DNA of 64,000 bases from contig CAIIXF020000011.1 of NCBI GenBank assembly GCA_903813345.2, positions 9,520,842 to 9,584,841 of the forward strand, read 5' to 3'. The translations under genes and the position numbers were made by a program. Under the pieces are notes generated by a model. That model saw only the letters and a list, made by a program, of their open reading frames with translations. It did not search any database and was not told where the DNA came from. Position 1 is the first letter of the stretch; the number at the start of each line of letters is the position of its first letter. Positions 1 to 64,000 of this stretch are shown in pieces. Origin of the DNA: Owenia fusiformis. Lineage: Eukaryota > Annelida > Polychaeta > Sabellida > Oweniidae.

Positions 1-202
1 ATAGAAACGTAAAATCAACATTAATTTACTAATGACTCTACCGTGATGTGCCGAATATAGAGAGTTTAGCTACCACTATCTTCAGAATTTCTAAAAAAAA
101 TATTGCTGACGTGGTTCGAAGAAAAGATTATGAAATGAAGCCATGCCGATTGATGATTGCCGTCTATATGATTGTGTATTACTAGTTTCTTCGGACTAAC
201 AA

Positions 203-371
203 AACAATTGTAGACCTCTCCATTCGGTCAACCGTCAAAATCGTATACCTCGACTGTAAACCTTGAAACTACTGTTGACCTCGACCTTCGGTCTCTGTCA
301 ACAGTAGTTTCTCAGTTTACAGTCTCGGTATACAATTTTGCCGGTTGACCTCTGGAGAGGTTAACAATTGT
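203..371. repeat. Short foldback (palindromic) element
   Basis: Two arms of about 75 bp face each other around a centre near 285. The left arm starts ACAATTGTAGACCTCTCC and the right arm ends GGAGAGGTTAACAATTGT. The arms pair imperfectly but over most of their length, as expected of an aged MITE. It sits in the midasin intron that runs off the left edge. Bases 372 to about 1040 show nothing recognisable. Confidence 0.65.
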
Positions 372-1039
372 ATACTGTAGTCAATAGTTAGTATTGTATA
401 TTAAAACAATTCAACATGATTTTCTTCTTCATTTATTTAGCTTCAAACAGGCACATAATCAGCCATCAATTTCCTTGCAATAATGTTGAAATACACAATT
501 TCTAAACACATTCATGACATCAATTTATTTCAATCTAATTTGCAATAATGAAAAATTCCATTACCTACTTTATTGTTTGTTTACTATTCAGGACTGAAGA
601 TATTAAATGCAACATATTCTTTTAGATAAATCTAATACAAAAAGGTTCCATCCAACTTATAGACTTAGTTATTGGATATTTTACACCTTCTATTCAAAGT
701 ACTAAATTGGCCATTTATGAACATAAGTTAATTAGTGCAATTCTTCACCTCTTCATACTTGTGCCAAACATGTACCCAGTGCTAAATTAGACAAATTGGA
801 TGATCAAGCAAGAAATAAATGATATTATTAAATCAATCCTATAACATCTTAACTAATAAAGTGAATCATTACAATTCAGAAACTGCAATGTTAAAAGCTG
901 TGTTTTTCAATGATTGCATATTTCAGTGGTTCTTACTGAAATGCTGAAAACATATCTCAAAGTTAAAAAAGTTAAAACCAATACTTCTGAATTTTGTATT
1001 TACCTTGTCTCCAAACAGTACTATGCGAGGTCTACAACT

Positions 1040-1435
1040 CAGTATACCAATGATTGTTTTATGAGGTGTTCTGGAGCTCGACTAGGGTCTAGTCAGAGCT
1101 TGTGTCAGGCTGGGCAGAGCTTAGACATGGTTGATATGTCAGATCACTGACAGTGGCTGGGTAAAACCAACCTTGTCTTTTGGCCTGACACTGCTCGTGT
1201 CTGGGATTGGGGTGTCCACTGGGGAGGGTGACGGGAACACAGCAGCTCAGAACACCAATGATTGTTTTATGAGGTGTTCTGGAGCTTGACTGGGGTCTAG
1301 TCAGAGCTCAGAACACCAATGATTGTTTTATGAGGTGTTCTGGAGCCTTACTAGGGTCTAGGCATAGCTCAGCACACCAATGATTGTTTTATGAGGTGTT
1401 CTAGAGCTTGACTAGAGTCTATTCATAGCTTGTGT
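1040..1435. repeat. Tandem repeat, about 60 bp, four copies
   Basis: The block ACCAATGATTGTTTTATGAG followed by GTGTTCTGGAGCTTGACT recurs near 1045, 1253, 1313 and 1377, with unrelated sequence between the first and second copies. No open frame is conserved across the copies. It is an intronic minisatellite remnant. Confidence 0.7.
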
Positions 1436-1628
1436 TCCCGTGTCTGGGATTTAGGTGTTCATGGGAAAATTTTGTCTATGGGGAAAGGTGATTTACAGGA
1501 AAGGTCAAATTGGGTAAGGGGGTAGTTTGGGAGAGTTGTCCAAGGAAAGATGTGACCTATATAGACAACTCTCCAAAATTACTCCTGTAGCCAATGACCC
1601 AAACCCTGTAGGACACCTTCCAATGGCA

Positions 1629-2300
1629 GGGAAAGGTGAGTGGAAGGGGAAGGGGAAGGAGTGGGGAAAGGGGGAGGGAAAGGGGGAAGGAAAGGGGGAG
1701 GGAAAGGGGGAGGGATGGGGGAGGGATGGGGGAGGGATAGGGGGAGGGAAAGGGGGAGGGATGGGGGGAGGGTAGGGGGAGGGATAGGGGAGGGGAGGGA
1801 TAGGGGAGGGATAGGGGAGGGGAGGTATAGGGGAGGGATAGGGGAGTAGGGAGGGATAGGGGAGGGATAGGGGAGGGAAAGGGGAGGGAAAGGGGGAGGG
1901 ATGGGGGGAGGGTAGGGGGGAGGGATAGGGGAGGGGAGGGATAGGGGAGGGATAGGGGAGGGATAGGGGAGGGATAGGGGAGGGATAGGGGAGGGATAGG
2001 GGAGGGATAGGGGAGGGATAGGGGAGGGATAGGGGAGGGATAGGGGAGGGCTAGGATAGGGAAAGGGGAGGAGGGGGAGGGAAAGGGACAAATTCACAAG
2101 AAAATTTGGAGTCGTAAGAATAAATAGGGGAGGGATAGGGGAGGGATAGGGGAGGGATAGGGGAGGGAAAGGGGAGGGATAGGGGAGGGAAAGGGGAGGG
2201 AAAGGGGATGGATAGGGGAGGGAAAGGGGAGGGATAGGATAGGGAAAGGGGAGGAGGGGGAGGGAAAGGGGAGACGGGGGAGGGAAAGGGACAAATTCAC
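1629..2300 (+). repeat. G-rich satellite (GGGGAGGGATA)n
   Basis: The plus strand is almost pure purine, made of variants of an 11-bp GGGGAGGGATA unit. A second-level duplication places the tail GGGACAAATTCACAAGAAAA at both about 2085 and 2288. Runs of three to four G make G-quadruplexes plausible. The sense RNA of the surrounding midasin gene would carry the C/T-rich complement. Open frames through this block are low-complexity artefacts. Confidence 0.9.
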
Positions 2301-2618
2301 AAGAAAATTTGGAGTCGTAAGAATAAATTCAAGCAATCTTATAGCAATCTTTGTAAGTCGATGGTACCATTATGTTAATAACATCTTTGGTGTAACTATT
2401 TCGATAGTTTTACATATAACTGATGACTGTACTGTAGACAAAAAGAAAACACATAAGAAACTGTATAGTGACCCATATGTTGAAGAAACTGACATGTTTC
2501 AAAGTCAATACAAGATATACATGTATATATAAATAATAATCATCGTGAAGCAGATAACGTTTTACAAGGTGCAAATGCTATGAATCAGGTTGCTTTATGT
2601 CATGAACATTATGACAGA

Positions 2619-2806
2619 ACAGGGGAGGGGAGGGGAGTGGAAGGGAGGGGGAGGGGGAGGGGAGGGGAAGGGAGGGGGGAAGGGAGGGGGAGGGGAAGGG
2701 AGGGGAGGGGAAGGGAGGGGGAGTGGAAGGGAGGGGAAGGGAGGGGGAGAGAGGGGAAGGGAGAGGAAGGGAGGGGAGGGAAGGGAAGGGAGGGGGAGGG
2801 GAAGGA
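2619..2806 (+). repeat. Second G-rich satellite (GGGAGGGGAAG)n
   Basis: This is a second block of the same composition, with GGGGAGGGGAAGGGAGG variants, about 320 bp from the first. It ends about 120 bp downstream (in the gene's sense) of the donor of the last midasin exon in the window. No coding content is credible. Confidence 0.9.
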
Positions 2807-2923
2807 TAATTCTGATGATGCTTTTATTTTTTCCCTTAAATGCAAGGCTGGAGAGTGAATATTCCATTAGTGCTGATAGAGCATAGACTTAGTTGTTTGG
2901 AGGTTTATTGCGAGAGAGTTTAC

Positions 2924-3059
2924 CTGGTCATGGTGTTGTCTCACTGGCCTTAGTCCCCCAATGAAGTCAGCACTCTCTGTGTGGAGATGGCAGTTGACAG
3001 AGTTGAGGATCTGAGAGGATATCTCAGCAAACATCTGACATATTGTGGTCTTGCCACAT
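2924..3059 (-). CDS. MDN1: Midasin exon, codons 1351-1396: AAA4 Walker A end
   Basis: The exon completes the AAA4 P-loop begun in the previous exon (GETG + CGKT) and continues TICQMFAEIS, then SADFIGGLRPVRQ, which is typical midasin text after AAA4 Walker A. The acceptor is TTTTAG at 3060-3065 and the donor GTAAAC starts at 2923. It is the last exon seen. The following intron fills the left 2.9 kb. Confidence 0.95.
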
Positions 3060-6000
3060 CTAAAACATATGAAATGCTGCATCATATAATCGCTCAACTA
3101 AAAGCCATATAATATTCCATATGTCTCCATAGTGTGTTCTTGCCACATCTAAAACATATGAAATGCTGCATCATATAATCGCTCAACTTAAAGCCATATA
3201 ATATTCCATATGTCTCCATAGTGTGGTCTTGCCATATCTAAAACATATGAAAAAATATGAAATTTCAAATTCCCTTCCTTCAAGCAGGCTGTCAGAAAAA
3301 ATACTTCTTTTATTTCATTTATAAATGGCTACTACATGTACACGTTTATAACAAAACTAGACAACAGCAAGCCCAAGGTGTGGCAAATCCTATCAAATGG
3401 CCTTGGCTGTCCTCTTTAAAAAATTGCATCACTATGATTTTAGTAACAGCAAACTTCATAAAACAGCAAAATTGTCAATGAACAGTAAGTAGTCACATAT
3501 CAAATATATACAGAGCTCCTATGTCCCTAGGCATCAGCATGTAAAATTTGAACCAATTCCATTCAATGGTATTTGAGTTATCAAAGATAACGTTTTTTTA
3601 TGAAAAATGGCCACCAATTTGAAATATGGCGGCCATCTTGAAAATGTCTTCATGAGCAAGGCTCCTTTGTATCCAGGCAACAGCATATAAAATTTGATCC
3701 AAATCCATTCAATGGTATTATTATCAAAGATAACGTTTTATTTACGAAAAATGGCCGCCATTTTGAAATATGGTGGCCATCTTGAAAATGTCTTCTTCAG
3801 CAAGGCTCCTTAGTACCCAGGCAACAGCATATAAAATTTGAACAAAATCCATCCACTAGTATTTGAGTAATCAAAGATTATATATTCCGAAAAATGGCCG
3901 CCATTTTTAATTGAGCAGCCATATTGAAAATTCCTTCTCGAGCAGAGGTCCTACACCCATAAGGCATTAGCCTGTAAAATTTGAATGGACGGACGGCTTT
4001 TCTATATCCCCCTCGAACTTCGTTCCGTGGGATAAAAAGCCAAAGTGTCAGAATATAGATTCCTCTAAAGGTGCTTTACATATCGTCACTATCTAGAGAA
4101 AGTAAAATTTTAAAGGTCAAGGTCATTGAATTAGATCACAATCTATTTTATCTAGGTTTTTCAAAGTTCGAAACTACAAATCAATATTCCTCTAATATAA
4201 AGGTTCTTCACATATTAACAATTGAATGTCTTTTAAAATTTTGTGCCCATTTTGAGATATACGACCTCATAAACTGAAAGAGGTCAAATATCTAAATTTT
4301 TCAAGGTCAAATTTCAACTTCTTTTACATTGAACAAATATTTTTTTAAACATCGTCTATGACCTTAGATTTGAGATTTAACCTTATTGTCAAAAACGCCT
4401 ATTGGGCCTCCGTAAGATTGCTTCTAGTTTTTCTCAAATTTTTATTCTTTTCTTGATTTTTGTCATTCAAGTTGCCAAGGTCTTTCTTGGAAAAGTAGGG
4501 TGTATATCTATTTGAGTATGTGCATCTATTAGATATAATATGGTAATTGTTTATATTCATACCCAGTCTCTCCCACCAACAATACAGGTTCGCCAAATTT
4601 CAGTGCTTGTCCTACAAGTGCCGCTAATCTCTTCATGGCACTAGTCCACACAACGTGTTCAAATTCCTTTGCAGTGCCACTTATAAGTTTCTCTAATACA
4701 TTTCCTGTCGTTGTGGAAGTGACATCATACAGCTGCTTGGCATTCACTTTGCATTTGATATGTTTTTCTAGAACCTCCTTGATGATATCTATTTCCTCTG
4801 CTTTGCGAACACGTCCTGCCAGCAACAGATAACCTGAAAGTATTTCAAGAGAATTATTAGTTTTCATAGTATTACTCTATTACAGTACTAGTATATATGA
4901 CAATAGTAATAGCACAAAGGGCTAACACCTGCATTAATGAGACGCAGGTCTCCCTTCGGTTCCAGTGGGTGTTCATGAGGGACTGTTAATGTTATCTGAA
5001 TTATGTCCTCTGTAGAGTGGAACAGAGTGGACTCACTAAATGAAGAAACAGACTATACAATGCCATGGAAATACAAAGGAAAGAAAGACTCAATGTAGCA
5101 TGTCAAATGTAAAACCATTCAATTTTCTACTCAGAAAGCATTTTTAACAAATGTTTTACTGAATAGATATTCCAAAATTTGAGTTGCCCCTAAGCTACAA
5201 TTCCCCATTTGTTTAACATGGGATCTGCCATTTTTGTTTTTCATGAAATTCCTCAATCTGGACATCAAATTTATTTCTCAATCTGGACATCAAATTTTGA
5301 CCTATTGTAATGGAGATATAACATTGAATTTTGCAGACTTTATAGAGAATAGAATAAGATATAGATTTATTTACTTAATCGGGTTTTCCTTTTGTTCCAT
5401 GCTTAGAAGAGTCGTTCAAACAAATATGGGGGTTAACATGTAAACCTATGAGGAAAACCACTGGTCCTTAACTTTTTTGAGGAGTATATATTTCCTAAAA
5501 CAACTGATTATTTGCTATCAGAGTATCAAATATGTGCAATCCAGAGCATACCTTGGTCTGCTAAATACTGGTCCCAGTCAAAGTAGTTGCTATCTACTTT
5601 ATCAGCATGTCTATAGCGCTCTGCCCAGCGGAACAGATCTCGTAATGTGATGAAACCCTGCTTGCCTTTAAACACACTAGAGCTACTTCTACGGGTCTGA
5701 AATAGGGAGGCATACCATGAGCTTAGTACAAAATCAGTTTTCATACAAAACTAGAAAGCAACAACTCCACGGAGTAATAAATCCACTGAACGAACGCTAT
5801 ATATTCATAAATCTGCATATGTCACAATGTAATATTTGAGATATAGTATTATAGTATAATGCAACCATACATAGCGAATTCTTGCTCTTAGCAGCCATTT
5901 TGAATTTTCTGATGCATGGATTGGAAAATCAACACCATAATTGTGATCTACTCTAAAATTCCTTCAATTTGAGTATAATATAGCCATACTTTTAAGAGAT

Positions 6001-9000
6001 CAGAAAATATTGCGAAATCCCACATTAGGCAGCCATTTTGAATTTTTTGAGGCCCGTATCAGAAAAACGCTACAATATTTCCAATCTACTCTAAATTGCC
6101 TTTCATTTGAGTATATTATAAAGCTATACTGCAGAAAAATCTCAAAATTAACGAAAAATCCTGTTTTCCCCAGGACCCCATACACAGCCCCTGGGGGTCA
6201 GGCTAAAAAACACAGAACATGTGTGAAATAAATAGATGTTGGGAATATACTACAAAGATTTCAGACGATAATATTCATTACATGTACTTTGGTTTAAATT
6301 GAAAAACCTAAGATTTTCGATTTTCGCCAAAAGGATAGGTATCGATATGGAGAACTGAATTCAACAATGTTTTTCTCTTAAACCAATCGTTGAAAATATT
6401 CCGTAAAAAAAATGGTATTTTATGTAATGTTGACTGATTGACAACAATTTAATGCGAAAATTATTTAGAAATATTTTATACAAGTGTATAACTGTTTTTG
6501 ATAACATTTTTTGTTTTTTTAGTGCAATTGTTTTTGCTCCTTTCTACCAATTCTTGAGAATGAAATAAAATGTCTTTCCGAACCTTGTTGGAACAAAATA
6601 GCATATACAACATGTTTTTAGACCTCTCAATATTAAAGTTATACAAAGGAATTTTTGGTTGATTTTAAAAAAGTATTCAAAAAATTAAAACAAAATCCCC
6701 CCAAAATAGATAAAAATCAAGAAAAACCTTTTATTTCATTAACAAGATACTTTTCTAAAATCAACCAAAATTACAATATTGAGAGACCTAAACATGTTGT
6801 TTTTATGTCGCTTTGTTCAAATGAGGTTCGGAAAGATGTTTCATTTCACTCTGGAATCATGATACCAAGAACAAAACAAGTGTTTGATGTGTTTTTTAAA
6901 ACAATATAGATGAAAGAATGTATATCTATTTCAAATTATATTGCTACCATTCAAAAGATGGCCATTAAATTGAAAATTTGTAGGATTTCCAGAAATTTTT
7001 GATGACTGGTTTAAGAGAAACGTGTGTTCAAAAAGTTCGCCATATCAATACCCATTCTTTCCTGCCATTTCTAGAGTGGAGGCCATCTTGAAAAAAAATA
7101 AAAATACAGTACATCTTTCCACCCAATATGAAGCAAATCTGTTCACTAGTATTCAAGGTATCTTCCAGATGGACAGACCTATGGAATTTATATTGTATCA
7201 AAATTGGACATAACATGATCTATGGGAAAAATCGAACGCGATACTTGAACTATATGATTCGAAACTCGCATCATACTAAAAATGCGAAATATGCATAATT
7301 ATATGCGAAACTCGCATCATCGTATGCCATTTTCAATCCATGTTATACCAAAAGTTAATTTTCTTACATAACTTGTTTTCATTTACACACGCACTGGTTG
7401 TATCAAGTGTCACACAAAGAGTTAGCACTAACTCCAATCACTTTCCAAAAATCCATAAGCAATGTTGGAATGTCACACAGATTGTGGTATAAGTTGCATA
7501 GAATACTGAAAGAATTACACATGGATCAAAGTAAATTTTGAACGAATGTGTCAATTTTACACACGCATTGAGTTCAAACTCACATAGGATGGTTCCCGCT
7601 CGCATAGGCTGTCAGAAACAAGTTGCACTTCACATAGGGTGGGAGATTTGAAGTCACGTGATATTTACATCCTGGTTTCTACAATATGGCGCCCTCCGTT
7701 TGCCGCACTGATATGTTATTTCGTTCAGTGCAAAAGTAACGCGAGATTTAGAAAAAAATCTTGAACATATCTAGAAAGCAATTTATGTTTCATCAAGGTG
7801 TGTGATCGGTACACCAAGGTGTGTGATCGGCACATCATGGTTTGTGAAGGGAAAAACGTTTGTGCAAGCCGCATAAGCATTTGTTCGACTTGTGTACCCT
7901 GTTCGATGTCATTTTTAAACAATGCATACACAAATACGCATGTACAAGTGTGATTTTACAAACATAGAGTGTGCAAACTCGAACAAACCGTGTATGAAAT
8001 CACACGTATTGTGTATGTATTCTGCTAAATGATATTCTATGTGTCAGAGATATCACATAAATATAAGATGTCAAATTTTGATACAGTTTTAACACCATAC
8101 AGACCAACGGACAGATAGAGGGCATTATATATACATACTATATCCCTTAACCGAACTTCGTTCATTGGGATAATTGCTGCCCTGCAGATTTACATGTACT
8201 TCTATTTTCCTAGAGTTTCTCTAAATATGACTGTTGAAATCAGGGTTTTCACTAGGCTTTAAGACTCTCGCACTCTGCCAAGATCTAAAATGTTCAACCT
8301 TGATACTGCCAGGACCTCATCTGCCATAATCTAAATAATTACATTCGCATACTCTAAATTACCTGGTCTGAAATATTGACAAAGAAAAATATTTTTAATC
8401 ATTGCTTCACTTGTTGTTTTGAGAAAGGATGTTCATTGTGGAATTCTCTCTTAGGTTTTATTTATTGATCTAGATGAATTAAGTATTCTTCTATGAGAAA
8501 ATCTGACATAAAATGAGTAAGGTATCACTGCTTACCTGCAACTCAAGCATGACAGCAACAAGTTTCTTGCAGTAGGAGAGTGGCATCTGACATCTTTGTT
8601 GGAGAATCGTGATTAACTCTTTACTTGGTATGTCATCAAAATGAAGTTCAACAAATCTGTTTCTGAAGGCCCTGGACAGCACCTATGCATTAGTATGTGT
8701 TATATTATTACATACAATAAACCGTAATCGCCGTATTTAGCACCCACCTCTTAATAAGTGCCTACCCACTTCACAAAGTTCAAGAAATATTGAGAAATGA
8801 CCAATACGAGGAATTGCTGCAAGACATTAGAACAACACCCCAGGAGGTCTCTGAATTATTTTCAAGCCTGGATGTTAACAAATCTCATGGCCCGGATGGA
8901 ATAACAAACAAAAAAAATGATCAAATTATGTGGCGATAGTCTGTCTTTTCCAGTTAGTAGACTTTTTAATAGAATTTTTGAAGAAAGTACTTTTCCTGTT

Positions 9001-12000
9001 ATTTGGAAGGAAGGAACAATCATACCGATTTTTAAAAAGGGGGATAAAGGCAATATTTCTAATTATAGACCAGTTACATTACTATGCTCACTCTCCAAAG
9101 TATTAGAAAAAATAATCCACAACAGACTCCTTCTTCATTTACTGGATAATAATCTCTTGTATAAATTTCAAAGTGGTTTTTTACCACAACACGGTGAATC
9201 AACTGATCAACATTGTTCATGATATACAAACTAATGTTGATCAACAGAAAAATGTCCGTTCAATATTTTTAGACCTGATGTCTGCATTTGATTTGGTACC
9301 TCACAAACTCTTAATAAAAAAACTTAAAGCATACGGATGTAGCAATAAAATTATTCTATTAATGACTTTGTATCTTAAAGACAGAAGGGTTAAAGTGCGT
9401 ATTAATAACTGCCTTTCCGATTGGTCCTCTGATCCTGAATTAATTGGTAACAACAACATTTTGGTCAATAATCCTAATAAACCCCAATATATTATAAATG
9501 CCGGTGTTCCCCAAGGTTCTGTTTTGGGTCCCCTACTATTTTTAATATATATTAACGATTTACCTGACAACTTAAACTCCAAAGCTTTCATTTTTGCTGA
9601 TGATACGTCACTTTATGATGCCTATGACAGAAACTCTGACATGCTATTGAATTTAAATCAACCCCTTCAACAAGATTTGAACAATCTTAATCAATGGGCA
9701 ACCACTTGGCGCATGCAATTTAAAGCCCAAAAAAGTGCTGATCTAACCTTTTATGGTCAAAGAACCCAATTAGCAGCTCAACCATCATTAACCTTAGGAA
9801 ATGAGCAAATACCAATGACAGATACCCATAAGCACTTAGGAATAGTGTTAGATAAACACTTAAACTTTAATGCCCACATTGACCAACTGATTAACAAATT
9901 GACAATTTTAATGAGGCTACTGAAGGCTCTTAGTAAAAAGTTATCAAGAAAAACATCTCGAAACAATTTACAATGCTTACTTCATACCCCACTTAGATTA
10001 CTGTGACATAATTTACAATAAAGCATCAGCTCTTAAGCTCCAAGCTCTCGAAAGTCTGCACTATAGAGCAGCCTGCCTAGTTTCAGGTGCTATTCATGGG
10101 TCAAATACTGATAAGGTACTTTCTTCTCTAAATTGGAAAAAGCTGGCATCGAGAAGAGATGAGCACTTAAAAATTTTTATTTTTAAGGCGCGCTTTAATG
10201 CTTTACCTCCCTTCATCTGTGATGTGGTGAGAACTTATGAAATTGTTCACACTAGAAGGCTGAGAGATCAGCCAGATTATCAGATTCCATTACATACTAG
10301 TGTCTCAACTAAAAAATCTACAATTTTTAGTGCCATCTCAGCTTGGAATGGGCTTCCACCAACTATCCGAGTTGGGCAGCCAATCTCAAGATTCAAAAGA
10401 TCAGTCAGGAAGCAAAGGAGCCATGCATCCTTACCCACATCCAAAATGGAGTACACTATGCCAAGACAAACAGAAATTACTTTCAACAGACTTAGAGCTG
10501 GACTCTTGCTTAATAGCCATTTACATGCCCACAATTAATGATCACAAATGTCCATGTGGTGCAGCTCATCAAACCACTTCTCATTTTCTAATCAAAAGTC
10601 CACTGCTCATAAATGAAAGGGAATTGCTTCTTGCAGGACTCGACGAACTGGAATGTCTGCCCGATTTCAGAAATTTAACAACCTCTAAGAAATCAGATAC
10701 ACTTTTGTATGGGGATACCAACCTTAGTGATGTGATGAATAGCAAAATTATTGAAATCGTGGCTCACTATGTCTCAACAGCAATCACAGTTTTAAACAGC
10801 CAGTGAAACATTCTAAAATCCTTTGGGAACCTCATGGGTGGGATGGGGAGCAAGCATATATACAGACTGAACATACTACGTGGTTTTTGTATTGTGTAAA
10901 TTCCTGTGTTATATTTTTAATATTTACTATGCCGATAATGTTATTAAGTTAACAAAGGCATACTTTTGTATTTATATCAATATCAAGGAAATTGAAATAA
11001 ATTGAAAAAATAAAATAAAATAAATACAAGGAATAGTGAATATATGGGATGCAATCTTTCTCAACTTTTACATGACTTATACATGAAAAATGATTAAAAG
11101 ATAAGGTATAACTTATGATATCAAACAGTCACTAGTAGAAATATTGAAAATAATCGGGGGGCTCTGCTGGGGATTTCCTCAATTTCTGTCAATATTGCTT
11201 TATTTAAGCGATCTTTACCGTAATCTCTCCAATATCAATACATATCATTATTGTAAAAATATGCAGTTACTTCAATTTGATGTTGCAAATAAGGCATTCT
11301 TGGAAAGAAAAATTGCCATACATCAAATTCCCGGGGATTTTTGACTTCTTACAGTATATGGGTGGTTATTAGAATGGTCTGAAGGAATACATGAAACTGT
11401 TCCCTGAATCTGTCAGTCATGACCACCTTACCAATGCTTAGCTCAAGCCCTGTTTCTATGTGTGTCTTCACAGAATCCTCACTAAAGCCATATTTCTATT
11501 AAATAAATTCAAAATTTAAAAGAAATTGAAAAATCCTTACCTTTCTCCCACCATATTGCCCTGGTGGATTTTGGGTAGCAAAGAGCATAAATTTTGGGTG
11601 TGCCTTGACAATTTCTTGTGTTTCAGCAATAAATAGTTCCCTGTTGTCATCCAGTAGTCTATTGAGGGCTTCTAGTACATCAGTTGGTGCGAGGTTAAGT
11701 TCATCCAGTATAATCCAATGCCCCTGTCTCATGGCCTCAACCAATGCACCTGTACAGGATACAAAAGAATAAGTTCATCCAGTATAATCAAATGCCCCTG
11801 TCTCATGGCCTCAACCAATGCACCTGTACAGGATACAAAAGAATAAGTTCACCCAGTATAATCCAATGCCCTTGTCTCATGGCCTCAACCAATGCACCTG
11901 TACAGGATACAAAAGAATAAGTTCATACAGTATAATCAAATGCCCCTGCCTCATGGCCTCAACCAATGCACCTGTACAGGATACAAAAGAATAAGTTCAT

Positions 12001-15000
12001 CCAGTATAATCAAATGCCCCTGTCTCATGGCCTCAACCAATGCACCTGTACAGGATACAAAAGAATAAGTTCATCCAGTATAATCAAATGCCCCTGTCTC
12101 ATGGCCTCAACCAATGCACCTGTACAGGATACAAAAGAATAAGTTCATCCAGTATAATCAAATGCCCCTGTCCCATGGCCTCAACCAATGCACCTGTACA
12201 GGATACAAAAGAATAAGTTCACCCAGTATAATCCAATGCCCCTGTCTCATGGCCTCAACCAATGCACCTGTACATGATACAAAAGAATAAGTTCATCCAG
12301 TATAATCCAATGCCCCTGTCTCATGGCCTCAACCAATGCACCTGTACAGGATACAAAAGAATAAGTTCATCCAGTATAATCAAATGCGCCTGTCTCATGG
12401 CCTCGACCAATGCACCTGTACAGGATACAAAAGAATAAGTTCATCCAGTATAATCCAATGCCCCTGTCTCATGGCCTCAACCAATGCACCTGTACATGAT
12501 ACAAAAGAATAAGTTCATCCAGTATAATCAAATGCCCCTGTCTCATGGTCTCGACCAATGCACCTGTACAGGATACAAAAGAATAAGTTTATCCAGTATA
12601 ATCAAATGCCCCTGTCTCATGGCCTCAACCAATGCACCTGTACATGATACAAAAGAATAAGTTCATCCAGTATAATTCAATGCCCCTGTCTCATGGCCTC
12701 GACCAATGCACCTGTACAGGATACAAAAGAATAAGTTCATCCAGTATAATCAAATGCCCCTGTCTCATGGCCTCAACCAATGCACCTGTACAGGATACAA
12801 AAGAATAAGTCCATCCAGTATAATCCAATGCCCCTGTCTCATGGCCTCAACCAATGCACCTGTACAGGATACAAAAGAATAAGTTCATCCAGTATAATCA
12901 AATGCGCCTGTCTCATGGCCTCGACCAATGCACCTGTACAGGATACAAAAGAATAAGTTCATCCAGTATAATCCAATGCCCCTGTCTCATGGCCTCGACC
13001 AATGCACCTGTACAGGATACAAAAGAATAAGTTCATCCAGTATAATCAAATGCGCCTGTCTCATGGCCTCGACCAATGCACCTGTACAGGATGCAAAAGA
13101 ATAAGTTCATCCAGTATAATCAAATGCCCCTGTCTCATGGTCTCGACCAATGCACCTGTACAGGATACAAAAGAATAAGTTCATCCAGTATAATCAAATG
13201 CCCCTGTCTCATGGTCTCGACCAATGCACCTGTACAGGATACAAAAGAATAAGTTTATCCAGTATAATCAAATGCCCCTGTCTCATGGCCTGGACCAATG
13301 CACCTGTACAGGATACAAAAGAATAAGTTTATCCAGTATAATCAAATGCCCCTGTCTCATGGCCTCGACCAATGCACCTGTACAGGATACAAAAGAATAA
13401 GTTATCCAGTATAATCAAATGCCCCCGTCTCATGGCCTCGACCAATGCACCTGTACAGGATACAAAAGAATAAGTTTATCCAGTATAATCAAATGCCCCT
13501 GTCTCATGGCCTCGACAAATGCACCTGTACAGGATACAAAAGAATAAGTCCAATGCGCAAAATAAGTGAATGTGACCATACAAATACATTGAACAATATT
13601 TATAATATTTCGGATAAGAAAATAATCAAGACATTGGAGGATTCTTCTAGGATTTGTTCCAAACAACAAGGGATGATCTGAATGCACTCTCTTACTGTCT
13701 TTTAAATACCATTTTTTCATGAAACTGCGCTGCATGTTAAAGTAACTAGCTAAAAATGTACCTTCTTTGAATACGAGTTTTCCAGTATTGTCAGCTGAGT
13801 AACATCCTATATATTCCTGAAGGTCAGTGTGTTCATGGTTGTTAATGCGTACACACTCATTGCCTGATGATTTAGCAAGCCAAGTGATCAGACTTGTTTT
13901 ACCAACAGATGTCTCTCCCTGTAGTAATACTGGATAGCGACTAAAAACACATTCATAAAAATTAAGATAGAAAGGGAAAATTAACATGTTTTGGCATTAA
14001 TATACAAAATCCATTCAAAGGTTCTGAAAGTATTGTTTATATTTATAAATATTGTTATTCTATAGAAATGACATGGCCATTAAATGTAACATACCCAGCT
14101 GATACAACTCTTGCCAAGTCTCTGAGGTTAGCACGGACAGATGGTGTCAACACATAACCATCAGGTGCTACAGGGTCCTTGTGCCCACTGCTCAGCCAAT
14201 AGCCTTCAAACTGTAGATACTTGCCCTCCAATGGTTGAGGCAGGGCATGTTTCAACATGGACTTTATTTTGGATTTGCCCACTATGTGCTGACAAATCAG
14301 GTTTTCCACAACAGGGTGGGAGCTCCTATCGAGCTGAGTAAGGAAACTTAGGCAGAAGCTCTCATAAAGAGATCTGGAGATGCTCCCTTGCTGGTTGAAG
14401 GAGGCCTGTTTCAAAGCTCTACACAGTGTACGCAAACTGAAAGATGTCACAATATCATCTTTATTTCATTGTAAAGCTCAAAATATGCTTTTGTTGAAAA
14501 TGATATTGCTCAGAGGGGGCACATTTGTAGCTATTTGTTGCTAGTGTATCTTCACGTAGCTCTAAAAAATTACAACATTATATATCTACTATAGAAGGGT
14601 CGGTCAGTTCGATTCGGTTCGGTTCGGTACGATTCTTGGTTCTTGTCTCTCGGTTCGGTCGGTTCTTCAATCATTTACTTAATATGTTTGGCCTCATAAA
14701 TTGCAATTGATGCCACAAATATGGCAACATAAAAAGGTGTTTCACTATTATTTTGTATTATTAGTGGATATAATTTTGTTTTCAATCTTATAAATGATCA
14801 ATATAGAATTGTGATAGCTGATAATCATTGAATATTTATGGAATTAAATAACTATAATTGAACTATTAGTACTTGGCTATCAAAGCCGCTTGCCCTGTAC
14901 TAAATGGGAGGGATTCCTTTTTAAACTGGGTCTGGTTGGGTAAGACCTTTCAATGTGTTTCCTCATAAATTGAAATTATATGGATAGTACAGATGTCCTT

Positions 15001-18000
15001 CATTTGGGAATAACAGTGCAGTGGGCTAGGTGGGGTAGGGGTGTTTACCCATTCTCAACCTGACTTAGGACCTGGGGTAAAACAAAAAATGAAAAAGTTT
15101 ATATATCATCAGTCATAAAATTTTTTACTATGAGTGGGTAATAGAAAGCAGTTACAAGATAGGGAATGAATTGAAGTCTAATAAAGAGTCTAATTTTTAA
15201 AATTAAAAAATTTTACAAAAAGTTTCAATCACAAAAATTGGAAATCTGCAGCGTATGTAATTATTTGCGCAAAAATTGGGATTCGTCTTACACTGCAAAA
15301 AAATAAAGTATTTCCCCCGGAGTGATGGAACCGTTCTGGACTCGGTTCTTGGTGATCAGACGGTCCCAGTAGAACCATGGGGACAAAAACTGCGGTTAAT
15401 CAAACCGAACCGTGACTGACCCTTCTCTAATATCTACTATAATTTAGGAAAATCTGTTTTGATTTTCAACTACAGAGTGTCTCAATAGAAATGCTACAAG
15501 TACAAAATGGCTTTTATTTTTTAATTCTAGCATTTATATGAATTCAGTTCTTAAAGAACAAGCTCTCTCGATTAATTTGACACCAGTAGATTTAAATCCT
15601 TCAATGGTTGACTACACAGGATAGATTTCTTTGACTCAACTGAAATCTGACTTGCAACACCTTCTCAGTGGTTAAAAGGAAAAAAGAGGAAGCACTTCTT
15701 TAACATTTCGCCTCTACATGTCCCTAGAAGCACGTGTGATGAGCTCCCTTTTTTGTCATACCACACTGACTTTATCAATCATTCTTTAATAAGATTCATT
15801 CAGATCAGTTGTTAGTGTTGTGAAGACCTGTCTTTAGGTGGCCCCACAAGAGGAATGGTTTTGAATCTGCTGGTGTCAAATCAAGAGAGAGCTTGCTCTT
15901 CAAGAACTCAAGTATATTTTAGGGTAAACGCCAAAATTTAAAAAAATATTGATATTTTTAAACTTGTAACATTTTTATTGAGCCACCCTGTATAAAGCAT
16001 ACCGTTAATAACATAGATGCGAATAGGAAGTTACCAATTTCACCACCAGATGGCTCGTTCGGGTCAGATAACATGGCGGGTATAGTAGAAAGTTCCCTTT
16101 AACTTAAATTACATCTGTTTTAGTGGTTCAATTTTCGTATAACCCTTATGTATCTAATAGTTATGAAAATTATAATATGTCCAGTAAAGGAAAATGTTAT
16201 CTGTCCAATACAAGAAAAGATATGTCACTTTTTGTGATTTTGTAACATGGGGTCTATGGGGAATCAACCCGAACTAGAAATCACATTTTCAAAACAAATT
16301 AAATTTTCAAAGTTGATAAACAATTTTCTAAACCATATTTCTAGAAGTACTTTTACACGTAGATTTCAAATATGACATCAGTTTGACTGGATTTTGAATA
16401 TTTAATGACGTAAATCAAGATTATTTCTACTCGCACCTAGTCTATTCCATGTAAAGTTTACCTGAAATGAGGTTTATGCCCTGTACCATCTGTCAACTTT
16501 TGTGACGCTTCTTTCCTGATAGCCAAATAAAACTGCACAATGCCATCTATATGTTGTTTTGAGAGTGATAGACTTTTCAAATATTCATTGACCAAGATTT
16601 TCAAATCCTGCACCTCAGTTAGTTCGTCAACAAAGAACTCTGTGAATCTGAAATCAAATACTTATTCGCATCCTTAACTGGTACAGTTTAAAATATAAGT
16701 AAATTTCCTGAGCTTGAAGATAAAGTATTTATGTGGACGAATCTCAAAATAATCCAAACAGGTTCAATCATACTATTTGGTATGACTGGCAATGTTGAAA
16801 CTCTATGTACTTTTCGTACCAATTCCTGAGAATATCAAGAATTCATGATTCCCAATTTTGTGAAAGTAACTCTCAGTGTTGAGTGTCAACTAATCTGTGA
16901 CTCCCACTGGAAGGTTTTTCTTGCCAATATCAATGGCAGGGTTCATACAGGCAAACAGTCTGAAATAACTAACCTGTTCCTGACTCCCAATGGAAGGTTT
17001 TTCTTGCCAATATCAATGGCAGGATTCATACAGGCAAACAGTCTGAAATAACTAACCTGTTCCTGACTCCCAATGGAAGGTCTTTTTTGCCAATATCAAT
17101 GGCAGGGTTCATACAGGCAAACAGTCTGAAATAACTAACCTGTTCCTGACTCCCAATGGAAGGTCTTTTTTGCCAATATCAATGGCAGGGTTCATACAGG
17201 CAAACAGTCTGAAAAAACTAACCTGTTCCTGACTCCCAATGGAAGGTCTTTTTTGCCAATATCAATGGCAGGGTTCATACAGGCAAACAGTCTGAAATAA
17301 CTAACCTGTTCCTGACTCCCAATGGAAGGTCTTTTTTGCCAATATCAATGGCAGGGTTCATACAGGCAAACAGTCTGAAATAACTAACCTGTTCCTGACT
17401 CCCAATGGAAGGTCTTTTTTGCCAATATCAATGGCAGGGTACATACAGGCAAACAGTCTGAAATAACTAACCTGTTCCTGACTCCCAATGGAAGGTCTTT
17501 TTTGCCAATATCAATGGCAGGGTTCATACAGGCAAACAGTCTGAAATAACTAACCTGTTCCTGACTCCCAATGGAAGGTCTTTTTTGCAAATATCAATGG
17601 CAGGGTTCATACAGGCAAACAGTCTGAAATAACTAACCTGTTCCTGACTCCCAATGGAAGGTCTTTTTTGCCAACATCAGTGGCAGGGTTCATACAGGCA
17701 AACAGTCTGAAATCTGGGTGGCGCTCAATAGGTTCTGTGTCCCTAATGATCAGGAAAATAACATTAATAACAAAGCACAGAGCAAACAATATTGTATCCT
17801 TGAGAAGAATATATGATATGAGCTTAATAAGCTGAACTCATCACATAACTAGTAAAACTGCAACTACACATACTAGCATACTTTATCAAATCATTTATCA
17901 TTTTGAACGGTTACAAGACAGGATAGAAACAACCAGGTAGATATTGTATCCAAGGGGTTAATAAAATAGACCAGTCTCTATGACAACCAAACACACATAA

Positions 18001-21000
18001 AAATGTGCTTTACCCTCTCTCTAAGAGGACTAAGGAGCCTGCATTACTCTCTAGGAGACCTCCTAGACACTCTAAAGTCTCTGCAGATGCCAGGTTGATC
18101 TCATCCAGCAGCACCCAGTCTCCACACTTGATGGCTTGCACTAGCGTTCCCTGAAGTATGGCATAAAGATGGCAATTACATGGGTTGTCAATTTTATGGC
18201 ATAAAGATGGCAATTACATACAGGGTGCCCCGAAAGTATAGGCCCCCCCCCTAGGCAAACATTGACCAATGACTCCATAGTATGTGTCATATATCCAAAG
18301 TTACATTGATTTACCAAGTATGATGGTTCAACTCACAAAAGGTAAAAAGTTACTGGCATTTCAAAACTTGGTGTTTGCCAAAAATATAGTTCATTTCAGT
18401 ATCCTGGAAACAGCCCTGACCTGAATGTGACCGAAAATATGGATGCTATTCTCGAAGATAGGATGGATGTTGAGTTCTAAAAAGAGGACGTTTAGGGTAG
18501 ATACTCCAAGGAAACTCTTCTTAAATGCCTTAAAAAGGTTTTATGAGGATTACAAAATGTCACATCCCTATTTGAAGCGCGTTTAAGGTCATATACAGAA
18601 AGTATTGTTGCTGTTAACATGGCGGCTAAGGAGACACACCGACTTTAATTTTGGCCCAACACTAAATTTTGAAATGCCTGCAACTTTTTCCCATTTGTGA
18701 GTTGAACCATGATACTTGGCAAATTAAAGTAACTTTGGTTGAGCTTTATAATGATATATGACACATACTATGGAGACATTGGTATATGTCTGCCTAGGGG
18801 GGCCCCATACTTTCGGGACACCCTGTATATCTCAATATATCTCAAATTTAAACAGTTAAGCAACATTGTTTATTCTTAAGTAATAAAAGTAGGGAGCAAA
18901 TGGATATAATCTTATGAATTCAATATCACTCCTTCAATTGATTTGTTGAAGTTTCATTAAATACCTCTATGAAAGAGAAGGCCAAAGTATTCTCTGTGTG
19001 TTTCACTTGGATCTTCATCTGCTGAAGACGAAGTCCAAGTTGCCGCCATTTTTCACGAGAAGTGTTGTCTGAGGCATATTTCTTCAGTGCTGCTCCATGG
19101 GAATGCTCCATCAACTTAAATAGGTCAGGCCATCTCCTTCTGCTGAAGCATTCCTAGTAATAGAAACAGAAAATATAAACAATCTTGATATATCAAAGGT
19201 TACATTTTCGGCTCATGTCATTCCTTCTCATATCTTTTTTCTGAAACTTCATACATTTTTTCAAGCAAAATGTTCTACATGTTAATTTCCTATAAATGTT
19301 AATATTAATATATTCACATTTATAATTTTGGGAGAGTTTACACATTTACGCACTTAGGATCTAAAATAACTTCACCATGGCAATTGGTCATTCAAGATCG
19401 TCATTTCTAATGTCATTTCAGGTCAACATTATTGAGGTCATTCAGGGTCAACATAACTGAGTTAACATTGGTTGAAGCTATTATTGAACTGTAGAAACTA
19501 TAATCCCTACCTGAACATGCTTTAAAAATTTGATATTTTGTTTCCTGGAGAAACTACTGCAGAACAGAATCTCAAAATCTTCACGTAATGGTGCCACCAG
19601 ATGGCGCAGGTCTACAGGTTTGTACCTGGAAGTAAGATGTTTCATATTCAACAAACCAACAGCTGGTTATTAAGATACTTCCAACATAAAATAGAGAGGA
19701 TAAGATGCACGGTTTTTAAACTAAAAAGGATGAGATGGCCACGAATGATTGGCTGTACTTGTGAATAGTACTTGTATCCTTTTGTTGCGATAGAGCTAAG
19801 TAACAGTGTGGTAGCATATATTTGAACATGGCTATGGCAATCATTGCACCTAATCTATCTTAGGAAATATATGCTATTTTCCCAGGGCTAGTTTACCCAC
19901 AAATGATTTATTCTGAGCAATTTAAATGCATACACAACATTCAACAGATATGCTACTTTCAAATTAAGAACATGAATAAACATACTTTTGCTTTTTTTTA
20001 GTCATTAATTCATGGAACAAAACTCATGTTACTGCCAACTCGAAAAGCTGGAGTTTCGCGGCTCAATGGCCATGTAAAATTATTGAAACCATGAAATAAG
20101 TACTCCAAAGTTATGTAATCTTACCCTCACTCACAATCTCCCGCGTTACAGGTTCAACGCAAGACAGAAACCCAAATGACCCTATTGAATTTACATTGAA
20201 CCTACACATCGACAAGATTATAAAACAAGTCGAACTTTACATTCAGGTTTAGAGTTTTCATCGTCCAAACGGTGAAATCTTATCCTCTCTAATATCTTAA
20301 AATTAATGAGAATGGTTGAAAAGGTGTAATTTTTACCTGATCTATCCTATAGAATAGAGAATATAATGTGTTTTGTATTTGATGATCTTCAAATGTTAAG
20401 GGGACAACATTTTGAAAGTCAACTTTTTTCAAAAATTGTTTCAAACAATATCTTTTAAGTTATGACAAATAACATTTGGATGATTTTAACGATACTAAAA
20501 ACTTTCTTAACATCTATTCTTAACCCTTAAAAGGTTAGGCTATAGAGAATTACACCAACAGCTAGGGGGTGCAGATCTGCCCCCCACCCACTGGGATCTC
20601 AGAAACGAACAATCATGGGAGGTTGTATTAGGTATCATTGGAAAGGTTATTCAATTGCCAGTATTTTGAGCTTACTTGTAACTATATTGAGCCACTATTG
20701 ATAAAGAAATTCATTCTATAAGAACATAGGGGTTTATCGTTACAAAGTCAAAGTTTTGGTAACTTCAACAAGCTTTAACTTTCCTCCTAGGGAGGTTAGA
20801 GTCACAATTCTTTTGCTTACACATGCCTAATTCAATTTCAAGATAAGCTAGGAAATTTAAGATCAAAAGACAAACTACAAAAAATGTTATCAAAGAATTC
20901 CTTGGGGAGGGGGGGCAGACATTTAAGGGTTACACTAAGGCACTAAGCACTCATTTTCACAATGTCCTTGCTTAAAGTCTTTAATATCATTGGGTGTATA

Positions 21001-24000
21001 CTTGGGCAGAAATCAATAAATAACCAGAACAACGGCAACGCCAAAGCGTAGCGAATCCCATCGAACAGCCATAGCTGGCATTTTTACAAACAAAGTATAT
21101 AGCAAAAATGGCAGCCATTTTTCAAAATGGTCACCTTCTACCAAAAGTATCATTAGACAGTGTGCGATGCTTATAGTATTCACATACCAAATATGAACAA
21201 AATCACTCCCCTACTTTTCGAGTTATAGTAAAAAACGTTGAAATGGCAGCCATTTTTCAAAATGGCCACCTTCTACCAAAAGTGTCATTAGACAGTGTGC
21301 CATGCTTATAATATTCACATATCAAATATGAACAAAATAGCTCCACTACTTTTCGAGTTATAGTAAAATAAGCTAAAATGGTGGCCATTTTTCAAAATGT
21401 CCGCCATTTTTCAAAATGGCCACCTTCTACCAAAAGTGTCATTAGACAGTGTGCCATGCTTATAGTATTCACATACCAAATATAAACAAAATTGCTCTAC
21501 TACTTTTCGAGTTACAGCAAAAATCTTAAAATAATGAGTAAAGGCCGCCATTTTTCAAGATGGCTGCCATGTGCTTTTTTAATATCTACATTTCTAGCTT
21601 TATTAATGTCCTACATAATTTTTTACATTTAAAACATATTGCTATTACAGTTTTACATATTGCACCTAAATTACTGTAAAATCGGCACTAAAATGGCCAC
21701 CATTTTTAAAAAATGAGCGGCCATTTTGAAAATCGACTTTCGAGCAGAACTTCTACCCCCATATATATATTTTACTCTGACTTGGCGCCATCTTGAATTG
21801 GGTGGGTTAGTGTCCTTGGTCATGTTAGTATTTGTCATGGATGATGGAAGCAATTCAAAGAAATTGAAAGCTTTTTATGAATGCCTATTGTGACATCACA
21901 ACTATTACATATTTGTTACCATGGCAACAAATATAAAAATCATAGAAAACAAACAATGAACATTTTCAAGTGTTACTGACTTTTTAAATTAGAGAAATTC
22001 ACAAAAACGTTATGGTTTCTCTTCAATTTGCCCCGGGTTACGCGATATCGGGTTACTATAGCAACCATAATTTCAACCAATGAAATGATTGAATTCCAAT
22101 CTTTGAGATGGTAACTCAGAAATGTTGTGGGTACATGTATACCAAATTTCATGAAGATCTGATGAATACTTTTGAAATTACAATGTCTTTGACGTTACTT
22201 CTGGATCACCCTGTATGTGTACAAAATATGAACAAAATCAGGCCAACGGTATTTGAGTTATTGCCCGGACGGATGGACGGACGGACGGACGGACGGAGGC
22301 GTTCCCTATATCCCTCCGAACTTCGTTCGATGGGATAATAATAAAGAAGTCACTTGATATAATTTTATATATCTTGCTTGCATAATTCAGTCACACCTAC
22401 TTACCCTCCTAACAAGTCTGTTCTATCACTTTGCTGATTCATATTCACAACCCGCAAGCTTTGACCTGACTGGCTGGCTAGATACTGCACAGTTGACGTC
22501 TTACCAGTACCTGTCTCACCAACTAAAAGAACTGGTTCATTGTTCTCCACGCAGACAGCTATACGCTCAAGAAGGGCAACTGACGGCTGTGTGAAGGCAA
22601 AATTGGTTTTAAGCCTATAAACAAAATAAATTTGAAAGTTACTTTACTACAGTTTAGGAACTAGGGTGGTCCCTGATTGTTCAAGATCATTAAACTAGAA
22701 ACAAACAAAAACTCAATGAATATTTAAGATTTTTTCCAGAGAGACAGTTTCTCTATACAATAGAACCTGCATATCTGAACACCTAGCTAATTAGAACACC
22801 TCCCAATCTGAACACTTTTTTCTGTCCCATTTTTTCCTCCCATTGACTCCCAAATTAAAAATAACTTGAAAAGTGAACATCTCTCAATTTGAACAGTTAA
22901 CAGTCATATTTGAAAAATTAACCTGTCTAATCTGAACACTTTTCATAAAATTTCACATGTTTCATACAAAATTTCTCAAATATTGTTATATCAAAACTTT
23001 GGGGAAAAAACTTGAATGGTCTTGATTATAATTAGGCTTTCCAGCATGACTAGATTCATTTGAATCTTATTTTCAAATTTCATAAAACTATGTGGTCAAA
23101 TGAACTATAAATATGTACAAAGAATATGTTCACATTTTTTCAGAATCCGGAATCTCAAGTATGATTAAACCTCAAAATGTGAATACCTCCTAATCCAAAC
23201 GCTTTAAGCTGGTCCCTTGGCGTTTGGATTAGACAGGTATTATTATCATGAGCTTTATTGTACTTAAATCCCACATTTAGGCAAATTGTACAGCAACGTA
23301 AAACAAGAACACAAATGTGGACAACATGTCCCCACCAATGGGTGATCCTATATACTGCAAATTTTTCATCCTGAATGCCTTACACTAATCAGTTGAAAAG
23401 ACATGATTTTAAGAGAAAAATCCAATGTGGCCGCCTTAAAACTTAGCAAAACTGCCCAAAGACTAAGTAGTTTGAGATTTTCATACAAAGAATCATTCCT
23501 GGAAATTTGAAATCGATCTGTCTACTGGTAACATCCCAGGTAACGTGTAGACAAGACTTTACAGAGAGGATTTCAGGATGGAAAATCCAAAATGGCCACC
23601 TTAAAATTGTAACCCAGAATGCGGAAAAACTATTCAGTTCCTAGATTTTCATACTAAGAACAAGAAAAACAGCAACTCTACGGAGTAGCAAAACCCACCG
23701 AACAAAACATGTTTAATACCCTGCGCGCAGAGTCTAGTTAAACTACACTCTGCCTAGTAGAGACCATATTACAGTTTAGTAGCCCCGCCCCCACGGCGGG
23801 TACCGGTGACAGTTTGGGTGATAAATTACTTCTGACATAAGTGCTGACATTTCTTCCACCAATCAGCGAGCTTGAAGAAACACACGCCAAATGCGTTCTA
23901 ATTAAATATGCGCATGCCATTGAAGGAATGACCATATATAGAACATCGGTCAAATTTGGCCGACGAACACTGATTGGCGCAGTGAGTTCACAGGTTTATT

Positions 24001-27000
24001 TTAGTTTGAAAGAGTGAAGACGAAGCTCTCTTTTAAAAAGTGAAGTCAAACGAATGCAAAGGGTACATGTTTAAATAGTGGCCATATAAAATTTGAGCCA
24101 AATCCATCCACTGGTATTTGAGTTATCAAAGATTATGTTTTTATGAAACATGGTTGCCATTTTGAAATTCAGCTGTCATCTTTAGATTTCTTCTTTAGCA
24201 GAGCTCATATGTCCCAAAGCATCAGCATATACAATTTAACTTTAATCTGTTAACTGGTACTTGAGTTATCAAGGATTAAGGAAATTCTGGTTGATTTTAA
24301 AAAAGTATCTTGTTAATGAAATAAAAGGTTTCGGAAAGACATTTTATTTCATTCTCAAGAATTGGTCGAAAGGAGCAAAAACAATTGCACTAAAAAAACA
24401 AAAAATGTTAACAAAAACAGTTATATAAAATATTTCTAAATAATTTTCGCATTAAATTGTTGTCAATCATTCAACATTACATAAAATACTGTTTTTTTAC
24501 AGAATGTTTTCAATGATTGGTTTAAGAGAATAAAAACATTGTTGAATTCAGTTCTCCATATCGATACCACTACTTTCTAGTTTCTCTTGGTTTTAAATTG
24601 GAATATTTTGGTGGACTTAGTAAATATATTTGAGTGCACCATTGTTGTGTAAGAGCAATGATTCTTTATTCGTACCTGTCAAGTGAAATCTATTTGTCGA
24701 TAGAATAATGTTATAAATAATGGCAGGCCACTTAAATCACCATGTGTAGCATCACTACATTAACTTGTTCATGAGACAATACATGAGTAACTTAATTATA
24801 AGGATTTAACACAACCTACCTAATAGACAGGTGAAAATGCATTCAATTTAATTGTATGAATAGTAAGTCATGTATAAATTGCTAGCCTATATAGGCCCTA
24901 TATAGAATAATTGTAATCAAAACATCTTCCCTTAACTTCTTGGTGATGACATAAACTATTCTCAGACTGTTTAATGAGAATTAACATGCAGAATTAACAG
25001 AAATGTATTGAAAAAATAAATACTACCTACTTTTTCATTTTCATGGTTTCCTCTTGCACTCTTTGTAAAGAAGCTCTTCCCAGTGTCAAAGTTGTAGCAG
25101 TTAGCTCAACATTGGGTTTATACTTGCAACAATAGTACTCAGCCTACAACATATGCTTCATACAATCCCCATCTTTGAAATAAATGTTCTTTTTCCATGA
25201 GCCTAAAACCCCTTTAGCCTAAATTGTGAAGCCATATCATATTACTTACCACAACCAATAAAAAAACATTTTTTAATTATTTTTTTAATTTTCCTGACCA
25301 ATTTTTCCAGACCACATTCTTAAATTTAATAATGAGGTTTATTTCACTTATGAATGATTTCTATCTGAATAAAATGAATTAGTATTACCTGCATGCATTT
25401 ATTTTCATTTACTTTGATGCCCATAATATTCTGACAAAAGTGACAACAGTTGTATTTTTGTACAGAGAACAAATGTCAAAGCAGTTAAGATTATGATAGA
25501 TTTCCATGAAGACCTTTCTCTGCACATACCTTTACTTTAGTAATGTTCAGTTTAGCTCCAATTGCTTCTGCCAGAGGGAGCCTCTGCTCAAGTTTGGGCA
25601 AACATGCGCAGAAACAATCCAATGCCTCTTGGAACACCAGGTTACCAGTAGCACTTGAGGTAATATTGAAATCTTCTGCGATTCTATGACACCACTTCAT
25701 AAGATCCCTTAAATTATACACAATAATAATAATAAAAGTCTTTTTCTTTACATAAAACAATCTGTGACATTTTCTGCACCAGGAATATGGTCTCCAGTAC
25801 CCTATTAGCTACCATTTTTCAAGCACTAACCCATTACATTTTGCTGCACATACCTGGTGGATATAAGACGCCCATCATGACTAAGAAACTGCCCAACAGT
25901 CTCATCTAATTCTGTATCCATGGCAACCATTGATGACTCATGCTGCCCTGCTGAGAGCAGGAAATAGATATCCAGAAGTCTTTCAGACACACTATTCAGC
26001 TGGGGATATCTTGATGTAATCACCTTAAAGGATTAAATCAGCATTCTAGTTCTGGTAAGCATGGGAAGAATATGTATGTTTCATCAACACATGAAAATGG
26101 CAACTCACAGGGGCAACAATTCACTATATTGATATACTCAAATATTAAAGTTTATCCTACACTTAGTGCGCTAAATGTATAATAATAACATTAAAAAATA
26201 AATTTGATATTTATTGGCAAAATGAATATCCGGAGGATATCGTAACGATATACTCCGGCCGGAGGATATCGTGACGATATACTCCGGAAAACCCAATATG
26301 CGGAGGATATTGTGACGATATACTCCGCTTGTTGATTTCCCGCCAAATTGACTCTATTTGGCATGGAATTCATTTTGCAATGATATTATACATTTAGTAC
26401 ACTCCTTGTAAGTGTAGGATAATAAGAACATCCTATGATTGTTTTCAAAATATCATTTTAATCTACTCGGTGATATTGATATATGCACTCGTTCGCTTCA
26501 CTCTCTCGTGCAGATATCAATATCACCTCGTAGATAAAAATGATATTCCTCAAAATCATAGGATATCCTATAAATATCTAGTTCAAAATCAGATGCCTCA
26601 GTATTAGGGGTGGGACAGGTCAAACTGCACGATCCGGGTCGGGTAGTATACATTATATATATCTTTCACTGACTCTTTACAGAACTGACATATTAATTAT
26701 TACAAAATGAATATATTGTACAACACTACACTACACTAAGTCTTAGCTATCATAACATATACAATTTATTCAAAAACTTGTTATTTACATATGTTACAAT
26801 ATACTTTACGTATAATGCATCCAAAATGCTAATCTCGAGGCAAGTTGAAGTTTTTGAATGATTTTGTTATAAAACTTCCAACTTGCTTTTGAACATGTTT
26901 ATCTTTTTAAGAAATTAACATAATGAATGCATTTCCAGGATGATGCTGATCGATATTAATTTTGCTAGTGATGTTGTCAAACAATATTTTTCTATTTTCT

Positions 27001-30000
27001 CTATGTACTTAAGTATTTTGCATTTAATCATGAAATGAACTTCATTTTCTATTTCCCCACAAAAGTTACATAATAGTTCATATTCAGGCTTTGGCCGTGA
27101 TTTCACATGTCTACCCAGTTCTATTTGTAACTTATGTGAACTTAATCTCAGTTGTGAAATTGATTGCCTGTGATTTTTGTTTTGGAAGCTTAAATATTGT
27201 TCCCTTTCTAAAGTTGTTTAAATCAAACATACATGTATGTTCTTAAAACTGGTATAATTGTAAAACTTCCATTTCTCCTTATAATTTTGGTGCAATGTTT
27301 TAGTTAGGTTCTTTATGAACAAATGGTCATCCTCACCTCAAACACTTGTTCATTCCAAGTGCTTTGGAGATTACAATCTTTTAAAATGTTATGAACTTTA
27401 CTTGACTAAGTATTTTTTAATCCTAAACTGTACATTTCATAGTTAGATATGCTTTATAAATAGAGGATATCCTATGATTTATGAGTGATATGATTTTTAT
27501 CCACGAATGGATATGATATCTGCACGAGCGAGCATAGCGAGAAAGTGCAGATATCAATATCCATGAGTGGGTTAAAATCATATCACGAGTAAATCATAGG
27601 ATGTTCTTTATATTCCATAGTTGAAGTCATCATCAGAATCGTCAGAAATTAAGTGATTTAAATCGAATTTTCCAACGATCCGACGATATTGACACTAAGC
27701 CTCGTTTTGAATCTGAAGTAGCAAAAATCCATAATTCATAGCATACGGCGCCGTATGTCATGGCTAAAACACCGTATGCTATGGTTAAGTGAAAATTTGT
27801 CAAAAATATCATATTTTACCACTGATTAAAAACTATGGAATAAAGGAGGTTATCTGGACAAATTTGTATAAGTCGTATCCAATATTTAATGAGATGAATA
27901 TCAAAGCACAAACCAAGGGGAAAACGACCCAGTTCTCATAGACTGCTAGTGTTGCAGTTGATGTTTTCAAACAGAGAATGTTTTTTAAAAAGGACAGGAA
28001 ACAATAGTTTCAAGTGACTTGATATGTTTTTTACTTGACCATATTTCTAAACCATACATTAAAACTGCTTGGACAAGTGAATCGAAGGCAACTGATAAGG
28101 GAATGTCATTAAACTTGTGATACTGTTGCTTTATTTTGAATAAAGCTTTTCTAGATTGTTCTTTAAGATAGCATATTTGTTTATCAAATTACTTTTCCTG
28201 TTGAAAATACACCCTAGATATTTGTAGTCTTTAACACATGGAATCACTTCATCATTGAATTTGAAAGTTTCATCTGGTTTAGAGTTAAAAATAATAGTTT
28301 TTGGTTTAACAGTGTTGACAACAAGATGATAGTTTCGGCAAAAATCAAAGAGATGGTCTAGCGTTGAGTGAACACCAGATTTAGAGCTACCTATAAATAT
28401 TATTTTTGTTCATTAGTTGAGTAATTTTACATTATACATAGCAGTTCTTAAAAAAAATAGACAACAGCAACGCCGAAGCGTAGCAAATCCCATCGAACAG
28501 CCATGGCTGGTATTATTACAAACAAAGTATATAGCAAAAATAGCAGCCATTTTTCAAAATGGCCACTTTCTACCAAAAGTGTCATTAGATAGTGTGCCAT
28601 GCTTATAGTATTCACATACCAAATATGAACAAAATCGATCCACTACTTTTCCAGTTATAGTAAAATACGTTAAAATTGTGGCCATTTTTCAAAATGGCAG
28701 CCTTCTACCAAAAGTGTCATTAGACAGTGTCATGCTTATGGTATTCACATACTAAATATGAACAAAATCGCTACACTACTTTTCCAGTTATAGTAAAATA
28801 CGTTAAAATGGTGGCCATTTTTCAAAATGGCCGCCTTTTACCAAAAGTGTCATTAGACAGTGTGCCAGTAGTCACATACCAAATATGAACAAAATCACTA
28901 CACTACTTTTCGAGTTATAGCAAAATACGTTAAAACGGAACAATTTGGATTCATGTGATAAAGGATGAATTGTCTAGGGGATGAATTGTCTAGGGGATAA
29001 GTTGTCCAGGGGATGACTTGTCTAGGGGATGAGTTGTCCAGGGGATGAGTTGTCCAGTTACCCTTGAGTTATCAAAGATTATGTTTTTTCTGAAAAATGG
29101 CAGCCATTTTGAAATTCAGCCGCCATCTTGAAAATTCTTTCTCTAACATAAGCTACTGTTTAAACATCATCATATTTTGAGCCAAATCCGTTCATTGGTA
29201 TTTGTGTTATCAACGATTACGTTTTTTACGAAAAATGGCAGCCATTTTGAAATTCAGCCTCCATATTGAGATATTTTTTCTCTAACAGAGCTACTGTGTA
29301 CCTAGGCATCATCATATAAAATCTGCACCAAATCCATTCACTGGTATTTGAGTTATCATAGATTACATTTTTTATGAAAAATGGCCGCCATTTTGAAATT
29401 CAGCCTCCATCTTGAAAATTCTTTCTCTAACAGAGCTACTGTGTCCCAAGGCATCATCATATAAATTCAGAACCAAATCCATTCACTGGTATTTGAGTTA
29501 TCATAAATTACGTTTTTTATGAAAAATGGCCGCCATTTTAAAATTTCCTATATCTCCCTCGAACTTCGTTTGGTGGATAATCATAGTTTCTGTGTGTTTA
29601 CCTCTTTAAGTTCACCCCTAGACATTGGTTCCACATTGATTAGTGACCACATCCTCTCTAGCATGGTAGAGTTACTGTTCTGCAGTGTATACAAGCCACT
29701 TATCCCAGTCAGTAGCCTAGAGAGAAAAGAATATAGAATCTACAGGGTGTTTCATAAGGACGTCCCCAAGTCAATCACCAGTCCTAAGTAGCATACCCCC
29801 TATTTTATATATCATATGAAAGCTTGGTAAATTCTGGACTTATAAGAACAACTTTGATTAAGCTCAATAGTTTTTACATTTTGCTACATATCTCTACAAA
29901 AGGTACCCATTTTACCTTTAGCATAGAATCGGAAAGCCACATTTTTTCCAAAATTAGTCATATGCCCTGCCCTGAATTGAATAAGCTTTAGCTGTGATAA

Positions 30001-33000
30001 CCATGCCTCAATAGACTGTTAGCTATAGTATAAATAAATGAACTTATAAATAAATGAACTTATAATATTTGATCGATGCTGAGGATATATCTTAATGATA
30101 TTTGAAAGACAAAAGTATTAAATATTTCAAAGTAATGCCCCTAAGAGTGCACTAGTGACTACCAAACATAAGTTCATATATTATGTTCCTGAAAACCAGG
30201 CATGCTAATATTTGGCACATAAGTCCAGAATTGAATAAGCTTTATTACGGAATATAACCATCAATACCATCATAAATGTATTCTACCTCTGAGTGGCAAA
30301 CAGTTGGAAGCCAGGGGCAGCTTTTACAGAGTCCCCATGGCCAGGTATAGACAGAGTGTTAGACTGCAGCAGTGGCACTAGAGTGGAAATAACATCCATA
30401 GGGGCATAGTCAATGTCCTCTAGCAGGATCCAACGTCCCTCCATCACAGCTTGAGTTAATGTACCTGGTTGCCATAGAAACTCCCCTGGGATGTCTGTAC
30501 AGCGGTATGTTCCAAGTAATGCCTGCAAGGAAAATATGGCATGACAATGTTCAGACAAGAGGAGGGTATGTTATTGGAGAGGCTCTTATCAATTACAAAT
30601 ATCACTTAAACTCTTAAGATTCTAAACACTTCACTGAGTATAGTAAATAATACATGTACACATTAGGCGTCCAATGATACATGCTTAACTAAACATCAAA
30701 ATACACTTAAATTATTCCAAAATATTTCAAGGAGCCTCTGGATCACAGGTAATTACTTTGCTATCAGTTTGATCTCCAAGCTGCACTTTTATGAGATGAG
30801 GTGTCTTCATTCTTCCTGTCAGGGCAGCCAAGTGCTCAACTAGTGCAGTCTTCCCTGAGCCAACAGGTCCCTGGAGTAGAACAGGCGACCCCACGGCAAC
30901 AGCAAGAGACAAGCTGCGCAAATTCCTTTGTGTTGAATCTACAGGTATTAGAAATTTACTGTTGTCAACTTCCTGAAAATACATTTACACATCATTTTAA
31001 TATTCATATATTAAGGCAGAATTATAACATAATATAAACAAAGTATAAACTTCCAATTGAAATGCATAAAGGCTCAAATGGGTAAAATGGAGAAAGTATG
31101 GAGTGACACTATTTGATTCAGTAAATTCCACAGTGATCATCATTTCCACTTTTCTAATCCACTTTAATTTCATATGGTTCGTTTTTGTTATCAATGAAAC
31201 ATTTAGAGCATGCACAGCAGTGGGTTATGCCGTCATTTAGGGTACATTCACCAATGAGACATTTAGAGCATGCACAGCAGTGTGTTATGCAGTCATTTGG
31301 GGTACATTCACCAATGAGACATTTAGAGCATGCACAGCAGTTTGTTATAGAGTCATTTGGGGTATATTCACCAATGAGATATTTAGAGCATGCATAGCAG
31401 TGTGTTATACAGTCATTTGGGGTATATATTCACCAATGAGATATTTAGAGCATGCATAGCAGTGTGTTATACAGTCATTTCGGGTATATATTCACCAATG
31501 AGATATTTAGAGCATGCATAGCAGTGTATTATGCAGTCATTTGGGGTACATTCATCAATGAGACATTTAGAGCATGCACAGCAGTGTGTTATGCAGTCAT
31601 TTGGGGTACATTCATCAATGAGACGTTTAGAGCATGCACAGCAGTGTGTTATGCAGTCATTTGGGGTATATATTTACCAATGAGATATTTAGAGCATGCA
31701 TAGCAGTGTGTTATACAGTCATTTGGGGTACATTCATCAATGAGACATTTAGAGCATGCACAGCAGTGTGTTATGCAGTCATTTGGGGTACATTCATCAG
31801 TGAGACGTTTAGAGCATGCACAGCAGTGTGTTATGCAGTCATTTGGAGTATATATTTACCAATGAGATATTTAGAGCATGCATAGCAGTGTGTTATACAG
31901 TCATTTGGGGTACATTCATCAATGAGACGTTTAGAGCATGCACAGCAGTGTGTTATACAGTCATTTGGGGTACATTCATCAATGAGACGTTTAGAGCATG
32001 CACAGCAGTGTGTTATGCAGTCATTTGGGGTACATTCATCAATGAGACATTTAGAGCATGCACAGCAGTGTGTTATGCAGTCATTTGGGGTACATTCATC
32101 AATGAGACGTTTAGAGCATGCACAGCAGTGTGTTATGCAGTCATTTGGGGTATATATTTACCAATGAGATATTTAGAGCATGCATAGCAGTGTGTTATAC
32201 AGTCATTTGGGGTACACTCATCAATGAGACATTTAGAGCATGCACAGCAGTGTGTTATACAGTCATTTGGGGTATATATTCACCAATGAGATATTTAGAC
32301 CATGCATAGCAGTGTGTTATACAGTCATTTGGGGTACATTCATCAATGAGACATTTAGAGCATGCACAGCAGTGTGTTATACAGTCATTTGGGGTACATT
32401 CATCAATGAGACATTTAGAGCATGCACAGCAGTGTGTTATACAGTCATTTGGGGTACATTCACCAATGAGACATTTAGAGGATGCATAGCAGTGTATTAT
32501 GCAGTCATTTGGGGTACATTTACCAACACTCATGTACACCATTCTTAAATCTACATATCTACATCAGATTGATCAATTTGCAGCATACATAAAGGAAATG
32601 AAAACAAAATATCCAACCTGTTTGGAGTCACTCTGTATGTTATTTATAAGTATTCCACACACGGCAACTACATCTTCAGTGAGGTCACGCTCTACAAGGT
32701 GGCCCATAGTATGTGACACATTCTCATCCAGTCTCTCTTCACTCTTGTCACCATATATCTGAACATGACCAGCTGCAATCTTTTGCAGTTCTACATTGTG
32801 CCTAAAGTTACAATTACATTAAATCCTCTTAATATGAACACCTCTATAATCCAAACACCTCTCAAACTCTGAAGTGTGAACACTTGCTAAACATGTTTTC
32901 TGAAATTTGTTACCAATATGTTTAAATATGCTTTATGGAAATAATTGACTTTAAACAAAAGTAACTTTCTAGATTACTAAAGCTTAATATCTTCCATTCC

Positions 33001-36000
33001 AAAGAAATGGAAAAGTATTTTTAAAAAATGATTCAAAAGCGAAGTGTGAGACCAAGTATACTGAAAACATAAAACAGCTTTTATTAAACATTGTATTTAA
33101 CATTAAAAACTTTACTCCAAAAAGATTCATTTACACACTAATCAACATTTCTGGAGGAGAAAGGATATACAGGTAGATGAGAAACACCTTATTGTCAATT
33201 ATTTTGAAAGAAAACTTTTCAGAAAATATAATATTTCTCTTTTGATATTGAAATTCCATGTTCATAGAGCATACTTTTCCAAATGCCGCTAACCTGTACG
33301 AGATTTCAAGCATAATTAACTGAAGGTCTTTGGAAAATATAGTCGATGACTGAATGTGTGTGTGGTATGACTGTGAATGAATGTCATGTGATTGGGGTGA
33401 TATCAAATGGATATATATCTTAAAATTTGGTAACATTGCAATAACAACAAAAAATCACTTGTTTTATGTATTGTGATTTGAATGACAAATCTGAATAAAT
33501 ACTTTAGAAATGGTACTGCTCATGCACTAGAGGTTTAATATTATAAAGAACCCTTACTCGCACCTACCTTATTCTAAGTTTAATAAATGTATCTTTGTCA
33601 ATGTATTGCTTCTGGAAGGTTTCCATCTGTGAGTCTGTCATATCAACCAATGTTCCAATAGTCAGAGTGGCAAACCTATATGAGTAGTATGAATGTATAC
33701 AGGTTTTAAAGGGTTCCGATTAGCATCCCGTATAAAAACAATATGGCGGCTCCAGGCGAATCAACTGGATCAGTCCATTTTCAAGAAATGAGGGGAGTTC
33801 TGTAAAATCCAGTTTATTGAAATTGTCTTTGAGATAAAGTAATCCGTTTATAATGATTTTGAAAACGTTATCCAAAGAGTGATTGCGTTCAAAGAATACA
33901 TGTACAACAGCCAATATAAATCCTTGTATTAGAAACCGGTTTGTCTTGCTTTGTTTCATTTGTAGGATACTCGAACCTGTGAACCCTTGAGTATTATTCC
34001 GGGATCGGGCCTTTTATACTAAACGGTGAGCAACACCAGAAACGAGCGTTCAATTTGCTAAACGATATGCGTCACCCTTTAATGACCCTGCCGCGCCTCA
34101 GGGAATGACTAATTAAAGAGCATAGAGTAACAAGCCAGATAAAGAAATTGAAAGAAAGTGTGCTAAATTCAAATTCAATACTCCATGTGGGAATTGAACC
34201 TAGGACCCTTGACTGATGACCAAAGACTGATGGTCTATAAAGGAGCTATAAAGGCTTAAACCACTACAGCCGGGCTGTAGCAGTAACTTTGCTATCCAAG
34301 GTTGTTACACTATTCCCCCTTTGAAAGGACCATGCTCTCATGGTCAGCCCCGCTGTCCCTAGCAGTGACTTGCCACACAAACACATAGGCGCAAAGAATA
34401 CAACCAATGCTTTTATCCCACCACTTTTGGTCAGCCGAGCAACAAGAATGGTATTTCAGGTGGAGTATACACGTATGTATGCTGATCACCACACGAGACA
34501 TACCTGCTCTTATTTAATTTGTCCAAAGCAATGATTTACCCCTAATCTCAACATGCCCACTAAATTAAGTTTGGATTTACCATAATTAACTGAAGGCTTT
34601 GGAAAATATAGTCGATGACTGAATTACTGGATGAGCGTGGTGTAAAAGTGGTTTTGAAAAATAGCAAATTTCTCTTTATGTAGGTAATTTGTGGTTTATG
34701 ATTCTACATTGATTCTGAAAATACTGGTGTCTAGTTTTTCAGCGTTTTGGAAATATTCAGATTTATACCCCCCTTGTTTGATTTTGAGGGGGGTACTAGG
34801 AAGGCCATGTAAAATTCCTAGAATTTACAAGCAATCATTTTGATATTTACAGGTAATCATGTACTTATCATGTCCTACAAAAGTAATAAGTTTCATCAAA
34901 GTTAGTCAACTGGTTGCTATGGAAACGGAGATCATATGTCAAAAAGTACACAATTTCGTCAAAATGTAAGACATCCCATGAGACAAAACACATATTATTT
35001 TAATGAAATTGGAAAGAAACACCATAAAAACATTTTAGAAAACTTATTCAGAGTATGTTTGATAATATTAAATCAAGTGCTGTTTTATCCTATCCACACA
35101 GTGAAATCTATTGCTCATGATTATATGGCAATGCAAATTAATTTAGAAAGGGGACGTGGCACTTTTCCAAAGAATTCTTAACTTGTGTCCAAATTTTTGA
35201 AGAAAATAAATAACCAATTGTCCTGTTATTTACAGATATTATTCACATCATTATGTTTGACTATCATGGAAAGTTTCATTAGTGTTGGTTTCCTGGTTAC
35301 TATACTATGCAGATTTATACCCCTTGGTATGATTTTTAATGGGGGTACAATGAAAGCCATCTATAATTCCTAGAATATACAGCCAATCATCTTGATATTT
35401 ACAGGTAATCGTCTACATATCATGTCTTACAACCATGACAATTTTCATCAATGTGTATTAATTGGTTGCTATGGAAACATAAATCATTTTTTCAAAAGTA
35501 CACATTAAGGGAGGTACTATGAAAGCCATATATAATTCCTAGAATCATCAATCATCTTGTTATTGGCAGGTAGTTATCTACTCACCATGTTCTTCCACTA
35601 TGACAAAGTTCATAAATGCGGGGCAAATGGTTGCTATGGTAACAGAAATCATTTGTTAAAAAGTACACATTAGGGCGTACTATGAAAGCCATTTATAATT
35701 CCTTAAATATCAAAACAATCATTATGATATTTACAGACAATCTACTACTTATCATGTCCTACCATGATGACAAGTTTCATCAATGTGGGTCAAATGTGGG
35801 TAGAAATCTATTTGTTAAAAAAGTACACATTTCGTAAAATTTTAAGACATTGAAAATCTTCATCAAATTGGGAGGAATTAGCATGAAAACATTTTTAAAA
35901 ACCTATTTTGAGTATGTCTGATAATATTTAATCAATGGATATTTCATCTGGGCCATTTGATATATTGTATTTGCTTATGATAATAAAACTATGCAGAATG

Positions 36001-39000
36001 CGGCTGTCACATTATGCGTAGGGACATAGTAAATTATGAGCTGATCTCACTTAGTCATCTTTTATATCATTTGCATCAAAATCCTCATTCATAGATCTTT
36101 CAACGTCTACTTCTGTCAAAGCATCCGTTGCAATCTTTGTGTGACTATATGTCTATGAGATCATCAGGTGGAATGGGTTGGTCTGGCCAATTTGGCTCTA
36201 TTTTGCCATCAACAAGTTACCACGTCACTTGTAATAAACAAACTAAGAGATATAAACAACTATTACACCCAATTAAAAATACTGGAAATGCTTCTTAATG
36301 AATTCTAAAAACAATGAACATTTGAAAAAACCATCAGACATAAAAAAAGTTGAGAACAACAGCATGATTTACATTGATTTCAGTGAATACCCGATACTCA
36401 CTTGCGGAATATGTCATACTCACTTGCGGAATATGCCATACACCACAGGTGAATATGACATATACTGCAGGTGAAAACGTGATACAGAAAGCCTTGATTT
36501 GATTGGTTGCGAGAATCGACTCTAAATGTAAAACTACGCTGGATTACCAATATAGTTAGTGCGTCGAGTACTAATATATGAATCCTGGATTGATTGAGTA
36601 AGTTTATTACGCGAGATTGGTGACTGATATATATTCGATACACAGTACTGTTAATTCAGTAATCACTATAATAATTTATAACGTTTTACTTGTTCGTTCA
36701 ATCGATGCAATTGACAATTGCGCACTTCCGTATCACGTTCTCATTGGTTAGTGTGTATGCCATATACCGCAGGTGAATCTGTCATACACCACAAGTGAAT
36801 ATGCCATATTCGTTGCGGAATATGACATATTTTTGTATCGTGTTTACCGTGTAACACGTTGGTGACCAGTGATGTCAATAAAGCGTCCACTGTTGTGATT
36901 GATGAGATGTGATAAGTTTTATGAAATGTTTCCATGCTTATTTCTCCCAAAATGATGAACATATTATGTGCTTAATGTCAAAGGTTACATGAGTCTTCGA
37001 TTTTTATGAATATGTGTACTTTTTTAACAAATGATTTCTGTTACCATAGCAACCAAATTACCAACACTGAGGCACTTGTTATACTGGTAGGACATGTAAA
37101 CGGATGATTACCCGTAAATATCAAGATGATTGATTGAATATTCTAGGAATTATACATGGCTTTCATAGTACCCCCTTAATGTGCACTTTTTAACAAATTA
37201 TTTCTGTTACCAGAGCAACCAATTGACCAACATTGATGGCACTTGTCATACTGGTAGGACATGATAAGCAGATGATTACCTGTAAATATCAAGATGATTG
37301 ATTAAATATTCGGGGAATTATACATAGTACCCCTTGATGTGCAATGTTTAAGAAATTATTTCTGTTACCATAGCAACCAATTGGCCAACATTGATGGCAC
37401 TTGTCATACTGGTAAGACATGATAAGCAGATGATTACCCATAAATATCAAGATGATTAATTTAATATTCCAGGAATTATACATAGTATCTCCTTAATGTG
37501 TATTTTTTAATAAATTATTTCTGTTATCATAGCTACCAAGTGTTAAACATTAATGAAACTTGTCATAGTGGTAGTGCATTATAAGTAGATGACTACCTGT
37601 AAATATCAAGATGAATGGCTGTATATTCTAGGAATTATAGATGGCTTTCATTGTACCCCCCTTAAAATCATACCAATGGGGTATAAATCTGTTTACCATA
37701 GTAACCAGTTATCCAACACTGATGAAATTTTCCATGATAGTCAAACATAATGATGTGAATAATATCTGTTAATTTCAGGACAAATGGTTACTTATTTTCT
37801 TCAAAACGTTGAACACAAATAAAGAATTCTTTGGAAAAGTGCCACATCCCCTTTCTAAATTTACTTGCATTGGCATATAATCATCAGCAATAGATTCCAC
37901 TGTGTGGATAAGATAAAACAGCAGTTGATTTAATATTATCAAATATACTTTGAATAAGTTTTCTAAAATGGTTTCATGGTGATTCCTTCCAATTTCATGA
38001 AAATAATATGTGTTTTGTCTCATGGGGTATCTTACATTTTGACGAAAATGTGTACTTTTTAACACATGATCTCCATTTCCATAGCAACCAGTTGATCAAC
38101 TTTAATGAAACGTGTCATAATGGTAGGACATGATAAGTACATGATTACCTGGAAAAATCAAGATGATTGGCTCTATATTCTAGGAATGATATATGGCTTT
38201 CCAAGTACCCCCCTTAAAATTACACCAGGAGGGTATAAATCTGAATATTTCCAAAACGCTAAAAACTAGACACCAATGATTTCAGAATCAATGTATAATA
38301 ATAAACCACAAATAACCTATATGAAGAGAAATTTGCTACTTTTCAAAACCACTTTTACACCACGCTCATTCAGTAAATGTGTGTGTGGTATGACTGTGAA
38401 TGAATGTCATGTGATTGGGGTGATATCAGTAATAATGCGTTGTAAACATCCTTTTGAATTATGCGAGTTGTAGTCCCCGGCTATGCCATCATTTTGATTC
38501 CCAACCCTGTAAAAGTTATTTCAAAATTCCCATATATCAAAATTACATTTGAACACAAAACAGTTCTTTTGGAATGCAATATTGCTACCTGCAAATTTTG
38601 GAAGTGAAAGCTTCAACAGGATGTTCAATGTATTTTTTTACCATACTCCTGTAACAACCTGAGGGCACACTCGTCAAGGGAGCTGTAGTGTAACGAGGCG
38701 GATACTGGACATGAAAGGAAGTGTGCTGAATTCAATGCCCCCTTGCAGGAATCAAATCCAGAATATTCCAGTCGACAGACCGACACAGTCTAACACTGAC
38801 CCATAACGGCTAGCTACTACAGCTGAGACTGAAGTAATGACTTGCTATCAAGGGTCATTTCACTCCCAATGAGGCACAGGGTAAAAAATATCGTTCCTAA
38901 AACATAGGAGTGTGGGCTTAGTGACCCAGAAAGCATGATGGGTCACCAAAAAGCTAATCAGTTCCAGAACTTCTTACCATGAAACATGTGTAAAAAATTT

Positions 39001-42000
39001 CAAGTAAATCTGTTAAGTGGTTTTCCTGGAATCGCAATGACAAGATTTATCTAAGAACTTCCAAAATGGCTGCCAGAATGCAAAGATGGCAGCCGAAAAG
39101 TTAATCAGCTCTAGAACTTCTTATCATGTAACATGTGTGAAAATTTAAAGTAAATCCATCAAGTGGTTTTCCTGGAATCGCGATGACAAGATTTATCTAA
39201 AAACTTCAAAGATGGCCACCAGAATGCAAGATGGCCATCGAAAATTTAATCAGCTCTAGAACTTCTTACCATGTAACATGTGTAAAAATTTGAAGTAAAT
39301 CCGTCTAGTGGTTTTCCTGGAATCGTGGTGACAAGAAAGTGAGACACTGCCCGCTGCCTACCACCCCCTGCCCACCACCCGCTCATCAAGCTGACGACAA
39401 TATCTTTACTTTTTAGGTACGATAAAAAAAACTTCATCTATCACAAAACTTCAATCATTTTCCAAATTTCACAGATTAGTATTTTCATTTTTATTTTTAG
39501 TAAAAAAAATTACCATTTTATTTTGACATCTTCTGATTTTAGAAAATTGAGAAATGGTTTCCAGTTCCACATTCTTTTGACATCCTCTCTGGCAAAATAT
39601 GTCAGCCAATATGTAGCTTCTACCAATTCCTTTGGTGCCAGTTTCTCAGTTCCTTTAGACTGGAAATAAATGAGATTTATTGGAGTTAATAAAATATAAA
39701 GTTCTAGGAAACATAAAATAAAATCATATGAACAAATATATGAATTTCTTTTATTCAACTGAGGAACTTGATTGTTCTGCAAGTAGTAGATGTACTTTTT
39801 CCTGTTTTATTCACTTTCTGAAGTATTAGCAATCAGTTCACCTTTCTCGGTTTCTTTGATAATGGTTCCTTTGCTGTAGTTGTTTCTTCAAATGGAGCAG
39901 GCTTACTGCGACAATACTCAATTGTAAACCTGTAAATTTAAATCAACAATGATTGAAACTAGGTAGAAAACACAATACTATGGAGCAGCAAAAAGACAGG
40001 AATATCAAAACTAAGGGGTGCAATCTCTGAAGTATCTATATCTCAAATCTGAAAGCTAAATATTGAAGTATGTGGCATTAAGACTAAAAGAATGATGAGG
40101 CATAAACATGCAAATTGTCACAACCTGCTTTTTGTCGCAAATGCCAACTGCCAAATACAGAACACCAACCACTTAATGCAAAACACCAACAGTGTCTGAC
40201 ACCAACCGCTGAACACCATCCACAAAAAGTTGGAAACTAATAACAATATGTCACCCCATTATGAAGGTGACATAATAAAAATACTTTGACTTTAAAATTT
40301 TGAATTTGAATTTTGAACAGAAAGCCCAATTGGGTTACACCCCGGTTGTCCGAAACCCAGTTGTCCGAAACCCAGTTGTCCGAAATCCAGTTGTCCGAAA
40401 CCCATTACTCCGAAAAATATAGTCATAATTTAACAGAGAAAGGGGGGACGTACTTAAGCTTAAAATGGCAGAATTCTGATGTTCATAGATCTCTCTCTCT
40501 CTCTCTAACTTTGCATCCATGGCATGGCGTTACCAGAATGGCAGGAACGTGGGATTTATTTTACATTGAGATTCTAAAAAAGGTTATCAAAACACAATAT
40601 ATATTATGGAACAGTTTATCTATCTTCTTCAATCTCTTTTATATAGGCAAAATAAAATGAAACATTTTGAAACAGATAAAATAAGTTAACGCATAGAACT
40701 TAAAGAATAAAACAGTGTACATAAATACAGTGTCAAAAAAATATTTCGTCGCATTTAATTTCTTAGTCTCTGTCTCTTATCAAATCGTAAAAGAACAAAA
40801 CATTCGAAACTTAATCACTTGGGATCAACTGGAAACGAAGACAGGCTGTCCTCGTATCAAAATGGAAGTTCTCCCAGAAGTTTCATTTTCGCCATGTACT
40901 CACTTCATCCTTTTTGAATTTAATCTCTATTTCTCGAACAGAGTACGTAAATGAAGAATAAGTTTTGGTTTCAAAGGATGTACACATCAGCTTTACTAAA
41001 TAAATGCCCACTGGCTTGGGAAAGCTATTTTCCCTTTTATGAACGCCTACCCACGGTGTATAACCCAAACGCTCCTACATGCACGACGGAGCGTTTCATT
41101 TACGCGGAAACGCTCCGGAGCGAAATAAAATGGCGGCTAATGAAGATTCCACTATGACCGTAAGTATTGTTTCTCTCGTTTCTCTTACATATCATATGTT
41201 ATGGTGAAATATTATGTACCATTCGATGAACAATACCGTGAGGAAAGATCTTATTTATTCAACTTCTGGTGGTAAACTGTTATTTGCTTGATCAAAGCTC
41301 CGTAGTGTAGATCGAACGAATCTGAAGATGATGATTTGACCACAAATTACGAATTAAACCAGTATTTCTATGAAAACGTTAACCTTTCTGTTAAAGTAGT
41401 AGATCACAAACTCGTATATTCTCATTTCCTAAAATCCCAGTCCAAATCCATTACTTGTACTCGAGAAATCGCTTGTTTTCCTCAAAACGCTCCGTCGATT
41501 TAGAACACAATTTTAGAAACGCTCTTACCATTTTGTTTTGATATCATTTTCAGATTATTAGAGAAGAGTTCCGAATCGAATCTATCTCTCAAAAACGTGT
41601 TGTACTTGGTAGGCAAATTGAAACATCTGAACCTGGTGGTGCTAAACGTGCAACTAGCTGATTTAAGCCTACATTAGATGATTTCATGCCTACATGTGTG
41701 CTAAATCATAAAACTATAGAAAAAACTAAAATTTATATGTGAATTAATCTTTCTTCTTTTGATGCCAAGGGGTATAATAGATCTTTTCTTTCGCTTCCTG
41801 GAAGGGAAAGGCAAGCTATATATTTCCTAAACTGATCTAGACTACCGGAGCGTTTCCAGTTCACTGTGTTAACCAGATCGGAGCGTTTCTTGAATATGAG
41901 AATGTCATCATTTTTAAGGCTGGATTTTCGGTCATCAAATCACTATTACGATAATGTATGGTGCGTTGAAGCATTGGACTTTGACTAAAATATACGTTGG

Positions 42001-43160
42001 TGCTCTAATCTTGGCTCAACTAATCACATGTATCGACAAAAGGGGTTTTGACCGGTAGAATGACAAATACGTTTTTGAATTTTGATAACTATACTGCTTC
42101 GTACAGCTCTTCCTAATTGCTTCAACCGTCAACAGCCAGCCAAGTACAACATGAATATCACACCCATCGAATGGTATACTCGAAATATGGAACTCATACC
42201 TCTTATTCCCATTATTGGGGAAATCGTCAGATGGCTCATCATTCCCGCCAGCCAGTTTTCCTACTCCGGAGCGTTTCTTTGTTTACTTTCAGTAATGAAA
42301 CGCTCCGTCGCGCATGTAGGAGCGTTTGGGTTATACACCGTGCTACCACCCATTGGAAAAATGTTGTTCCTTCTCGAGAGGCCCATGGGCCATAAAGAAA
42401 ATTGGTTTAAAAATTGTACACCCCTATGTATGTTATGTTAACGCCACTTTGCAATGAGAATAACATAATTTAACTTTGTTTGTTTGAACATCTATATCAC
42501 CTGTATATGCCCTTGTACTTTCATCTTTTGACAGTTTTATTAAATACCAGCCCATAAAGGAATCGTTCAGTTGATGAAATTTACTCTCAAATACACCCTT
42601 TAACAATGAGAGTGTGCTCATTCATAGAGCTGTAAGCTGTAATTTTCGGAGAACTGGGTTTCGGACAACTGGGTTTCAGAGAATTGGGTTTCGGACAACT
42701 GGGTTTCGGAGAATTGGGTTTCGGACAACTGGGTTGACCCCAGCCCAATCACTATTGATCACTATTGGAAAGTATGTCAATATTATTGGAAAGCTTTAAT
42801 AGTTAGTTCCAAAATCAGATATATATATGTGTTGTTAATGTACTATGTACTTATAATTTATATGTTATGAGGTAATAAAATTCAATTTTAAAGCTACCTT
42901 AATGCATCTGGACATAAAGTAAGAGCTTTACTCAAAGCAACAAACAAATATTGATGATTTTCCATGCTCCATTTCTTTTCTATTCTCTTCTTAGCTCGTA
43001 TGAAGATGTCTAACATGATGGGAGAGCATTCCTCGGTGACATCACTGCTACATCCTGGCACCAGAAAAAGTTCAGCTAATGTGTTTAATACATCTTCCCT
43101 GTCTCCAGAGTTCCAGATCTGTAAGAATGTATTGCATGCCATTGATATGTTTACATTGTC
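2924..43160 (-). CDS. MDN1: Midasin (MDN1/Rea1), N-terminal 1396 codons in 24 exons; partial at both ends
   Basis: Midasin is a dynein-like AAA+ ATPase of about 5,000-5,600 residues. It acts in nucleolus and nucleoplasm, pulling assembly factors (Ytm1/WDR12, Rsa4/NLE1) off pre-60S particles. Exons in transcript order, numbered by codon of the joined frame, cover: an N-terminal helical domain (1-263); AAA1 with Walker A GPVGSGKT and Walker B WILLEDID; AAA2 with GETGTGKT, WVLLDEIN and FACMNPATDVG; AAA3 with GETSVGKT and WIILDELN; and the start of AAA4 with GETGCGKT across the last junction. Total exon length is 4188 nt, exactly 3 x 1396, and all 23 junction phases agree. That makes the model strong without transcript data. 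The first coding exon and everything after early AAA4 are missing; the latter lies left of base 1. Introns hold many transposons and three arrays copied from exon junctions. Confidence 0.97.
3043..3250 (-). repeat. 89-bp tandem repeat spanning the AAA4 exon acceptor, three copies
   Basis: TTGCCACATCTAAAACATAT recurs at 3051, 3140 and 3229 (third copy TTGCCATATC), a strict 89-bp period. Each unit holds the last intron bases, the AG acceptor and about 14-17 nt of exon start. The gene reads leftwards, so the two extra copies are upstream decoy acceptors and the left-most copy is the real one. Confidence 0.9.
3355..4040 (+). repeat. Dispersed repeat with internal GCCATTTT/AAAATGG monomers, copy 1
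   Basis: The left end reads ACAACAGCAAGCCCAAGG. The body has about three monomers of roughly 130 bp containing ATGGCCGCCATTTTGAAAT. The right end has GGACGGACGG followed by CCCCCTCGAACTTCGTTCC and GGGATAA. The same end sequences bound copies near 21.0-22.3 and 28.5-29.6 kb. No protein is encoded. From 4041 to 4562 nothing is recognisable. Confidence 0.75.
4563..4833 (-). CDS. MDN1: Midasin exon, codons 1261-1351: AAA3/AAA4 link and Walker A start
   Basis: It encodes YLLLAGRVRKAEEID, a linker with VLEKLISG, then VVWTSAMKRLAALVGQAL and GEPVLLVGETG, the conserved lead-in to the AAA4 P-loop. The acceptor is TTTCAG and the donor is GG/GTATGA; the split glycine codons match both neighbours. Confidence 0.96.
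4834..5551. other. Intron without recognised elements
   Basis: I see no gene or transposon here. The only structure is a short direct duplication of CTCAATCTGGACATCAAATT around 5251-5300. Confidence 0.5.
5552..5696 (-). CDS. MDN1: Midasin exon, codons 1213-1261: AAA3 lid
   Basis: It encodes TRRSSSSVFKGKQGFITLRD, then LFRWAERYR and WDQYLADQ, which is the characteristic AAA3 C-terminal helical lid of midasin. The acceptor is TATTTCAG and the donor is CAAG/GTATGC, leaving one base of a glycine codon. Confidence 0.96.
6335..7062. mobile_element. Foldback element, about 730 bp
   Basis: The left arm begins GGTATCGATATGGAGAACTG and the right arm ends TTCGCCATATCAATACC. Inner parts also pair, for example TGGTTGATTTTAAAA on the left with TTCTAAAATCAACCAAAA on the right. 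A related half copy lies inverted at 24297-24570. No transposase is visible. It is probably a non-autonomous DNA element. Confidence 0.75.
7400..8172 (+). repeat. Diverged dispersed repeat ending in CCGAACTTCGTTCATTGGGA
   Basis: The right end (near 8150-8172) matches the end of the GCCATTTT repeat family. Internal direct repeats occur, such as CAAGGTGTGTGATCGG at 7796 and 7820 and many CACACNNNG words. The left boundary is unclear. No coding potential was seen. Confidence 0.45.
8536..8682 (-). CDS. MDN1: Midasin exon, codons 1164-1212: AAA3 arginine-finger region
   Basis: It encodes VLSRAFRNRFVELHFDDIPS, containing the RNRF arginine-finger motif of AAA3, then the helix KLVAVMLELQ. It is 49 codons with phase 0 at both ends; the donor is GCAG/GTAAGC. 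Confidence 0.97.
8795..11028 (+). mobile_element. 5'-truncated CR1/jockey-like LINE with frameshifted reverse transcriptase
   Basis: The element lies antisense inside a midasin intron. Its ORF2 relic runs in three or four frames. It starts near 8800 with DVNKSHGPDGIT, then SNYRPVTLLCSLSKVLEKII (about 9058). Next is a frame change with FLDLMSAFDLVPH, GVPQGSVLGPLLFLIYINDL and the catalytic FADD at about 9593-9604. Further frames carry the thumb, the region AISAWNGLPPTIR, and a C-terminal zinc-type block KCPCGAAHQTTSHF before a stop at 10804. The 3' end is an AAATAAAATAAA tail near 11000-11028. The endonuclease and 5' part are missing. A weak target duplication CAAGAAATATTG/CAAGGAATAGTG flanks it. 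It is not functional as read. Confidence 0.92.
11541..11749 (-). CDS. MDN1: Midasin exon, codons 1094-1163: AAA3 Walker B
   Basis: It encodes ALVEAMRQGHWIILDELNLA (Walker B ILDEL with catalytic D/E), LEALNRLLDDNREL, then the sensor-1 stretch FMLFATQNPPGQYGGRK. The acceptor is CTGTACAG at 11750-11757 and the donor AAAG/GTAAGG. Its first 53 nt and the preceding 21 nt of intron are the source of the 74-bp array that fills the upstream intron. Confidence 0.97.
11697..13556 (-). repeat. 74-bp tandem array of the AAA3 exon acceptor and 5' end, about 25 copies
   Basis: The plus-strand word AAGTTCATCCAGTATAAT repeats every 74 bp (11697, 11771, 11845 and onwards to about 13545). In gene sense each unit is 21 nt of intron ending TATCCTGTACAG, then 53 nt equal to the exon start (GTGCATTGGTTGAGGCC to GATGAACTT). 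The left-most copy continues into the real exon. The others lie in the intron upstream of it, each with an intact-looking acceptor. Many copies read HLIILDEL where the real exon has HWIILDEL. Units are 1-4 substitutions apart, with one 73-bp unit near 13400. Confidence 0.97.
13762..13940 (-). CDS. MDN1: Midasin exon, codons 1034-1094: AAA3 Walker A
   Basis: It encodes YPVLLQGETSVGKTSLITWL, with P-loop GETSVGKT, then CVRINNHEHTDLQEYIGCY and KLVFKEG, hallmark midasin AAA3 sequence. The acceptor is TTTTAG. The donor is GAAG/GTACAT, followed by the intron holding the 74-bp array. Confidence 0.97.
14095..14436 (-). CDS. MDN1: Midasin exon, codons 920-1034: AAA2 lid to AAA3
   Basis: This is the longest exon here (342 nt). 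It encodes SLRTLCRALKQASFN, SLYESFCLSFLTQLDRSSHP, NLICQHIVGKSKIKSML, EGYWLSSGHKDPV, and NLRDLARVVSAG leading into AAA3. The acceptor is CTTTCAG and the donor GG/GTATGT. Confidence 0.97.
14592..15429. mobile_element. Non-autonomous hAT-like element with TIRs and about 10-bp target duplication
   Basis: The ends TAGAAGGGTCGGTCAG (left) and CTGACCCTTCTCTA (right) are inverted. The direct repeat ATATCTACTA lies immediately outside at 14582-14591 and 15430-15439. Inside the left end are several GGTTCGGT words; their complement ACCGAACC occurs at the right end. No transposase is visible. The superfamily is inferred from duplication length only. Confidence 0.65.
15473..15990 (-). mobile_element. Mariner-type relic with TA flanks
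   Basis: TIRs CAGAGTGTCTCAATAGAAAT and ATTTTTATTGAGCCACCCTG are flanked by TA. Antisense to the plus strand is a decayed transposase tail resembling the mariner motif (FF)LWGHLK, read as PFLLWGHLKTGLHN near 15850. Several stops break it. Bases 15991-16461 hold nothing recognisable. Confidence 0.7.
16462..16647 (-). CDS. MDN1: Midasin exon, codons 858-920: after AAA2 arginine finger
   Basis: It encodes FTEFFVDELTEVQDL, LVNEYLKSLSLSKQHIDGIV, FYLAIRKEASQ and DGTGHKPHF. The first base completes the arginine codon of RNR/F from the preceding exon. The acceptor is GATTTCAG and the donor TTTCAG/GTAAAC. Confidence 0.96.
16885..17720 (-). repeat. 83-bp tandem array of the AAA2 sensor/arginine-finger exon, ten copies
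   Basis: GACTCCCAATGGAAGG recurs at 16982, 17065, 17148, 17231, 17314, 17397, 17480, 17563 and 17646, plus a variant at 16899, a strict 83-bp period. In gene sense each unit is 69 exonic nt (23 codons: LFACMNPAIDIGKKD to GVRNR) followed by 14 nt GTTAGTTATTTCAG, which carries a GT at its start and an AG at its end. The right-most copy is the true exon end. It alone reads PATDVG; the others read PAIDIG. The left-most copy has lost its donor (AG/ATTAGT). Confidence 0.97.
17638..17742 (-). CDS. MDN1: Midasin exon, codons 823-858: AAA2 sensor 1 and arginine finger
   Basis: It encodes DTEPIERHPDFRLFACMNPA, then TDVGKKDLPLGVRNR. FACMNP is the AAA2 sensor-1 strand and RNR begins the arginine finger. 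The acceptor is ATCATTAG and the donor AACAG/GTTAGT. Its last 69 nt are the exonic part of the 83-bp array immediately downstream. Confidence 0.95.
18014..18150 (-). CDS. MDN1: Midasin exon, codons 778-823: AAA2 Walker B
   Basis: It encodes GTLVQAIKCGDWVLLDEINL, with Walker B VLLDEIN, then SAETLECLGGLLES and GSLVLLERG. The acceptor is ACTTCAG and the donor GG/GTAAAG. Confidence 0.97.
18221..18825 (+). mobile_element. Tc1/mariner-type relic, 605 bp, TA target duplication
   Basis: Terminal inverted repeats of roughly 150 bp begin CAGGGTGCCCCGAAAGTAT and end ATACTTTCGGGACACCCTG, flanked by TA at 18219-18220 and 18826-18827. The middle keeps the plus-strand transposase motif YPGNSPDLNVTEN near 18400, the DDE/D family signature. 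In-frame stops and a large internal deletion follow. Confidence 0.85.
18965..19153 (-). CDS. MDN1: Midasin exon, codons 715-777: AAA2 insert
   Basis: It encodes ECFSRRRWPDLFKLMEHSHG, EKWRQLGLRLQQMK and TENTLAFSFIE. It aligns with the human AAA2 helical insert that precedes Walker B. Phase is 0 on both sides; the acceptor is TTACTAG and the donor GAG/GTATTT. Confidence 0.95.
19511..19625 (-). CDS. MDN1: Midasin exon, codons 676-714: AAA2 after Walker A
   Basis: It encodes YKPVDLRHLVAPLREDFEIL, FCSSFSRKQNIKFLKHVQ, following the LLGG of the previous exon as in other midasins. The acceptor is CTTCCAG and the donor CAG/GTAGGG. It was too short and spliced to stand out by length; it was found by joining frames. 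Confidence 0.93.
19626..21020. other. Intron stretch without recognised elements
   Basis: I see no gene, clear terminal repeat or tandem array. GC content is low throughout. Ordinary intron or very old repeat sequence. Confidence 0.4.
21023..22340 (+). repeat. Dispersed GCCATTTT repeat family, copy 2 (full length)
   Basis: The left end reads CAACGGCAACGCCAAAGCG and the right end GGACGGACGGACGG, then CCCTCCGAACTTCGTTCGA and GGGATAAT. Inside are about four monomers of roughly 120 bp with CAGCCATTTTTCAAAATGG, CTTCTACCAAAAGTGTCATT and CTTTTCGAGTTATAGTAAAA. It is best described as a non-coding, internally tandem dispersed element. Confidence 0.8.
22405..22614 (-). CDS. MDN1: Midasin exon, codons 606-676: AAA2 Walker A
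   Basis: It encodes LKTNFAFTQPSVALLERIAV, EPVLLVGETGTGKTSTVQYL with P-loop GETGTGKT, then LRVVNMNQQSDRTDLLGG. This is diagnostic midasin AAA2. The acceptor is TTTATAG and the donor GG/GTAAGT. Confidence 0.97.
22750..23245. mobile_element. Pogo-like MITE (AACCTG...GGTT type), copy 1
   Basis: The left end reads ATAGAACCTGCATATCTGAAC and the right end TTGGATTAGACAGGTATTAT. The interior has many CTAATCTGAACACCTCC words. A better preserved copy lies at 44801-45235 and a fragment near 32825-32890. No transposase is visible. Confidence 0.55.
23665..24290 (+). repeat. Dispersed repeat variant (GGAGTAGCAAAACCCACCGAAC start)
   Basis: The start AACAGCAACTCTACGGAG resembles both the GCCATTTT family and sequence at about 5755. 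The body has TGGTATTTGAGTTATCAAAG monomers near 24110 and 24250. Boundaries are uncertain. Confidence 0.45.
24297..24570. repeat. Half copy of the 6.3-7.1 kb foldback element
   Basis: It is the reverse complement of 6340-6660. Both contain AATTCTTGAGAATGAAATAAA (or its complement) and GGTATCGATATGGAGAACTG (or its complement). It ends with the outer arm sequence at 24570. Confidence 0.7.
25031..25143 (-). CDS. MDN1: Midasin exon, codons 569-606: linker between AAA1 and AAA2
   Basis: It encodes AEYYCCKYKPNVELTATTLT, then LGRASLQRVQEETMKMK. It matches the midasin pattern AEFFCQLYKP and the VGRVRL segment. The donor is AA/GTAGGT, with the lysine codon completed by the next exon. Confidence 0.93.
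25530..25707 (-). CDS. MDN1: Midasin exon, codons 509-568: AAA1 lid
   Basis: It encodes DLMKWCHRIAEDF, then GNLVFQEALDCFCACLP and EAIGAKLNITKVK. It aligns with the midasin AAA1 lid (RDLLNWCNRIA ... FQEALDCF). The donor is AAG/GTATGT. Confidence 0.96.
25854..26023 (-). CDS. MDN1: Midasin exon, codons 453-509: AAA1 after the arginine-finger region
   Basis: It encodes VITSRYPQLNSVSERLLDIY, then ELDETVGQFLSHDGRLIST. It starts with the ILxSRYP motif of midasin AAA1. The acceptor is CCTTTAAG and the donor CCAG/GTATGT. Confidence 0.95.
26152..26422. mobile_element. MITE with three internal GGATATCGT palindromes
   Basis: TIRs TTATCCTACACTTAGTG and CTTGTAAGTGTAGGATAA bound a 271-bp element. Inside, CGGAGGATATCGTAACG followed by ATATACTCCG, itself a palindrome, occurs three times (about 26231, 26259 and 26301). 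No open frame spans it convincingly. Confidence 0.75.
26440..26575. repeat. Palindromic MITE, family with GCTTCACTCTCTCGTGCA core, copy 1
   Basis: The arms AAAATATCATTTTAATCTAC and GTAGATAAAAATGATATTCC face each other around a central CACTCGTTCGCTTCACTCTC. Related palindromes sit at 27455-27605 and 62044-62165. Confidence 0.75.
26884..28405 (-). mobile_element. Decayed LINE 3' half, minus strand
   Basis: Near 28400-28250 the minus strand reads FDFCRNYHLVVNTVKPKTII, then CVKDYKYLGCIFNRKSNLI, and near 28075 FDSLVQAVLMYGLEIWS, all typical of the post-catalytic part of LINE reverse transcriptases. Near 27100-26950 the zinc-type tail LCNFCGEIENEVHFMIKC appears. A palindromic MITE (27455-27605) interrupts it. 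Many frameshifts are present. Confidence 0.8.
27455..27605. repeat. Palindromic MITE, copy 2
   Basis: Arms AGGATATCCTATGATTTAT and ATAAATCATAGGATG-type sequence flank a core with GCACGAGCGAGCATAGCGAG. It lies inside the LINE relic and therefore inserted after it. Confidence 0.75.
28455..29582 (+). repeat. Dispersed GCCATTTT repeat family, copy 3
   Basis: The left end reads CAACAGCAACGCCGAAGCG. There are two monomer types: CTTCTACCAAAAGTGTCATT (28.56-28.93 kb) and TTTCTCTAACAGAGCTACTG (29.1-29.5 kb). The right end CTCCCTCGAACTTCGTTTGG is followed by GGATAA. Five to six copies of GGGGATGAGTTGTC-like 15-mers lie between the two parts (28965-29055). Confidence 0.8.
29602..29716 (-). CDS. MDN1: Midasin exon, codons 414-452: AAA1 sensor to lid
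   Basis: It encodes LLTGISGLYTLQNSNSTMLE, then RMWSLINVEPMSRGELKE. It corresponds to the midasin segment after FATRR in AAA1. The acceptor is CTCTCTAG and the donor GAG/GTAAAC. Confidence 0.93.
29738..30250. repeat. Possible mariner-type fragment
   Basis: It begins ACAGGGTGTTTCATAAGGAC, like mariner ends, and contains a weak inverted pair: AATTCTGGACTTATAAG near 29830 and ATAAGTCCAGAATTG near 30220. No clean right terminus is seen. Confidence 0.35.
30287..30522 (-). CDS. MDN1: Midasin exon, codons 336-414: AAA1 Walker B
   Basis: It encodes ALLGTYRCTDIPGEFLWQPG, EGRWILLEDIDYAPMDVIST (Walker B ILLEDID), and APGFQLFATQR (sensor 1). It is very close to vertebrate midasin AAA1. The acceptor is CTTGCAG and the donor AGAG/GTAGAA. 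Confidence 0.97.
30757..30972 (-). CDS. MDN1: Midasin exon, codons 264-335: AAA1 Walker A
   Basis: It encodes LSLAVAVGSPVLLQGPVGSG, the P-loop GPVGSGKT (codons 298-305), then ALVEHLAALTGR and VQLGDQTDSK. It is 72 codons, phase 0 both sides. The acceptor is ATTTTCAG and the donor AAA/GTAATT. Confidence 0.97.
31187..32535. repeat. 60-bp minisatellite with 182-bp higher-order repeat
   Basis: About 22 copies of a 60-bp unit (CATTTAGAGCATGCACAGCA core) fill most of the intron. A longer variant with GGGTATATATTCACCAATGAG recurs every third unit, giving exact 182-bp spacing at 31452, 31634 and 31816. A 60-bp unit keeps any frame open in most copies, so long apparent proteins on both strands here are artefacts. 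Confidence 0.95.
32618..32801 (-). CDS. MDN1: Midasin exon, codons 202-263: N-terminal domain
   Basis: It encodes HNVELQKIAAGHVQIYGDKS, EERLDENVSHTMGHLVERDL, TEDVVAVCGILI and QSDSKQ. It aligns with the LVSSDLSPRVTAVCGV region of human midasin. The acceptor is AACTTTAG and the donor CAG/GTTGGA (slightly weak). Confidence 0.92.
33311..33407. repeat. Empty-site paralogue of the 34.6-38.4 kb insertion
   Basis: CATAATTAACTGAAGG...GACTGAAT is followed directly by GTGTGTGTGGTATGACTG. The same two halves flank the foldback element, at 34581-34624 and 38376-38428. This copy therefore shows the uninterrupted target. Confidence 0.85.
33568..33675 (-). CDS. MDN1: Midasin exon, codons 166-202: N-terminal domain
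   Basis: It encodes FATLTIGTLVDMTDSQMETF, then QKQYIDKDTFIKLRI. The tryptophan before it is split across the junction (TG/G), matching VRWYTANCLALVTCM of vertebrates. The acceptor is TCATATAG and the donor AAG/GTAGGT. Confidence 0.9.
34085..34325 (-). mobile_element. tRNA-derived SINE, copy 1
   Basis: On the minus strand an A-box-like TGTAGTGGTTTAAGCC (34253-34268) is followed about 50 nt later by a B-box-like AGGTTCAATTC (34191-34201). The tail with GTGTGCTGAATTC-like sequence is shared with the copy at about 38.7 kb. The cloverleaf is not intact. Confidence 0.6.
34625..38375. mobile_element. 3.75-kb foldback element with long inverted arms and internal repeats
   Basis: Ends TACTGGATGAGCGTGGTG and CACCACGCTCATTCAGTA begin inverted arms of at least 550 bp, with further pairing inward to roughly 35.8 and 37.0 kb. 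Each arm has about four monomers of 180 bp containing TGGTTGCTATGGTAACAGAA or its complement. Outside, AAT is duplicated (34622-34624 and 38376-38378). The empty target at 33311-33407 confirms the insertion. No transposase is recognised. A second inverted pair is nested at the centre. Confidence 0.88.
36385..36850. mobile_element. Nested inverted-repeat element in the centre of the foldback
   Basis: The left arm has CACTTGCGGAATATG twice and CACCACAGGTGAATATGAC; the right arm has their complements or related words, such as ATACCGCAGGTGAATCTG and CGTTGCGGAATATGACATA. AACGTGATAC and GTATCACGTT mark the inner ends. Probably a MITE with subterminal motif arrays. Confidence 0.65.
38640..38890 (-). 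mobile_element. tRNA-derived SINE, copy 2
   Basis: It shares the body of the 34.1-34.3 kb copy: GGAAGTGTGCTGAATTCAA, a B-box-like TGGATTTGATTCCTG on the minus strand near 38750, CAGCTGTAGTAGCTAG and ACTTGCTATCAAGGGTCATT. It is diverged from copy 1. Confidence 0.55.
38900..39330 (+). repeat. Tandem repeat, about 130 bp, three copies
   Basis: AATCAGCTCTAGAACTTCTTACCATGTAACATGTGT-type sequence recurs near 38960, 39105 and 39247, each with TGGTTTTCCTGGAATCGC and AAGATGGC. A related single copy lies near 43.7 kb. Confidence 0.75.
39514..39659 (-). CDS. MDN1: Midasin exon, codons 118-166: N-terminal domain
   Basis: It encodes SKGTEKLAPKELVEATYWLT, YFAREDVKRMWNWKPFLNFL, KSEDVKIKW. It aligns with the MKLRDLMEAAFKFL and LWDWSVCVPLLRS region of human midasin. 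The donor is TG/GTAATT and the acceptor ATTTCCAG. Confidence 0.9.
39842..39929 (-). CDS. MDN1: Midasin exon, codons 88-117: N-terminal domain
   Basis: It encodes FTIEYCRSKPAPFEETTTAK, then EPLSKKPRK. It is a poorly conserved linker corresponding to the YFKDTSPVFQRLF region. Support comes from good splice sites and perfect phase agreement with both neighbours rather than from similarity. Confidence 0.82.
41052..42342 (+). mobile_element. Transib/RAG-like non-autonomous element: CACGGTG termini, 5-bp target duplication
   Basis: The left terminus CACGGTGTATAACCCAAACG and the right terminus (its complement) match at 47 of 48 positions. The 5-bp direct repeat CTACC lies immediately outside (41047-41051 and 42343-42347). 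At least eight copies of GGAGCGTTT or its complement are scattered inside. Transib and RAG-type transposons are known for termini starting with a CAC heptamer and 5-bp duplications, so they are the nearest fit. No core transposase is present. A two-exon mini-gene candidate lies inside. Confidence 0.6.
41130..41661 (+). CDS. Candidate two-exon mini-gene (45 codons) inside the CACGGTG element
   Basis: Exon 1 (41130-41159) is ATGGCGGCTAATGAAG..., ten codons MAANEDSTMT, ending at a strong donor ACC/GTAAGT. The next good acceptor, CATTTTCAG at 41545-41553, opens a frame in the same phase (41554-41661): IIREEFRIESISQKRV, then VLGRQIETSEPGGAKRATS and stop. The start context AAAATGG is favourable. 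I do not recognise the protein; it is small and basic towards the end. It could be a captured host first exon, a small transposon-encoded protein, or chance. Confidence 0.35.
42898..43160 (-). CDS. MDN1: Midasin exon, codons 1-88 of the model: most upstream exon found
   Basis: It encodes MACNTFLQIWNSGDREDVLN, TLAELFLVPGCSSDV, PIMLDIFIRAKKRIEKKW and LFVALSKALTLCPDAL. It aligns with the human stretch FLAKQVWTPQDRQCVLSTLAQLLL. Upstream of the ATG at 43142 the frame stays open for six codons to an acceptor-like CACTGTAG, where TAG would be an in-frame stop. So either this exon is entered by splicing at 43160, or translation starts at 43142. In other midasins about 30-40 residues precede, so splicing is more likely. 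Confidence 0.9.
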
Positions 43161-44640
43161 CTACAGTGATTCTAAGATGATTAACTCTAATACAGTGTGT
43201 AGTGCCTATGACTGAGACAGATGTACGTACTCGCTAACGCTTTTTTAGATAGATCCCCATAACTATTTTATGTACCGTATTCTCTCTAATAAACACACAG
43301 TGCAGCTCCCAAATTCTCCAGGGATTTTTGAAAGATGAATATACACTGTATTGGCAATAATAGGGTATTTCATGATTTTCTTCTATAAAAGTGAGCTCAC
43401 TTTGACTAGATAATATAATAGCTCGATGTTTTCCTCATGCATGTATCGATTGACTGAATGTGTTTTTGTGGATTAATCGACATGTACATGTCAATATCGA
43501 TGAAAACATTCACTTTAATCCATTCAGCGAGGCTGCCATTTTGGAAATTGATGGAGATACCCAAGTAAAAATCTAAAGGTTTTCTGTGACTGACTGGTCT
43601 TCATAGTCGGAGAAAATACTTTTTATATTCATATAATACTACTACATGTTTAACAAGGCACATGACGTGAACGAGATCACACCATCGAAAAACCTTCAAA
43701 ATAGCCACCAGAAAACAAGATGGCTGCCCAAAAGTTAATCAGCTGTAGAACTTCATACCCTTTATCATATGTGCAAATTTTGATAAAATCCAATCAGCAG
43801 TTTTCCTGAAATGGCGATGAAAAGATTTTTAGAAAACTTGGAGCAATCTCCGTGAGGTTCCATTTTTTGGTTCCGTTTTTTTGCGCATGCGCAACAAATC
43901 CAGCAATTTGATTAGTTAAAATTATTCAGACGCATGCATGATTAATAATCGCGGCCAATCATAGGACTCGTACCGATACCCGCTCGGAAATCAACTACTA
44001 GTCCTATCACATACCTCATACTATTCTGATCGGAAATCAACTTCCGGGAAAGAAACTCCGAAAGATAATTTTATTTCTTTTAGAAATAGAATATCCTTCA
44101 TTTATTTAGCGGATTTTGACCAAATAAAAGACTGAAGGTAAGATCTTTATCAATATATTCATCCAGAGTTGATTTTTTTATATGACCTGCACTGCGTCCA
44201 AGTGACCCCTCATTTTCATTGTTTGGGGTCCCTATTGTAAAAACTGGGTCCTCTCCATTATGGGACGGCATTAATGAAAGCATAGGAATATGTATATGAG
44301 GCTGCACCTCCTTGTCATTTGCTAGCTATGCCCCTGTATAACAATATATTTGAGTCTACAGAATAGAAATAAGAGGATGGTTTCTCAGAAAAATCTGTGA
44401 TATGACTGGTGTTTCTTTACTTTAATCCATATCCGAGTCCGGCATTTAGAGATCTGGTTTTCATTGACTACCTAAATGTTACACCAATAGACCATTTTTT
44501 CACTTGGTCACTCTTAGATTGAGCCAAGTATTGGATGATTGGAGGCAGTTTTGATTAATTTTGCAAAGGGTTAATTTTTTTCTCATCTGTCTCAACAAAA
44601 CAGGAATATCCCAGAATTCATAGTCATACTTATGTAAATT
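43161..44640. other. Likely upstream/5' region of midasin, no exon identified
   Basis: No coding exon with midasin-like N-terminal sequence was found. Around 44050 the minus strand carries TTTCCCGGAAGTTGATTTCC, an ETS-type CCGGAAGT motif. This motif is common in promoters of ribosome-biogenesis genes, so a first non-coding or short exon could lie near 43.9-44.1 kb. An unexplained 69-codon open frame at 44098-44307 minus is not similar to anything I know. Confidence 0.3.
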
Positions 44641-44659
44641 ATATCATTGATTGGCCAAG

Positions 44660-44784
44660 GGTTCATCTATAACCCTGGGAAATGACATCTTCTGGACGTA
44701 AAGCGTGGGAACATCTGATATGACCAGTTCCCATGGCAGTGTGTCACCTGTCATTTCTCTGGAATGATGTACACTTACCTCCAA
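44660..44784 (-). pseudogene. Thioredoxin-fold-like exon fragment (TXNDC11-like)
   Basis: The minus strand reads GDTLPWELVISDVPTLYVQ, which resembles the TXNDC11 C-terminal thioredoxin stretch NDLPWEFMVDRLPTVLFFP. An acceptor-like CATCATTCCAG precedes it, and a stop follows shortly (DEPLANQ*). The CXXC-bearing part is not visible nearby. It could be an exon of an unlisted gene, a pseudogene fragment, or chance. Confidence 0.3.
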
Positions 44785-44800
44785 AAGATTGGAAACAATT

Positions 44801-45235
44801 GTAGTAAAACCTGTGTATCTGAACACTTGGCTAATCCAAACACCTCCATGGTCCCGTTTTTCCTCCCATTGACTCAGATGTTAAAAAACCTTGAAATGTG
44901 AACACCTCCCAATTTGAACAGTGAACAGTCATGTTTGAAAAAATCTTATCTGAACATTTTCATAAAATATCACATGTTCCATACAAAATTGCTCAAATAT
45001 TTGAAAAAACCTTGAATGATCTCACTCATGGTGAGGCTTTCTAGGATGACTAAATTCATTTAAATCGGATTTCCATGTCACTGTAATGCCATAAAGCTAT
45101 GTAGTCAAAAGAACTATAAATATTTATTGAGAATTTAAAATCCAAAATCTTGCAAATGCACAACCTCAAAATGTGAACACCTCCTAATCTGAACGCTTTT
45201 AGTTGGTCCCTTGGATTAGACAGGTTTTACTGTAG
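44801..45235. mobile_element. Pogo-like MITE, copy 2
   Basis: GTAGTAAAACCTGTGTATCT at the left and GGATTAGACAGGTTTTACTG at the right are inverted. The interior is rich in CTAATCTGAACACCTCC words, as in the copy at 22750-23245. TIRs with AAACCTG are typical of pogo/Tigger-type elements. Confidence 0.65.
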
Positions 45236-45594
45236 GTACAATCCCCTCTAAAGGTTACTGAAATCACTGGCTGGGAATTGGTGTTCGCTTACACACAGGT
45301 GTTCAATAGAGTAGGCTCGTGTGTTCACTGGGCACAGATCTTCACTTAAGAGGTGTCCATTATTGCTGGAAATTCACTATATACAAAATTGAAATGTGTA
45401 TATCATGCCACCCCTGCAAAATAATTGACTCGCCCACTTGGTCTCTTGGATCAACTTGCAAAATATATATAACCATTGATGTAAGGGTGGTTTCACAATG
45501 ATTGAAGTAAATTGGCCTAGATGACATCTTAAAATTATTGGAATTGTGTTAATCAAAATCAATAGTGAACATATGGGATGGCATTGGTCTTAAA

Positions 45595-45770
45595 ATTGAA
45601 CAGTTGGTATGGCATTGATGATATATTTGGACATTTGGTATGGCTCCTATATTTTGACATTTGGTAAGGCATTGGTCTTATCTTTAGACATTTGGTAAAG
45701 GCATTGGTCCTATAATATTTAGATATTTGGTATGGTATTAGTCCAATATTCGGACATTTGGTATGGCTGT
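45595..45770 (+). repeat. Degenerate tandem repeat with ACATTTGGTATGGC
   Basis: About five units of roughly 35 bp contain GGACATTTGGTATGGCATTGG or variants. It ends directly before the perfect hairpin at 45772. Confidence 0.65.
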
Positions 45771-45773
45771 GAG

Positions 45774-45810
45774 AAAATTCAGTGACCTTCTGTCACTGAA
45801 TTTTCTCGTT
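45774..45810 (+). other. Perfect 16-bp hairpin with 5-nt loop and T tail
   Basis: GAGAAAATTCAGTGAC and GTCACTGAATTTTCTC are exact complements separated by CTTCT and followed by GTTTTT. In this animal context the function is unknown. It could be a tiny foldback relic or a structured RNA. Confidence 0.6.
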
Positions 45811-46439
45811 TTTAAACATTTTACAAAAAAAATTCTTTACAGTCTTTTCTAGGCACATAAGTCCACTCTTTGTGTAAAACTGAAAGATGTAGACAATTGA
45901 CATTTTTCCACATAAATGGAAAAATAGATGGCATCATGGGTATTGGTAGGGCTAGGGTAGTGCTAGAATACATATAAATGTATTGCCAGATTCACTTAAT
46001 TTCTTGATTTAAGAAGTAATTCCATTTGGATCAACTTAAAACACCATTGGATTGTAACTATATGATCTTATTGACATATGGATTGTAATCTCACATTAAA
46101 ATTGTGATCCTTGTAAGAGTAAATGAACTTTTAAAGGTTTTTCAGCATTGTGTCAATGGGGATTTAGCCCGACCTTTTGAAGATCAACTAGAAAATCATT
46201 AGAATTTGAATAAAGGTAAATAATGGTGCAAATCAAAGAATTTAAATATGCCATCGAATAGAACAAAATGTTAGTCTTTAATGGTTAAAAATGCAGATCT
46301 TCTAAAATCTCATAAAAAACGAGGCTTTAACAAGATCTCCAAGCTATATGGAAAAAAATAATAACGTGAGTACTGGGCTCACATGGTGTTGCTCAAAAGT
46401 GAATGATGGCTAAAATAACAGAAAAAAAAAAACGGATAT

Positions 46440-47000
46440 AAACTTTGCCGATTTTTTGTAACAAAATTATTTCATACAACTACTCTTTACAAAGACATGG
46501 CTTTTTACAATGCAGGACACCTGAAATTATTTGTAAAGCTAGGAAATGGGCCAAAAGTGAATTTCCTGAGACAAAAATGGTGGCCATTTTGAAAATAGGC
46601 GAGCTTTTGAAGCAGGAGTCACAAGGGTTTTTTCTTTATTGATGTTGAACAAAAATATTTTAAAACAGGAATCCTATCTATAGAGGATTTAAAAAGAGCC
46701 AAGTGTTGACAGGTAGGTTTTAAAACTTGCCACTATTTTTACAATGCAGGACACCTGCGATTATTTGTAAAGCTAGGAAATGGCTCAAAAGTGAATTTTG
46801 CGAGACAAAAATGGTGGCCATTTTGAAAATGGGCAAGCTTTTGAACCAGGAGTCATAGGGGAGTTTTCGGTATTGATGTTGAACAGAAACAACTTAAAAA
46901 AGGAATCCTATCGACAGAGGTTTTAAAATGTGTCACTATGGTTGACGGACGGACGCACAGACAGACGGACAAGTGAGTGATTCCAAAAGCCCATTTGAGA
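46440..47000 (+). repeat. GCCATTTT-type dispersed repeat, fourth variety
   Basis: Two long units (about 46503 and 46740) share ACAATGCAGGACACCTG, GTAAAGCTAGGAAATGG and AAAATGGTGGCCATTTTGAA. The end carries GGACGGACG/CAGACAGACGGAC, like the ends of the other family members. Confidence 0.7.
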
Positions 47001-47115
47001 AAGAGTGATTCCTATTTGAATAAAGGACCCACAGTCCTGTGCTCACACAGTGTAGAACTTTCAGAGGAATGTTTATCCTGATTTTCAACAAAATTATTGA
47101 TTTGTAAATATGAGA

Positions 47116-47445
47116 TCAATAAGAGATGAGTCCTTTGTTGTTGGTTATGATTTGTTGTAGTCCCCAGGTATGACTCATATGGTCCTCCAAAGTTTTGTTA
47201 TAGTTGTCACAATCATGCTTAATTGATTTCATGTTAAAATCTCCCAAAATAACAACTTGATCATTATGACTAAGTAATTTCATGAGTTCTATATGAATCA
47301 CATGGATGAGTTGCCTCCAGGAAACTGTTGGGGAAACATACATGTAGACAACTTGCACTGGTAAAGAATTATGTTCAACAATCAGTATGGTAAATTCAAT
47401 ACCTGATTTGCTATAAATATGATGTTCCATAAATCTCTTGTCCAT
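47116..47445 (-). pseudogene. Retroelement endonuclease fragment (EEP fold)
   Basis: The 109-codon frame has VSPTVSWRQLIHVIH, then QVVILGDFNMKS and WGLQQIITNNKG. The GDFN motif plus a downstream QxI(T/V) block is typical of the endonuclease/exonuclease/phosphatase domain of LINEs and of some Helitrons. Catalytic N- and C-terminal blocks are missing, so it is an isolated fragment. Confidence 0.65.
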
Positions 47446-48356
47446 TTTTAGTTACTCAGTAGTAATAATAATGTGTTAAATCGCTTGATATGTGTTTTTA
47501 TATTATTGTCAAGTATCAGTTGCATGTTATCGCGGAAAAATGGTTTCGGTGGATCCAGAACTTGCATCAAGGGAAAGAATAGTAAGGAGGTTAAACTCAA
47601 TAACGGCCCCAAGAAAATTCCTAATAGTAAAGAACGCCGTTATCGAGTTTAATGACGTTGAACTAGAGTTCAATGGGAACTTGAGGAAATTCTGATATTT
47701 CACACTTTCTATTTTTCCAAATTTTCTTTCAAAAGTTTCCAGACAACACAGGAGCTACCATTGACCTGTTACTAAAAGTAGTCAGAGTAATGATTACTAT
47801 AGCGTCAGAAGTGGCTCAAAATTCAATATTAATATTTTATTTGATATATTGTAAATGTTCGAAATAATCTTCAAAAACATCGAACAATAAAAAATGTATT
47901 GATTCAAATGTTAGAAGCATCGAATATGAAAAATAAAAACATCAAAGCAAAGTTTCAAAATATCAAACATAAAAAAAAGTGTCAAAGATTATTTTAAAAA
48001 CTTTGAATAACGAAAGAAAATATATAAAATAAGAAAATCCCATGTCAAACCTAATGTTCCATAGTTCAAACTAATAATTACACCACAAACTAACTGTACA
48101 TTTCGTGTATGAAGTTTTCATTTTTATGTTCGAACTTCAAAGGTAGTCTGCAGTTAGAACCTGTGAACGTTTTACTTATTCGATCTTTCATTTTTCTATT
48201 CGAACTTTTATTGGTATTCTGCAGTTCGAACCTGTGAAAAATTTCTTATTCGATCTTTCATTGGTTTATTCTATTCAAACTTTTTTGGTATTCTGCTGTT
48301 GAATCTTTCTTTTGCGCATGCGCGAATTAGAACAATCTTGTCGAAACATCGGAACA

Positions 48357-48489
48357 TACCCTAAAGCGAAACACTTCTGGGCGGGAGTCATCATCGTCAT
48401 TATCATCATCATCTGATGAGTTTGCATTTACACTAAACACGTAAATATATAAACATAAAGCTACTAGTAAAATTTTGAACGACGCCATT
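48357..48489 (-). CDS. Candidate first coding exon with signal peptide and acidic stretch
   Basis: ATGGCG at 48489 opens MASFKILLVALCLYIYVFSV, a good signal peptide, then NANSSDDDDNDDDDSRPEV and FRFR, ending at a donor-like AGG/GTATGT, phase 0. An ETS-like ACTTCCGG lies just before the ATG. This looks like the first exon of a secreted or ER protein read leftwards. No continuing exon was identified between here and midasin. I do not recognise the family. Confidence 0.4.
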
Positions 48490-49248
48490 TGTAATCCGGA
48501 AGTCTGAGAGGATCCGCATGCACATACTCTTAAATACAACACCCATTGCCCATGCGCAAATACCAATTAACCAATATAATTTTGATTCTTACGTAAAATA
48601 TTTTGTTTCGAACTTTGGACAATTTGGGTTTGAACTATTACCATTTTGGTTCGAAACATTTAAATATTTTGGTTCGAACCTTTTCACATATTTGGATTAG
48701 AAATTGAATGAAGCTTATTTCTGAAAGAATATCTTCAATCTTTTTCGAATGCTTAAAAATAAACATCGAAGCTACATTTTCTGGCAATTCAAAAAAATAT
48801 TTCAGTTTGACACTTTACTTTTATTGTTTGTTGTTTTGTTTTTGGTGTTTGATATTTGATCTTTAGTTCGATGTTTTTTTGTTTTGTTTTTAAATTGCTT
48901 TTTTCGCAGTTTGGACTTAGATTTAGACATGGATGAGACGTGTAACTATTCATTTGAATAATTAAATACTAAATATGGATTGATTGAATAAAAATTTCAC
49001 ATTTCAACAAAAACTTTGAAAGTTTGAATTGAAAAGTGAAATTTCAAACAAGGAAGGGGAATTATCAAACGAAGAATTGATTAATTTGAAGAAAAATTGG
49101 AACAATTGAACTGAAAGTGAAAATTTATTGAATAAAAATGAAATATCAATCATAAAATTGAAAAGATCGAATAAAGACGCAGAAAAAATGCCATAGATTA
49201 CTTCCTGCGAAAGCTATTTTGATATAATACCTTTCCCAGGGCGCATTT

Positions 49249-49731
49249 GGACAGCTGAATGATAGTGACCTTAGAAATCGAATTAAGTCGATCATCGGCT
49301 TACTTTTGGTCTCTAACTGTGTCTTACATCAGTATCATCAATCCGTGTAAGTATTAGAGCGCTGAAATACTTCTTTTTCGATCAAGACTTGTAAATTGTT
49401 CATCGAGTGAATGTTTTTTAGACCTATTTCCAATATGGCGGTTTGCTAGGAGCAAGATACGCAACGAACGAAATGAATTTTGAGAACTAGTTAGGTTCGG
49501 AGAACCTCCGGAGATTTACGAAAATGTCCGAGGAGAAAACGCCATATTGGAATTTGGCAGTAAAAACATTCAATCGACTAACAATTACAAGTCTTGATCG
49601 AAAAGGAAGTACTTCAGCGCTATAATACTTGCACAGAAGGATGATAATGATGTATAACATAGTTAGAGAACAAAAGTAGGCCGCTGATCGCCATAATTCG
49701 ATTTCAAAGGTCACTATTAATCAGCTGTCCA
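49249..49731. mobile_element. Foldback element, about 480 bp
   Basis: GGACAGCTGAATGATAGTGACC at the left and GGTCACTATTAATCAGCTGTCC at the right are inverted. Pairing continues through TCGATCAAGACTTGTAA and TTACAAGTCTTGATCGA to the centre near 49495. Frames here are by-products of the palindrome. Confidence 0.85.
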
Positions 49732-51100
49732 CTTCCCCGTTTGAGAGCCATAAGTTTCAAAATCTAACATGGCTCTCGAAGTGAGTAAAGTTATGATACT
49801 TTCCTGAAAAAAGCAAGGAAATACACATGCCTTCATACCACGGTTATGGGAAGTCCTCCATATATTACTTATATTATTTGTCAGGTTATGCAGCTTCCAT
49901 CCAAAATAAAAAATATGTATTTTTAAAATAAATGATTTGTTTAGTTTTCGTTAAACAAATACCCTGAGACACATAGGGCCTTTAGAAAACACCAAACAGA
50001 AAAAAAAAAAAATATTCATACCTCCAAATCTGCTTTATTGGTCAGATAATGCACCAAATCATAATGGTTGTTCAAAATAAAAATTTAAGGGGACGGAGCG
50101 CCTTATCTTGCGAGAATAAAGCAAATCACGAAAGGCGCGTGATTTTTTCGACCAATCAAATAGCTTGAAATTTACCAAACCATTTCGTCCAGTGTTTCAC
50201 ACATGCGCAGTAGAAATTGTCAATTTACTGAGCGGACCCTTCAATGGCCTGGAGAAATTTTACTCACGAGAATTGATGATTACTGAACACATATAGGCAT
50301 AAGAGGTGAGCGACCCAGTTATTTTTGCGTACATAAATGTTTCAAGAATAGCATGATATCAAATAATCTGTACATTATGCTACGATTCATTCAAAAATTG
50401 AATCTAGAGGACAGGTATATACCATATTTTTTTAATTTTTATTCGCATTACCTGGTGTATATACCTCCTAGATGGAGGACTTCCCACTATCCGTGCATCA
50501 TACTTAATTTTGTACCAGAAAATAACATGTACAGTGGGGGACAAAAATAAAACTCAACGTTCACAAGTTGTCACAATGAGCTTATTTCCAAGTTTCGTGT
50601 CTCAAACTCTCCCAAGCGGTAGAAAAATAATTCCTGTTCACTAAAGTAGCAAAATAAATGAATCCAAAGCTTCATACCTGCAAATAATGGATAAATCCCT
50701 ACCAAATCGAATGAATGTTTTCATGAATCGCCATGTTTGTTATCCAAGGACGGTTGACTCCCAGAATGCAACATCAGTTACTACTTTTTTCATGGCCTGA
50801 CTTCGTCGCTAACATGCTAAATGTAAGAGTTAGCTGACGTTTGGAAGTCTGACTTACCTTCTAAAGGTTAGAACCCGAATCTTAATGAAACCATATCACC
50901 TTTGTTGCGTAGATGATGATGCATAAACATAGCATTTGATAAAAATTAGTGCAAATGCTTTTCCGACTTTTTCATTTTTCATCAATGTTGACTTCCAGGA
51001 AGGCGTTGTAGTTATCACGAAATAACGCATTGACCCTTGAACTTTACTTTGTTGACGTGTCAACCAAGCATGTCTGGTGTGAAAATTAAAAGAATATTAA

Positions 51101-51579
51101 ACCTGCACATCGCTCCAAAACGCAATCTTGGGTTGTTTCGGGGGTGAACTTTATCATTTTGAGCTTAATGAAAGATTATAAAATGATGAACAAATGGGGC
51201 AAATCTTGTGTATAAATACTCACGATAAATGTGTCATTACAACGATTATTCATTGAATTGCTTCGATTGTCGACGACAATATGATTTTTGGAAGGTTTCT
51301 AAATTAAGAACGTGACGTCACTTCCGAATTATAGCATTCAAAATAAGTAGCGTTTAATTACCCTCGCCATTCATAGTGAATTGGTAGCCCAGCGGTAGAA
51401 TGCTCGTTAAGCACGCAGTTCGAATCCTGCATGTACTTTTTTTTCTTTTTTTACTAAGTGATTGTTCTTTGATATTACACAAAAAAAAAAAACTTTTATT
51501 TACAGAAACTTTATTTTAGAGCTTGAAAATGTAAAAACAATATATGTCAAAATATTGCGTTTTGGAGCGATGTGCAGGT
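51101..51579. mobile_element. TTAA-flanked (piggyBac-type) non-autonomous element carrying a tRNA-like sequence
   Basis: The 26-bp termini starting ACCTGCACATCGCTCCAAAA are exact inverted copies. TTAA lies at both outer borders (51097-51100 and 51580-51583). TTAA targeting is the signature of piggyBac-type transposition. The interior has a tRNA-like segment at 51383-51436 and a poly-T stretch. No transposase. Confidence 0.75.
51383..51436 (+). tRNA. tRNA-like pseudogene (Asn-GTT-like loop)
   Basis: TAGCCCAGCGGTAGAATGC fits an A box and AGTTCGAATCC a B box. TGC-TCGTTAA-GCA could form an anticodon arm with GTT at the anticodon position. The T stem needs an eight-base loop and no acceptor stem forms. 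A T-rich stretch follows. Treat it as tRNA-derived, not functional. Confidence 0.4.
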
Positions 51580-53131
51580 TTAAGCAATGTTCTACATCCG
51601 CCAAGCTAAGTGAAGTAGTCAATATTTAAAATTACCAATTTCAAGTGAAGTACGCAACGAACGAAACTGCGTGATCTACACTCCCACTATTGGTCTGAAT
51701 GAAATGCTACGTAGAAATATGAGCCGTCTGCTGTATTAGTCGATTAATAGAGTAAGACCTGTTGGTGATGCTTTATAATTTAGACCAAAACATTGAAGAA
51801 CAAACGAACCTGTAAATCGTGAAAACAACGAACAAATATTCGGTTTTCACATATGTCACATACAGGTTTTCTTTGTTAGGAACCTGGTGCCAAAGCAGAT
51901 TATTACTTTGCACCCTGTTTCTGTGACTGTGCCGTCTCTTAGGTTTCCTAAATCTGTTCTTTTTCGATCTCCTGCCAGGCCTCTTAGGCTTGGTACACTC
52001 ATAGGATCGTATTGAAACTTCCGGAACTTACAAGGAAATCATTCATTTTCTCGGTCCATGATTTACCTCTTGGATGTTGTGGCAAATGCTCCATGGTTGA
52101 CGGAACAAAGGTGATATGGTTTCATTAAGATTCGGGTTCTAACCTTTAAAAGGTAAGTCAGACTCCCAAACGTCAGCTAACTCTTATATTTAGCATGTTA
52201 GCGACGAAGTCAGGCCATGAAAAAATCTATAACCGAATTTACTCATGACAGGTTTCAAAATGGCGGGACAGCATTTTGAAAGCTGGCACGTGTCATGTTG
52301 CATTCTGGGAGCCAATCCTCCGTTCCAGCGCAATCGGGCGACAAAATCACCTCAACATTTGAAGAGTCGGCATAACATGTGAATATCCAATTCAACTTTT
52401 GAAGTTCTTATTTGTCATTAGACTCTAGGGACACAAATTCCACTATATTTGGACTTACTAAGACGGAGAAAATAGAGCACTGAATACACTGAGGTAAGAA
52501 TTTATTACATGTGCGACAGCATGTAATTTTCATAGCTTTTGCAATTCTTTATGATCCCCACTGTATATAGCAATTTTTTCAAAATGTTACTTTCCAGCTG
52601 AGCCTTAGTTCCTGTTGGCACTTCTTACAGGAAAGAAAGCCAATCAACACAAATAAGTCATGAATTAAAACAATTGAAGTCAATGGAATAATTTACATCT
52701 TACCTGTTTCGCAAGAAAACGTTGAATTTTGTGACCACAAGTCTTATTTTTCCTGCACAACTTTTGTAAAAAATCAGACACCTTAACACAAAGATTATCC
52801 ATGTTGAACAACTCTGAATTATATCCATGTGTGGTAGAGTGGTTCTTTTTGATGTGAAGCTACAGTGATATGAAATATGTGAATCCTGATTAACGAGACC
52901 TCTAATCGTATATATTCAAAACAATATTTTCACGTGTGTTTTCGAAAGTAATATAGTCTCGGGCTGAATGTAAGCTTACATTTCGTTCAGTACAACTGAA
53001 CAGGGGCTCTAAAACTCCCGGGGTAGTGCGCTTTGAGTACTTGAGGATATTTCATACTTTTGGAGCTTGCGTGCGGTCATGGGCTTTCAAATAGATTGAA
53101 AGGGGTTTACGGAAAACGGAGTGGCTCCAGG

Positions 53132-54398
53132 ACCGACAATTGTCGGTACTGGAGACTGTCCAGGGGTATTTGCTGGGGTACCGACAATTGTCGGCACTCT
53201 ATCGTCACCTAGTAGTGCCAGATAGAGAACCGACAATTGTCGGTACGCAAGTGGCTGCTACGTGTTTTTGCTAGAGAGCCGACAATTTCATAAATAAATC
53301 CACTACTTCTACTTCTTCAAGTAACCTTATCACTTGTAGTCTAGTGGTTAGCGAGCACGACTTTAAAGCACTCGGTCCCGAGTTCGAATCCCGGCAGGAT
53401 CTACTTTTTTCTTTTGAGGGGGGGGCATAGTGCTTCTTTTGCAGTATGGAATCGTACAGGCATTAACTTGTAGTGAGCCATAATTTATTTCGACAAAAAT
53501 TGATTCAACTTCCATTAAAATTGTCCTACAACTTCAATTAAAAAACATTTTAAAGCTCTTTTCTTGTTCTATCTAATGGGTCGATATATACAGTTAGGGG
53601 AGGGGATGCTTCCGCCCCCGTCGCTCTCTACCCTTACTACGCCATGGCACAGGAGAAATATCTCATTTGGAATATATTACTGTTTACTTTGCGTTTGGTA
53701 GCTCTCTCATGCGAGATGGAATCGTGGCCATTAACTAAGGGAGCCAAATGCAACTTCCATCAAAAATTGTGCTATAAGGTATGAGTACCGTAATCCAACA
53801 CCAAATTCGAAAATTCATAGATTCATTCGTAGATACGAAAAATTTCGAACGGAATGCGTGACATATACGTAATTCGCGTGAAAAGTCCGAACGAAATGCG
53901 TACGTTTTTTTTCGGCGTTCGTATTTTTGCTGTGTAGACGAACTTTTTTCGAAATTTTTCTACAGAAATATTTTTGCTTGACAATTACCAGGTAAAATGC
54001 GTATTTGCGTGACATTTTCTGTCACGCAAAAATAAATGGCGTGACTTCAAATTCTTCAGCAAATGCGTGACAAATACGCAAATTGCGGGACAGTTGACAG
54101 GCCTGGGGTTATTTAGAACGATACCACAGGTTTTTAAATGGACTATATAGGGTTTGGTAATCCCCGGGTAACCGGGGCTAATGCCCTCCCCGGGTTTTGC
54201 ACTTGTTCCCAAAATATCCGTATGATATCTGAAATATCCCCCCGCGCATTGCGCATGCGTCAGAAAATTCGAAAATCAATATTTGTCGGTCCTCTAGCGT
54301 GTAAACACAGCATATCTCCCGTACCGACAATTTATTTGTCGGTCCTCTAGCGTGCCACCACATCAGAGTCTAGAGTACCGACAATTGTCGGTACTCTA
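53132..54398. repeat. Array of ACCGACAATTGTCGGT palindromes bounding a 1.2-kb segment
   Basis: Near-perfect 16-bp palindromes occur at 53132, 53180 and 53229, with a half site near 53279. On the right are a half-site pair near 54286 and 54323-54340, and a perfect 26-bp palindrome at 54373-54398. The left sites are spaced 48-49 bp apart. TCCTCTAGCGTG recurs between right sites. It may be a transposon with subterminal binding sites. Confidence 0.8.
53335..53402 (+). tRNA. tRNA-like pseudogene
   Basis: TAGTCTAGTGGTTAGCG matches an A box and CGAGTTCGAATCCCGG a B box with a four-of-five T stem. ACTTTTTTC follows as a terminator-like run. The acceptor stem does not pair and the anticodon is ambiguous, so it is probably tRNA-derived SINE or pseudogene sequence. 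Confidence 0.45.
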
Positions 54399-54606
54399 GC
54401 CTTTACGTTACGAAAAAGACCGATATCGTTTTATTTATCGTTTCTACGGGAATCTATCCTAATTTTTGCTGAAATATAGATCTAACCTGGGGATACTAAA
54501 CCAAATACTAAAAGTGATTTTATTCCATGATCTAACGTACCGTGAATTTCGAAATAATTATTATCGTCATAGCCTACTCTGAACACGATGTTATGTTAAG
54601 TGCGTT

Positions 54607-54893
54607 CTCTTATCGGGATTTAAAGTGACTTTAGTTAGAACCATGACGACGATATTACGTTTTTCATCGTGATTAAGTTCTGTACAAGGACGTCTATCGA
54701 GTAGACGTCCTTGATATGTAACACAATAACAAAAAACACTTAACATTGTCAGTGTTTTTACGTCGTAACATAAATGTTTGATTTCTCAGTTGTTAAACGT
54801 CAATTGGTACTAACTACATTCAATATGACAAAAAAGCTTTCTAATGGTGTACTGATGTTGGAAATGGTAAGTCACTTTTAATCCCGATAACAG
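54607..54893. mobile_element. Small TIR element with perfect central palindrome
   Basis: TCTTATCGGGATTTAAAGTGACTT-type left end pairs with AAGTCACTTTTAATCCCGATAA at the right. The centre CAAGGACGTCTATCGAGTAGACGTCCTTG region (54686-54714) is itself a near-perfect palindrome. No coding content. Confidence 0.7.
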
Positions 54894-54974
54894 ACCACTC
54901 TGTATATGGAAGAAAATAGACTAAGTTTATTTATCTCAATCCGTATTAGATTTATATATTTTTATGGTAGCGAG

Positions 54975-57900
54975 ATCAATAGTGCAAAAATAGTTCATTC
55001 ATGGAACGAAGCATGAAACTTTCCACATATCATCAGAATACCATTCCCTTTGATTTAAGAGCCAGAGCCATTTTTGTAGTTCATTAGAATGACCGAAAAA
55101 TTGCAAATACCCCCTCCCATCAAATCCTGGGGGGAGGGGGAGGGAAGAATTATTTTTTTGTTGATTTTTTTTTTGAATATGATCTATATTCATTTTTAGT
55201 ATGTTATTTTCAGTGTTTAAAAACAATTTTTAAGATTGCATCAGTATTTCTCATTGATATTCATTGTTAAAGCCTGACCAAGGGCGACGCCCACTTTATC
55301 AACATGTTAAATATACAAGTTAATGAGTCTTCTATTATGAATAGGAAAATTACCTAATATGGCTGAATAAAACTGACAAGATTACTTATGTTAAGATAAT
55401 AGATGCTGTAAGTAAGTCAATTTCACTGTTAAAGGCTTGTGAAAGGCCACACCCCTTTTAGATATAAAGATATAATAATATATAATTCACAATTAATGAT
55501 ACATAATTTTTAATGAGAGCACTTTGACTAATTGATACCAGTTACCTCATTAAGTATCTTAACTGCAGTTCAAATATCCTATTTTGTGCATTTAAGCACT
55601 TCAACACTCTATTATCATTATCACTGACTTAGGTGCCATGTCCATTACAATCCCTGTCACACAAATACAGGGCAATACATGCATAATATTTGCTTTAAAG
55701 CACTTGCATCTTTTTGTTGAGCACTATTGTTTGCAGCTACATTTTACTAGCATTTGGCATGCATCTGAAGCGTGGGGCAATGTTTTCCATACTGGCACAT
55801 AAATCATTTTTCCAGCCTTTGTGGTAATGGATTCCCAACTCAATTTTGAGAGTGTAGCGAGGACTGACATAGGTATAATCGTCTGGACCGAACTTATGCA
55901 ACTTATGGTGGGATGTTCTCAATTTGAGCTGTTTTCTTTGTGAACATTTCTTGTCTTGCAGCATTTACAGTTGTTTCATTGTTGTCTCTGTTGTATAAAA
56001 TCACAACAAAATGTGCAGTGATTGGCATAACTTTGGCTTACTTTTTGGGATCTTCAGCCAAAGTTTTAAGTGCATTTGTCAACTCGGATAAGTAATCCAA
56101 TGTTTCTACGCTGTTGTTTTTAATTTACCATGGAATCCGGATATAGTGTCTGAACCTGTGGGGGCATGAAATAAGGGGAGACACATAGTCCTACCATGTC
56201 AAAGTGCAGCTGCCATTTCATGTGAGATATCTCTAATTTTTTACTTTTCCCAAAGCTATCCATTTTTGAACTTTGAGTTCTGATGATATACTGACTGTGA
56301 GACAGACAATATCAGTCTACTGTTCTAATCATCAATGTGTTCTACCCAGACTTTACTGCACGGTGGATGTGCTTATTCATGTGTTGATGGGGAAATGTCT
56401 TGAATGGGCATCGGGGGATATGATAATACATCTTACAACCAGGTCACAGCACTTCTTGTGATTTGTCTTTGACCTATGACTGCTGACCTATACTGGCGTT
56501 TACTAGAGTGCTGCTAACTCGATAAAAGCAGGCGCTGGCTAGAATTGTCTATGGTTCTAGCCAGGATAAAGATACCAGTTCTTCAACTCGACAATGGGAA
56601 GAACTGCTCTACCTTAGTGACTAATATGTCATGATATGACATCTAAAGAGTCAATAAAAGATATATATAATACATTGTTTACATCATCTCTAATAAATTC
56701 CAATTTGATGGTAACATTTCATCTACCTTTCGGCACTTAATTAGTTGTTTTAATTGTTCCATTTTGAGATAAAGAGGGTGGGAAGGATTGGTTTTCACGT
56801 TTGAAGAACTCCTCAAGATGACTGTCTCTATTCTGACATGCAATGAACAGTCTTGAAAAGAGAGCACAATCATTTTTTTCAATGCTGTTTCCTTGGTAAC
56901 ATTCACTTTTGTTTTCTGTTCCTTAAATATTAGAAAATTGTTTCTTTTTATATAGATAGTGTCTGTTATTTGTTTAGATTTGTCATCCAGTTTTTCTTTA
57001 TTGTACAATTTGTACTGATCCTGGCCACTTTGCTCCATTTCCCAAAGATGACCCAGGTTCACAAGCAGAATGTTGATTTATGATTATTCTCTACAAGTTT
57101 GGATCAATTAACTTAAATAGTGTTACCTTCATTTAGAAATGATGATGTTGACCTGATGTTAAACTGAAATAAACACCATCTCCACAATTTCACATTTTAC
57201 TTTGCGCATGTGCTGCCCTGAGAGACCTCATGCTCATGATTGTGCACGTAATCATGTCCTGCAATTTGATTTTACATCGTATACTGATGGGCGTGATTTA
57301 AATAAATTATGTTCATGAGTACGAAAGAATATGATAGTATTATGGGAACTACTCACTTCTTCTGGACTGACATTGAGGATACAATATCTTTGTTGTCTAA
57401 TGAGTACAAGTCATTTGAAGTCTCCAGAAAGGATTTCCCATCTATTCTATGGTTTCTGATAATAGTTTCACATTATCTTTGAATCTTTGTTGTATGCTTA
57501 TACTTTGTTCATGATTAGATAGGTCTTCATCTTGATCATTATTTATATTGTTCTCAAATTCATGATCAGTCTGACAAATTCAGGGCCCCCAACCATCCAA
57601 TAGAGTTGTCTGGTTGTCAAAGAGCCACACTGCTCCACCGTTTGATTTATCTAGACTGTTATTCTGCTTGTGAACCTGGTCAGTAGCACTAGCAATGGCT
57701 GAAAAGCTCCATCTTGGTAAAAGTGAAGTGGCCTTTTGTGAAGGCTTCGTAGACTTCTGGATGTATTTGTTATAGTTGTAGCATATTCCTAATGTGAACT
57801 GGTACTCATCAAGCATATTGACAAGGTCAAAAAACGAAAAACCAGGTGATACGCTTGCTAATTGACTAGAGATAAAGAGGGAAATTGCCTTCTCTGATAG

Positions 57901-59040
57901 CACACACTTAGTTAAGGCACAGTATTTCGATTCAAATAATCGGAAACCAAAACTTAAAGACTGGTACATTATGTTGGTCAGCACACCATTCATCAAACTC
58001 TTTATCACTTCATCATCTAGATTCTAGACAGCTGTATATGTAGTATAGGCTCTCTTGAGAATTTAGAGACTGCAGGCTGTGACTGTGTGGCGGCCCTTCT
58101 GGTTCTGGTTCAAACCCATAAAAGAGGTTTAATAGCCTAAATGTTCAGCATATGAAAAGTTGGTGTCGCCCATGACTAGTCTTTAACAACTATGAAAATC
58201 AAAGAGAAACCATCTGGAAATAAAGAGGAAAATTCTCCTCCTGTCCTATAGCCCTCACATAGTCTAGGCACAGTATTTCAATTTAAATAATCAGAAACCA
58301 AAGCCTGAAGACTGGTACATTCTGTTGGTCAGCACACCATTCATAAAACTGTTTAGGCACTTGGTCAGCACACCATTCATCAAACTGTTTAAGCACGTCA
58401 TCATCTAGATTCTGGACAGTTGTATCTGTAGCATAGGTTTTCTTCAGGAGAATATAGAGACTCGACATCAGGTACATAGAATAGTGGATACATGTTGTAG
58501 ATCTGGGACATTTGTTGCTCGCTTTCATCTTTCTTCTAAACAGGGGTGTGATATGTTATGAGCCTTTAAGAAGTCAAATTCTAAGATTAATTATAGCACC
58601 TAACATCAAAAGAGTATCTGGTCTTATCCAGAAAGCTGAATTACATTCATTTATTCAACCCATGATAGAGATTTAATAACCTAAATGTTCAAGATATGAA
58701 AAGTGGGCGTCGCCCATGATTAGTCTTTAACAATGATGAAAATTGATGATAAATCATCTTGTTATGTTTGCAAAATTTCTTTACCATGAAAATAGCACAC
58801 TAAAACTGTGGTATGACCATATTCAAAGAAAATTTTTTATGAAAAAAATATTCCTATATCTCCCCACCCCCTCGGGATTTGGTGGGAGGGGGTACTTATT
58901 ATTTTTTGATCATTCTAGTTGACCACAAAAATGGCTCTGGCTCTTAAATCAAAGGGAAAGGTATTCTGATGATATGTGGAAAGTTTCATGCTTCGTTCCA
59001 TGAACGAACTATTTGCCTGTTTTCTTGCACTATTGCACTA
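54975..59040 (-). mobile_element. 4-kb element with inverted arms and decayed multicopy transposon protein
   Basis: The left arm has TCATGGAACGAAGCATGAAA, CCAGAGCCATTTTTGTAGT and CCCCCTCCCATCAAATCC. The right arm carries their complements at 58870-59010, and a further pair with GGGCGTCGCCCA/GGGCGACGCCC lies inward. Between them the minus strand holds successive pieces of one decayed protein (58528 down to 55737). Confidence 0.75.
56679..58528 (-). pseudogene. Decayed transposon-associated protein (invertebrate multicopy family)
   Basis: Read leftwards: DDDVLKQFDEWCADQQNVPV (58.4 kb); a duplicated version at 58.0 kb running into ISLFISSQLASVSPGFSFFD; FSAIASATDQVHKQNNSLDK then SNGGAVWLFDNQTTLLDGW; and after a gap GQDQYKLYNKEKLDDKSKQI, TDTIYIKRNNFLIF and DCSLHVRIETV. 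From memory this order (DEW..DQ, FSxxAxDQxHEQNN..KGxGGAVGL, EQY..Y..ERL....ITDxIKRNxLPLF, DCxLFxRLYIA) matches a large uncharacterised family present in many copies in marine invertebrates. Frameshifts and the internal duplication make it a relic. Confidence 0.6.
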
Positions 59041-59572
59041 TGGGTAAAAATGATGTGTTTGAAATATTCATGCGAACGGTTTCAAATCCAAATACTAACA
59101 AGAACCTCTTCTTTTTCACGTTATAATAATGTCGCCAGATTCTTGAAAGTTACTGCCTGTTGCATGTATACCTGATATAGAGCTTTTACCAATGATTTAG
59201 ATTTTGTTAGATTTATGAACTTTATTACACATGCATACCCATAAAGGGTCAAGTGTACACAAAATATACAACAGAAAACAGTATATATATAATAATTAAT
59301 ACTTCATAATAAATAAATAAGTAAATAAATCATCAAATAAATATGTATCATGGGTGAGCACATGAATGGTGATTGTGATACACGTCCATTGTTTATGTCA
59401 TATATCACACCCTTCAATGTTATAATACATTTATGAATAAATTCTGCTATTCAATTTCTTCCACAAGACATACAATATTAGAAAAAAGGGAATCGTCCTC
59501 CATGCTGAAAAGGTGTTTAATGTTAATTGGATTGCCGTGTGGTTCAAGTTTATCGAGCTTTCTATATATACT

Positions 59573-61488
59573 CACGGGCTACTAGAGTTTCCACGTATAT
59601 GGAGTATGACCGGTTCTTAGGCTACGAATATGACCTGTTTTGGAAAGTCATGAGAGGCACAGCTGCTTAAAAATGGAAAATAAAGGTTAACTTCTATATT
59701 ATCCATTTTGAAATTGTGTTTGTTGAATATAGTTTATGTTGTATTTAATAGTAATGTAACAAAAAAATGTTAAACATGAGCTATTTTAGCAATGTAACTG
59801 TTCATAATGGAATATCAATCAGAAAGTACCGATTTCTCGCCTTAGAGCCAAATCATTAATACCACAGTAGAAAAAAACAAATCCCAAACCAAGTTTATGG
59901 CTAACCTGAACAAGATCTCCAAATCTCAGTTTATATGATCCCCCGTAGAGTGAGCAAGAGAAGGATTTATCTTTTCCCAGAGGATACGCTTGTGAAATGT
60001 CATGGAAACGACTGTAACACGGCCCACTGATTGTTTCACAACCGTATTCTCCAATAATGGGGCACCAGTGACATTCGTATTCTCAAGAATTCAAAGATGT
60101 ATCATATTTGGACAAAGCAGGCTAAATTATTTAAAATATTCATGACTAATTCGTAGATCTAGCTATATATTATACATAAGATGGGAATGTACTAAAAACC
60201 CTTCGCCCCTTCGACCCTACGACCCTTCGACTACTGGGTGTCAAAAAATTTTTGCAATGGATTTGAAACGGGATTATGAAAAAACCCTTCGACCTTTGAT
60301 TTTTTATTTCAGTCCCGTTTTTCTAGTTAATACATGGTTACGTATAGTTCTATTCCGGGTTCCCCTGTCTTCTTGCGAAAATTGGACTCCAAATGACACG
60401 CTATTTAGCTGTTTACCCGCTGTTTACCTTATTTCTTTTCCCTACATAAAAATTATCAGTCCCTAAAACTTTTGATAATTGCGCATGCGTATCTAATCTG
60501 GGTCACTCAGGTTAAGGTATGAGTACCGTAATCCAACACCAAATTGAAAATTCATATCAATACTTTGCACATATGGCGTTCGTGATCAACTTTAAAACGC
60601 TTACCCCGGCCCCATAGTGTTATATATCAAAATGTACCTGTTCATATAGGGGTTCGATTGATCTACATCAAATTATAGAGAGTCAGGTTACTTTTTGAGA
60701 TATCAGCGTCCATTTATTGTAACTCGCGTTTGCTACCATTTCCTCAATTCTGAGATTCATATTTCAATCGTGTTTCTTGAATAAAGGCTAAGATATAGAT
60801 CTACATGTAGTATTACTTCGATCCTGTAACTTCCTCCTGTAACAAGGGAAATGACAATACCCGGGAAATTCGCAGGTAGTACGGTCGTGTTTCGTTCAGT
60901 GGACAAGCTGCATAGGGTGGACCGGCTATTTTGTGGATTATGCTATCAACGGCGTCAAATCAAATCTTGTTAGAAAGTCAATCAGTTGTACAAGCACTTT
61001 AAAAATTACAAGTACGTATAATGTATTGCTTGGTACATGTAGATCTATTGGTTGTACTCTGAATAAGTACACAATCCAAGGTCGAAGGGTTTTTATAAAA
61101 ATATATCCAAGATTTTTTGACACCCAGTAGTCGAAGGGTCGTAAGGTCGAAGGGGCGTAGGGTTTTTAGTACATTCCCATAAGATGTGTCATCCTCTTCG
61201 GAGTTGCGTTGTGTTAAACAAAAACTGATCAAAAATGCTGGAAACTAGGATTTTACGGCTTCAATATATTAATACTTTTTCTCTTGATTAAGGCCCCTTG
61301 TGATATGCCTGGCATTATAAGTATACCAAGTATCATTCATTGACCAAGTAGGATAAAAAGAAAACGTTCGAAAGTGTTCATAAAAAGCAAGTACTCACCT
61401 CGTCTGTTTATAGGAACAGAAATACGGTCACACTCGTAAGCTTAGAACCGGTCATACTCAATATACGCGGATACTCTAGTAACCCGTG
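59573..61488. mobile_element. 1.9-kb TIR element, CACGGG termini, 5-bp target duplication
   Basis: The left terminus CACGGGCTACTAGAGT and the right ACTCTAGTAACCCGTG are inverted, with pairing continuing through GACCGGTTCTTAGG/CTTAGAACCGGTC. ATACT flanks both sides (59568-59572 and 61489-61493). No transposase was seen. It is interrupted by the element at 60183-61178. Confidence 0.75.
60183..61178. mobile_element. 996-bp TIR element nested in the 59.6-61.5 kb element
   Basis: The long inverted ends (about 75 bp) begin GGGAATGTACTAAAAACCCT and contain CTTCGACCCT..CGACCCTTCGAC then TACTGGGTGTCAAAAAA. ATAAGAT lies outside both ends (60176-60182 and 61179-61185), though part of it could belong to the terminus. 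Small frames inside are not convincing. Confidence 0.85.
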
Positions 61489-62043
61489 ATACTGTATTTT
61501 TTTATATGAAAGCATCATATGTTTTTTGTTGTCTATTAAATTGCAAACCTCGCAAATTCTTTCATCGATCTTTAATTTTATGCGTTCGTATCTACCCGTT
61601 TCTATGTTTAATTTGAATTGATTTCGCCAATAATCTTCAAAATGTGACGTTTACCTTTAAACCAACATCAAAAACTAATATACATATAAAATATTCATGA
61701 AATATACAGAATGTCAATGTAATTACCAAGATATATCATTTGTGACTGGTCAAAAAACTATTTTTTACGTTACTAAATATCAAGCATATCCAAAGAACGA
61801 TTACTACAGACTTGGATGACTTAATCTTATTTATCTACCTTACTCTGTCGGTTTGGTTTCAGTAACTTTTTGTACAGGAGGCAGATTAAAAATACAAGGG
61901 GCGACATTCAAAATAACGGCAATGCAAATTCTTGTTATTTTTTGGACCAAAAGTGGACAAATGAATAAGGGCATGGACAGGCTTTGCCAAAAATAATCGT
62001 ACAATAACGTTATTTCGAAGAGCAATATATACAGAATCTCACA

Positions 62044-62165
62044 TCATTTTGAGTGATATCATTTTTATCGCCGAGTTGATAGCAAATATCAACACGAGTG
62101 AGCGAAGCGAATGAGTGTTGATATTTGATATCTACGAGGCGATAAAATGATATCACGAGAAATTA
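62044..62165. repeat. Palindromic MITE, copy 3
   Basis: Arms TGATATCATTTTTATCGCC and GGCGATAAAATGATATCA flank a core ACGAGTGAGCGAAGCGAATG. It is the same architecture as the palindromes at 26440 and 27455. Confidence 0.8.
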
Positions 62166-62548
62166 TGTGATATTGGGTGTATCCCACGATTACAATCACC
62201 TTGTGATGTTCTGATCCAATTTCCAGGACATTGGCAGACAATATAAACTAGAAATTAGAATATCAATTGAATATTTGAAACACTTTATTTTAACAATTTA
62301 AAGTAAATAACATGATGGTAAATACCATTTTTTAATCGTTAGTTAGCAGCCTTCTAATCAAATTATATACACAATCGTAATTCAATACACCAATGAAACT
62401 TAAAGAGAATAAATTAACGGACCTATTTTCTCAAAAGAGAATAAATTATCTGACCTAATTTTGAATAGTATTCACGGAGGATAAGCAAAACGAGGGCGAA
62501 GCCACGGACTGCGACTCGCGTAACTTTACACCGCAGCCCAGCGCCAAA

Positions 62549-62604
62549 ATGGAGGGACATCCGGCAGTGCCTTCTGCTTCTTCCGACAAAATAGAGAAAT
62601 CCAG
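62549..62604 (+). CDS. Candidate first coding exon of a plus-strand gene leaving the window
   Basis: GCCAAAATGGAGGG gives a good start context. The frame MEGHPAVPSASSDKIEKS ends at a consensus donor TCCAG/GTATTT after 56 nt. The preceding 90 bases are the most GC-rich of the area, as near a promoter. No second exon is seen before 64000. The family is unknown. Confidence 0.4.
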
Positions 62605-62751
62605 GTATTTTAAATGCTATCGTAGTGTCTAATCGGTGACCAAAATATTACTCTGTATCTACTGTTGGTCTGTAGATAAGAAAATAAGCAGTTGTCCAGA
62701 TCAAGCTAAAACAGTAGCAACTGTAAAATATGTGCATTTTATTTAATTTAC

Positions 62752-63056
62752 CAAGGAGGATTGGCTCCCAGAGTGCACCACCGATATTCTGTCCCATATA
62801 TGGGTATGTCGTAATACAAAATTCGAATTCAAACAGCCGCCATTTTGTTCACTTCAACATTTAAATCGTGAATTTTGGTCTTATTTCCAAACGAAAAATT
62901 CCAAAACTCACAAGAAACGATCGAGATATTGGTTCGAATCTTTTGAACTGTTTATTTTGAATTTATAGTCGGTTTTAATTTCAGAAAATAACGACATTTC
63001 GACGTTTTCATTGTTGGAAAATATCGAGTTTCGATCCTGGGAGCCAATCCTCCTTG
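62752..63056. mobile_element. 305-bp MULE-type MITE with 9-bp target duplication
   Basis: Termini CAAGGAGGATTGGCTCCCAG and CTGGGAGCCAATCCTCCTTG are exact inverted copies. TTAATTTAC is duplicated at 62743-62751 and 63057-63065. A 9-bp duplication is typical of Mutator-like elements. It would lie in the first intron of the candidate gene starting at 62549. Confidence 0.88.
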
Positions 63057-63065
63057 TTAATTTAC

Positions 63066-64000
63066 TATACATTTGAAAGGAGTTTTAACACGTTTCTGAT
63101 ATCTAAAGGTTAGTTGAGGCTCCGAGTATAATTCGTGAAAATGATTTGATAATAGAATGTGTTCATGAGGAGAAAATTAGATTCAAACTGCGCATTCATA
63201 GTGGACGCAGTCCAGTAAACAAAGCTATTTCAACAACGCAACACAGCCTCCATTGATATTCTAAGCAACGCAGTCCAGCCGCGAACACGAAATAAATAAG
63301 ATAATATAAACTATCCTACGCTATTATTGTTTCAGGAAAAGAAAGTCAGCATCCAGATTATCATTCAAAGTTACGTTGATTAACATATATCTATTACCTG
63401 AATCAATGTCCCAAATTGCTATATTGTATCTAGAAATAGAAAGACCTAGAAATAGCGTATTTGGCAGAACAGTCGAGCGCAAGATGACAACGTAATATGT
63501 TTATTACAAACCAATTTGTGGATAGGGTTGAATATATAGATAATTGGATAGTGGTGAGACTTTTTATAAGAAGTAGAAATGCGAAACAATTAACTTTTTG
63601 ATGATGCAATAAAAGCTGTTGGGGAAGGGTACATTAACTAGTATTTAAGATATCAGGAAAATATCAAATAATTGGAGAGTTGGTGAGTTAATGTAATTTT
63701 GGATGATCTTTCCAACAGTCCATCAATATTGCTAGCTACCATAAATTCATGATTTCAGCTGTATTTGACAGCTTGTATATATTTGCAGAATGGATTGAGA
63801 CACGATGTAGGTCTATTAAAATAGCCCTTTATATTCAATTTTGTCCAAAGTTGCTCCATTTCGGCCACACCTGTACACACATTGTGCTATCTACCTTTGG
63901 CTGTGATTGCGTTCAGCTTCAGATATAAAGCAACACTGAGTCGCGGACTGCGTTGGGCAGATGGATGGACTGCGCCCTATTATAAATTCCAATTTTCTAT
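63066..64000. other. Right edge without recognised features
   Basis: I see no gene or clear element. The words CGCAGTCCAG (63208 and 63271) and GGACTGCG (62505, 63946 and 63969) recur in both orientations, hinting at another diverged inverted-repeat unit. Confidence 0.35.

Follow-up and report, generated by a model that had tools for sequence, protein, structure and literature searches.

How does a transcript come to use one splice acceptor when its intron offers two dozen close copies of it? The question is raised by MDN1, the midasin gene in the window analysed here (the whole 64,000-nucleotide stretch of Owenia fusiformis DNA, to whose positions all coordinates of MDN1 features refer).

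An acceptor-side tandem array in MDN1

Tandem Repeats Finder (TRF) analysis reveals an acceptor-side tandem array at 11696–13549 on the minus strand (period 74, 25.1 copies, 96% matches, score 3386), comprising 24 decoy acceptors and, at its low end, the genuine one. Splitting the minus strand yields 25 head-to-tail units with 24 spacings (23 of 74 bp and one of 73 bp), and TGTACAG|GTGCA is intact in all 25 units. The unit spans an intron–exon boundary; specifically, it comprises about 20 nt of MDN1 intron end, including the AG, and about 54 nt of the exon for AAA3 Walker B, with one ambiguous junction base (the preliminary description gave 21 + 53). In a genome search with the unit, the matches listed number 25, a count of repeats to be read as at least that many, and all are at the MDN1 array.

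One copy is the genuine exon start. The genuine exon (ALVEAMRQGHWIILDELNLAP...; 11541–11749, minus strand) starts at 11749, and this stretch matches a midasin of solved structure, which we take to be the yeast protein, at AAA3 Walker B (homology search, E 2.4e-39). A transcript meets the genuine acceptor, 11750|11749, after all the others, because no other copy continues into the remainder of the exon. The host intron (11750–13761, minus strand) measures 2012 nt, or 212 nt without the array, and follows the exon for AAA3 Walker A (13762–13940, minus strand; donor AAG|GTACAT). The array sits in this single pre-existing intron; no intron newly made out of exonic sequence was seen. The preliminary description, which placed about 25 copies with decoy acceptors ahead of a genuine last acceptor, in the Walker B core of an essential ATPase, is borne out in these respects.

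The decoys retain the features of the genuine site. The 24 decoy acceptors (11823–13524, minus strand) have their first pseudo-exon bases, from the 1st to the 24th, at 13524, 13450, 13377, 13303, 13229, 13155, 13081, 13007, 12933, 12859, 12785, 12711, 12637, 12563, 12489, 12415, 12341, 12267, 12193, 12119, 12045, 11971, 11897, and 11823. The AG is kept in 24/24, the acceptor score equals or exceeds the genuine one in 23/24, and mean identity to the genuine copy is 96.7%, the differences being substitutions. The unit length is not a multiple of three (74 mod 3 = 2), and reading from the decoys in the genuine phase meets a stop after 32–119 nt in all 24 (92 nt in 21), confirming the earlier expectation of a frameshift followed by a stop. 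The tryptophan codon of GHWIILDE is gone in 18 of the 24 (TTG or TGA for TGG). A CTTAT with its A 21 nt upstream of the exon is present in each of three copies inspected, the genuine one included, and its neighbour TTCTTTTG is kept in 25/25 units; judged by sequence, the suggestion that a branch point lies only near the left-most copy therefore looks wrong.

Boundary arrays in MDN1, dynein, and myosin genes

MDN1 carries three boundary arrays, two acceptor-side and one donor-side. The second acceptor-side array (3039–3252, minus strand; 89 bp × 2.4) repeats TTTTAG|ATGTGGCAAGACC, providing two decoys for the genuine Walker A exon (CGKTTICQM; 2924–3059, minus strand), which starts at 3059. The donor-side array (16898–17713, minus strand; 83 bp × 9.8) repeats an exon 3′ end together with CAG|GTTAGT, and the genuine exon, in the AAA2 region (HPDFRLFACMNPATDVGKK...; 17638–17742, minus strand), has its own donor as the first copy in the transcript.

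Such arrays are not special to the AAA3 Walker-B exon. A further 13 boundary arrays, on both exon sides, were found in 28 regions of this genome that hold dynein and myosin genes, so that 29 gene regions, with 332 exons accepted, contain 16 arrays of 2 to 25 copies (8 acceptor-side and 8 donor-side). In the sampled dynein and myosin loci, about 2% of exon edges lie in arrays of their own intact splice site (632 edges of 316 accepted exons, with 12 arrays from TRF and one pair from BLAST; the BLAST look for array pairs covered the dynein and MDN1 sets). Older two-copy remnants (L025 256–451, 2917–3051, and 7074–7254; L026 1930–2104; L028 3182–3308; L033 6020–6336) are not counted among the 16, either because their boundary copy had decayed or because the match was short or BLAST was the sole basis. 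L031-b was kept even though it is BLAST-based (93.8% over 145 nt); both its copies are predicted as exons, and the second was taken as genuine by hand.

The AG or GT is broken in none of the 87 decoys measured in 15 arrays, and 83 of these exceed the 10th-percentile score set by 329 donors and 332 acceptors from the same genome; motif loss therefore does not explain the choice of site. All 15 measurable host introns are now at least 325 nt long, and 6 of the 15 would be shorter than 250 nt with their arrays subtracted.

Frequency of edge-crossing arrays and conservation of decoys

From 85 arrays we dropped 12 that were dispersed, 4 of low complexity, one within an exon, and three, L044-b among them, with units >200 bp. 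With MDN1 excluded, 10/56 arrays cross an exon edge, compared with 7.3 expected at random (p 0.17); with MDN1 included, 13/65 cross, compared with 7.9 expected (p 0.041), a count biased by the fact that MDN1 was picked because of the finding itself. A first, smaller count gave 8/40 versus 6.0 expected (p 0.22). Omitting L026-b, whose exon edge (7759–7871) is a prediction that no paralogue backs and that was entered manually, gives 9/56, and adding L031-a, which escapes the script with a TRF end 5 nt short of the exon, gives 11/56; the expected numbers are too low owing to non-accepted exons, most of all for MDN1. The count without MDN1 gives no support to the idea that tandem duplication is specially directed at splice sites, and the edge-crossing share lies near that of random placement, so that no targeting is needed.

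Divided by copy number, with cuts made post hoc, exon edges are crossed by 7/23 arrays of at least 4 copies (3.1 expected, p 0.025), 5/13 of at least 7 copies (2.2 expected, p 0.052), and 3/33 of fewer than 4 copies (4.1 expected). The excess at 4 or more copies is not predicted by pure random placement, the cuts having been picked after the data were seen; the pre-stated test, at 7 or more copies in the myosin set, gave 2/5 versus 0.8 expected (p 0.18). A naive count by copies finds 0 broken decoys where 7.0 are expected. When varying columns are counted, conservation at the AG/GT columns of the decoys does not significantly exceed that at other columns (P 0.081), and we therefore make no claim of selection for or against decoys.

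Origin of the arrays and relation to known mirages

We consider it probable, at roughly 80%, that the MDN1 array is a minisatellite that arose by chance across an intron–exon boundary (a "mirage"), that it is neutral, and that the exon-joined copy is the one used. A segment holding the end of the intron, the acceptor, and the start of the exon would have been duplicated in tandem, and its number would then have grown to 25 by unequal exchange or slippage. The copy used would be the one that runs on into the body of the exon, with the other 24 remaining intronic, and the array would be neutral for that reason. The exon-joined copy would be the last in acceptor-side arrays and the first in donor-side arrays, which is the genuine copy in both. 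The overall frequency fits random tandem duplication, with the arrays presumably tolerated because they are spliced out. Exon definition is the likely rule behind this tolerance; in every array, the copy closest to the body of the exon is the genuine one. As a counterpoint, introns of <250 nt fall in the range usually assigned to intron definition, under which the wrong copy would be preferred, in array-free introns of that length, when the unit was first duplicated. In an experimental precedent, identical competing donors with 365-nt flanking introns in transfected cells are described as being used exclusively at the exon-proximal position, and human data, before control for site strength, as showing the downstream donor preferred in all architecture classes (PMC9225289). 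The anatomy, the intact decoys, the presence on both exon sides, and the recurrence are observed directly; that the array is neutral, that its transcripts are spliced correctly, and that exon definition is the cause, we infer.

The preliminary description raised poison isoforms: decoy use would give premature stops, nonsense-mediated decay (NMD) would lower MDN1, and array length would tune the dose. The stops reached from all 24 MDN1 decoys would suit such a switch, as would the stop met from the nearest aligned decoy in 13 of the 16 arrays. Against it, insert lengths that are multiples of three are not avoided (3/16), the insert of L019-b is open and in frame, and in L031-a and L037, as in L019-b, no stop is met over the span examined; moreover, unrelated genes carry such arrays, on either exon side, about as often as chance predicts, and their AG/GT columns show no significant extra conservation. 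A poison-isoform role for the MDN1 array is thus not supported, and we regard it as unlikely. We think slightly less still of a self-correcting ladder, in which mis-splicing would be correctable and the spliceosome would ratchet recursively from one copy to the next until it reached the genuine acceptor at the end. Here, splicing to an AG|GT decoy would rebuild the donor AAG|GTGCAT, nearly identical to the genuine AAG|GTACAT. Adjacent acceptor and donor motifs, CAG|GTGCA, are present in 25/25 units, and CAG|GTGCAT (the version scored, with CAG rather than AAG) has a donor score of 6.9, compared with 7.7 for the genuine donor, a 10th percentile of 5.54, and a median of 8.34. However, the exon starts with GT in just 3 of the 8 acceptor-side arrays, so the ladder cannot be a general rule, and the correct junction rebuilds the same donor too; if the ladder were true, arrays with a GT exon start could tolerate far more copies than others. 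Drosophila recursive splice (ratchet) sites likewise have AG|GT side by side; unlike them, the MDN1 array has a 2.0-kb intron, a GTGCAT donor half scoring below the median, and tandem copies.

It is very improbable that the array is on its way to an intron gain or to a new exon, a route put forward for amphioxus globins. The model has been set out (PMC3087553), and the units carry AG|GT, but no new intron is seen, and the decoys are frame-shifted, most of them lacking the tryptophan codon. Least probable of all is an assembly artefact, by collapse or expansion: a single assembly was available and the 25 matches lie at a single place, yet the copies carry distinct substitutions, the contig around the 1.85-kb array is 37.3 Mb long, and the same pattern recurs in many genes.

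The mirage reading links the arrays to a known class. Mirages, minisatellites spanning intron–exon boundaries, are described in amphioxus Adh3, globin, and PGBD5, with TnC named in PMC3902484; they lie on either exon side, with many copies bearing AG/GT and units of 10 to ~160 bp, and RT-PCR is stated to have suggested normal splicing (PMC3087553, PMC3902484), regular splicing of Adh3 and globin reportedly being undisturbed (PMC3087553). The Owenia arrays share head-to-tail copies across the boundary, retained AG/GT, and involvement of both exon edges. Mirages would also be expected to be unstable in length between alleles or cells; the present data cover one haplotype. They differ in their annelid (lophotrochozoan) host, in occurring three to one gene, in being known here from DNA alone, and in copy number, with up to 25 in MDN1 versus 6 and 3 given for amphioxus BflGb6. 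RNA-seq data have served in the annotation of Owenia (PMC9977687). The genome's own genes also speak against an amphioxus source: a lancelet fluorescent protein and the GFP family found no counterpart, in searches run without a positive control, and the Hox genes include Lox5 with KLTGP, two genes with UbdA-type peptides, Post2, and Post1, a set indicative of a lophotrochozoan. COX1 was looked for and not found, and phosphagen kinases did not discriminate between phyla. In intron gain through AGGT tandem duplication, reported for potato RdRp (PMC4974935), the duplicated segment likewise contains AG|GT; the MDN1 array, unlike it, duplicates an existing boundary inside an existing intron, with no new intron. 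Internal tandem repeats of human segmental duplications (PMC2812944) are, like the Owenia arrays, exon–intron-boundary minisatellites with cryptic splice sites; unlike them, they are described as modifying exons or forming novel introns, many with alternative transcripts.

Among the Owenia papers listed in a literature search, none concerns such arrays, judged by titles and abstract openings, and in the portions of the literature found, the name "mirages" is reported from cephalochordates only. Mirages are already known; the novelty here lies in their phylum, copy number, and frequency, extending them from cephalochordates into another phylum. The genome offers a natural experiment on spliceosome choice among identical sites, in acceptor and donor versions and with 2 to 25 copies.

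The 74-bp array at the MDN1 AAA3 Walker B exon

TRF places a 74-bp tandem array of 25.1 copies with 96% matches at 11696–13549 (minus-strand reading), and TTCTTTTG and TGTACAG/GTGCA (slash, splice junction) are present in all 25 units read on the minus strand, confirming the approximately 25-fold repetition claimed in the preliminary description. In a whole-genome search with one 74-bp unit (498 Mb in 525 contigs; one assembly), every one of the 25 matches listed lies at this place. The transcript-last unit alone continues into the MDN1 exon carrying the AAA3 Walker B core (11541–11749, minus strand); with no other copy contiguous with the exon body, the genuine acceptor has to be the one in this unit, as the preliminary description had stated. 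The preceding exon is called at 13762–13940 (minus strand), and the peptide of the two exons matches a solved midasin, which we take to be that of yeast, with an E value of 2.4e-39 for that stretch.

A splice-site matrix was constructed from the accepted exons of this genome (322 donors and 324 acceptors). It gives the genuine acceptor a score of 6.0, above the 10th percentile (5.38) and below the median (9.10) of accepted acceptors. Of the extra copies (decoys), 23 of 24 have the same score and one scores 4.6; by motif, the decoys look functional. In the three copies inspected, the genuine one included, a possible branch point, CTTAT, places its A 21 nt before the exon start and neighbours the invariant TTCTTTTG. 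The earlier prediction that use of a decoy would lead to a stop codon holds for all 24: reading in the genuine phase ends at a stop 92 nt on in 21 decoys, and the remaining three reach one at 32, 107, and 119 nt. Of the 24 decoys, 18 have TTG or TGA in place of the TGG tryptophan codon of GHWIILDE, which would fit decoys that are not translated.

Boundary-spanning arrays in MDN1, dynein, and myosin genes

MDN1 contains three boundary-spanning arrays: the 74-bp array; a donor-side array of 83 bp × 9.8 (16898–17713, minus strand, TRF) comprising an exon 3′ end and donor in the AAA2 domain, with the genuine copy first in the transcript; and an acceptor-side array of 89 bp × 2.4 (3039–3252, minus strand, TRF) comprising the acceptor and start of a Walker A exon. 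We sampled 28 regions of ~9 kb, picked by gene family rather than randomly: 16 at dynein loci, from about 18 places defined by Pfam AAA_6 matches and our own grouping, and 12 at myosin loci, from about 19. Exons were accepted from a simple script call plus paralogue support or a coding score of at least 8, with hand curation of the MDN1 exons and a few others; the final set of 332 exons (198 dynein, 118 myosin, and 16 MDN1) is based on prediction and paralogy.

The sampled loci contain 13 further boundary-spanning arrays (two each in L019, L026, L031, and L044; one each in L023, L025, L036, L037, and L045), one of the two in L031 being based on BLAST rather than TRF, and the L037 unit including just 4 nt of exon. 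Boundary-spanning arrays are thus not confined to MDN1; the 16 comprise eight acceptor-side and eight donor-side arrays. A further array in region L030 (1817–3069, 89 bp × 14.1) starts 17 nt past an exon end, adjoining the splice site without crossing it.

Across 15 arrays (L031-a left out), AG or GT is lost in none of 87 alignable decoys, and 83 of 87 score above the 10th percentile; L031-a contributes ten further decoys that all keep AG, of which seven are weak. Most arrays look young. A count of varying columns in 14 arrays did not show selection on decoys (P 0.081 for all core columns invariant). Read from the nearest aligned decoy, a stop is met in 13 of 16 arrays; in 3 of the 16 the insert length is divisible by three. 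The predicted L019-b insert is open and in frame (KLKLGESPFG), and decoys of L031-a and L037 shift the frame with no stop within the stretch read.

In a comparison by DNA alone, the arrays here have all testable defining features of the mirages of amphioxus, minisatellites that span intron–exon boundaries. Excerpts of PMC3087553 describe mirages in which either boundary can be duplicated, with AG/GT in many copies, copy numbers that vary between haplotypes (6 and 3), and RT-PCR suggesting that regular splicing is undisturbed; the corresponding part of PMC3902484 adds PGBD5 and cites TnC as cases.

Origin and tolerance of the arrays

Tandem duplication at random places would sometimes cross an exon edge, and such duplications would survive because one full boundary remains adjoining the exon. 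The observed crossings are close to random-placement expectation: 10 of 56 arrays versus 7.3 expected (p 0.17) when MDN1 is excluded, and 13 of 65 versus 7.9 (p 0.041) when it is included, the latter value being biased because MDN1 was given beforehand. With copy-number cuts chosen post hoc, 7 of 23 arrays of at least four copies cross (3.1 expected, p 0.025; myosin set alone, 4 of 11 versus 1.35, p 0.033), as do 5 of 13 of at least seven copies (2.2 expected, p 0.052) and 3 of 33 of fewer than four (4.1 expected). The pre-stated test, on myosin arrays of at least seven copies, gave 2 of 5 versus 0.81 expected (p 0.18).

In acceptor-side and donor-side arrays alike, no copy lies closer to the exon body than the genuine one, and exon definition would favour the site pair closest across the exon, i.e., the genuine copy. 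In PMC9225289, whose data are human and from transfected cells, the exon-proximal donor was used exclusively when minigenes offered a choice between two identical donors, with flanking introns of 365 nt. Host introns now span 325 nt to 2.4 kb (15 measurable cases, to the nearest accepted exon), and 6 of these 15 would be shorter than 250 nt without their arrays, so exon definition probably fits the present state well and the first duplication less well; in the set, neighbouring accepted exons are separated by less than 250 nt in 82 of 303 cases.

Correction by a second splicing step is a more speculative, and improbable, possibility. The Walker B exon begins GTGCAT and the upstream MDN1 donor is AAG/GTACAT, so splicing to any decoy would rebuild AAG/GTGCAT, a plausible donor from which a second step could correct mis-splicing in the 74-bp array; CAG/GTGCAT scores 6.9 as a donor, versus 7.7 for the genuine donor. 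Because five of eight acceptor-side arrays have no GT at the exon start, recursive correction would be at most an extra in the 74-bp case.

Other features of the window and genome

Within the MDN1 region, a 60-bp × 22 array (31190–32526; 182-bp higher-order period, 7.3 copies) is open in frame for 100+ codons on both strands and touches no called exon. Plus-strand ORFs at 8905–10806, antisense to MDN1, resemble the reverse transcriptase of non-LTR elements and include FADDTSLY, presumably a reverse transcriptase motif. A dispersed tandem family with ATGGCNGCCATTTT cores occurs at 3515–3985, 21101–21421, and 28546–29545, and in regions L029 and L041.

Contig 1 carries an ordered Hox cluster with Lox5-, Lox4-, and Lox2-like genes and Post2 at its end, and Post1 lies on that contig too, at a distance of ~38 Mb; the genes are assigned by motif. 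Two homeodomain matches 351 bp apart lie at the Post2 end (17970454–17970981). The genome is lophotrochozoan and probably Owenia; the account of Owenia fusiformis excerpted from PMC9977687 gives 505.8 Mb in 12 chromosome-scale scaffolds and 11 Hox genes, clustered on chromosome 1 except Post1, which is downstream on the same chromosome.

Region L021 has three copies of one dynein AAA1 exon (2069–2294, 3272–3522, and 6590–6880) and L027 has two (2463–2573 and 3719–3824), each at 70–79% DNA identity; both sets are candidate mutually exclusive exons. On contig 9, ~12 successive matches to one myosin head stretch (model ~18–84) at 37986009–37994334 are possibly a large alternative-exon cluster in a myosin heavy chain gene. 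Nearly identical intronless creatine kinase ORFs, mitochondrial-type by eye, on contigs 10 (L001) and 1 (L002) are probably retrocopies, and a truncated third copy adjoins that in L002.
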